Made by a program: the position numbers and the translations under genes. Below, piece after piece: positions 1-42,140 of a stretch of DNA of 42,140 bases; positions within the stretch are counted from its first letter, which is position 1; each line of letters opens with the position of its first letter. Source of the stretch: Phycisphaerae bacterium (GTDB lineage Bacteria > Planctomycetota > Phycisphaerae > UBA1845 > PWPN01); the NCBI GenBank assembly GCA_012729395.1, contig JAAYDF010000068.1:1-42140 (forward strand), read 5' to 3'. The notes below the pieces were generated by a model. It was not told the DNA's origin. It saw only the letters and a program-made list of their open reading frames with translations, and searched no databases.

Positions 1-1056
1 CAGGATCTGACGGCCATCGTGAACAAGCAGTGGATCCTGGCCTTCGGCGACGAGCTGGTTCGCCGGGGGCTGCGGATCACCTGGCAGTTGCCGTCGGGCA
101 CACGCAGTGAGGTCATCGACGACGAGGTCTGCCGCATGCTCGCCGCGACCGGGTGCAAAAACATGGCCTATGCCCCGGAAAGCGGCTCGGAGGAGATTCG
201 CTGTGCGATTCAGAAGCGAGTCAAAATCGATCACATGCTCGGTTCGATCCGCGCCGCCCTGCGGCACCGTCTGAGCCTGAGCTGCTTCTTCGTGATCGGC
301 TTCCCGCAGGACACATCGGCCACGCTGCGCGAATCGTTGCGTCTCATCCGACACCTGGCGTGGATGGGTGTGCGGGACGTGGGCGTAGCCAAGTTCGTGC
401 CCTATCCGGGCTCGGCCCTGTTCCACGAGATGCTGGCGGCGGGGAAGGTCCGGCTCGACGACACCTTCTTCCTGTCGCCGATCGACTTCTACGGCCGGGC
501 GGGGCTGCAGGTCAGTTACGCCGACGCCTTGACGCCGCGCGAACTGCACCGCTGGATGATCCGGCTTTTCCTGAACTTCTACCTGCTGTCTTTCGTGCGT
601 CACCCGGTGGCCACGCTGCGAACGCTGGCCAAAGCGGCGTTCAGCGGCGTCGAGGAGACGCGCTACGCCCGGTGGTTCCGTGACCAGTTGAGCATGCGGC
701 GACGGTGGAAGAAAGCCACGCGGGTGTCGGAAGCGGTGGAGATGGGCCCGGTTGCGGCGGTCGCCCCGTCGGCCACAGAAGCGACGACGAAGGCGCACGC
801 GGCTGCGGAGGCCAATGAGTCCACGAGAGTGCGGATGAATGAGGCTGCAAGCGTGCGAGTCAACGAGGCCAAGCCAAGCGCGACGGTCACTTCTGCTCAG
901 CCGGGCTCGGATGTGCTGCTTTCGCTACCCGTATGCCAACCCGCCGAGGCCGAACGGGAAGAGGCGACGGTCCGCGAATCGGGAACACGCGAGTTGCGGG
1001 AAGCGGAGGTCCGCGAGTCCGAGAATCGCGAGCTGGAGGAGGCGACTGCTCGATGA
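1..1056 (+). CDS. Radical SAM protein, C-terminal part (5' truncated)
   Basis: The reading frame is open at the window edge, so the start and the expected CxxxCxxC iron–sulfur motif lie upstream. About 351 residues are visible. The segment around APESGSEEIR and the later GFPQDT and PYPGSALFHEM stretches match the second half of the radical SAM barrel in B12-binding, BchE-like enzymes, which typically act on lipids, sugars or tetrapyrroles; the substrate cannot be told. After about residue 235 the protein becomes a low-complexity tail rich in Glu, Arg and Ala, with imperfect repeats of a VRES/REL type, which is not part of the catalytic fold. The stop overlaps a possible downstream ATG (ATGA at 1053). 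The surface-glycan genes nearby suggest a role in the cell envelope (inference). Confidence 0.75.
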   Translation, partial: QDLTAIVNKQWILAFGDELVRRGLRITWQLPSGTRSEVIDDEVCRMLAATGCKNMAYAPESGSEEIRCAIQKRVKIDHMLGSIRAALRHRLSLSCFFVIGFPQDTSATLRESLRLIRHLAWMGVRDVGVAKFVPYPGSALFHEMLAAGKVRLDDTFFLSPIDFYGRAGLQVSYADALTPRELHRWMIRLFLNFYLLSFVRHPVATLRTLAKAAFSGVEETRYARWFRDQLSMRRRWKKATRVSEAVEMGPVAAVAPSATEATTKAHAAAEANESTRVRMNEAASVRVNEAKPSATVTSAQPGSDVLLSLPVCQPAEAEREEATVRESGTRELREAEVRESENRELEEATAR

Positions 1057-1136
1057 GCGGCCCGACCATCACCAGTGTGGCCACCTTGCCAGCCACGGAA
1101 CACCGCGGCCAGGGCACGGATCTGGGGAGCGAGGGG

Positions 1137-1198
1137 TGCGCGGATCCCAGATTTGAAATTGGAGATTTGCGCGGATCCCAGATTTGAAATTGGAGATT
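1137..1198. repeat. 31-bp perfect direct repeat, two copies
   Basis: Positions 1137–1167 and 1168–1198 are identical and abut. The unit contains GATCCCAGATTTGAAATTGG. A looser relative, rich in AATCT/CAAATCT words, lies at about 11245–11285 beside family A hairpins, so this may be one part of a composite repeat. Confidence 0.85.
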
Positions 1199-1234
1199 GC
1201 AGATCGGCAGATGGGAAGCAGGCGCACACACGAA

Positions 1235-1360
1235 CCCGCGACACACGCCAAGCCCGCGACACACGCCAAGCCCGCGACACAAGCCAAGCCCGTGACACAC
1301 GCCAAGCCCGCGACACACGCCAAGCCCGTGACACACGCCAAGCGCGCAACGCAAGTCGAG
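1235..1360. repeat. 18-bp tandem repeat, about seven units
   Basis: Six units close to CCCGCGACACACGCCAAG run from 1235 to 1342 with one or two changes each. A seventh degenerate unit (1343–1360) leads straight into a family A palindrome at 1361. The period is six codons, so it is open in frame and reads as repeats of PATHAK, but nothing suggests that it is translated. Confidence 0.9.
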
Positions 1361-1380
1361 CCGGGGACGCAAGTCCCCGG
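1361..1380. repeat. Family A palindrome (7-bp stem, CGCAAG loop)
   Basis: The sequence is CCGGGGACGCAAGTCCCCGG, with stem CCGGGGA/TCCCCGG around loop CGCAAG. Further copies occur at 11186, 11218, 21997, 24479, 36236, 39729, 39797 and 42093. Confidence 0.9.
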
Positions 1381-1645
1381 TCCCCGGGTTTCCAGCCACG
1401 CGACACAGATCGCGAACCTCGTTTGGGCCAGCGGGCTGCCGATGTTGTTCGTGTTGGTGCTGGCTCGTCGATTGCTGAGCTGATCTTCAGCCTTCCTGGC
1501 CCTGGCGGTCGGGTTGCTGCCGCTGTGTCTTTCGTTCATGGTGCTGCACTCCGCCCCTGGAGAAATCTGGAGGCTGTTCATCATCGCGGCGCCTGAGTAC
1601 GCCGCGAAAGGGACTGGTGCTTCTCGCTCTTCATGGATGGGTCGC

Positions 1646-2470
1646 TCACGAACATGGAACCAGGGAGTGCGACAGCAGTGAAGTCGATTCGTCCGATTCC
1701 ACGAGATCACCGTTTGTCTTTCTGCCCATGATTATCAGCGAACCACTGATTTCGCGTAATCCGGGCACTTTCTCGATAGTCCGACCGATACGACCGACCC
1801 ATGTCGCGTACCGCTCAGGCAAGGATGGATGGAGGAAGTCCATAGGCTCGACCAGACAGCTCACGAAACCGGCATCCGCAAGCATCCTTCGCAATGGCCA
1901 ACGCAGAAGTGGTTTCTCGTTGGGTGTGATTTGCATACGACGAGCGTGTCGGCTCGATACTCGGCTGAGCACATGGTCGAACGCCAACTGGGGGTTGGCC
2001 AAATTCGGTTCAAACATCAGCAGGAAACCGCCCGGTCGAATCACCCGATAGGCCTCCGCCAGTGCGGCCTCAGCGGGACAGTGATGAAGGATAGCATTGC
2101 CCACTACGGCGTCAAATGACGCATCGGCAAAGGACAGCCCTGTCAGGTCCTCGACTTGGACGACCAGTCGGGGACAGGCAGCGCATTTGTGCTGCACGCG
2201 TCGCAACGAGGCACTTGACACGTCGGTAGCGGTCAACCGTATACTCGGCATGCTCTTGAGCAGTTCGATTGTAAGCGAGCCGGTCCCGCACCCGACCTCG
2301 AGGACCTCGGCGTCGTTTCGGGGCAAGAGTTCCTCCACCATCTTTGCCCGACGTTCCAGCCGCATTCGGCCAACCGGCGTCTGGTGCCCCCACCAGCTCT
2401 CGCCGGTCTGGGCCACGAGCACGTCATAGTGCTCCTGCTCGACTCTGCGCCAATCCGATTGCCGATTCAT
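1646..2470 (-). CDS. Class I SAM-dependent methyltransferase
   Basis: A 274-residue protein with the Rossmann SAM-binding signature VLEVGCGTGS at about residues 55–64, an acidic TATDVS strand end after it, and the NAILHHCP and RPGGFLLMFEPN segments typical of UbiE/Methyltransf_11-type enzymes. It should transfer a methyl group from SAM to a small molecule or glycan; the acceptor cannot be read. The ATG at 2470 has only a weak upstream purine stretch. The gene lies alone on the minus strand between plus-strand glycan-type genes, so its product may modify the same surface structure (inference). The C-terminal 20 or so residues are low complexity. Confidence 0.8.
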   Translation of the reverse strand: MNRQSDWRRVEQEHYDVLVAQTGESWWGHQTPVGRMRLERRAKMVEELLPRNDAEVLEVGCGTGSLTIELLKSMPSIRLTATDVSSASLRRVQHKCAACPRLVVQVEDLTGLSFADASFDAVVGNAILHHCPAEAALAEAYRVIRPGGFLLMFEPNLANPQLAFDHVLSRVSSRHARRMQITPNEKPLLRWPLRRMLADAGFVSCLVEPMDFLHPSLPERYATWVGRIGRTIEKVPGLREISGSLIIMGRKTNGDLVESDESTSLLSHSLVPCS

Positions 2471-2800
2471 ATTCTCATACGCCCTGTCTATACACTAGCG
2501 CACAGAAAACGCGCAAGTTCAGCCAGCGGATGGTTCATGCCAACAACTGCAGCCGCTTTGCATGCCATGGCGAGCTGGAAGCACTTGGGATAGCACCGGC
2601 AACTGCGTTTCGTCACCCTATAACAATCGGCCCGCCGGTATCGCAGCTGTAGTTATTATTTGAACGTCCACTAACTCGATTCCACCCCCTGTTCTTCCGA
2701 TCATTCCGCAGGGTGGAAATGCGGCTAATGAACGGCGGCGAAGTGTGACGACTCGCAAGCCTTGGGAGTGCGCCTGATTTCAACCATATCCGCATACAGG
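2471..2800. other. Intergenic region between divergent genes
   Basis: It holds the methyltransferase promoter candidate at its left edge. I see no convincing promoter, hairpin or RNA for the plus-strand gene that follows. Composition is less GC-rich than the neighbouring coding DNA. Confidence 0.5.
2487..2516 (-). promoter_or_regulatory. Candidate sigma-70 promoter for the methyltransferase
   Basis: Read on the minus strand: -35 TTGCGC at 2516–2511, an 18-bp spacer, and -10 TATAGA at 2492–2487, about 17 bases before the ATG. The distance is short but workable. It was found by eye only. Confidence 0.35.
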
Positions 2801-4663
2801 ATGGAACCACGGTCACCTGCCGTATTGCCTGCTCGCATACGAGGGCTTGCGACTGCGCCGCTGTGCGCGGCCGCCTGTGCGGCCTGGTTCATCTCCGTCA
2901 CTGTGTTCACCTGGGGCCAATGGACGGTCTCCGCTTTCCCCTTGGACGCTGGTCGAGAGTTGATGATCCCCCGCCTCCTTCTGGAAGGCCGGGTTATCTA
3001 CCTCGATATCCGGTGTTTCTATGGCCCACTAGGCTACTGGCTTAACGCCGGTGTGGGTTGGTTCCTGGGTAGCGGGCCCGATGCCATGGGGTTGGCAGGG
3101 ACTCTTCGGTTCGGGCTCATGCTGGTCTTGCTTTGGCAGCTCGCAAGGCGTCTGTTGAGCCCGGGGTTCGCGGTCCTGGCGATGGTGTGTGGGACCTATG
3201 GTCTGTCTTTCTCGTTCGTCACGCCGTACTCCGCGGGTATCGGCTGGGGCGCGTTGTTCCTGGTTGGCGGACTGCTCTGCATGGCTCGTCCCCTCGGAGC
3301 CGTGCCGATGACACCCGCGGGCGAGCCTGACCGCGAGGAGCAATCCGCATCAGTCTGGTGGTCCGTTGCTGCCGCCACAATCTTCTCTCTGATGGCCTCC
3401 ACCAAACAAGAGTATGCGGTGACCGCCGCCACGCTCATAGCGATGCTCATCGTTACTCACCTGGTGTGTCCGGGCGCGCGTCGTCGAGGTGCTCGGCTGG
3501 CCGCGATCGCGGTGGCGGCCATTCTCCCATTCTCTCTCATCGCGGGAATCGTTCTGGCCCGCGTACCGGCAGCCGTCGTGTTCTACGACAACCTGTGGAT
3601 CCCCGAGTTGATGGAGTATCTGGGCGGTGCCACAAACTACTGCCTCGATTACCTCTCCAAGCCATCGAACCTGACAGTATTGCTCGAACTCACAATGCTG
3701 CTGACCGCCGCAATCTCGGCCATTTCGCTCATCTCATCCGGGGATCGCCGGAGGCAATCCTGGATTGCTCTGTTCTCCTCGCTATTAATCGCCTGTATCG
3801 TCGAATGGTATGCCCGCTCGTTGCCACACTCCAGTGCGAACGTCTTCTCCTATCCAAAACCACGGTTGCGGGAACTGATTGAAGCCTCGCCTATGCTTTG
3901 TCTGCCCCTGTCTTTGTCAGTCATCGCGCTACTCGGCTGGAATGCATGGAAAGCCAAATCAGCTCATTTCTGGAATCGAATCTCCGGCACACACCGATTG
4001 GGCATCGTTTGCACGGTGGTGTACCTGGGGTTCACCCTGCGAGAGATCCCCACCGCGGTCGCACTGTTGCGTCAGCCAGTCACGCCCATCCTGCTGGCGT
4101 GGCTGCTTGCGGCGTTCGTGCCTCTGACCATGCGATGGCAGGGCAAGACAAGAAGGGTCTGGGCCTGGAGCGTGGGCCTACTGCTATTGGCTGGTGCCGC
4201 ATGCGGCATTGACAATATGCGGTTCTACCTGATGCGACCGGCCACGATGCTGAAAGCTTCCGCAGGTTCCATGTACGCCTGGCAGCGCCGGCAACCGTTT
4301 ACCCCCGCCTGGTTCGAAGGCGCCCTGCAACTCGTCCACGCGCACCGTGATGCAATCGAAGAAGGGACACTGGCTTGTGTACCCGAGGGGGCTTGGATCA
4401 ACGCCCTGACCGGACTTCCGTGGCCAATGCGCGATACGCAATGGATGCCGTACTTGCAGGCCTGGATCGCCGAGGACCTGGATCGGACTCCGCCCGATTT
4501 TCTGCTGGTCATGGAACCGGGATGCATCGCCGAACTGACCCGTATCGTACCGATAATCGATGCTCTCTACATTCCGATCGACACGAACTCGATGGGAATG
4601 ACTCTTTACCAACATCGTTCAGTTAACCGAATTCGAGGAAATGGTTCCGACGAGGGAAGGTGA
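2801..4663 (+). CDS. GT-C (GT39/ArnT-like) membrane glycosyltransferase
   Basis: About 620 residues with many hydrophobic segments. The first large loop carries FPLDAGRELMIPRLLLEG followed by YLDIRCFYGPLGYW, the pattern of the acidic catalytic loop in lipid-phosphosugar-dependent GT-C enzymes (PMT/ArnT type). Such proteins move a sugar from a polyprenyl carrier onto a protein, lipid or glycan on the outer face of the membrane. The C-terminal ~150 residues are less hydrophobic and probably extracytoplasmic. I prefer the ATG at 2801; an in-frame TTG at 2762 would add 13 residues, and neither start has a clear ribosome site. It is the first gene of a plus-strand block and ends 4 bases before the epimerase start. 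The exact donor and acceptor are unknown. Confidence 0.75.
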   Translation: MEPRSPAVLPARIRGLATAPLCAAACAAWFISVTVFTWGQWTVSAFPLDAGRELMIPRLLLEGRVIYLDIRCFYGPLGYWLNAGVGWFLGSGPDAMGLAGTLRFGLMLVLLWQLARRLLSPGFAVLAMVCGTYGLSFSFVTPYSAGIGWGALFLVGGLLCMARPLGAVPMTPAGEPDREEQSASVWWSVAAATIFSLMASTKQEYAVTAATLIAMLIVTHLVCPGARRRGARLAAIAVAAILPFSLIAGIVLARVPAAVVFYDNLWIPELMEYLGGATNYCLDYLSKPSNLTVLLELTMLLTAAISAISLISSGDRRRQSWIALFSSLLIACIVEWYARSLPHSSANVFSYPKPRLRELIEASPMLCLPLSLSVIALLGWNAWKAKSAHFWNRISGTHRLGIVCTVVYLGFTLREIPTAVALLRQPVTPILLAWLLAAFVPLTMRWQGKTRRVWAWSVGLLLLAGAACGIDNMRFYLMRPATMLKASAGSMYAWQRRQPFTPAWFEGALQLVHAHRDAIEEGTLACVPEGAWINALTGLPWPMRDTQWMPYLQAWIAEDLDRTPPDFLLVMEPGCIAELTRIVPIIDALYIPIDTNSMGMTLYQHRSVNRIRGNGSDEGR

Positions 4664-4667
4664 AACC

Positions 4668-5786
4668 ATGAAACGTGTCCTAGTCACCGGCAGTAGTGGT
4701 CTTGTGGGCAGCGAGGCGGTCAAGTACTTCGACGATCTGGGGTGGACCGTCGTCGGGGTGGACAACAACATGCGTCGGGATTTCTTCGGTCCCGCGGGCG
4801 ACACGACGTGGAACCTGCGATGGCTGCAGGCGAACACGCAGCGGTTCCGTCACGAGGACGTGGACATCCGCAGTCGCCGGGCCTTGAGCCTGCTGCTGTC
4901 CCGCGAGCGGTTCGATCTGATTCTGCATTGCGCCGCCCAACCGTCGCACGACCTGGCCAAGCAGCGGCCATTCGATGACTTCGACGTCAACGCGGTGGGC
5001 ACCTTGAACCTGCTCGAGGCCGCCCGGCAATCCTGCCCCGAGTCGCCGTTCGTCACCATGAGCACCAACAAGGTCTACGGCGACGCCCCGAACGAGATAC
5101 CGGTGGTTGAACAGAACACCCGCTACGAGTACGCCCGGCCGGAGGACTACAACGGCGTGGACGAGTCGTGCCGCATCGACCAGAGCACGCACAGCATCTT
5201 CGGGGCGAGCAAGGTTGCCGGCGACGTGATGACCCAGGAATACGGCCGCTACTTCAACATGCCCACCTGCACGCTGCGCGGCGGATGCCTGACGGGCTCA
5301 CGGCACGCGGGCGTCCCCCTGCACGGGTTCCTGAACTACCTGGCCCGCGTGGCCGCCCAGGGCGGGAAGTACACCATCATCGGATACAAGGGCAAGCAGG
5401 TCCGCGATCAGTTGCACGCCCACGACGTGGTGCGGGCCATGCACGCCTTCGCAGCGAACCCGCGATGCGGCGAGGCGTACAACCTGGGCGGCGGACGTGG
5501 CAACAGTGCCTCGGTGGTCGAGTGCATCGCTCGGCTGGAGCAGATGACCGGCCGCAAGATGACCCTGGACTACCAGCCGGTCAACCGCGTCGGCGACCAT
5601 ATCTGCTACATCACCAACCTCAACAAGTTCCAGTCGCACTACCCGACCTGGAACGTGTCGCGAAGCCTGGATGACATTTTCGACGAGATGTTGCGGGCCG
5701 AGTGGGCCACGCATGGAGAAAAGAACGATGAGTACGCTGGTAACACCGATTCGGCCGGCCTCACCGTCGGCGCCGGGACCCTATGA
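4668..5786 (+). CDS. NAD-dependent sugar epimerase/dehydratase (CDP-paratose 2-epimerase-like)
   Basis: A 372-residue extended short-chain dehydrogenase. The N-terminal GSSGLVG (residues 8–14) is the NAD-binding glycine motif, VGVDNN follows the second strand, and STNKVYG lies at 132–138. The blocks RGGCLTG, HGFLNYL and GYKGKQVRDQLHAHD resemble proteins annotated as CDP-paratose 2-epimerases, which act on nucleotide sugars. The usual active-site YxxxK is FGASK here (F178, K182), so the catalytic tyrosine is replaced by phenylalanine. The ATG at 4668 is chosen over 4641 because GAGGGAAGG lies just before it. The gene overlaps the next start by 59 bases, which suggests coupled translation. Confidence 0.8.
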   Translation: MKRVLVTGSSGLVGSEAVKYFDDLGWTVVGVDNNMRRDFFGPAGDTTWNLRWLQANTQRFRHEDVDIRSRRALSLLLSRERFDLILHCAAQPSHDLAKQRPFDDFDVNAVGTLNLLEAARQSCPESPFVTMSTNKVYGDAPNEIPVVEQNTRYEYARPEDYNGVDESCRIDQSTHSIFGASKVAGDVMTQEYGRYFNMPTCTLRGGCLTGSRHAGVPLHGFLNYLARVAAQGGKYTIIGYKGKQVRDQLHAHDVVRAMHAFAANPRCGEAYNLGGGRGNSASVVECIARLEQMTGRKMTLDYQPVNRVGDHICYITNLNKFQSHYPTWNVSRSLDDIFDEMLRAEWATHGEKNDEYAGNTDSAGLTVGAGTL

Positions 5787-7224
5787 GCAGTTCATCGCCG
5801 ACGGCCGCGAAGAGGTCGTCGCGTTCTACGAGCGGCTGGGCGACCGCCAGCTCGCATGGAATCAGCGGTTCCGCTACTTCCGCACGCGCCTGGGCAGTCT
5901 GCTGAGGCACTTCATCCCGCGGCGGGCCCGCGTGCTGGATATCGGCTGCGGGACCGGTGACTTCCTGGCGGAGCTTCAACCCAGCGAAGGAGCCGGCATC
6001 GACTGCAGCCCGAAGATGGTCGAGTTGGCCCGGGCGCGGCATCCGCACCTGACCTTCGCGACCGGCTTCGGCGAGAAGCTGGACGAGACCAGCATCCCGC
6101 CGGGGCCATACGACTACGTCACCTTGGTCAATACGATCGGGGAGATGGTCGACATCCGGGCCGTTCTGCGCCAGATCCACCGCTACTGCTCCTCGCAAAC
6201 GCGGGTAATCATCGTGCAGTACAACTACCTGTGGGAGCCGATCTGCCGACTGGCCGCACGGCTGGGGCTCAAGCTCGACAACCCGACGCCGAACTGGCTG
6301 TCGCCGCGCGACCTCGAGGGCCTGCTCCACCTGAGCGGGTACGAGGCCGTCCGCCACGGCTCGACCATGCCGCTGCCAATCCGTGTGCCGGGCCTGAACT
6401 GGCTGGTCAACTCGCTGCTCGGTCGGCTGTATGGGTTCCGGAGCCTGGGTTTCCTCTCCTATGTGGTCGCCCGGCCGATCGTGCCATGCGGCTCATCGAG
6501 ACGCTACGGCTGTTCGGTCGTCGTGCCCTGCAAGAATGAAGAAGACAACATCGCCGGGCTCGTCGAGCGAATCCCGGAGATGGGCGCAGGCACGGAGATC
6601 ATCTTCGTCGACGACAAGAGCACCGACGCAACCGCCGAGCGCGTACGGCAGGCGATAGCCGAACAGCCGAACCGCAATATCCGCCTCATCGAGGGACCCG
6701 GGCAGGGCAAAGGGGCGGCGTGCCGCGCTGGCTTTGCCGCCGCGACCGGCAACGTGTTCATGATCCTCGATGCCGACATGACCGTCATGCCGGAAGAACT
6801 GCCGGCCTTCTTCGATGCCCTGACCAGCGGGCAAGGCGAGTTCATCAACGGCTCACGGCTGGTGTACCCGCTGGCGGACCAGGCCATGCGGCCGCTGAAT
6901 ATCCTGGGCAACAAGTTCTTTGCCAGTGTGTTCAGCCTGCTGCTCGAACAGCGCATCCGCGACACGCTCTGCGGCACCAAAGTCGTCTGGCGGCACGACT
7001 ACGAGAAGATCCTCGCCACGCGGTCCTACTTCAACAGTTGCGACGTGTGGGGCGACTACGACTGGATCTTCGGGGCCGCCAAGAACAACCTCAAGATCGT
7101 CGAGCTGCCGGTGCACTACCGCGAACGCACTGCCGGGGCGACCAAGATGACCCGCCGCCTGCGCAACGCCTGGATCATGCTGCGCATGTGCGGCATCGCC
7201 CTGCGTAAACTGCGCTGGCTGTGA
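5728..7224 (+). CDS. Methyltransferase–GT2 glycosyltransferase fusion
   Basis: A 498-residue two-domain protein. Residues ~30–240 are a class I methyltransferase with VLDIGCGTGDF at 69–79. Residues ~260–480 are a GT2 family glycosyltransferase of the dolichol-phosphate-mannose synthase type: CSVVVPCKNEEDNI, FVDDKSTD at about 293–300, and the metal-binding DAD at 348–350. GT2 enzymes of this type make polyprenyl-phosphate sugars, the donors used by GT-C enzymes, and GT-C genes lie on both sides. It may therefore supply their donor, with the methyltransferase modifying the product (inference). The ATG at 5728 has GGAG nine bases upstream; earlier in-frame starts at 5671 and 5713 lack this. There is no C-terminal membrane pair. 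Confidence 0.85.
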   Translation: MSTLVTPIRPASPSAPGPYEQFIADGREEVVAFYERLGDRQLAWNQRFRYFRTRLGSLLRHFIPRRARVLDIGCGTGDFLAELQPSEGAGIDCSPKMVELARARHPHLTFATGFGEKLDETSIPPGPYDYVTLVNTIGEMVDIRAVLRQIHRYCSSQTRVIIVQYNYLWEPICRLAARLGLKLDNPTPNWLSPRDLEGLLHLSGYEAVRHGSTMPLPIRVPGLNWLVNSLLGRLYGFRSLGFLSYVVARPIVPCGSSRRYGCSVVVPCKNEEDNIAGLVERIPEMGAGTEIIFVDDKSTDATAERVRQAIAEQPNRNIRLIEGPGQGKGAACRAGFAAATGNVFMILDADMTVMPEELPAFFDALTSGQGEFINGSRLVYPLADQAMRPLNILGNKFFASVFSLLLEQRIRDTLCGTKVVWRHDYEKILATRSYFNSCDVWGDYDWIFGAAKNNLKIVELPVHYRERTAGATKMTRRLRNAWIMLRMCGIALRKLRWL

Positions 7225-7257
7225 GAGCAAGAAGAGGCACAAACGGGGCGAGCCATC

Positions 7258-7322
7258 GTAGCGGCCGCCCCCCCGCGGCGGCCGGTGTATGGTAGCGACC
7301 GCCCCCCGCGGCGGCCGGTGCG
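7258..7322. repeat. Family B GC-rich palindromic repeats, two direct copies
   Basis: Two head-to-tail copies of a unit close to GTAGCGGCCGCCCCCCGCGG followed by CGGCCGGTG, at 7258–7287 and 7292–7322. Each can fold through GGCCGCC/GGCGGCC. Other pairs lie at 14878–14953 and 23818–23875. The pair fills the gap between the fusion glycosyltransferase and the next GT-C gene. Confidence 0.85.
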
Positions 7323-7379
7323 TGTGCTGGCCCCGGAAACCCACACACGCGTCGCGACCTGGAATGGATGGAACCGTAA

Positions 7380-9332
7380 GTGAGTAAGTCAAACTCTACT
7401 ACCGGCTTGCCGTTTCGCGAGGAGAACGAGGAATCCCTCTCGTCGCGAACCTGCGTCGTACTCCTCGCGGTGATCGCCATCACCCTGGTCGCCGTGTGGC
7501 TGCGTTTCTGGAACATCTCCGCGACCTTCGAAAGCTCCGACCAGGCGGCGATGGCCTACCTGGTGCGGCATTCGTTCGGGTTCCGCTGGATCCCGGCCCA
7601 CGACTACGGCCCGGTGCTGCCGGTGATTCACCTCGCCGTCGCGGGGTTCTGCCGGCTGCTGAGCTGGCCGATAGGCGAAGCCGTCGCCCGCCTGCCGATG
7701 GCGATCATCGGGCTGGCCCAAGTGCCGGTCACCTTTGCCTTGATGCGTCGGCTGGGACGGCCGCGTATTGAGGGGTTGTTCGCGGCAGCGGTGTGCGCGG
7801 TACTTCCGCCGCTGGTCACGGATTCGCACTACCCATGGGGCATACACAGCGTCTGGCTGCTGGCCGGCAGCATCGCCCTATGGGCCGTGTTGGCGTGGCT
7901 GGACGAACGCCGGCCGTGGCAATGCGCGGTCGCGGGCGTCGCCCTGTTCGCCCACTGCCTCAGCAGTGCCTACGCCTTCGCCCTCCCGGTCGCGATCCTG
8001 CTCGCCCTGGGCAAAGCCTTCCGAGCCGACCACCCCCATCAGAGCCGCGACCGTAAGGAAGCGGTTCTTCCGTACCGAGACAACCGCTCCCTTACCGAAG
8101 CGGCACTGAATGGCTCGCGCATATCGGCACCCATACTGAGTTTCGTCCTGCCCTGTATCCTGGCCCTGGCGGTGATCCTGCTGAGCTGGCGGTGGACCGG
8201 AGCCGGGCAGCTCGGGCACCTGCTGCGCAAAAGCGCCCAGAATGACGCCTTCGGCCTGCACACCGGGCAGATCGCTCAACTGCCGGCCGTATGGGCAAGC
8301 CAGCTCGGCACTGTGGCCGGCGTGCTCGGGGCGACCGGTCTCGCGGCGGGGCTCGTCTGGTGGTGGCAGGGACGACGCGTCGGCCTGCTGGCCATCTGGG
8401 CCTGGGCCGCTCTTGTACCCTTCACCCTGCTGGCGGATTGGGGATCGACCGGCTATGCCTGCTATTACCTTTTCGAGGTAGTATACGCAGCCGCCCTGCT
8501 CGGTGTAGTCGCCCTGGCCACCGCCTGGCGAATGTGGCCGCGGGCCCGCGCGGGAGCGGCGATTTTCGCGACCGCAGGCATGGTGCAGCTCTCGCTCGGC
8601 AGTGCCGACGTGGTCCTCCCAAGCCTGGACCTGCGACCGCTTACCGGGATACGCACCGGTTGGGGCGACGTGCACCCAGACGGCGGCGCCAAAGCGACCG
8701 GCTACTACGTGCGCGAGCATGTGCCCGGCGACGCGGTCATTCTCGCCCTGCACGATCGCCAGGGTATGGAGGTAACAGTCGCTGAGTACTACTTCGGCCG
8801 CAAGGTGCTCGCAGGCTACGACCTGCCGCCGGCCGTGGTCGGTCCGCTCTGGTCCGGCATCGCCCATCGGGTCGACGTGGTCATCGCCGACGCCACCTAC
8901 CGCGTGCTGCTGCCCGAGGACGGCGAATTCGAGCCGGTGTGTATCGTGCGACGCGAGGGCCGGCCGGTGCGATTCGTCTTCGCCCGCCGACACCTGAACC
9001 TGCCGGCGCTCGACACCGAGGCCCGGCTGCTCAATGCCCAATACGACGCCCGCTATCGGCCGACACGCATCCCCTTGGCCCTACCCGCGCCGCAGGGCTT
9101 CGAGGTGATTCTCGCCGAGTACCAACAGACCGCCCGCCGGCTGCGAACTCATGGCGTCGTCAGCGCCGCCACCGTCAGCAACCCATACACGCGGTCCCCG
9201 CTCCCTGACGGTCGCGGCTCTGCGTGCGACACCGCGGATTCGCCGGCCGCCACAGCCTGCCCGCCGCAGCGGGGAGACGGCCGCTACGAAACAACTCCTT
9301 CGCCGTCGGAGTCTGGGAGGACTACGTCGTGA
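7380..9332 (+). CDS. GT-C membrane glycosyltransferase with repeat-derived insert and tail
   Basis: About 650 residues starting at GTG 7380. The hydrophobic profile and an early loop with FESSDQAAMAYLV and HDYGPVLPVIHL fit GT39/ArnT-like enzymes that use lipid-linked sugars at the membrane. Two parts look foreign. Residues about 221–242 are encoded by an inverted pair of a short repeat (8044–8104), giving a charged, in-frame insert in a loop. Residues beyond about 600 include SPLPDGRGSACD, from a third copy at 9198–9220, and then a Pro/Ser/Thr tail with a family B-like fragment. The stop overlaps the next start as GTGA. The catalytic core seems intact, so the gene is probably active. Confidence 0.72.
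   Translation: MSKSNSTTGLPFREENEESLSSRTCVVLLAVIAITLVAVWLRFWNISATFESSDQAAMAYLVRHSFGFRWIPAHDYGPVLPVIHLAVAGFCRLLSWPIGEAVARLPMAIIGLAQVPVTFALMRRLGRPRIEGLFAAAVCAVLPPLVTDSHYPWGIHSVWLLAGSIALWAVLAWLDERRPWQCAVAGVALFAHCLSSAYAFALPVAILLALGKAFRADHPHQSRDRKEAVLPYRDNRSLTEAALNGSRISAPILSFVLPCILALAVILLSWRWTGAGQLGHLLRKSAQNDAFGLHTGQIAQLPAVWASQLGTVAGVLGATGLAAGLVWWWQGRRVGLLAIWAWAALVPFTLLADWGSTGYACYYLFEVVYAAALLGVVALATAWRMWPRARAGAAIFATAGMVQLSLGSADVVLPSLDLRPLTGIRTGWGDVHPDGGAKATGYYVREHVPGDAVILALHDRQGMEVTVAEYYFGRKVLAGYDLPPAVVGPLWSGIAHRVDVVIADATYRVLLPEDGEFEPVCIVRREGRPVRFVFARRHLNLPALDTEARLLNAQYDARYRPTRIPLALPAPQGFEVILAEYQQTARRLRTHGVVSAATVSNPYTRSPLPDGRGSACDTADSPAATACPPQRGDGRYETTPSPSESGRTTS
8044..8104. repeat. Family G inverted repeat inside a coding region
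   Basis: The arms 8044–8066 and 8082–8104 are complementary at about 19 of 23 positions; the inner 14 bases (8053–8066 and 8082–8095) match at 13. The left arm is the reverse complement, with two differences, of 9198–9220 in the same gene. The insert keeps the reading frame open. Confidence 0.75.
9198..9220. repeat. Family G repeat copy in the gene's 3' end
   Basis: The copy begins CCGCTCCCTGACGGTCGCGG and continues for three bases; it encodes SPLPDGRGS in the frame used by the gene. It matches the reverse complement of 8044–8066 and flanking bases with two mismatches. Confidence 0.7.
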
Positions 9333-11071
9333 GTACGATCACCGCCAACACACGCGAGCTGCCCGCTCTGACCGTGTCCGTACCGCGGTTCGCCTGGCGC
9401 GAGCTGGCGGTGCTGGCCCTGGCCGCGACGATGATCCTCGTCTACTTCACCGGCGTCGTCGCCTCCGACGACAACAACTACTTCCGCCTGGTCAGCTTCG
9501 TCCGCCAAGGCGAGCCGATCCCAGGCGAGTTGGACTACTTCGTCGGCCGATTCGCCCACTGGCGACTGATCCAGTTGGCGGTCGCCCTGCTGCCAAGGCA
9601 ACCCTGGGCCATGGCGGTGCCCAACGTGCTGCTCACACTCGCGACGCTCTGGCTGCTGCGGACCTTCGCAAGGTCATGGCTGCGCCCGGAGCACGCCTGG
9701 CTGCCCATGCTCATCTATGCCCTGATCCCCGTGGTGGTCATCAACGCCTCGGTGGCCGTGCCCGATCCGGTCGCGGCGGCTCTGGGCTGGGGCGGAATGT
9801 TCATGGCCGCCGGAGCGTTGATCCATCAGAACGCGCCAGCACCGCTGCGAAGATGTCTGCTCGCCGGCCTGCTGATCGGCCTCGCCGGCAACGCCAAGGA
9901 GACCATCCTACTCCTTGTGCCCGGGATGATGCTCTTTGTGTCGCTGTGCAAAACACGCTGCGGATGGGCCTGGACGCGCGGGCTGACGCTGTTCGCGGGG
10001 GCCATCGCGTGGCTCGGCGCGGAAATGCTGATCATGTGGCAATGGCGAGGTGACCCCCTGTTTCACCTGCAAGCCGCCCGATCGGCGCTCAAGGAGTCTG
10101 GCTGGGTCGTTGAGCTGACCCCGACCGCCCTGCTGGCTTACTGGACCGAGTATCTACGCTGGCTGGCGGATCCGCGCTCCGAGCTCGGACTCATCGGGCC
10201 GCTGCTGTTGGCCGGCCTGATCGCCGCAGGCATCTGGCGCCGCCCGCTGACCAACCTGCTGTTATGCTGCCTGATCCCCGCCCTGCTCTACCTGAGCTTT
10301 GGCAGCTCGGAACTGAGCCACTATTTCCCAGTATGCCACCAGCAACGGTACCTCGTGCCCTGGCTGCCGGGCATGGCCCTGCTGGCAGGGTTCGCGGTGA
10401 TCCGGCTCTGGACCGCGACGCTGGATCGTCCTCGCCCTCGCATCGCCCTGATGGGGGTGGGCGTAGTCATAGCCGGGCTGTCGCTCGTCGCTCCGAATCG
10501 TCTGTCGGGCCGCTGGTATCACGCCGCCACCTTCGCGGCCGGTCGCCAACTCCTGGCCAATCACGCCGCGGAGATACGACAGAGCACCGACCTGTACGCC
10601 TCCGGCCTGACGCGCAACCGGTTCGTCGGCATCTCCTGCTGGCTCGATTGTCCCGAGGTCAAGGTGATTGAACCCGTGCCAGCCGATGCCGCCGAGTGGG
10701 TCGCCCGCTATGGCGGTTCGCTCATCATCACCAGCCGCCTCGATCGACAAGCCCCCGGCAAAGAGAAACACGCTCCGCTCACGCTGTTCGGATCCGCAGC
10801 CAACACACTGTCCAGCAAGAACGACGAAGCGACCTCCGAACCAAACGCGGCGAACCTCGAACCCAACGGAACACCGTCATCCGGACAGCCCAACGAGGGA
10901 TCGCTGCACTTTCAGCGCATCGCTCGTTGTGAACCTGCCACTGACCGTCTGCGATCGCTCTGGGCAAGGCTGACGGGCCGCCCAGCCCCGACGGATCCAC
11001 GATATGCCGTCGAGCTGTGGCGGGTACCCACCGGAGACGCCACCGAGCCACGGCAAAACAGCAATCCGTAA
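9329..11071 (+). CDS. GT-C membrane glycosyltransferase
   Basis: About 580 residues from GTG 9329, preceded by GGGAGG at a good distance and overlapping the previous stop by four bases (GTGA), so translation is probably coupled. An early loop has TGVVASDDNNYFRLVSFVRQ and YFVGRFAHWRL, with the acidic residues expected in GT39-like enzymes, then many membrane helices. A soluble C-terminal part follows, with a low-complexity stretch rich in Asn, Glu, Pro and Ser at about residues 495–525. It is the third GT-C protein of the block. Such enzymes add sugars from polyprenyl-phosphate donors outside the membrane; which sugar and target are not visible. Upstream in-frame codons to 9224 are judged not used. 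Confidence 0.72.
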   Translation: MSTITANTRELPALTVSVPRFAWRELAVLALAATMILVYFTGVVASDDNNYFRLVSFVRQGEPIPGELDYFVGRFAHWRLIQLAVALLPRQPWAMAVPNVLLTLATLWLLRTFARSWLRPEHAWLPMLIYALIPVVVINASVAVPDPVAAALGWGGMFMAAGALIHQNAPAPLRRCLLAGLLIGLAGNAKETILLLVPGMMLFVSLCKTRCGWAWTRGLTLFAGAIAWLGAEMLIMWQWRGDPLFHLQAARSALKESGWVVELTPTALLAYWTEYLRWLADPRSELGLIGPLLLAGLIAAGIWRRPLTNLLLCCLIPALLYLSFGSSELSHYFPVCHQQRYLVPWLPGMALLAGFAVIRLWTATLDRPRPRIALMGVGVVIAGLSLVAPNRLSGRWYHAATFAAGRQLLANHAAEIRQSTDLYASGLTRNRFVGISCWLDCPEVKVIEPVPADAAEWVARYGGSLIITSRLDRQAPGKEKHAPLTLFGSAANTLSSKNDEATSEPNAANLEPNGTPSSGQPNEGSLHFQRIARCEPATDRLRSLWARLTGRPAPTDPRYAVELWRVPTGDATEPRQNSNP

Positions 11072-11185
11072 TCGCTGATCCAATCCAGAATCCGCGATCG
11101 CGACGTCTCCCGATTCCTGTAGCTTGGCTCCTGGGTCTCGGGCCCTGCGTCTTGCTTCCTGGGTCTTGAGTCGGGGTGCGAGTAC

Positions 11186-11237
11186 CCGGGGACTTGCGTC
11201 CCCGGCCAAACTCCAGCCCGGGGACTTGCGTCCCCGG
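11186..11237. repeat. Family A palindromes, two direct copies
   Basis: CCGGGGACTTGCGTCCCCGG occurs at 11186–11205 and again at 11218–11237, the reverse orientation of the copy at 1361 (loop CTTGCG). Confidence 0.9.
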
Positions 11238-11494
11238 CGTCGGCCGATCCCCAATCTTCAAGCTCAAATCTCAGATCTGCGATCCTCGCCTCTGCGATTC
11301 CCACTGCCCGTCTCCCCAGGTGCCATTCTGACAGGACGGCGGCAGCTTCGTCCGATTCTGGCAGGATGGCCGGGCGTTTTCGCGTCCGGCAGGCCCCGCC
11401 GCGACAACCAGAAATCCATATCTATCATAACCTTACAACTGCCGAGCGATTTCCCGGACTCGTCGCGGGCAAGCTGGCATCGGCCTTGCTTTGG

Positions 11495-11513
11495 GGAGTC
11501 GACAGTTGACTCC
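11495..11513. promoter_or_regulatory. Inverted repeat upstream of groES, possible operator
   Basis: GGAGTC, a seven-base loop, then GACTCC, about 100 bases before groES. It could be a binding site or an mRNA hairpin. It is not the CIRCE heat-shock operator, and no regulator is visible here. Confidence 0.3.
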
Positions 11514-11610
11514 GCCGGAAGGTCCGCGCCGTCATCGGTCGCTGTCACGGTGGTCCTCAACGGGTTAATCATCGAGGCATTGCCCAGGTGGCACGCAAAA
11601 GGAGAAAACG

Positions 11611-11907
11611 ATGGCGAAACTGAAGATTCGTCCTCTGGGGGACAAGGTTCTGGTCAAGCGAGTGGAAGCGGAAGCCAAGACGGCGGGCGGGATCGTCCTG
11701 CCGGACACGGCCAAGGAGAAGCCCAAGCGTGGTATCGTGCAGGCGGTCGGCGACGGCCGGTTGCTCGACTCCGGCGAGCGGAGCAAACTCCAGGTCGCCA
11801 AGGACGACCAGGTGCTGTTCTCCAGCTACGCCGGCACGGAAATCAAGGTGGACGGCGAGGAACTGCTGATTCTCGACGAGGGCGACATCCTGGCGATCAT
11901 CGGGTAA
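11611..11907 (+). CDS. groES: Co-chaperonin GroES (Cpn10)
   Basis: A 98-residue protein of normal family length. It begins [19 protein letters not shown] and contains the mobile loop region [10 protein letters not shown] that contacts GroEL, and ends with [14 protein letters not shown]. GroES caps the GroEL ring in the cytoplasm and closes the folding chamber. The start is fixed by AGGAG eight bases before ATG 11611. groEL follows 177 bases downstream, an unusually long gap for this operon, which could hold a second promoter or mRNA processing site. Confidence 0.98.
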
Positions 11908-12084
11908 CCCCGAGAGCATGCCGCCCCGTCCCCGTCAGGTACGGGTGACATTCGTGAGATCGCTTCTCCGGACTTACAGCGGTTCAGCTTCTGCACGCTG
12001 CTGACTTGATACCCCGGTAGAGTGATCCGGCATCAACCGTGAAAACCGATCGAACATGGGTCGTATTGTGAGGATAACGTAAAC

Positions 12085-13716
<1,632 letters not shown>

Positions 13717-13886
13717 CACCGACGCGTGCCGCGACCTGAGCGGAAGGACCGCACGCTTCCACAGTCCCCAGGGCGGGCGACAGGGAAAGCGTGAGGTTTG
13801 AGAGACAACCCGGACGGCGACCCTGTCCGGTTATCCATAGAGAGGCATGCCGGCTCGACCAGCCGATGCCTCAACTGACCACAACC

Positions 13887-13928
13887 GGGCGTCCGGCGAT
13901 CATCGGCATCGTCGGACGCCCGCTTTTT
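13887..13928 (+). terminator. Rho-independent terminator of groES–groEL
   Basis: A nine-base perfect stem, GGGCGTCCG (13887–13895) with CGGACGCCC (13913–13921), followed by GCTTTTTGG. It lies 171 bases after groEL and before the convergent nitrilase gene. Confidence 0.85.
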
Positions 13929-13966
13929 GGGCGTGCGGCGAAGCGTTGATGCCTGAGATGGACGCG

Positions 13967-14818
13967 TTACGGGGCCGCAGGCAGCAACCCCACCGCGCGG
14001 CGGTGCTCGCGAAAGCGGGCAACCGCGTCCAGGTCAAGCGTCGCGGCAAGCAGACCGGCGTCCTTGGGAGGTAATCGCATCTGAAGCTGATCGAAGTCCG
14101 GACGCCGCCCCGGATCGACGATGCTCGAGCCGCCGCTGGTGTAGTGCACCGCGTGGGTGCGCACACCGTCGATGGCCGCGTGGGCCTCGTGCCGGGCCGT
14201 CGCCCAATCGCCGACCACGACCGGCAGGCCGGTCTCCATCGCTCGCGTCAAGGCAAGATTCCACCATAACTCGCGGGCATAGCTGATGTGGCTTTCGCTG
14301 GCGACGGTCGTCTTGGCGGGCACGCAGAGCAGGTCGACCCGGTCGATCAGCTCGCGGGCGAGCGACGGATCCCATAGATCGGCACAGATCAGCACGGCCA
14401 CGCGCACGCCGGCCAGCTCGAAGATGCCGGCCGTCTCGCCCGCTCGGCGACCGCCCTGCTCCGGGCCGAAGAGCACGCGCTTGTGATACGCCCCCACCTC
14501 GTTGCCGTCGGCATCGACCACGAAGCAGGTATTCCGCCGTGTTCCGTCGTCGTCCTGGTAATCGATGCTGCCGCCGACGATGGCCACACGGCAGGCGCGA
14601 GCCAATGTAGCCAGGAAACGTCGGGCGAGCGGGCCGGCCAAGGGGTCGTAGTCGCAAGGCACGCCGTTGAAGACCTCCGGCAGGACCAGCAGATCCGCGG
14701 GAGCGGCGGCCACATGCTGTTCGAGCATCTGTCGCAGCAGGTGGAAGTTGGGCATGGGGTGCAGCCAGCGCAGAGCGGGCTGAGCGGCGAGGACGCGAAT
14801 CGTTCGAGCAGTGGGCAA
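13967..14818 (-). CDS. Carbon–nitrogen hydrolase (nitrilase superfamily)
   Basis: A 283-residue protein with the full nitrilase-fold catalytic triad: Glu48 in LVLPEVF, Lys113 in YHKRVLFGP and Cys145 in LICADLWD. Enzymes of this fold cleave amides, nitriles or carbamoyl groups; the sequence does not show which. Start is TTG at 14818 with AGGAG nine bases upstream; no better ATG exists before the conserved first strand. The TIM-barrel gene lies upstream on the same strand across a family B repeat pair, so co-transcription is possible but not shown. The C-terminal region has AMETGLPVVVGD, as expected for the last core strands. Confidence 0.85.
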   Translation of the reverse strand: MPTARTIRVLAAQPALRWLHPMPNFHLLRQMLEQHVAAAPADLLVLPEVFNGVPCDYDPLAGPLARRFLATLARACRVAIVGGSIDYQDDDGTRRNTCFVVDADGNEVGAYHKRVLFGPEQGGRRAGETAGIFELAGVRVAVLICADLWDPSLARELIDRVDLLCVPAKTTVASESHISYARELWWNLALTRAMETGLPVVVGDWATARHEAHAAIDGVRTHAVHYTSGGSSIVDPGRRPDFDQLQMRLPPKDAGLLAATLDLDAVARFREHRRAVGLLPAAP

Positions 14819-14877
14819 CGAAGAGGCTCCTGGAGGGTTCTTTCGATTTCAGTCTCGTGGCACCAGTCGGCCTTTCG

Positions 14878-14953
14878 GTAGCGGCCGCCCCCCGTGGCGG
14901 CCGGCGTCGGAAGCGCTTTCACCACCCCGGCCGCCGCGGGGGGCGGCCGCTAC
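14878..14953. repeat. Family B repeats, inverted pair
   Basis: One copy at 14878–14904 and an opposite copy at 14926–14953, giving a long hairpin with arms close to GTAGCGGCCGCCCCCCG. The right arm supplies the TAG stop codon (14950–14952, minus strand) of the TIM-barrel gene. Confidence 0.9.
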
Positions 14954-15834
14954 GCGCCGTCGACGAACTGGGCCAGGTGGCGGTACGCAATGAGCAGGCC
15001 GAGATCCTCCAGTTGCGGGCCGTCCTGGTGGTTGCGGAAGACGGCGTCGTGCCAGCCTTCGATGTTCAGGTCGCCGCGGTAGCCCGCCCGCACCAGTTCC
15101 TTGATGATCTGGCCCCAGTCGCAATCGCCCAAGCCGGGGAAGCAGTGCTCGATCGCCCCCGGATGGTAAATGCCGCAGCGGTCCATCACCTCGCGGTACA
15201 CCTTCGCGTCCTTGGCATGCACGTGAAAGACCTTGCCCCCCCACTGCCGCAGGTTGGCCACCGGCTCAATCATCTGACACACCAGATGCGAAGCGTCCCA
15301 CTCCAACCCCAGGGCCGGCGAGGGCACGGCGTTGAAGCATCTCTCCCACATGGCCGGCGTGCACATGCAGTTGTTCCCGCCAAACGGCGAGTGGAACGCA
15401 CCCATCGGGCAGTGCTCGAACGCGATCTTCACGCCCGCGTCCTCGGCGGCTTTGGCGTGCTCGCTCCAGATCCTCTGAAACGGCGGCAGCGAGGCCTCCA
15501 GATCCTGGCCCATCACGCGACCCGCAAAACCGGCCACCACGGGGACGCGCAGGTGGGCCGCCAGGCGAAGGCATCGCCGCACATGCTCATGGTGCCCGGC
15601 GGCGACCGCGGGGTCGGCATCCATGTGGTTGACGTAAAAGCCCGCCAGGCAACTGATGCGGATACCCGCCTCGGCAAAGGCACCCTGGACCTCGGCCGCC
15701 TTGTCCTGCCAGCCGTCCTGGTCGGGCAGAAACGCATCGCCCGGCCGGGCGAACAGCTCGACGCAGCCGAACCCATGCTGCTTCATGAAGCCAATCCGCC
15801 CGGCATCGCAAGCACTGATGAACCCGATTCGCAT
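14950..15834 (-). CDS. Sugar phosphate isomerase/epimerase-like TIM-barrel protein
   Basis: A 294-residue protein of the xylose-isomerase-like AP_endonuc_2 family. The first strand MRIGFISACDAGR, then CLAGFYVNHM, the metal-ligand-type AFEHCPMG, LEWDASHL, VFHVHAKDAK and LNIEGWHD follow the order of barrel strands that hold divalent-metal ligands (Glu, Asp, His, Glu). Members isomerise or epimerise sugars and polyols or handle 3-keto sugars; the substrate is unknown. The ATG at 15834 has GGAGGA upstream. The last codons run into a family B repeat, whose TAG ends the protein, so its native C-terminus may have been replaced. Confidence 0.82.
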   Translation of the reverse strand: MRIGFISACDAGRIGFMKQHGFGCVELFARPGDAFLPDQDGWQDKAAEVQGAFAEAGIRISCLAGFYVNHMDADPAVAAGHHEHVRRCLRLAAHLRVPVVAGFAGRVMGQDLEASLPPFQRIWSEHAKAAEDAGVKIAFEHCPMGAFHSPFGGNNCMCTPAMWERCFNAVPSPALGLEWDASHLVCQMIEPVANLRQWGGKVFHVHAKDAKVYREVMDRCGIYHPGAIEHCFPGLGDCDWGQIIKELVRAGYRGDLNIEGWHDAVFRNHQDGPQLEDLGLLIAYRHLAQFVDGA

Positions 15835-15879
15835 GCCGTCGTTCCTCCATCGCGCGGCCGCATTCTAGCCGATCCGCCC

Positions 15880-16313
15880 GCCGCCATCCATGAGCCGCCG
15901 GCGTCCCGCGAACCGAGCCACCGCGGTTTCACGATCTGAGCCGCCGCGGTCATGCGGTGGTTCGACCCGATTCGTAACAACTTGGGCGGGTGAGATTGGC
16001 GCTCTCTCGGCCCCGATAGGGGCCTGGGGATGTAGCCCCGGTTGGAGGTCGCCACTGGTGACCGGAACCCGTGGAGACGGAACGATTCGAGGAGGGCCGC
16101 CCCGGCAAGGGCGGAGGATGGAACTATCATACCGACTCATTCGCGGCGAATTGACTTGAACGGAACGCCGTGCAATGCGGCCCCCTCCGCCCCTGTCGAG
16201 GCGGGCGGAGAAGAAGGCGGATCTCGTTTCCACGGGTTTCGCGTCGGCCGGCTGCGCCGGCGCGCCGCTCCACCCGTGGCTACACCCCTTTCGCTCCTTC
16301 GGAGCGAAAGGGG
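15880..16313. repeat. Hairpin-rich repeat island (family F)
   Basis: Successive hairpins include GGCCCC/GGGGCC at 16009–16024, GGGG/CCCC at 16026–16039, CCACGGGT/ACCCGTGG at 16230–16279 enclosing GCCGGC/GCCGGC at 16247–16261, and a 12-bp perfect stem CCCCTTTCGCTC/GAGCGAAAGGGG at 16285–16313. The rest of 15835–16529 shows no gene. Confidence 0.75.
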
Positions 16314-16529
16314 ACACACCGACCCCGCCGATTGGGTCACCGCCTCGGTTCGACTCGCTAAACATTGCCAGACCCCTGGAGTACCGATATACCTAATATG
16401 CTAGGCATAAAGCATATCATCTTAGGCACCACCCTAGAACGCTCTTTGTAGAGCCTCCGTATCCACACCAACCCTGATAAAGCACGCCGGGCAAGATAGC
16501 GGTGTGCTCGGTACTCCGCTGAGGTTGTT

Positions 16530-17177
16530 TCAAGACGCCTCGTCGGATCGCTGAGCGAATGGCTCATCGGCCTCGGCCAGGGAATTGACGTGTGCCGGGT
16601 CCATGTTCCGATAGTGTGGGGCGACGTTATTGAGGTGCCGGGCCACCTCGCCGGCGGCGATGGAGCCACCGAAGGAAATATATGAGGCCTTTACAGCGCG
16701 CTTTCCCTGGGGGCTACGAATAGTCAAGCTACCGGTGATCCAACTAAAGCGAGCCTCGCCGAACTCCCGCCAGGAAATCTCCTTCAACCGGACCACGGGG
16801 CAACCGAACTGGATTCCCCGATGGTTCACAAACAGCCGATACTGACCGGTATTGCGTTGCCACGCTTCGAGCAATCCACACAACACCGAAACCACACAAC
16901 CCACCACCAGGACTACGTAACCCGGAACCAACATGCCCACCCACTTGAGTACGGGCAACGCAAAGACCACAAACGCGAACGCGCCCGCTTTGATCCAGCC
17001 ATAGGGCACTGACCCTTCAGAACATGGGAACGCCCGGGCGAGCAGGTCGTAGGGCATCCCGCATTCCGGGCAGATGTGGACCGTGGGCAACCCCGCAAGG
17101 CGATAGCCGCAGGCGAGGCATCGGCGGCGATCGGTCTCCAACGGAGTGATGTCGGCGTTCTCAGCCATGCGATTCAC
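16530..17177 (-). CDS. Zinc-ribbon membrane protein, paralogue 1
   Basis: A 215-residue protein of no family I recognise. The N-terminus has a zinc ribbon, CLACG…CPECG (Cys20, 23, 36, 39). Two hydrophobic segments follow at about residues 60–105, then a soluble domain with FVNHRGIQFG, ISWREFGEA and GSLTIRSPQGK that looks like a small PH-like beta domain (uncertain). The neighbouring gene has the same layout and Cys-x2-Cys-x12-Cys-x2-Cys spacing, so the two are paralogues. The GTG at 17177 overlaps the previous stop by four bases (GTGA); ATG at 17168 is the alternative start. Function is unknown, probably membrane-bound with the ribbon in the cytoplasm. Confidence 0.7.
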   Translation of the reverse strand: MNRMAENADITPLETDRRRCLACGYRLAGLPTVHICPECGMPYDLLARAFPCSEGSVPYGWIKAGAFAFVVFALPVLKWVGMLVPGYVVLVVGCVVSVLCGLLEAWQRNTGQYRLFVNHRGIQFGCPVVRLKEISWREFGEARFSWITGSLTIRSPQGKRAVKASYISFGGSIAAGEVARHLNNVAPHYRNMDPAHVNSLAEADEPFAQRSDEAS

Positions 17178-17764
17178 TCACCACGGTTCTCCTGCCCATA
17201 GCGTTCGGCGAGGCGGTTGAGATCCTCGGCGATTCGTCTGGTGCCGCCCCTGCCGCCGATACCGCCTTGGCCACATGAAAGAAGGAGCCGATCCTGTCTG
17301 TCCAGCACGCAGAGTTCACCGGTAACTGGTCCCCAGCAAGCCTTGCCGAAGTCGGCCCACGAGACATGCGGGGCATCCCACTCGCCGTGGCCGAGCCAGA
17401 TACCCCGATGGTTGACGTACAACTTCTTGCGCCGACGGGCACACCAGACTGCCCGCACCAGCATGGTCACGGTCATCAGCACAGCAATACCCACGCCCAC
17501 CGCGGCCCAATCCATGCCGAGACCTCGCAGCCTTGCCCACGGCAACACGATCAGCAGCATCGGCCAAATACCGAGCAACCACAGCAGGCGCCGGTGCGCA
17601 TGCGGCAACACGTACACCTTCGCCAGCGGGTCGCAGGCGAACCCACACTCCGGGCAGTCGTGCACCGCCGGCAGATTGAACACCGGATAGCCGCAAGCCG
17701 GACAACGCAGCTTGCCCTCGGATGCGTAGCCAACCCATGGCACGGCACCGTACCCCTGCACCAA
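17174..17764 (-). CDS. Zinc-ribbon membrane protein, paralogue 2
   Basis: A 196-residue protein with the same plan as its neighbour: ribbon CPACG…CPECG (Cys21, 24, 37, 40), two hydrophobic helices at about 55–100, and a soluble domain with YVNHRGIWLG, VSWADFGKA and GELCVLDRQDR. The shared NHRGI and SW–x2–FG positions support a gene duplication. The start is TTG 17764, eight bases after GAGGAG; a GTG follows at once. It is the promoter-proximal gene of a two-gene unit. The role is unknown. I considered a zinc-ribbon sensor or a membrane-trafficking adaptor but cannot support either. Confidence 0.7.
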   Translation of the reverse strand: MVQGYGAVPWVGYASEGKLRCPACGYPVFNLPAVHDCPECGFACDPLAKVYVLPHAHRRLLWLLGIWPMLLIVLPWARLRGLGMDWAAVGVGIAVLMTVTMLVRAVWCARRRKKLYVNHRGIWLGHGEWDAPHVSWADFGKACWGPVTGELCVLDRQDRLLLSCGQGGIGGRGGTRRIAEDLNRLAERYGQENRGE

Positions 17765-17925
17765 ACACGAATCTCCTCACACTGGAACACCATAACACAC
17801 GACCCGCGACCACGCCACAAGCTCAACCCCGCCGACCCCAGCAGCGCGCCTGTCCCGCGTCACTGCAAACCCCATCCATCTGCAGCGCCAACCGCAAGTT
17901 CCCTGTTGTCCTGAGACGAGAACGG

Positions 17926-18284
17926 CTCATGCAGAGGCGCGGGCTCTGCCCGCAACCCCAGACAGCTCTCGGCCGCCTGCGACCCAACGCCAACGGCGTT
18001 GAATAACAGAGCCCAGGGTCGCGCAGCGCACCCTGGGTGACCAAACCCATCTTGATCGAGCAAACCCTGAAAGGGTTTCATATCCGGCCGCGGCTCAATC
18101 CCCCAACACGGAGACCTTGCCACCACGCCGGATCCGACACCCCGGCACTCCGACGGGAGGCCATGCAACCCTTTCAGGGTTGGAGCACACCTGCGGGCAT
18201 GCTTCCCGGGGTGCGCTGCGCGACCCCGGGCTGTGCTCTGGAACCGCGTTGCGGTTCGAGGCACAAGCTCTGCCTCTGCATGAG
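17926..18284. repeat. Mirrored composite repeat (family E), two inverted copies
   Basis: Perfect 13-bp ends CTCATGCAGAGGC (17926–17938) and its complement (18272–18284) enclose two sets of three hairpins in mirror order. Left: CAACGCC/GGCGTTG (17985–18001), CCCAGGGT/ACCCTGGG (18012–18037), AAACCCT/AGGGTTT (18062–18078). Right: AACCCT/AGGGTT (18168–18182), CCCGGGGT/ACCCCGGG (18206–18231), GAACCGC/GCGGTTC (18241–18257). No gene is visible in 17765–18451. Confidence 0.9.
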
Positions 18285-18442
18285 ATTCCCCCTGAGCCGC
18301 AGGCAAAGCCCGCGCTGCGTCTATCCGGCTGATCTGTTCTGAAGAGGAGCATTCTTCTGCCAGAATGGCAACCATGGCTCGGTTCTCATGTTCCGAAGGC
18401 GCCCGGTACGCCGGGCATGACAGGCTGTGGGCTCAAGACAGG

Positions 18443-18471
18443 GCCCACAGATCACCCAGATGGACGCAGAT
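18443..18471. repeat. Family D repeat, single arm
   Basis: This 29-base arm (GCCCACAGATCACCCAGATG and nine more bases) is identical to 19932–19960, with only seven bases (18426–18432) of the opposite arm present. It encodes the last residues and stop of the DUF3592-like gene. Confidence 0.9.
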
Positions 18472-19732
18472 AGACCTTGTCGCTGGGACCAACCGCGCCT
18501 TCACTGGTTGGCTCGCCGGCTGCCTCGATGACCGGCACCTCGAACTTGAGCTTGAGCTTCGTGCGTGACGAGCAGGCCTTCACCGTAAGATGCCAAGTTA
18601 CTCTATCTCGATAACTGGATTCATCCGTCGGCCTGCAGGTGGCGGGAATTTGAAAGTGAACCGGCAGGGCGACCTCGCCGGGATCACACCTCGATCTCGG
18701 CACCTCAAACTCCGTCGTCTGTTCCCACAAGGTTCGCTTCACGTCCGACTCTTCCCCTTGGGACAGGTGATGCCTCGAACGCAGCGTGATGGAGACGCGT
18801 TCCAGCGAGGCCACATCACCCGCGAGCACCAAGCGGGCGCGAAAGTCTCCGCCGACCTCAGCGGGGTTGGTCTCCAGCTCGAGTCGGCTCGCGTCAAATC
18901 GCCGGGCCAGGGAGCGCCAACGGATCGCGACCATGAGCAAGATCGTCCCGATCAGCAGATACACCGCGCCACCGACGGCCCAGAGTTTGTCCGGCTGCCT
19001 CAGGCCGGTCGGCAGAAAGACCGTGGTTGGCAGGGACACGAGGAACCAATAGATGGTAACAAACCAGAGCCAGGCTGCGCGGCGGCGCAGCCTGCTGGGG
19101 AGAATACCGGCAGCCCAGTCGGGCTTGTGTTTCCAGGGCTGGTTCGGGTAGGCCTTCTTGAGCCGGCGTTCACGAGGTTCATCGAGGATGACGCCCAACA
19201 GACACACAATGGTGAAGCTGAGCCCCACCAGGCCGAACACCAGCGCAAAGGCAGTCTGAAAGACAAGGAGTGGATAACGCAGTTGGCGATCGAGGACCGC
19301 GCGAGTTGGCTGCGCAGGATCGACGAAGCACGTGACCGGGCGACCCTCCTCGAAAGCCTGTTTGAGCCGGGTGTATGTGGCCTTCTGCCAGGAGTCGATA
19401 TTGTCAGCTCCACGGGACAACCCGACGCGTTTTCCCTGGTATTCACGACCATCGAAAGCATAGCGATATGTGCAGATAGCGCGGGCGGCGCAGCCGTCTC
19501 CGTCGCAACTACAGGCCAAATCGACGGCCTCGATATGAGCAGCGACCTCCACCCAATGCCGGGCACGGACGTAGTCCGCCAACAGCCGGCCGCCTTCATA
19601 GCCCATCCAAGCTCCGCACGCCGCAAAGCCGAGCGTCAAGCCCAGCAGCACGACCAGCCCGATGACCAGAAGAAAGAATCCTCCGACAATACCCTTGACA
19701 TGGCCCACTATCTTGCTGACGACCGGTAGCAT
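18452..19732 (-). CDS. DUF3592-like membrane protein
   Basis: About 426 residues. A first membrane helix lies at about 17–43, an extracytoplasmic domain with CSCDGDGCAARAIC (74–87) and TYRYAFDGREYQGKRVG follows, then CFVDPAQPTRAVLDR and a second helix at about 152–182: the DUF3592 pattern. Two more helices and a beta-rich C-terminal domain extend it well beyond a simple DUF3592 protein. The function of DUF3592 is unknown. ATG 19732 is preferred; a TTG at 19834 would add 34 residues without helping the fold. The final residues, KVYLRPSG and stop, are encoded by a family D repeat, so the original end has been replaced or extended. Confidence 0.75.
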   Translation of the reverse strand: MLPVVSKIVGHVKGIVGGFFLLVIGLVVLLGLTLGFAACGAWMGYEGGRLLADYVRARHWVEVAAHIEAVDLACSCDGDGCAARAICTYRYAFDGREYQGKRVGLSRGADNIDSWQKATYTRLKQAFEEGRPVTCFVDPAQPTRAVLDRQLRYPLLVFQTAFALVFGLVGLSFTIVCLLGVILDEPRERRLKKAYPNQPWKHKPDWAAGILPSRLRRRAAWLWFVTIYWFLVSLPTTVFLPTGLRQPDKLWAVGGAVYLLIGTILLMVAIRWRSLARRFDASRLELETNPAEVGGDFRARLVLAGDVASLERVSITLRSRHHLSQGEESDVKRTLWEQTTEFEVPRSRCDPGEVALPVHFQIPATCRPTDESSYRDRVTWHLTVKACSSRTKLKLKFEVPVIEAAGEPTSEGAVGPSDKVYLRPSG

Positions 19733-19892
19733 AGGGCATCCCAGAGCGGCCGGGCAAGCTAGCCAGGGGGAAGGGGCCCAGCCGTGACGATCAACCGTAT
19801 CTCGTCGTATAGTCCACTGTGGGGGTATTGTCAAGATGCCACCCAGCGCTTCTTCGCGATGCGGGTCCGATCACCTGTCAGCCGTCCGTCTC

Positions 19893-19960
19893 ATCTGCGT
19901 CCATCTGTGTGATCTGTGGGCTCAAAACAGGGCCCACAGATCACCCAGATGGACGCAGAT
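19893..19960. repeat. Family D long inverted repeat (29-bp arms)
   Basis: The arms 19893–19921 and 19932–19960 are complementary at 28 of 29 positions around a ten-base loop. The right arm is repeated exactly at 18443–18471. Confidence 0.95.
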
Positions 19961-20076
19961 AGACCCTGCTTGCAGAGCGAGCACGAGCTTCCTTGTTTCC
20001 TTCGCTGCCTTCTGTTCAATATAGCCCGCGACTGGGGCCGAAGATGTATGGACTACAGGGCACGGCCGGCCGGTGA

Positions 20077-20106
20077 TTGGGGTGCACGGCGTGGTTGGGT
20101 TATAAT
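20077..20106 (+). promoter_or_regulatory. Candidate promoter of the toxin–antitoxin remnant
   Basis: A consensus -10 TATAAT at 20101–20106 lies 18 bases after TTGGGG at 20077–20082, which keeps the TTG of a -35 box. The toxin remnant ATG lies 30 bases downstream. Confidence 0.45.
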
Positions 20107-20135
20107 CCGGTAGAGGTGTCGAGTTTGGGTGCACC

Positions 20136-20247
20136 ATGAAGCCGACCGTCTATCTTGATTCTTCGGTGCCGAGCTACTGGTTGCCGCAAGGTGAGGATCC
20201 GGTACTTCACGCCGGAGGAAGGAATTGACGCTGGAGTGGGAGTGAAC
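20136..20247 (+). pseudogene. VapC-like PIN toxin remnant with internal deletion
   Basis: The frame from ATG 20136 begins MKPTVYLDSSVPSYW, the N-terminus of PIN-domain toxins with the first metal-binding aspartate, but stops after about 30 codons. In another frame, about 20197–20247 reads VRIRYFTPEEGID, like the C-terminal end of the same toxin family. The middle (normally about 100 residues with the other acidic residues) is gone. The toxin cannot be active. Confidence 0.55.
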
Positions 20248-20430
20248 ATGCGACGAGATCCGGTGATTGAAGAAGTTCGGCGGCACGGGGCAGCCCTGGC
20301 GGAGGAATGCGGCGGCGACATTCACCGCATGGCCGAGTTGCTTCGAAAGAAGCAGAATGAAGATCCTGCACGGGTGGTTCGCCGCTCACCGCGGCCAAGT
20401 CTACCAGCCCAGGGGAAACCGGAAGGCTGA
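20248..20430 (+). CDS. Antitoxin-like small protein, orphaned
   Basis: A 60-residue protein starting MRRDPVIEEVRRHGAALAEE, followed by GGDIHRMAELLRKKQ. This matches the small partner usually encoded directly after such PIN toxins (D-P-x-x-E-E-x-R then a helix with D–x2–R/A–x3–L). In intact modules the partner binds the toxin and neutralises its RNase activity. The start ATG 20248 follows a GGAGTGGGAGTG stretch. The frame is open upstream into the toxin remnant. The last 15 or so residues are Pro/Arg-rich and may lie outside the conserved part. It could be a harmless leftover. Confidence 0.5.
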   Translation: MRRDPVIEEVRRHGAALAEECGGDIHRMAELLRKKQNEDPARVVRRSPRPSLPAQGKPEG

Positions 20431-20450
20431 GCCCGGCGGCGGGCGAATGG

Positions 20451-21611
20451 TTACACCGCGGCGCAGACCTTTTGGGCGGCGTCGGTGAGGTCTTCGGCGG
20501 TGAGCAGGCCGCTGACCTGGGCGTCGTTGAGGAGCTGCCGGGCTCGCTCGACGTTGGTGCCTTCGAGGCGGACGACGACGGGCACGTGGAAGCCGACCTC
20601 GCGGGCGGCGGCGATGAGGGCCTCGGCGATGAGGTCGCACTTGGCGATTCCGCCGAAGATGTTGACCAGCACGCCTTTGACCTTGGGGTCGGCGAGGATG
20701 ATGCGGAAGGCCTCGATGGCTCCTTCCGTGGTGACGCTGCCGCCGACGTCGAGGAAATTGGCCGGCTCGCCCCCGTGCAGTTTGATGAGGTCCATGGTGG
20801 CCATAGCCAGCCCGGCCCCGTTGACCACGCAGCCGATATTGCCGTCCAGGGCGATGTAGGACAGCCCCGCCGCCCGGGCCCGGATCTCGTCTGGGTTCTC
20901 TTCACTGGTATCGGCCATAGCCATGATCGTCGGATGGCGGAAAAGGCCGTTGTCGTCGAAGGTGACCTTGGCGTCGAGGGCGAGCAACCGGCCTTCGCTG
21001 GTGATAACCAGGGGGTTGATCTCGGCCAGCGTGGCGTCGTAACTGAGGAAGAGGTCGGCCAAGCCGGCCAGCGTGCGGGTGGCCGCCTGCACCTGCTCCT
21101 TGGCGGTCAGGCCCAGGGCCTGGGTCAGTCGCCGGATCTGGAACGGCAGCAGGCCCAGGTGCGGGTGCAGCCACTCCTTGACGATGGCCTCGGGGTTACG
21201 GGCGGCGACCTCCTCGATCTCCACGCCGCCCTCCCGGCTAACCATGACCACGGGGCAGCGCCGGGCCCGGTCAACGGTCATGCCGACGTAGTATTCGCCG
21301 GCAATGTCCATGGCCGCGGCGAGCAGCAACTTCCGCACGGCGACGCCGGCCGGCCCGGTCTGGCGGCTGACCATCCGGTGGGTGAGCATGAACTCGGCGG
21401 CCTCGCGGACCTGGTCGGCGTCGTCGCAGAGGCGCACGAACCCCGCCTTGCCCCGCCCGCCGGCAGAGACCTGAGCTTTCACCACGACCCGCCCGCCGAG
21501 GCGTCCGTAGGCCGCGAGGGCCTCCTCCGCCGTCGATGCCACCTCGGCCGGGGGCACGGGAACCCCGGCCTCCGCCAGTAACTGCCGCGCCTGGTATTCG
21601 TGGATCTTCAT
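20451..21611 (-). CDS. sucC: Succinyl-CoA synthetase (ADP-forming) beta subunit
   Basis: A 386-residue protein with the SucC layout: [20 protein letters not shown] at the start, the ATP-grasp motif [28 protein letters not shown] (metal site), [13 protein letters not shown], and the CoA-ligase C-terminal domain with [13 protein letters not shown] and [14 protein letters not shown]. It forms succinyl-CoA or, in reverse, succinate plus ATP, together with the alpha subunit SucD. No sucD lies on either side, which is unusual because the two genes are normally adjacent. ATG 21611 is chosen over the TTG directly before it; GAGGGCGG precedes it. Confidence 0.93.
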
Positions 21612-22167
21612 CAAGCCGCCCTCTGAATGGCCAAATCACCCAGGAGTATATGCCCGGCAAGCGGCCCGGCCAACCGGCTGGGACAATGCAATTCATCGCC
21701 GGGCCTGCTGACGCCGAGCAAGCTCGCGCAGACTCCGGTGGCACACACATTGGCGGCTTTCCAGCCGATGATTACAATACCGGCGGCATGAACACGAGTA
21801 TGCGGCAGTTATCGACGAGCGGCGATTTCACGCGTCCCGCACTGCTCACAGAGCAGTGCCACACGCTCACGAGTATTCGAGTCCAGGCACACAGAACACT
21901 ACTCATAGGGCAGTGCCACACGGGGGCTTCCACACGCTGTGCGCTGGAACCTGATTCACGATCCCCGGCCCTCGATTCGCGCCCCGCGCTCTTAACCCGG
22001 GGACTTGCGTCCCCGGCTCATGGCACCCGATCCATGACACCGGACGCCCAGTCCCCGGCTCGTAGCACCCGATCTTCGGCTTGCACGCGATCCACACTCC
22101 ACGCACACAGTGGAGCACGCACCACAAACAGTGGAACACGCATCATCCGTGCCGGGAGGGTGCCGGC
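21612..22167. other. Intergenic region with several short repeats
   Basis: Two copies of GCAGTGCCACACG (about 21856 and 21911), a family A palindrome at 21997–22016, and two loose copies of ACAGTGGARCACGCA (about 22108–22142) lie upstream of nadE. No gene or clear promoter is seen. Confidence 0.6.
21997..22016. repeat. Family A palindrome (CTTGCG loop)
   Basis: CCGGGGACTTGCGTCCCCGG, identical to the copies at 11186 and 11218. Confidence 0.9.
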
Positions 22168-23811
22168 ATGAAACTCGCCCTGGCCCAGATCAACCCGGTG
22201 GTCGGCGACATCGTCGGCAACCGCGAGAGAATCGTCGCTTGCATCGAGCAGGCGCGGGCAGCGGGGGCGTCACTGGTGATTTTCCCCGAGCTTTCAGTCG
22301 TGGGCTATCCGCCGCGCGACCTGCTGCTCAAGCCCCGATTCGTGGCCGCCAACGTCGAGGCGGTGCACCGGATTGCCGAGTCCTGCGTGGGCATCGCCGC
22401 GTTGGTCGGCTTCGTCGAGTCGAACGCCGACCCGGTGGGCCGCAGTCTGCGAAACGCGGCGGCATACTGCGCCAACGGCAAGCTCCAACAGGTACGGCAC
22501 AAGTCGCTGCTGCCGAGCTACGACGTGTTCGACGAGCAGCGTTACTTCGAGCCCGCCCCGGAGGTAGCTCTGATCGACCACGAAGGCGTGCCGATCGGCG
22601 TGAGCATCTGCGAGGATCTCTGGAACGATGAGCAGACCATCGGCCGGCGGATCTACACCCGCGACCCCGTCGGGCAACTCGCCGCCGCCGGTGCACGCCT
22701 GCTGGTCAACCTCAGTGCATCGCCGTTCGAGCAGGACAAGCAGCCCTTCCGTTTGCGGCTCTTCGCCAACCAGGCACGGCAGCACCACCTGCCCATCGCC
22801 TTCGTCAACCAAGTGGGCGGCAACGATGAGCTGATCTTCGACGGTGCCTCGACGGCGTTCGATGCCCAGGGCCGGGTGATCGCCCAAGCCCGGGCATTCG
22901 ACGAGGACCTGCTGATCGTCGATCTCGACGCGGACACGCCCGGCAGAATCGAGCCCTACCCTCAAGACGTCGCTTCGGCGCATGACGCGCTGGTGCTCGG
23001 CCTGCGAGACTACGTGCACAAATGCGGATTCAAACGCGTGCTACTCGGCCTCTCGGGCGGGATCGACTCCGCGGTGACGGCGGCCCTGGCGGTCGCGGCC
23101 CTCGGACCCGATGCGGTCACCGGCGTGGCCATGCCCTCACGGTTCAGCAGCGACCACAGCCGCAGTGATGCCGAGATCCTCGCCCGAAATCTCGGCCTCG
23201 ACTTCCGCATGATCCCCATCGCCGGCATCCACGAATCCTTCGAGGGATACCTCCAACCGCACTTTGCCGGCCTGGAACCGGACATCACCGAAGAAAACAT
23301 CCAGGCCCGCGTCCGCGGCGTGCTGCTGATGGCTTTGTCCAACAAGTTCGGCTGGCTACTGCTGACAACTGGCAACAAGAGTGAAATCGCGGTCGGCTAT
23401 TGCACCCTCTACGGCGACATGTGCGGCGGGCTAGCGGTGATCAGCGACGTGCCCAAGATGATGGTCTACAAGTTGGCCCACCACATCAACCGACAGGCGG
23501 AGCGCGAACTGATCCCCGAAAGCAGCATCACCAAGCCCCCCTCGGCGGAACTGAGACCCAACCAGACGGACCAGGACTCGCTGCCGCCCTATGACTTGCT
23601 GGACGCGATCATCGAACAGTACATCCGCCAGGAGAGAAGCACGGAGGAGATCATTGCCGCGGGCTTCGACGCCCAGACGGTGCAACGAGTCATCCGGCTG
23701 GTCGACCTGAGCGAGTATAAACGCAAGCAGGCGGCACTGGGCTTGAAAGTCACGAGCCGAGCATTCGGCGTGGGTCGGCGCATGCCCATCGCCGCTCGCT
23801 TTCGGTATTGA
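22168..23811 (+). CDS. nadE: Glutamine-dependent NAD+ synthetase
   Basis: A 547-residue two-domain enzyme for the last step of NAD biosynthesis, amidation of deamido-NAD. The N-terminal glutaminase domain has the nitrilase triad Glu41 (VIFPELSVVGYPPRDLL), Lys112 (RHKSLLPSYDVFDE) and Cys148 (SICEDLW), which releases ammonia from glutamine. The C-terminal synthetase domain has the ATP-pyrophosphatase loop LSGGIDS at about 295–301, GNKSEIAVGYCTLYGDM and the PPSAELRPNQTDQDSLP segment. ATG 22168 follows GGGAGGG; the extra 29 upstream codons are repeat-derived and are judged not translated. Confidence 0.96.
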   Translation: MKLALAQINPVVGDIVGNRERIVACIEQARAAGASLVIFPELSVVGYPPRDLLLKPRFVAANVEAVHRIAESCVGIAALVGFVESNADPVGRSLRNAAAYCANGKLQQVRHKSLLPSYDVFDEQRYFEPAPEVALIDHEGVPIGVSICEDLWNDEQTIGRRIYTRDPVGQLAAAGARLLVNLSASPFEQDKQPFRLRLFANQARQHHLPIAFVNQVGGNDELIFDGASTAFDAQGRVIAQARAFDEDLLIVDLDADTPGRIEPYPQDVASAHDALVLGLRDYVHKCGFKRVLLGLSGGIDSAVTAALAVAALGPDAVTGVAMPSRFSSDHSRSDAEILARNLGLDFRMIPIAGIHESFEGYLQPHFAGLEPDITEENIQARVRGVLLMALSNKFGWLLLTTGNKSEIAVGYCTLYGDMCGGLAVISDVPKMMVYKLAHHINRQAERELIPESSITKPPSAELRPNQTDQDSLPPYDLLDAIIEQYIRQERSTEEIIAAGFDAQTVQRVIRLVDLSEYKRKQAALGLKVTSRAFGVGRRMPIAARFRY

Positions 23812-23817
23812 CCCACG

Positions 23818-23875
23818 TAGCGTCCGCCCCCCATGACGGCGGCGCCGCGTAGCGGCCGCCCCCCGTGGCGGCCGA
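23818..23875. repeat. Family B repeats, direct pair
   Basis: A divergent copy at 23818–23843 and a good copy at 23849–23875 (GTAGCGGCCGCCCCCCGTGG…), six bases after the nadE stop. Confidence 0.85.
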
Positions 23876-23943
23876 CGATGAACACAATGCCTTACCCAGA
23901 TGGCGGTGATATGAACGGACCCTCTTTTGCAGGAGCGAAGTTG

Positions 23944-24378
23944 ATGAACAAGGTCATGTATCTTGGAATGGCGATGATTCTGACGGCTGTGGCTGCGGGT
24001 TGCGGCGAATCGGTCCGGTCGGGCAAGGCTGCGGAGCGGTCGCCCCAGGCTTGCGGGGGCCCGGGCTGGGTGTTGCGGCACGTGGTTCTTTTCGCCTTCA
24101 AGCCGGAAGCTACCGCCGAGCAGGTGCGCTCGGTCGAAACCGCGTTCTGTGCTCTGCCAAGCAAGATCAACGCAATCCATGACTTCGAGTGGGGCACGGA
24201 TGTGAGCATCGAGAACAAAGCCCAGGGCTTCACCCATTGCTTCGTGGTGACGTTCCGCAGTGAGGCCGGCCGGGCAGAGTATCTCCCTCACCCCGCCCAT
24301 GGCGAGTTCGTGGCCGTGCTCGGTCCGCACATCGATAAGGTCATGGTTGTCGACTACTGGACGCGCGAAGGAAAATGA
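23944..24378 (+). CDS. Secreted lipoprotein with Dabb (stress-responsive A/B barrel) domain
   Basis: A 144-residue protein with a lipoprotein signal peptide (MNKVMYLGMAMILTAVAAGC, cysteine 20) and, from about residue 46, a Dabb domain: VLRHVVLFAFKPEATAEQV, then DFEWGTDVSIENKAQGFTHC, EYLPHPAHGEFV and KVMVVDYW. Dabb domains form small dimeric alpha/beta barrels; many are of unknown function and a few act as cyclases or heme-linked enzymes. The lipobox places it on a membrane, facing outward. ATG 23944 has AGGAG at 23931–23935. It may be read from the nadE transcript, but family B repeats lie between them. Confidence 0.85.
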   Translation: MNKVMYLGMAMILTAVAAGCGESVRSGKAAERSPQACGGPGWVLRHVVLFAFKPEATAEQVRSVETAFCALPSKINAIHDFEWGTDVSIENKAQGFTHCFVVTFRSEAGRAEYLPHPAHGEFVAVLGPHIDKVMVVDYWTREGK

Positions 24379-24478
24379 CCGCCGGCCCTTGCGATGGAGA
24401 ACACTCGATGCGCGATTCACCAAGCCGGCAGCCAAGTTCAACTCGCTGACTCGATGTGCTGCTCACTTGGCGGATCAA

Positions 24479-24498
24479 CCGGGGGTTGTCACCCCCGG
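24479..24498. repeat. Family A palindrome (TTGTCA loop)
   Basis: CCGGGGGTTGTCACCCCCGG. The stem differs from other copies by a paired G·C for A·T change, a compensatory change, while the loop equals the complement of the TGACAA class at 39797 and 42093. Confidence 0.85.
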
Positions 24499-24587
24499 CT
24501 CGCGCCTGTTTCTTTGCTCCCTTGTTCTGTTGCTCACTGGCAAACTGCTGACTTGCCCACTCGCTGGCTCACTTGCCCCCCCCATGC

Positions 24588-25679
24588 TCAGCGCGGGTGT
24601 TCGGCAACGACGCGTTCGAGCACCTCAGCGAGTTGCTGCATGTTCCTGTGCTGATCACCACCTTCGCGCACGCGGGGGACGTTGGCCTCAAACGCCCGCC
24701 GGCGCAGATCGGCGTCGTCCATGGCCCGTTCGAGCATCTCCGCCAAGCTGTCCGGCCGGCCGGGCTCGAACAGCAAACCCGTACGGCCATGCTCGATCCA
24801 CGGCTCATTGGCCGGGATACGCGAAACCACCGGCATCAGGCCCACCGCCATCGCCTCGAGAAGAGCGGAACTCGTCCCGTCACTGAGCGTCGCGGAAATG
24901 TAGATGTCCGCATCCCGGAGCATGGCCGGCACCTGCGCGTGCGGTACCTCGCCGGGAAAGCTGACGCGGTCGTCCAGCCCGAGCTCGTGAACTCGGGCCT
25001 TGTGGACCGCGAGCAGTGAGCCCTCGCTGGCTATCACGCATTCGAACGTCCGACCCGAAGCCTTGAGACGACCCAGCGCCTCGACCACCGTCATATTGTC
25101 GTACACCGGCTCATGCTTACGCGGACAGATCAGTCGCAAGGCTTGCGGACGGGGCATATCCGGAGCGGGCACAAACAGCGAGGTATCAACCCCGACCGGG
25201 ATCTCGACCAGCTTGGACTCCGGCACACCGAGGCGACGCAGGTGCGCAGTGATCTCCGCGGACACGCTGTGCACCACCACGCAACGGCGGCACACGAACC
25301 TCACCAGGTACTCGCGCAGCCGGCGTCGCCAACCCACCCGCCCGATCTGCTCCAACACATCGCCGCCCCGCCCAGAGGTCACCGTCGGCCCGTTCCAGGC
25401 CAGCACCGCCGACAAGCCGTTGGACACCACAAACGGTGCATAAACCACGTCCGGCCGAAAACGCTTGATGATCCGCCGCAAACGCAGAACACGGGTCAGG
25501 TAAACATGCTTGTTGGCGTACTTGTCCCACGGGTCGATGCCGATGAACTCCATAGCCACGCCGTCGATCGGCTGCGAGCTGAAGCTCACCACCAGCACCT
25601 GGTCGCCGCGAGACTGGAAGAAACGCGCGTAGTGCGGCGTCCAGGGGTTCACGGTGTGAGAAAGCAGGAGGAGTCGCAT
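24588..25679 (-). CDS. GT4 family glycosyltransferase
   Basis: A 363-residue GT-B enzyme. The N-terminal Rossmann half starts MRLLLLSHTVNPWTPHYA, followed by RPDVVYAPFVVSNGLSAV and TSGRGGDV. The C-terminal half has the donor-binding stretch ADIYISATLSDGTSSALLEAMAVG. The conserved E-x7-E of GT4 is D-x7-E here, with aspartate at the first position. It should move a sugar from a nucleotide donor to a cytoplasmic acceptor, perhaps for lipopolysaccharide or another surface glycan. The ATG at 25679 has no obvious ribosome site. It lies downstream of the large secreted protein but beyond a terminator, so it is probably transcribed separately. Confidence 0.88.
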   Translation of the reverse strand: MRLLLLSHTVNPWTPHYARFFQSRGDQVLVVSFSSQPIDGVAMEFIGIDPWDKYANKHVYLTRVLRLRRIIKRFRPDVVYAPFVVSNGLSAVLAWNGPTVTSGRGGDVLEQIGRVGWRRRLREYLVRFVCRRCVVVHSVSAEITAHLRRLGVPESKLVEIPVGVDTSLFVPAPDMPRPQALRLICPRKHEPVYDNMTVVEALGRLKASGRTFECVIASEGSLLAVHKARVHELGLDDRVSFPGEVPHAQVPAMLRDADIYISATLSDGTSSALLEAMAVGLMPVVSRIPANEPWIEHGRTGLLFEPGRPDSLAEMLERAMDDADLRRRAFEANVPRVREGGDQHRNMQQLAEVLERVVAEHPR

Positions 25680-25991
25680 AACCAGCCGCGTCCAGTCCGC
25701 ATGATTTCAAACGCGCATCGGCGCGGACCTTCGCCTGCGCCGCCCGAGTATAAGCTTCGGCCTCACACACGGGCAACACCCAACCACGCCAGCCATGAGG
25801 ACCGAATCAACTTGTTGATGGAGGACCAGGGGGTGGCATCGGCCTATATGCGGGCCCATGGCCTGTCCCCACCCGGCCACGGGTCGCACCACCAACCCAT
25901 GCGGTCACCAACGAGGAAAAACACGCCGGGCTCGGCTACCTTGCGGCGCCGAGCCCGGCAATCGCCAACACTCCCACTCAGCTTCCACCAC
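25680..25991. other. Intergenic region with the terminator of the dockerin gene
   Basis: The hairpin at 25925–25959 is the only clear element. The promoter of the GT4 gene should lie in the left part, but I could not identify it. Confidence 0.55.
25917..25959 (-). terminator. Rho-independent terminator of the GEVED/dockerin gene
   Basis: An 11-base perfect stem, GCCGGGCTCGG (25925–25935) with CCGAGCCCGGC (25949–25959). On the minus strand it is followed by GTGTTTTTCC. It lies 33 bases past the stop codon. Confidence 0.85.
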
Positions 25992-28900
25992 TCACCAGCA
26001 TCCCGCCCCCGGGCACAGCCCAACGACCATGTTCAGGTTGTTGCGAACGAACACCAGATCAAAAATGTTGATCGAACCATCCGCGTTGACGTCCGACCTG
26101 AAGTTGGCCGCCACCACCGGCTGGTTGAGGTTGTTGCGAACAAGGACCAGGTCGAAGATGTTGACCTTGCCGTCGTTGTTCGCGTCACCCGCCAATACCC
26201 GGATGCACACGCCACCCTGCGAGATCTGGCCGCACGGCAAAGTGCTCTGGATACCCGGGAAGGTGATGATCAGCGGCTGGGCGTTGGTCGCACCGCTCAT
26301 GTCAATGGTCAGCGTCGGGCCCAGAACGGTCAACGTGTTCACCACGCCGCTGCTCACCGCCACATCCGCGAGTGTGCCTGTCACCTGAGCAATCGGCTGG
26401 TCGAAGGTGACGACAACCCTGGTGGGCCCACCCGTCCGAGGCTCGGTGTCCCCGATGCACGGATCGGTGTCGAACGTACCGGCCAAACCGTGCGTCTTCC
26501 GCGACGCCGCGGCGATCACCACCGGCGGCGCTGGAATGACAGGCGGTTCAAGCAGGTAATCCTCCGTCTCGCCAAACTCATAGCCGCCGGCCGGCCCAGA
26601 GCCGCCCCAACCCGGCGTCATCCCCGGCTGCCACGGCTGCTCCGCCAATGTCGCCCGCATCCACAACGGCGGGGAATCCACCGTCCCGATCGGGTCATAA
26701 GCCACAAACGATGGCGTGACAAACGTGAACGTGCCCAGACCAGGTGCCGGAACCGGAGCATTCTGCACCGCCCACTCCGGAACCGAGGTCCCGTCCTGAC
26801 AGATCATCGTGTCGTCCCAGTCACCATCGCGGTTCCAGTCGAACCACGCATTCAGGAGCATCTGCGGGCCAAGGCTGGCCACCGTCACCGTATAGGTGAA
26901 CGTCGTCGGCCTGCAGTGCGGCAGGCATACCGGCATCTGAACCCCATCGTCCGCAACATCCAGGTCCGCCAGATTCTGCAGCGGAATGATGTTGTTGGTC
27001 GGATCCTGGTCCGGCCCGATGTCCGCCTCGTTCTCCAACGTCACTCGCTGCCCCAGCCATGCCATCCCGAATGGCTGCCGATGCAACGGCCCGAACGGCG
27101 GCGAACCCGCCTGGTACACCGTCGGGAAGTTGGCCTGAATACCCGTAGAGTAAGTATTCATCAAAACGCCCCAGGTATTCGTGCTGTCCGGGGCATCACC
27201 AAGATCGTACTCGGGCGAAGCCTCCTCGATCCAAACAAGATAATCCTCAACCTCGCCGTCCCACGCCAAACCCGTATACGTCAGAATCGTGCCCGTCCCC
27301 GTCGAGAACCGGAACCTCGCGTAGGTCGCATTCGGCTGAGCACCCAACGGAACCACGAATGTCACGGCGTTTATTCCAGGACTCAAAGCAACCCCGTTGG
27401 CGATCTGATCGGCGGCTTCAGCCCAACTCCCGTTGCCGTCGAAGTCGATCCACGCCCACAGGTTGCCCGCCACCGACGCGGTCACCTGCACTGTGGCCGG
27501 CTGGCCTGTGACCAGCGGCGTGACAAAAACCACACCATCCTCATCCGGCAAATTGGCGAGATCATCCCCATCAGCGTTAGCCGTGGGCTGGCCGTCCGGC
27601 TCCGCGTCGATCACATTGCCGAGCATGACCCCTGGTACGATGAGATGCCGCGCACCGTTGCTGGCCAGCAAGGTGGGATATGTCGGATCCGGTGCGTCGC
27701 CATAATCCAGCTCCTCCTCGACGGGTAATACCTCGAGCAGGTAATCCTCGGTCTCACCGTCCTCGAACACGCCACTGCCCGTCCACCCCGTCCCCAGCTG
27801 GCTTTCGGTAATCGTGATCCGGGTCCACACAAAGCCCGCGTTCGGCCCGATGAGGAAGCCCGGTGGTGCGAGGGCGGACAGGGAACCCGCGAAACCGTTC
27901 GGAATGGGCCAGTCCACAAGCACGTGTTCGGGAGTGGCACCTGTCGGGCATAACGCCCCTCCGCCCCACACCCCGTCCTGCCTCCAATCCATCAACACGT
28001 TCACGTAGCCAGTCGTCTGACTGGGCATGTTGTTGACTACATTGACATCGATGTTGCCGCCCCACGTGGCGGGCTGGCAGACCCGGCCCAGCGCACCAGT
28101 CACCCCACTGCAAGACACAACCTTCTCGCTGCCCACCGGCCCCTGGATTGTATAGGCCGGCGGGAATAACAGCCCCGCGTCGCCGTCCTGCCAGCACTCA
28201 TCCTGATCGTACATGCTGGGATTGAACAGAGGGCAGAAACCCGCGTTGCCGTCCAGCTCAAAGTCAAAAATCGGTCCGAACCAGGCCCCAAAATTGTTGT
28301 GCTCGATGAACGAGCCGGCCGCGCCGACGTTCTTGCACGTCGGGAATCGTCCGATGACTCCGCTGGACGGATAGGCCAAGGCCCCCTCCGGAGCGTCGCC
28401 ATATTCGCGAAACTCCTCATCGGGACAAGGCTCATCCCCACTGATCGCGAACGCCAAGCCGATATCCTCCAGATACCAGACATGATCGGGCATCGGATAG
28501 GCCAGCCTGGTCCACGGGCCAAGATAAGGCTCGGTACCCTGCCCCGCCACGGCGGCATCATTGAAATTCATCGGTGGCGAGGTGACTGTCTTCCAGCCAA
28601 ACTGGGCACCGGCCGAGCCCATCGGCATCGCCTGAACATCGAGCCAGTAGACCAGCGGCTCTTCCAGGCTGCCCTCCTGACAGAACGCCTCATCCGCCGG
28701 AATGTGGAAATCGTATTGCCAACACTGCGTGTCTCCGGGGAAGATCCATTTGTCGGGCTCAAGCGGATCCCACCAGTATTCCTGAATGTCGTCCATGTAC
28801 AGGCTGTAGTCGAACTCGCCCGGCTGGATGGTACGCATCCACAACAACTCACCGGGCATGCTGTAACCTGTGGGACTTTCGTAAGCTGGAATATCCTTGT

Positions 28901-29468
28901 GAATGCTGAGCGTGAAACTGACGGCGTGCTCCATGGGGATGATGTCTTGCTTCCATGAACCCCACACGGTGATGTCGGTGACCAACGACCGCCGCTGACA
29001 GAGGAAATCGTCCGCCAGAACATTCAGGGCCGTAGCCTTCACATCAATGCCGGTACGGTTGATATCCGGTCGCTGGATGAACTTGAGCGCCAGCCCCTCG
29101 CAGGCATCATCGACGCCGTTACCGTTGGCATCCCCCATGCACATCGACCCGGGACCTTGAGGCACGCCGCCCTGCTCCAGGCACGCATTGGGCAGTTCCA
29201 TGTGGCACTTGCCCTCATGCGTGCAGCAGGCCTCGGGAGCCTCCGCCTCACAGGCATCGTCGACACCATTGCCGTCGCCGTCTCCCAGGCACACCCCGCC
29301 GGGCGGCAGATAGCCACCAAGCGAGGTGCACTCATCCGGCAGGATGTCCACACACATGCCATCCGGCAGACAGCAGGGCTCCGGCACCGGCTGGGCCTGA
29401 GCCACACCCATCGCTCCCAACAGCAAGACGCTCAGACAAAGGAACCGCGGCAAGCAGAAAGCGTGCAT
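25992..29468 (-). CDS. Large secreted GEVED-domain protein with C-terminal dockerin
   Basis: A 1158-residue secreted protein. The signal peptide is MHAFCLPRFLCLSVLLL…AQA. Residues about 30–125 hold two Cys-rich repeats, each with PCC/ACC at its start and G-D-(G/A)-N-G-N-G-V-D-D-A-C at its end, a calcium-loop-like pattern. Three GEVED-type segments end in GETEDYLLE or GEVEDYL near residues 573, 739 and 969, with WIDFDGNG and WFDWNRDGDWDD before them. Residues about 1096–1153 are a type I dockerin: DANNDGKVNIFDLV and DVNADGSINIFDLV, two calcium-binding repeats. Dockerins normally bind cohesins, but none is seen here. ATG 29468 has GGAGG upstream; about 69 upstream in-frame codons are excluded. 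It is probably a surface or matrix protein. Confidence 0.88.
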   Translation of the reverse strand: MHAFCLPRFLCLSVLLLGAMGVAQAQPVPEPCCLPDGMCVDILPDECTSLGGYLPPGGVCLGDGDGNGVDDACEAEAPEACCTHEGKCHMELPNACLEQGGVPQGPGSMCMGDANGNGVDDACEGLALKFIQRPDINRTGIDVKATALNVLADDFLCQRRSLVTDITVWGSWKQDIIPMEHAVSFTLSIHKDIPAYESPTGYSMPGELLWMRTIQPGEFDYSLYMDDIQEYWWDPLEPDKWIFPGDTQCWQYDFHIPADEAFCQEGSLEEPLVYWLDVQAMPMGSAGAQFGWKTVTSPPMNFNDAAVAGQGTEPYLGPWTRLAYPMPDHVWYLEDIGLAFAISGDEPCPDEEFREYGDAPEGALAYPSSGVIGRFPTCKNVGAAGSFIEHNNFGAWFGPIFDFELDGNAGFCPLFNPSMYDQDECWQDGDAGLLFPPAYTIQGPVGSEKVVSCSGVTGALGRVCQPATWGGNIDVNVVNNMPSQTTGYVNVLMDWRQDGVWGGGALCPTGATPEHVLVDWPIPNGFAGSLSALAPPGFLIGPNAGFVWTRITITESQLGTGWTGSGVFEDGETEDYLLEVLPVEEELDYGDAPDPTYPTLLASNGARHLIVPGVMLGNVIDAEPDGQPTANADGDDLANLPDEDGVVFVTPLVTGQPATVQVTASVAGNLWAWIDFDGNGSWAEAADQIANGVALSPGINAVTFVVPLGAQPNATYARFRFSTGTGTILTYTGLAWDGEVEDYLVWIEEASPEYDLGDAPDSTNTWGVLMNTYSTGIQANFPTVYQAGSPPFGPLHRQPFGMAWLGQRVTLENEADIGPDQDPTNNIIPLQNLADLDVADDGVQMPVCLPHCRPTTFTYTVTVASLGPQMLLNAWFDWNRDGDWDDTMICQDGTSVPEWAVQNAPVPAPGLGTFTFVTPSFVAYDPIGTVDSPPLWMRATLAEQPWQPGMTPGWGGSGPAGGYEFGETEDYLLEPPVIPAPPVVIAAASRKTHGLAGTFDTDPCIGDTEPRTGGPTRVVVTFDQPIAQVTGTLADVAVSSGVVNTLTVLGPTLTIDMSGATNAQPLIITFPGIQSTLPCGQISQGGVCIRVLAGDANNDGKVNIFDLVLVRNNLNQPVVAANFRSDVNADGSINIFDLVFVRNNLNMVVGLCPGAGCW

Positions 29469-29798
29469 GATTACGCCTCCTTCCAGGAAGACATGCGGAC
29501 GTGGCTCAGAGGGGCCTACAAGACCACCTCGGCTGCATATGAGCTGCGTCCTCTCCCGACGCGCGCAAGTCGCAACCGCAACTCTTTGAAATGTCACCTG
29601 CGACCAATACAAGTGTACCACATAGACGGCGTTATTCAAGCGACGGAGCAAAAAATCGAACTCCCTACGTCCCAAAAACGAAATACCGAGACACGCCCGC
29701 CCCAGGCCGCTGCCAAGCGAACTGGCCGATTGGCCGGCAACCGATGTGTCAACACAGAAGGGAGTGCCCCGCGAAAAACCGTCCGCAGGCGAGACTTG
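29469..29798. other. Intergenic region upstream of the dockerin gene
   Basis: It contains the promoter candidate at 29612–29639 and an A-rich stretch near 29650 (T-rich on the minus strand) that could act as an UP element. The implied 5' leader is about 140 bases. No terminator for aroC is apparent. Confidence 0.45.
29612..29639 (-). promoter_or_regulatory. Candidate sigma-70 promoter of the dockerin gene
   Basis: On the minus strand: -35 TTGAAT (29639–29634), a 16-bp spacer, and -10 TACACT (29617–29612), with a T-tract upstream. It was found by eye. Confidence 0.4.
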
Positions 29799-30968
29799 TC
29801 AAGCGGGCTCTTGGGTACCGAGGAGGCGAGCGGCCCCCAGATAGAACTTCCAGGCCGCCTCGATCTCTGCCAGCGTGTCGCCGCCGAATTTCTCAACCAG
29901 GGCTCGGGCGATCTCGAAGGCGACGACGTTCTCGGCGACGACGCTGGCGGCGGAAACCGCGCAAACGTCGCTACGTTCGTAGTCGCTGCGCTCGCGCTGG
30001 CGGGTCGCGAGGTTCACGCTGTCCAGGCCGCGGAGCAATGTGCTGATTGGCTTCATGACTCCTCGGACAACAACCGGCTGGCCGTTGGTCATGCCGCCCT
30101 CGAGGCCGCCGGCGTTGTTGCTCCGGCGAGTGAAGCCCAGGCAAGGCGTATCGCGCAAGCCCGGGTCGAAGTCGATCTCGTCGTGGACCTGGCTGCCGGG
30201 CCGTGAGGCCACGCCAAATCCGAGCCCGATCTCCGCCCCCTTGAAGGCCTGGATCGAACCGATCGCCATGAGCAAGCGGCCGTCGAGGCGATCCTGGTAG
30301 CGTGCGCAGCTCCCCAGCCCCGGTGGGCAACCAAAGACCCGAACCTCTACAATACCGCCGACGGTGTCTTTATCCTCTTTAGCCTTGCGGATCGCCCCTA
30401 CCATGGGCCCCACGGCGGCGGGATCGGCCGTGTAGACGTCGTTGCCGTCTCGGGCGACGATCAGCTCGGCGGGAGAGGCGTCGACGGGGATATTCGCCAC
30501 GGCCGGCCCGACCTGGGTCACGAAGCCCACGCACTGGATACCGAAGGGGATGAGTAAACTACGGGCCACGGCGCCGGCGGCCACGCGGGCGGCGGTCTCG
30601 CGGGCGGAAGCCCGTTCGAGCGTCTCGCGGCAATCGGTGGTCAGCCACTTCAGGCTGCCGGCCAAGTCGGCGTGCCCGGGCCGGGGACGGGAGACCTCCG
30701 GTGCTTCGTCGATCCGCCAGTCGCGGTTGGCGATCTGGATAGCCAGAGGCGAGCCGATCGTCCGGCCGCGGCGTATACCGGAGAGGATATTGACCGTGTC
30801 CTTTTCGATCTTTTGCCGTCCGCCGCGACCGTAGCCCCCCTGCCGCCGAGCCATCTCGCGGTTGGCCAACTCCATATCCAGGGTCACGCCGGCCGGCAAG
30901 CCCTCGATCAGCGCGATCAGGCCCTGCCCGTGCGATTCACCCGCGGTTCGGTACTCCAGGTTGCTCAT
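29799..30968 (-). CDS. aroC: Chorismate synthase
   Basis: A 389-residue enzyme of normal family length that makes chorismate from EPSP with reduced flavin, the last step of the shikimate pathway. Family signatures are present: RTAGESHGQGL with catalytic His13, RRQGGYGRGGRQ, the anion-binding SGIRRGRTIGSPLA, and FTRRSNNAGGLEGGMTNGQP. The start ATG 30968 is directly before the conserved NLEYRTAG. No other aro gene is nearby. A four-unit 33-bp repeat array begins 52 bases upstream of the start, between it and the double-SIS gene on the same strand. Confidence 0.97.
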   Translation of the reverse strand: MSNLEYRTAGESHGQGLIALIEGLPAGVTLDMELANREMARRQGGYGRGGRQKIEKDTVNILSGIRRGRTIGSPLAIQIANRDWRIDEAPEVSRPRPGHADLAGSLKWLTTDCRETLERASARETAARVAAGAVARSLLIPFGIQCVGFVTQVGPAVANIPVDASPAELIVARDGNDVYTADPAAVGPMVGAIRKAKEDKDTVGGIVEVRVFGCPPGLGSCARYQDRLDGRLLMAIGSIQAFKGAEIGLGFGVASRPGSQVHDEIDFDPGLRDTPCLGFTRRSNNAGGLEGGMTNGQPVVVRGVMKPISTLLRGLDSVNLATRQRERSDYERSDVCAVSAASVVAENVVAFEIARALVEKFGGDTLAEIEAAWKFYLGAARLLGTQEPA

Positions 30969-31020
30969 AGCCGGACCATTTTATACCGCCAGCCGCGAAT
31001 GACCAACGCAGAACACCCAC

Positions 31021-31148
31021 GAGCCCCAAGCGCAAGCGCGGGGATGACCCTACGAGCCCCAAACGCCAGCGCGGGGATGACCCCAACGAGCCCCAAGCGC
31101 AAGCGCGGGGATGACTTCACGAGCCCCAAGCGCCAGCGCGGGGATGCG
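31021..31148. repeat. 33-bp tandem repeat array 1 (family C, four units)
   Basis: Units begin at 31021, 31054, 31088 and 31121. Each has GAGCCCCAAGCGCAAGCGCG (or a near copy), then GGGATGA and a variable part of about six to seven bases. The period is 33 or 34. Confidence 0.92.
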
Positions 31149-31377
31149 GAGCGCCAGCGACGCCCCAAAAACCTCCCACAAGCAGCAAACTCATGCCGCG
31201 GGGTACAACGACGGATAACCGCGCAAGCGATCCCTCGAAGCGTCAAACGACCGGCTGTTCCGGACCTGTCATTTCTGGGCCCAGAGATGATCGCATCATG
31301 CCCATTCGCGAGGCCGGATCGCTCCACGAAAATGGTTCTATCGCTCGGCGAGTGTTGGGTACGTCGCTGACGCTTCA

Positions 31378-31631
31378 CATCCCCGCGCTTGCGCTTGGGG
31401 CTCGTAGGACCCCTCCCTCGCTTGCGCTTGGGGCTCGTGAAGTCATCCCCTCGCTCGCGCTTGGGGCTCGTTGGTGCTATCGCCGCGATGGCGCTTGGGG
31501 GACGTTGGGTTTTCCCCGCGCTGGCGCTTGGGGCTCGTAGAATTTCTCCCGCGTTGGCGCGTGGAGCTTGTTGGCTCATCCCCGCAGTCGCGCTTGGGGG
31601 GCGTCGGGCATTCCCTCGCGATGCGGGCTCG
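31378..31631. repeat. 33-bp tandem repeat array 2, opposite orientation (family C, about eight units)
   Basis: Units ending GCGCTTGGGGCTCG recur about every 33 bases from 31378 to 31631, growing more degenerate to the right. This is the reverse complement of array 1. The two arrays face each other across 229 bases that hold no gene. The array ends 40 bases after the stop of the double-SIS gene. Confidence 0.9.
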
Positions 31632-31670
31632 TGGCGTTTTCGTGCGGTTCGTGGGCGATTCGATGCCGAG

Positions 31671-33362
31671 TCAGTCTTTCTTGCTTAACCGTTCGATGGC
31701 CGAGCGGACGACGGGCTCGCGCTGGAGGAGGCGGTCGGCCTCGGCGTAGGAGGCGCGGCTGCCGGCCATGATGAGTGCCCGGGGGACCACCTTGGCGGCG
31801 CTGGTCGCGGCGGCCACATGCTGCGAGGGTTTGGCCCGAAGCACCGCAGTCGTCGGGCGGTCCTGCCCGTAGATGCTCCGCAGCAGGCAGCGTCGAGCGG
31901 TTTCGGCGGAGACACCCATGAGATCCTGCAGAATGCCCAGCGTCCGGTGGTAGAGCTTGTTGTTGCTGATGCGCAGGTCGACCATGCGGTTCTGGTACAC
32001 CTTCCCGCACAGGATATGTGCCGCGGTGGTCAGGGCGTTGGCGATGAGCTTGGTCGCGTACTCGCCGAACAGATGCGTGCCCGGCAGGAGTGACTTGGGC
32101 AAACCCTCCACCCGGATGTGCACATCGCAGGCCGGCGCGGCCGATCGCCCACCTGTCGTCTCCACGATCGCCGTGTGAGCCTTCGCCCGACGAACCTTGT
32201 TGAAGGTCTCCCGCAGTGCGGGGCTCCACCGTGGCTCGGGCAAGGCCACCACCAGGTCGTCGGGCTTCAGATCGCTCGCCTGGTTCGCCAGGAAATCATC
32301 CAGCGAAATACGGTACCAGGGGCCGGCCGCGCTGAGATCGTGGCCCGGCCCGAGCAGCGTGCGCCATCCGCCGGCCAGGAAGCCGCGAACGTCATCAAAA
32401 CCCGCCCCGTAGGTGGGCGGACACTCGGACGCGTCGATCAGCCCGACGATGCCGGGTGACCCCGTGCCGAGGTAGTAAACATGCCTTCCTTGACGAAGTG
32501 CCTGGCCGCCGAGTCGGATGAGGTCGGCGATCGGGGCGACCTGCTCGTAGGTCGTCACGCGCGTCTGCTCGTAGCGGGTGATCGCCTCGCGAACGGTTTC
32601 GAGATCGGATTTACCGCCCGCGGAACCGGCCGCCAGCGAGAAGATGGTTTCGAGCAACAGCTTGGTCGCGCTGCCGCCTTTCATGCGGGTTGAACCGGTC
32701 ACCGGCTCCGGCCCGACGACGGGGTTGAGAATCATGCAGTTGGGTCGGCCGTTGATCGCACGCACGACATCGGCGAAGGTCTTGTCCCAGTTCTCGACCT
32801 CCATATCGCGGGCCCGATTCTCCGGATTGAAGCCCATGAGGATGCACTTCGCCCGGGCGTCGCTCGACAGATGCCAAAGCTGCGAAGCCACGTAGGGGGC
32901 GGCGAACGCGCAAGTGATGCCGACGTACAGGATCCGCTTCTTGCCCGCGATGAGCGGCTCGAGGTCGGTGATCGCCTGGTGCGGGTCGTCCTCCGCACCT
33001 TCCTGAGCCTTGATCAAGGCGAGGTCGGTGCCGGCGATGAGGTAGGAGAAGTTGGGCACCTGTCTGCGGGTGGCCAGGTGGCGGTTGAACGTCCGGGCGG
33101 CGAACATGGCCAGCCGGCCGCTGGTACCCGCACCGGAGATGACAATGGCCGCGTCGCGTCGCCCCATGAGCGGCGCCGCCCAGAGGATCGCCTGAGCGAT
33201 GCGGGCCACGATCTCGTCATCACACACGGCGGGGTAATCGCGATAACCGTTGTAGATCTGCGCATCGCTGGCCCGCAGCAGGCGGACGATACCTTCCGGC
33301 GAAGCGACGTCAATGTCCGTGGTCAACTCGTTCGGCGATTCGGTGATAGAGCGAAGCTGCAT
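31671..33362 (-). CDS. Double-SIS protein, MurQ/GCKR-like
   Basis: A 563-residue protein. The first half (to about 250) is a SIS domain with ISGAGTSGRLA at 75–85, the acidic EGAEDD at 121–126 that fits the catalytic region of MurQ, and the family signature GPEPVTGSTRMKGGSATK at about 217–234. A second SIS-type domain follows (about 275–440, with YYLGTGSPGIVGLIDASE) and a helical C-terminal part. Bacterial MurQ (N-acetylmuramic acid 6-phosphate etherase) has about 300 residues and one SIS domain; the double form resembles the glucokinase regulator GCKR. It may cleave MurNAc-6-phosphate in peptidoglycan recycling or sense sugar phosphates. No MurP or AnmK gene is nearby. Confidence 0.82.
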   Translation of the reverse strand: MQLRSITESPNELTTDIDVASPEGIVRLLRASDAQIYNGYRDYPAVCDDEIVARIAQAILWAAPLMGRRDAAIVISGAGTSGRLAMFAARTFNRHLATRRQVPNFSYLIAGTDLALIKAQEGAEDDPHQAITDLEPLIAGKKRILYVGITCAFAAPYVASQLWHLSSDARAKCILMGFNPENRARDMEVENWDKTFADVVRAINGRPNCMILNPVVGPEPVTGSTRMKGGSATKLLLETIFSLAAGSAGGKSDLETVREAITRYEQTRVTTYEQVAPIADLIRLGGQALRQGRHVYYLGTGSPGIVGLIDASECPPTYGAGFDDVRGFLAGGWRTLLGPGHDLSAAGPWYRISLDDFLANQASDLKPDDLVVALPEPRWSPALRETFNKVRRAKAHTAIVETTGGRSAAPACDVHIRVEGLPKSLLPGTHLFGEYATKLIANALTTAAHILCGKVYQNRMVDLRISNNKLYHRTLGILQDLMGVSAETARRCLLRSIYGQDRPTTAVLRAKPSQHVAAATSAAKVVPRALIMAGSRASYAEADRLLQREPVVRSAIERLSKKD

Positions 33363-33615
33363 GAAGGCGAAATCCTCTTGCCCAAGGCGGCTTGGAGCCG
33401 CAATCCATACCTCTCAGTCAAGCGGCCGCGGAAGGGACACAGGCACTTCTTCGCTGAGAGGCCTCGCTAAGGCGACGGCGCCGCCATGCCGTTCAATGAA
33501 TGGCTGAACCGCATGGAAGACTCTCAAGCCGGCAGGAAGGGCCAATCCCCGGGCGCTCACCACATATTTCTCCGCGGCAAGATAACGTCCGCCGAAGCCT
33601 GACGCCAATTCGATG
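33363..33615. other. Short gap with an uncertain small ORF
   Basis: On the minus strand a TTG at 33608 opens 64 codons (to 33414), starting MASGFGGRYLAAEKYVV. It lies in line between two minus-strand genes, but codon third positions are less GC-rich than in its neighbours and no ribosome site is clear. I do not call it a gene. Confidence 0.3.
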
Positions 33616-34500
33616 TCACGGCACGGGTCGCGGCCGGTCGTCGGGCGTGTGGATCCGCAGGGCCTCGTCGGTCAGTCGGGGGTTCAGCTTGCGAACCTCA
33701 GCAAGAATGCCATCGGCCTCGCTCTCGCCGCGGAGCCTGATCGCGGCCGCTTGATGCTGGGCCTCGACCAGCAGGAGTTCGGCCTCCCGCCGGGCAAGGG
33801 CCTCGATCCGGGCCACCTGCACGCGTGTCTCCTGACGCACTCGGTCGGCCGCGTGCTCACGGTCGGCCAGCATCAGGGCCAGCATGCTCTCCTTCATCCG
33901 CTCGGGCCGGACCAGCCGACGAACGCCAACCTCGACCAAATCAATCCCCAGTCGGGCGCGAGCCTCTGCCGCGGCGGCCCGGCGAACGCGGTCCAGCAAG
34001 ACGTCTACCGATGGCGGGATCGCCGCGGCATCGCCGGTCGAGTTGAGCCATTCACGCAATCCGTGGCCCGCCAACTCGCCGTCCAGAACATGCCAGACAA
34101 TCTCCCGCAAACGTCGCTCGGCACTGCCCGCGTCCGTAACCGCTTGCAGGTACGTCCCCCACCCCTGCGGGGTGACTCGCCAACAGGCGAAGGGTTCGAT
34201 CACCAGTGGCTCATGATCCGCGGTGAGGCGTTCCACCGGCTCGAAGGTCAGCAGCCGAAGCCGTCCGTCCACTCGCCGCACGGCCTGCCACGGCGCCTTG
34301 GAATGCAGGCCGGGCTCGGCCACCAAGGCGGCCCCCGGCAAACCCAAACCATGGACGACCGCCACTTCGCCCGGCTCAACCATCACCATGCTACGCCAAC
34401 CGACAAAGGCCACGACCGCCGCAGCGGCCCACAGCAGGAGCCGGATCTTCTTACGACCGGGCCGACCGACCGACGATGATGATGCCACCAAGGCTCTCAT
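33616..34500 (-). CDS. HflC-like SPFH/band 7 membrane protein
   Basis: A 294-residue protein with one N-terminal membrane helix (about 20–36), then MVEPGEVAVVHGLGLPGAAL and GLHSKAPWQAVRRVDGRLR, the start of an SPFH domain, and a long helical part (about 180–265) rich in Ala, Arg and Glu with EARARLGIDLVEVGVRRL, typical of HflC/prohibitin proteins. Such proteins form large cage-like rings on the membrane and in E. coli hold FtsH. The ATG overlaps the stop of the HflK-like gene by four bases (ATGA), so the two are made together. The sequence is divergent from textbook HflC, and no ftsH is in the window. Confidence 0.8.
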   Translation of the reverse strand: MRALVASSSSVGRPGRKKIRLLLWAAAAVVAFVGWRSMVMVEPGEVAVVHGLGLPGAALVAEPGLHSKAPWQAVRRVDGRLRLLTFEPVERLTADHEPLVIEPFACWRVTPQGWGTYLQAVTDAGSAERRLREIVWHVLDGELAGHGLREWLNSTGDAAAIPPSVDVLLDRVRRAAAAEARARLGIDLVEVGVRRLVRPERMKESMLALMLADREHAADRVRQETRVQVARIEALARREAELLLVEAQHQAAAIRLRGESEADGILAEVRKLNPRLTDEALRIHTPDDRPRPVP

Positions 34501-36056
34501 GGCGTCGGCCCTCCTGCCTCCGCGGGCTGGGACGCCACGGCCGCCTGCTCAGGAGCCGACGCACAGGCCGTGTGCCGAGCGCGGACCCAATCGGCGACCC
34601 CCGCCGCCTGCGCGACCCGCCGTGCACAGTCCACCTCCGCACCGGCCAGCAAATCCGCCGCACGAATCCGCGTCTGCGCCACCAGCCGTTCCCGCTCATT
34701 CATCGCGCGAGCCAGGGCGAGCGGCCGCTCGGACCGGGCGCGGGCGACCTCCGCCTCGGCCTCGCTGAACGCTGCGGAGGGCGTGTCGGGCGGCAGTCGC
34801 AGAGTCTCCAGCATCAACCCGTGCACCTGTATGCCACACCCCATCGCGTCAAGCCTTGCCTGCACCAACCGACGCCCGAGATCCGCCAGCTCCCCTCGCT
34901 GAGGCCCCATGCTCACCGACAACGACCGGCTGCCTATCAACTGCCGCATGACCGACTCGACCTCGGCGGCGAGGATCGCTTCCGGATCGGCCACGCCGAA
35001 GAGAAACGCCTCCACGTCGCCGATGCCGTAACGCACCTCCACAACGGCTTCAACCATCTGGCTGGCGTTCTGCTCCCCTGTCGGCGACCGAGACCACGCG
35101 GCGTCAGCCCGGTGCTCGGCGGGCACGCGCCAGGTGTCACCGGTGAGCGCGAGATCCAGCGGCGACCAGTCGACGCCCTCGCGATCGACGCCCGACGGTA
35201 CCGCGGTCAAGGCAACGACGAGCTTGCGGCCCGCCTGCGGCCGAACGCGAGTGGTGGTCTCGATGATCCACAGCGGTCGCAGGTGCACGCCCGGCCCACA
35301 GCGATCGACGATGCGTCCCAAGCGTTGCACGACGACCACTTCATCCGGCGCGACGAACAGGCATGACAAGGCCAGCCCGAGTGCCGCCGAGGCCGCCGCC
35401 AATGTGACTACCCAATAGAGTGCCCGCCTTCTTCGCCGGACGGGCGCGCGATCGAGCGCGCTCGGCATGTCGTCGTGCTGCCCTTCGGTGCCGAAGACAT
35501 CCTCGACACGCGGGCGATCGGATGGCGACTGGGCTCGCAGAGAGGCTGCTTCCTTTGCGTCGGGCCCTCGTTCGCGCCGGCCCAGAGCGAGAATGCCGAT
35601 GAGCGATTGCCGGGCGGGCTGGGTCTCCGAGGGTCGATGGCAGGCACCGACCAGCACCGAGGCCCAGCCTTGCTCGGCGTTGCGGTCGATGATTTGCCGG
35701 GCCGCGTCCGGAATCGGGATGCCGGCATCCTCGATGAACTCGGCGGTACCCAGGAGCAGGTTGAAGCCCGCGACCTCGCCGTCGATGCCCTGGTGCGGGA
35801 TGGGGTGCCAGCAGCCGCCCTGTGGGTTGTCGATATCGGACGTTGCGGCCGGTGGATTGCCCGCGGACGCCAAGGCTTGGGCGATGGGCGAGGGCGTCGG
35901 CCAGCGGACGCGGGCCGCCAGAGCGAGCACGTCGTCCGGGCTGACCGGGGCGATCGGATCCACCCGGCGCAGTTCGACTGCCCCGACGGCCGAGTCGGCC
36001 TCGGCGTCGAACGCGAGCAAGGCCGCGCAGCTCAGCCTTTCCGGCGGTGCTTCCAT
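34497..36056 (-). CDS. HflK-like SPFH protein fused to a P-type ATPase N-domain-like region
   Basis: A 519-residue protein. Residues about 213–235 are a membrane helix; 236 onward is an HflK-type SPFH domain (VAPDEVVVVQRLGRI, GPGVHLRPLW) with a helical C-terminal part. The first 200 residues are not HflK. Residues 13–162 read like the nucleotide-binding domain of P1B metal ATPases: VLALAARVRWPTPSPIAQAL (SEHPLA region, His replaced by Ser), PHQGIDGEVAG (GxGxxG region with its first Gly replaced by His), LLLGTAEFIEDAGI, and LIGILALG. The phosphorylation motif DKTGT is absent: FDAEADSAVG sits at that place. ATG 36056 has GGAGCGG upstream. The fusion is an inference from motif order. Confidence 0.75.
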   Translation of the reverse strand: MEAPPERLSCAALLAFDAEADSAVGAVELRRVDPIAPVSPDDVLALAARVRWPTPSPIAQALASAGNPPAATSDIDNPQGGCWHPIPHQGIDGEVAGFNLLLGTAEFIEDAGIPIPDAARQIIDRNAEQGWASVLVGACHRPSETQPARQSLIGILALGRRERGPDAKEAASLRAQSPSDRPRVEDVFGTEGQHDDMPSALDRAPVRRRRRALYWVVTLAAASAALGLALSCLFVAPDEVVVVQRLGRIVDRCGPGVHLRPLWIIETTTRVRPQAGRKLVVALTAVPSGVDREGVDWSPLDLALTGDTWRVPAEHRADAAWSRSPTGEQNASQMVEAVVEVRYGIGDVEAFLFGVADPEAILAAEVESVMRQLIGSRSLSVSMGPQRGELADLGRRLVQARLDAMGCGIQVHGLMLETLRLPPDTPSAAFSEAEAEVARARSERPLALARAMNERERLVAQTRIRAADLLAGAEVDCARRVAQAAGVADWVRARHTACASAPEQAAVASQPAEAGGPTP

Positions 36057-36396
36057 ATGCGCTTTCCGCTCCCCTCTGCACGTCCGGCGGTGCTCGTATG
36101 CCCCGAGCCCGCATGAACCCCTTATTTTACCGAAATCCCCCCGCGGGTTCTATGGCTGGGGCCAGCGCGGGGGCGAAGATACATCAAGACGAGGGGGAAC
36201 CCCGGGACTCGCGTCACAGGCTCGCTGATCCCCACCCGGGGACTCGCGTCCCCGGCTCGCCGAATCATTGCCCCCCGGGACTCGCGTCACAGGCTCGCGG
36301 GTTCTCACCTGGGGATTATCATCCGGCTCCGCTTCTCACCCTGAAACCGGATATGCTGGAGCGGTGTAGTAGGGGCAGACAAAGGCAGGGCAGCCG
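36057..36396. other. Divergent intergenic region with repeats
   Basis: It separates the HflK/HflC unit (minus) from the sigma-factor operon (plus). A TAAAAT (-10-like, minus strand, 36129–36124) lies 67 bases before the HflK start, with only a weak -35. The right part holds family A copies. No promoter of the sigma gene is convincing. Confidence 0.45.
36199..36300. repeat. Family A palindrome with two variant units
   Basis: A standard copy, CCGGGGACTCGCGTCCCCGG, at 36236–36255 is flanked by two variant units (about 36200 and 36273), both reading GGGACTCGCGTCACAGGCTC, in which the right half of the stem has changed in the same way. Confidence 0.8.
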
Positions 36397-36987
36397 TTGG
36401 ATGGGCATCCAGACATTCCGAGCGACGCTGACCTGGTCCGGGCGGTGTGCGAAGGCGACAGGGCCGCATACGGCCTGTTGGTCGACCGGCACTTGGCCGC
36501 GGTCTACGCCGTCGCCCTGCGGCTGCTGCGAAACACCGCCGAGGCAGAGGACACCGCCCAGGATACCTTCGTGCGGGCAATGGAGAGGCTGCACCAGTAT
36601 GACCCGGAGCATTCGTTTCACAACTGGATCCTTAAAATCGCCACCAACCAGTCGCTCAACCGGCTGCGTTCGCGGCGACGCGAGCGGCGAATGCAGGAGC
36701 GGCTGGCCGGGCAGGAGGATCAACGATCCCACGCCCCGCCGCGCTCCGAGGCCAGCCCAACGGACTGGCGGCACTGGCTCGACCAGCTCGACGAGCCGCA
36801 ACGGCTGGCGATCATCCTGTTCCACTTTCACCAGATGCCGTACGCGGAGATCGCCGAGATCCTGGCGTTGCCCATCAATACGGTACGCACCCACCTGCAC
36901 CGCGGCCGCAAACGGTTGCGCGAGCTGATGGCCCAGGTAGTGCATTGGGAGGACGGTTCATGGCAGATCGCGACACCGAACGCCTGA
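36397..36987 (+). CDS. ECF-type RNA polymerase sigma factor
   Basis: A 196-residue sigma-70 family protein. Region 2 (about 10–90) includes DLVRAVCEGDRAAYGLLVDR, EDTAQDTFVRAMERL and NWILKIATNQSLNRLRSR, for core binding and -10 recognition. Region 4 (about 125–180) includes MPYAEIAEILALPINTVRTH and LHRGRKRLRELM, the helix–turn–helix for the -35 element. There is no region 1.1 or 3, so it is of the extracytoplasmic-function class. Start is TTG 36397, as no in-frame ATG fits. It overlaps the anti-sigma gene by 28 bases, as expected for a sigma/anti-sigma pair. What it responds to is unknown. Confidence 0.92.
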   Translation: MDGHPDIPSDADLVRAVCEGDRAAYGLLVDRHLAAVYAVALRLLRNTAEAEDTAQDTFVRAMERLHQYDPEHSFHNWILKIATNQSLNRLRSRRRERRMQERLAGQEDQRSHAPPRSEASPTDWRHWLDQLDEPQRLAIILFHFHQMPYAEIAEILALPINTVRTHLHRGRKRLRELMAQVVHWEDGSWQIATPNA

Positions 36988-37607
36988 TCGACGCCTGGCT
37001 GGACGGCGAACTGCCGCCGGAGCGGGCGGCCGGCGTCGAGGCTATGCTCCGCGAATCCCCCGCGCTTCGCCGCGAATACGCCCCACTGATTGAACTGCTG
37101 CGCTCGCCGGACCCCATCGTGATGCCTCCAGGTCTGGCCGACCGCATCAAGTCCGCGGTCCCCGCCCGGCATAGCCTCCGCGTCATGCCGGCCGGGCCGC
37201 GGGCTGCCATCGCCCCCGCGCGGTGGCGATACCTAAGGAGCACACTCGCGGCCGCCGCGTCGATCGCCCTGTTTGCCGGCGGGTGGTTTGCTTCGCAACT
37301 CTGGACCGGCTCGTCGAATCCCGTCGCCCAGCCGCCCTCCACGGCCGAAGCACCCACCGTGGTCATCGTCAGTCCCTGGGTACTCAACGGCTTGGCCCAA
37401 AGCCTGACCGTCGGCGGGTCGGTCAGCCCGGCCCCGTTTATCGCACAAGGGGCGGCCATGGAACTCCTGGCCGGCTCACTGCCCGCCGCCACAGATACTA
37501 CCGTGCCATTGGTTCTTCCGGAGCGAGCCCGACCCAGGGCCCCGGAACCACCGGCCAATCTACCGGACGATCGCTTCATCATCTTTCCGCCGGTCCAGCG
37601 GTTGTAG
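36960..37607 (+). CDS. Membrane anti-sigma factor
   Basis: A 215-residue protein. The cytoplasmic N-terminus (MADRDTERLIDAWLDGELPP) has the helical layout of anti-sigma domains but lacks the His-Cys-Cys zinc motif. One membrane helix lies at about 95–115 (LRSTLAAAASIALFAGGWF), and an extracytoplasmic C-terminus of about 100 residues rich in Pro, Ala and Ser follows. It should hold the sigma factor at the membrane until a signal releases it. ATG 36960 has GGAGG just upstream; the TTG at 36945 is less likely. The gene overlap implies coupled synthesis with the sigma factor. The extracytoplasmic part has no recognised domain. Confidence 0.82.
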   Translation: MADRDTERLIDAWLDGELPPERAAGVEAMLRESPALRREYAPLIELLRSPDPIVMPPGLADRIKSAVPARHSLRVMPAGPRAAIAPARWRYLRSTLAAAASIALFAGGWFASQLWTGSSNPVAQPPSTAEAPTVVIVSPWVLNGLAQSLTVGGSVSPAPFIAQGAAMELLAGSLPAATDTTVPLVLPERARPRAPEPPANLPDDRFIIFPPVQRL

Positions 37608-37629
37608 GCCTATGCAAGAGAGAACAACC

Positions 37630-38565
37630 ATGTCAGCACTTCATCCCAGCTATGACTTCCCGACCGTGCGTCGGCAAGCGTTCGCCCTTCTGCTCGCGGC
37701 CTCGATGTCTGTCGGCCTCGCGCCGGTCCACGGGCAATCGCCGACCGGCCAGGACCCCGTCGAGCGGACCATGACTTTTGTCGAGCGTTCCCAGGAAGCG
37801 ACCGAGCTGTACGGCGTCGGCCGCATCGAGGAGGCACTGGCGATCTTCCAGGAAGCGTTCACCCAGGCCGCCGATCTGGATGAGGATGGCCACGTGGCGA
37901 TGAGCATCGCCGACTGCCTCGCCCTGCTCAACCGTACCGCGGAGGCACGTGCAGCCTACGAAAACGCCGCCGCCGGTCACCCGGAGCTGCGGCCGGCCAT
38001 CGAGCATCGGCTTCTCGAGCTGGAACTGGCCGGCGAAATCTCCGACTCCCTGCTCGATCGCCTGCGTGCGGCGGTCGCCACAGATCCCGGCAACGCCGGC
38101 CGCGCCTGGCATCTGACCCAGGCACTCCTCAAGCGGGCCGCCGCCCTGCTGCCTGAGGCCGCCGACGCCTACAACCTCCTGCTCCAGACCGGAACACTCC
38201 TCCAACGCTCTCCACGGGATGAGGACTTACAGGTCCAGCTGCAGGAAATCCGTGACCAGCTCCTCGCCCTCGCGACCCTCTTCAACCAAGCTTCATCCTC
38301 CGCGATGGACACGCACACGAGCCCCATTCCCGCGCAGGTCATCCGTTCGCATCAGACCTGGACCGTCTGCACGCCGGCCGGCATGCAAGTGGCCTTCGAG
38401 GCCCATCAGCCCGATCCCGATCACCGCGGCCGGTTCCTCGCCGACGGCAACCCTCTCGACCTGACCCCGGCCCAACAGGTCATCATCAAACAACACCAGA
38501 ACCGCATCAACGCGATTCTGCTCGAAGCCCTTGCCCAACAGTCGAAAGATCCAGAGAGGAGATAA
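37630..38565 (+). CDS. Secreted helical (TPR-like) protein of the sigma operon
   Basis: About 311 residues with a signal peptide (arginines, then AFALLLAASMSVGLAP). Residues about 45–210 form helical pairs: ATELYGVGRIEEALAIFQEA, then VAMSIADCLALLNRTAEARAAYENA and later segments fit tetratricopeptide repeats, usually protein-binding. The C-terminal 90 residues (HQTWTVCTPAGMQVAFEA) are unlike TPR and are unrecognised. ATG 37630 is preferred for its GAGAG; ATG 37612 would add six residues. It starts 22 bases after the anti-sigma stop and ends two bases before the next gene, so it belongs to the same operon and is likely periplasmic. Confidence 0.72.
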   Translation: MSALHPSYDFPTVRRQAFALLLAASMSVGLAPVHGQSPTGQDPVERTMTFVERSQEATELYGVGRIEEALAIFQEAFTQAADLDEDGHVAMSIADCLALLNRTAEARAAYENAAAGHPELRPAIEHRLLELELAGEISDSLLDRLRAAVATDPGNAGRAWHLTQALLKRAAALLPEAADAYNLLLQTGTLLQRSPRDEDLQVQLQEIRDQLLALATLFNQASSSAMDTHTSPIPAQVIRSHQTWTVCTPAGMQVAFEAHQPDPDHRGRFLADGNPLDLTPAQQVIIKQHQNRINAILLEALAQQSKDPERR

Positions 38566-38567
38566 CC

Positions 38568-39752
38568 ATGCGTTTCACCGCGAGCACCATCCTGGCATTG
38601 ACCTGCTTGTTGGCCCCGGCGGGTAACCTGTTGGCTGCCCCCCCCCCCGATACCGTCGAGTTCCGATTTGCCCCGCGGCCGGGGCGGGCCATCCGACAAC
38701 GTATCGTGACCCGCACCGTCGGCGCCACCCGCCTGCCCCCGCCCTTGCCGGAGATGAAATTCACCCAAACCTTTGAGCAGGAGCTCACCACGACCTGCAA
38801 GCATACCCAGCCCGATGGATCGGCGGTGATGGAGTTGGTTCAGGATCGGCTCGCGATCCGCGCAAGCAGCGGGCCGATGAGCGTCCAAATCGACACCCGA
38901 ACCTTCGACCCGCAGCAGCCCCAGGATGCCATGACCCGCATGATGGGGCAGGTTCTCAAGGCCATGACCGGCAGCCGCATCACCTTGACGCTGAATGCCG
39001 CCGGCAAACCGGCCAAGGTCGAAGGCATCAAGGAGGTCTTCGATCGCGTCGTTCGAGAAGTCAAGGAATCACCCGGTGATGACTGGATGGCCCGCGCCAC
39101 CAGACAGGCCCTCGGGCAGGTGTTCGAGCAACTGGGAACCGTCTTCGAGGACGAGTCCATGCTGCGGCAGATGGAAGCCTATTACCGCATCGCGCCGAGT
39201 AAGCCAGGCGTGTTCCGCGTCGGCGAGAAATGGGATCACGAATGGCGGATGGACTTGCCGATGCTCGCCAGCACCTGCACCGCTCGGGGCGAGTATGAAC
39301 TGGTCGGCATCGAGAAGTTCCGCGGCCGGCCGTGCGCCAAGATCCGGCTCAAAGAAACCTTCTCCGTCACCTCGCAGCCCGATAAGGAGGAACAGACCAA
39401 GCCCTCCAATCCGCTTGGGAAACTCTTCGAGCAGATGGAGTTCAGCCTGCAAAGCAGCTCGGGAGACGGTATCGCCTATTGGGACTATACCGACGGCACG
39501 CTCGTCCAGCTTCGCCAGACACAGCGCATCACCTTGGACGCCCGCATGCCCACCCCCGCGACAGCACCCGAAGGCCGTCCAACTGAGAAAACTGACACCG
39601 CCGACACACAAGAGCCCCCCCCGTTGCCCGGCGGTCAACTGACCCAGCAGTTCACCACCTCGATCAGCATGGATCTCATCGAGGACGGCGAAGAATCGGA
39701 CACCCTTCCCGCAAGCGAGACCCCCGAGCCGGGGACGCAAGTCCCCGGGTAA
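38568..39752 (+). CDS. Secreted DUF6263-like protein with repeat-encoded C-terminus
   Basis: A 394-residue protein with a signal peptide (MRFTASTILALTCLLAPAG…LLAAPP). The body has the beta-rich pattern of DUF6263-type proteins: FRFAPRPGRAIRQRIVTRT at the start, MKFTQTFEQELTTTC, ITLTLNAAGKPAKVEGI, KPGVFRVGEKWDHEW and a final TQQFTTSISMDLIE. The function of this family is unknown. It starts two bases after the previous gene, following AGAGAGGAG, and is the last gene of the operon. The last residues, PEPGTQVPG and stop, are encoded by a family A palindrome at 39729–39748, so the natural end was altered. Confidence 0.75.
   Translation: MRFTASTILALTCLLAPAGNLLAAPPPDTVEFRFAPRPGRAIRQRIVTRTVGATRLPPPLPEMKFTQTFEQELTTTCKHTQPDGSAVMELVQDRLAIRASSGPMSVQIDTRTFDPQQPQDAMTRMMGQVLKAMTGSRITLTLNAAGKPAKVEGIKEVFDRVVREVKESPGDDWMARATRQALGQVFEQLGTVFEDESMLRQMEAYYRIAPSKPGVFRVGEKWDHEWRMDLPMLASTCTARGEYELVGIEKFRGRPCAKIRLKETFSVTSQPDKEEQTKPSNPLGKLFEQMEFSLQSSSGDGIAYWDYTDGTLVQLRQTQRITLDARMPTPATAPEGRPTEKTDTADTQEPPPLPGGQLTQQFTTSISMDLIEDGEESDTLPASETPEPGTQVPG
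39729..39748. repeat. Family A palindrome covering a gene end
   Basis: CCGGGGACGCAAGTCCCCGG, identical to the copy at 1361. It lies inside the last codons of the DUF6263-like gene; the following GTAA gives the stop codon. Confidence 0.92.
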
Positions 39753-39796
39753 TCGAAGGATCCCCAGCCGTGGATCCGAGTCGGGAAACCCCCGAG

Positions 39797-39816
39797 CCGG
39801 GGATGACAATCCCCGG
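39797..39816. repeat. Family A palindrome (TGACAA loop)
   Basis: CCGGGGATGACAATCCCCGG, 49 bases after the previous copy and with the second loop class. Confidence 0.9.
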
Positions 39817-39999
39817 TTCACCCGCGGTACGAGCGTGCGAAGGGGAACCGTCAACAATGATGAGTCGTGCCTCGCCGGGTCTTGCCTCCGGGCCCGGCAG
39901 GCACTTGACTCTTGGGCAACAGCGGGGAATGATTAGATGAGCGGTTCAGAAAACCGAACTCAAGGCCTGCAAGACAAAAAACTCTCCGCACAAGCGAGG

Positions 40000-40028
40000 G
40001 GGGCCGGCTTCAGGATGAAGCCGGCCCC
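40000..40028. terminator. Probable bidirectional terminator hairpin
   Basis: A 12-base perfect stem, GGGGCCGGCTTC (40000–40011) with GAAGCCGGCCCC (40017–40028), and a five-base loop, between two converging genes. There is only a weak T-run on the plus side and a T6 about 20 bases beyond on the minus side. Confidence 0.55.
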
Positions 40029-40215
40029 TCACTTTGCGCCGGCGGATCGCTCGCCACCGATGAGCGCCGATAACAAACGGAAGATCCCACAATCTCGGCC
40101 GTGTCTGCCTGAAAGCATGTGCCCAAACGTCGCGCCGAGCCGCGGCCGTAACGCAGCGGCTCCGATCAGGCTACCACGTTTTCGCACAGGGTCTTTCGCG
40201 GGAGCGTTGCCCAGG

Positions 40216-42036
40216 CTACCGCCGGCTAATCACAAAGATAGCCTCTGCCGCGCGGATGCTGGGCAGGAAACGGATCGGCTCACGTCGGCCCTCAATCAGC
40301 GGGAGGCGGCGGCGAATCCGCAAGTGGTTCTCCCGACAGAAAGCCTCAAAGTCCCGAATCGTCAGGCAACGCACGTTCGGCGTGTTGTACCACCAGAACG
40401 GCAGATTCTCCGTCACCGGCGTCCGCCCGCTCAAGAGCATCTGCACGATTGGCTTCCAGTGCACGAAGTTCGGAAAACTGACGATCCCATACCGCCCGAT
40501 CCGAACCATTTCCTTGAGCACCACGTCCGGGCGATGCAACGTCTGCAACGTCTGGGACAACACCACGTAGTCGAACGAACCCGAGGCAAAGCTCGACAAC
40601 TCCGCCTCAACGTCCAGATCCACCACCGACAGCCCCCGCTCCACGCACTCGCAGATGGCTTCCTGCTCCACCTCGACGCCGCACCCGTGCACTCCCTTGT
40701 GTCGCATCAGCCGACTGAGCAGTACGCCCCGGCCGCACCCCAGGTCCAACACCCGGCTGCCGGGCTCGATCAGGTCCGTCATGCGCTCGTGATCGATGCG
40801 CTGGCGGGCCCACGCCGTCTGCACCGCCGCCGGCTGCTGGTATGGCTCCTGATTGACCGTACCGGCCAGTACCGGCTGGCCCGCCGCGTTGGCCAGAAAG
40901 CCGCCAATCAGTCGGCCCAGCACCTGCGGCTCCAGCAGAAACGCGTCGTGCCCGTGCGGAGAGTTCAACTCCGAGTACGACACCGCTTTGTCATTGGCCA
41001 GCAAAGCATCCACAATCTGTCGCGACGCCTTCGGCGGAAACAGCCAGTCGCCCGAGAGACTGATGACCAAGCAGTCAGCCCGCACCGGCCGCATCGCAGC
41101 CTCCAGAGATCCCTGTCGCGCCGCCAAGTCGTAGTAGTCCATCGCCTTGGTGATGTACAGGTAGCTGTTCGCGTCGAACCGCTCGACGAACGCCCGCCCC
41201 TGGTAATCCAGGTACGTCTCCACCGAGAACTCGTTGGTGAAGTCGTAGCTGTAACGCTCGGCCTTGCGAAGCTGCCGACCGAACTTCTCGTGCATACCCT
41301 GTTCCGACAGGTAGGTGATATGCCCCACCATGCGGGCAATCGACAACCCGCTCTCCGGCGGCAGACCACCGTGGTACTGCCCCCATTTGAAGTTCGGGTC
41401 CGCCAGGATCGCGTTACGCCCCACCGCGTCGAAGGCGATCGACTGAGCGTTCAGCCGCGGCGTCGTCGCTACCATGATCGCCGCCCGCACCGTCTCCGGG
41501 TACCGCACGATCCATTCCAGGACCAGCATGCCCCCCATCGATCCGCCGATCACACCCAGCAACTGCGTGATGCCCAGGTGGTCGATCAGGGCCTTCTGCA
41601 CCTTGACCATGTCCTCGACGGTGATGACCGGGAAATCCAGCCCCCACGGCTTGCCCGTCTCCGGATTGATGCTCGACGGCCCGGTCGTGCCCCGGCAGCC
41701 GCCCAATATGTTGGCGCAGATGCAGAAGTACTTGCTGGTATCCAGGCCCTTGCCCGGCCCGACCATCATATCCCACCAACCGCACTTGCGATCGTCGGGG
41801 CTGTGCCGCCCGGCCATGTGTGCGTCGCCGGTCAGAGCATGGAACACCAGCACCGCGTTGCTACGCTCCGCGTTCAGCTCGCCATAGGTCTCGTAGGTGA
41901 CCTCGATCGGCCCCAGCGTCCGCCCGCACTCCAGGTGCAGCACGTCCGGCGGCGCAAACAGCGTCACCGTCCGCGGCCGTACGATGCCTACCGACCCCGG
42001 CGCTTGCTCGGCTATGTTGTCTTCCTGCACGTCCAT
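40216..42036 (-). CDS. metXW: Homoserine O-acyltransferase–MetW fusion
   Basis: A 606-residue fusion. Residues about 20–380 are the MetX alpha/beta-hydrolase: HALTGDAH at 66–73, the nucleophile Ser166 in GGSMGGM, Asp330 in LSGDWLFPP and His363 in SPHGHDAF. It acylates homoserine, the first committed step of methionine synthesis. Whether the donor is acetyl- or succinyl-CoA cannot be read. Residues about 400–606 are MetW, a methyltransferase-like protein with VLDLGCGRG at 429–437; MetW is usually a separate protein needed for MetX activity. ATG 42036 is chosen because the upstream 28 codons run into a repeat. There is no ribosome site, and a TATAAT lies only nine bases before the start. Confidence 0.92.
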   Translation of the reverse strand: MDVQEDNIAEQAPGSVGIVRPRTVTLFAPPDVLHLECGRTLGPIEVTYETYGELNAERSNAVLVFHALTGDAHMAGRHSPDDRKCGWWDMMVGPGKGLDTSKYFCICANILGGCRGTTGPSSINPETGKPWGLDFPVITVEDMVKVQKALIDHLGITQLLGVIGGSMGGMLVLEWIVRYPETVRAAIMVATTPRLNAQSIAFDAVGRNAILADPNFKWGQYHGGLPPESGLSIARMVGHITYLSEQGMHEKFGRQLRKAERYSYDFTNEFSVETYLDYQGRAFVERFDANSYLYITKAMDYYDLAARQGSLEAAMRPVRADCLVISLSGDWLFPPKASRQIVDALLANDKAVSYSELNSPHGHDAFLLEPQVLGRLIGGFLANAAGQPVLAGTVNQEPYQQPAAVQTAWARQRIDHERMTDLIEPGSRVLDLGCGRGVLLSRLMRHKGVHGCGVEVEQEAICECVERGLSVVDLDVEAELSSFASGSFDYVVLSQTLQTLHRPDVVLKEMVRIGRYGIVSFPNFVHWKPIVQMLLSGRTPVTENLPFWWYNTPNVRCLTIRDFEAFCRENHLRIRRRLPLIEGRREPIRFLPSIRAAEAIFVISRR

Positions 42037-42045
42037 GCCGGCGAC

Positions 42046-42072
42046 ATTATAGCCCACGACTGCACGATGCAA
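42046..42072 (-). promoter_or_regulatory. Candidate promoter giving a leaderless metXW mRNA
   Basis: On the minus strand: -35 TTGCAT (42072–42067), a 15-bp spacer and a perfect -10 TATAAT (42051–42046). Transcription would begin within a few bases of ATG 42036. Confidence 0.45.
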
Positions 42073-42092
42073 CGCGGCAACAAGCACCCGAG

Positions 42093-42112
42093 CCGGGGAT
42101 GACAATCCCCGG
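42093..42112. repeat. Family A palindrome (TGACAA loop)
   Basis: CCGGGGATGACAATCCCCGG, identical to 39797. With flanking GAG and CTC the stem is ten bases. It sits just upstream of the metXW promoter candidate. Confidence 0.92.
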
Positions 42113-42140
42113 CTCCCCAAGGAGAGAGCGACACGCTACA

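Follow-up and report, generated by a model that had tools for sequence, protein, structure and literature searches.

The hflK-related gene and its hflC partner

The sequence analyzed here (the window) is a 42,140-nucleotide stretch of a Phycisphaerae bacterium contig, in which a minus-strand open reading frame (ORF) running from 36056 to 34497 encodes a protein of 519 aa. The start codon is the first ATG past an in-frame stop lying 22 codons upstream, and it is directly preceded by a purine-rich sequence (AGAGGGGAG/GGAAAG). A nearby broken ATPase gene, or a misassembly, was considered as the source of the pump-like N-terminus of this protein and rejected: the upstream frame ends at that stop, no pump-like sequence or gene was found upstream of or near the ORF, and its region contains no N. 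The features of the locus are listed below in window coordinates.

34497-36056, minus strand: HflK-related SPFH protein with a P1B-ATPase N-domain at its N-terminus ('NK'), 519 aa
35547-36041, minus strand: P1B-ATPase-derived pseudo-N-domain, residues ~6-170 (CopA and ZntA models, PDB profile, AlphaFold with Foldseek, shuffles)
35985-36011, minus strand: degenerate phosphorylation segment FDAEADSAV, FDKTGTLTV in pumps (alignment)
35883-35906, minus strand: degenerate E...SxHP segment RWPTPSPI, with R51 for Glu and S56 for His (alignment)
35778-35795, minus strand: degenerate GxG loop HQGIDG, with H88 for the first Gly and the second Gly, G90, kept
35436-35567, minus strand: low-confidence linker, residues ~164-207 (AlphaFold pLDDT <50)
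35364-35438, minus strand: predicted transmembrane helix, residues ~207-231 (full-length AlphaFold model)
34797-35363, minus strand: SPFH/Band_7 domain, residues ~232-420 (Pfam Band_7, TIGR01933, full-length model)
34557-34763, minus strand: C-terminal long helix, residues ~432-500 (full-length model)
33616-34500, minus strand: partner hflC-like gene, 294 aa (Band_7 1e-16, TIGR01932 7.5e-16)

Residues 235-492 of the protein match the HflK model TIGR01933 (6.9e-19) and residues 235-439 match Pfam Band_7 (3.1e-9), while the family-model search lists no match to the hflC model. In an HflK/HflC tree, of which the topology alone was used, the protein is placed on the HflK side. Its TIGR01933 score of 68.3 bits is nevertheless far below the curated equivalog cut-off of 159.4 bits, and it is therefore named HflK-related rather than HflK proper. 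The full-length AlphaFold model (pLDDT 65, pTM 0.36) presents, in order, the N-domain, the linker, one transmembrane helix, the SPFH domain and the long C-terminal helix; the linker is probably disordered, and the C-terminal helix is probably a coiled coil. The start of the hflC-like gene overlaps the hflK stop as ATGA, and the two genes are therefore probably translationally coupled. This arrangement resembles that of HflK and HflC of the FtsH-HflKC complex (TIGR01933, TIGR01932; E. coli cage, PMC12048511) in the N-terminal transmembrane helix, the SPFH domain, the C-terminal long helix and the paired, overlapping hflC gene. Besides its low TIGR01933 score, the window protein differs from HflK of that complex in having a 170-residue pump-derived domain and a linker before the transmembrane helix.

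Two other parts of the window deserve mention. Upstream of hflK, a divergent pair on the plus strand (36397-37607) was read by eye as an ECF-type sigma factor-like ORF followed by a membrane ORF, which may be its anti-sigma factor. Positions 30968-31579 hold low-complexity repeats (SPKRKRGD / ALALGAR...) that read as ORFs on either strand and are probably intergenic repeats.

A degenerate P1B-ATPase N-domain

The P1B metal-pump ATPases have a nucleotide-binding (N) domain to which residues ~6-170 of the window protein are homologous. On its own, the N-terminal part has no match in Pfam, and its NCBIfam matches are to P1B ATPase models only (CopA, 2.3e-5; ZntA, 5.8e-5); it also matches PDB entry 7qbz (8.3e-4). 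When a profile of four family members was searched against PDB sequences at a threshold of E<=0.01, all 17 matches were P1B ATPases, the best at 4.2e-6. Against an HMM built from 21 P1B N-domains of the same class, leaving out the five fusion proteins known to us (the window protein and four relatives described below), the window protein scored 39.7 bits and the best of 2000 shuffles 4.0, with the relatives at 46.2, 30.6, 29.2 and 19.6 bits, the last being a copy truncated at a contig end. The AlphaFold model of the domain (pLDDT 79, pTM 0.77) has the P1B N-domain order of strands and helices. Its best Foldseek matches are the P1B ATPases CopB, CadA, CopA, ATP7B and ZntA, with target-normalised TM-scores of 0.80 against the isolated CopA N-domain and 0.78 against that of HMA6. 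Chance resemblance or an assembly artefact can be set aside as next to impossible, given the profile, fold and shuffle tests, with profile matches in one superfamily alone, and given that independent genomes carry the fusion, and that GC3 is level along the whole gene, in a region free of N.

The domain extends from a degenerate DKTGT segment to the LIGILALG strand. With the P1B heavy-metal ATPases (CopA, ZntA, CadA; 2voy, 2b8e, 3skx, 7qbz) it shares the N-domain fold, with the elements in the same succession between the DKTGT position and the strand that re-enters the P-domain. Unlike these pumps, the window protein is without the transmembrane transport part, the A-domain and the P-domain core (Pfam gives no E1-E2_ATPase or Hydrolase match within the 519 aa), and DKTGT and most ATP-site residues are gone from it. 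Transport and ATP hydrolysis are therefore ruled out. Family models, the PDB profile, AlphaFold and Foldseek thus agree with an earlier note on this DNA, which had described an HflK-like protein bearing a P1B-ATPase-like N-domain but no DKTGT motif, transport helices or P-domain. Neither outcome that the note had named as refuting it, a different fold or a profile search with no match to that family, came about. That note had the similarity begin at residue 13; the homology holds, but it starts slightly earlier and reaches the degenerate FDKTGT segment.

The P1B match begins at this phosphorylation segment, which reads AFDAEADSAVG in the window protein and AFDKTGTLTVG in the pumps. Its Asp is Glu in the relatives, so that aspartyl phosphorylation is not kept. 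The changed His (S56) and first Gly (H88) of the ATP site had been pointed out in the earlier note, whose list was incomplete: the Glu has become R51, and the GN motif of the pumps corresponds to G103-T104, with T104 in place of Asn. Loss of the Glu extends to four of the four fusion-family members whose sequence covers that position. Judged by these residues, the pseudo-N-domain is catalytically dead. Conversely, W83, H84, D110, P114, R120 and W131 are invariant residues specific to the fusion family, which suggests a kept surface.

These data bear on the possibility that the domain has retained binding of nucleotide (ATP/ADP) or metal and tunes the cage as a sensor. Two glycines, G90 (second in GxG) and G103 (in GN), are invariant in the fusion family, and one relative, G006, retains HP, GxG and GN without the Glu. 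In ATP7B, the contacts to ATP are G1099, G1101, G1149 and N1150, and the role of the His, H1069, in ATP binding is contested (PMC3203118). Against a sensor stand the four replaced residues of the window protein and the loss of the Glu across the family, which disfavor the ATP-sensing role that had been suggested for the domain. The companion suggestion of metal sensing found no direct support, the alignment of all rows showing no metal-ligand motif conserved across the family in the N-terminal part. We consider a sensor of either kind improbable; among the proposed roles, that of a scaffold or docking module remains the best.

Distribution and selection of the fusion

The N-domain-HflK fusion occurs in 5 of 13 genomes sampled from the same GTDB family, the four besides that of the window (G001, G002, G011 and G006) belonging to three other genera. 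Scans of 397 genomes of the class and 392 of the phylum revealed no fusion beyond these five, and the named GTDB copies are from Planctomycetota/Phycisphaerae metagenome-assembled genomes. The five form one clade in trees of both the SPFH part (98/91) and the N-domain (100/100), and therefore the fusion most simply arose once. An hflC neighbor is present at four of the five loci; the exception is G006, which shows no hflC and whose SPFH part is eroded. The G001 copy lacks its gene start, where the contig ends. Metal-transport genes adjoining hflK-hflC are absent from the window and were not detected at the other four fusion loci. A recent origin from the P1B ATPase of the same genome (C274, 757 aa) was not supported, the five N-domains forming a clade separate from it.

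Between G002 and G011, dN/dS is 0.33 for the N-domain, 0.29 for the transmembrane and SPFH part, 0.18 for the C-terminal part and 0.63 for the linker. The value for the N-domain indicates that it is kept by purifying selection. It resembles the SPFH value and is half the linker value. Together with retention in four further genomes of three other genera, this makes it very improbable that the domain is without function and heading for loss as the remains of a P1B-ATPase-HflK fusion, as the lost catalytic residues, the long branches and the eroded SPFH part of G006 could otherwise suggest. Sequence, profile, fold, the four further genomes and purifying selection all favor what the earlier note had proposed, namely that a pump domain has been re-used on an HflK-like protein.

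Metal exporter-HflK fusions in the class

HflK-related proteins of the same class carry whole metal exporters at the same, N-terminal, end. The gene order of these exporter fusions is a triad of exporter-HflK, HflC and a second HflK. Representative loci are as follows.

L081:4974-7034, minus strand: SO_0444-type Cu/Zn efflux permease-HflK, in a triad with HflC and a second HflK
L090:6467-9484, plus strand: complete P1B ATPase-HflK of 1006 aa, then HflC and a second HflK (genome G099)
L125:6807-8336, minus strand: cation diffusion facilitator-HflK, with HflC, a second HflK and a P1B ATPase gene nearby
L121:4419-6311, plus strand: cation diffusion facilitator-HflK, with HflC, a second HflK and a P1B ATPase gene nearby
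L123:4436-5800, minus strand: second HflK with His/Asp-rich N-terminus
L146:6172-7572, minus strand: second HflK with His/Asp-rich N-terminus
L148:3558-4478, plus strand: second HflK with His/Asp-rich N-terminus
L149:6213-7490, minus strand: second HflK with His/Asp-rich N-terminus

Three kinds of exporter are represented. Among the permease fusions is a protein of 687 aa in which an SO_0444 family Cu/Zn efflux transporter (NF033936, 3.7e-100, exceeding the cut-off) precedes HflK. Taking frame length as a proxy, a long permease-HflK frame is present in about 13 of 298 genomes, and 15 SO_0444-type permease-HflK proteins form one clade (98); further triads of this kind lie at L071, L073, L077, L078, L080, L082, L087-L089, L091-L094 and L101. 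A complete P1B ATPase-HflK fusion was found in one genome of the class only, G099, where the protein matches both a P1B ATPase model (TIGR01525, 8e-174) and HflK (2.5e-35) and its sequence contains no N. The two cation diffusion facilitator (CDF) proteins have Cation_efflux matches of 3.8e-27 and 9.7e-13 joined to Band_7. A 1063-aa frame in G367, considered as a second giant HflK fusion, proved to consist of HflK and HflC read as one through a run of N.

A widespread HflK-like type of ~700 aa has a multi-helix N-terminal membrane part (L022, L025, L027, L122-L124, L146-L148), which aligns with CDF in hhalign at a probability of 89 (E 2.5e-6 over 237 columns; permease control, 0.4), and this type may be a worn CDF-HflK. 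The window's genome holds one triad of the multi-helix type, on C238, besides the 519-aa gene, and also an SO_0444 permease (C313). In many triads, and often in those of the multi-helix type, the second HflK opens with a stretch rich in His/Asp, such as MNQTHDHDHDHDHDH..., which may be a tail that binds metal. The HflK-HflC-HflK triads at L121-L124 have a separate P1B ATPase gene close by, at a distance of about 20-1200 bases.

In the window family, as in the exporter fusions of the class, an HflK-like protein begins with metal-export sequence and hflC adjoins. Those fusions, however, retain the exporter in full and belong to triads that include a second HflK, whereas the window family has the N-domain only and forms a dyad. 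The attachment of whole exporters to the same kind of protein in related bacteria suggests a link between the cage and metal export, and the pseudo-N-domain was probably inherited from a metal exporter-HflK fusion. On descent from an exporter-fused HflK the trees speak neither for nor against (p-AU 0.31-0.49 for the SPFH part and N-domain; 0.31-0.37 for the SPFH part branching with exporter-fused HflKs), and the same is true of descent from the P1B ATPase-HflK fusion of G099.

A possible docking module on the HflK/HflC cage

The N-terminus of E. coli HflK is cytosolic, as is the N-domain of the pumps, and the topology of the fusion is therefore consistent. By analogy with E. coli HflK, the putative HflK-family cage subunit of the window would display its catalytically dead P1B N-domain on a cytosolic N-terminus. 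The domain would have derived from an exporter-HflK fusion after loss of the transport part, and would form a docking or regulatory surface present in several copies around the HflK/HflC cage. This surface could recognize a metal exporter, for example by taking the place of the pump's own N-domain, or another client, keeping it at the cage for possible action by FtsH. A dead docking or regulatory module of this origin, on the cytosolic face of an HflK/HflC-type cage and with a partner that we infer, is the reading we favor, tentatively and at just under an even chance.

Alternatively, the domain may serve HflK more generally, in cytosolic interactions or in assembly of the cage, the metal link being gone and the pump origin purely historical. 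The absence of metal genes beside the five fusion loci, the altered surface with its new invariant residues and the long linker, predicted to be disordered, would all fit such a role. Metal exporters have been fused repeatedly to the N-terminus of HflK-like proteins in this class, which makes a role unrelated to metals less parsimonious, and we regard it as rather unlikely. A bolder extension of the docking module, which we hold to be unlikely, is that HflK/HflC-type cages of Phycisphaerae are metal-export platforms. A permease, a CDF or a P1B ATPase would be built into an HflK-like subunit, the cage would gather exporters and perhaps degrade or regulate them, and the window domain would be a dead remnant that captures or regulates a separate exporter by mimicry.

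In agreement with the earlier note, which knew of no described system like this one, we found neither metal exporters nor a P-type ATPase N-domain described as fusion partners of HflK in the literature searched, which lay largely outside subscription papers. A text search of a 2009 survey of prokaryotic SPFH proteins gave no mention of ATPases or permeases.

The known job of the P-type ATPase N-domain is to deliver ATP to its own P-domain, and here such a domain is kept by selection without a P-domain. The purpose of SPFH cages beyond the control of FtsH is an open question, and fusions name partners directly. The joining of unrelated metal exporters, and of one dead pump domain, to HflK-like proteins within one class makes a link between the cage and metal export testable, and the exporter-HflK pattern around the window protein deserves a study of its own.
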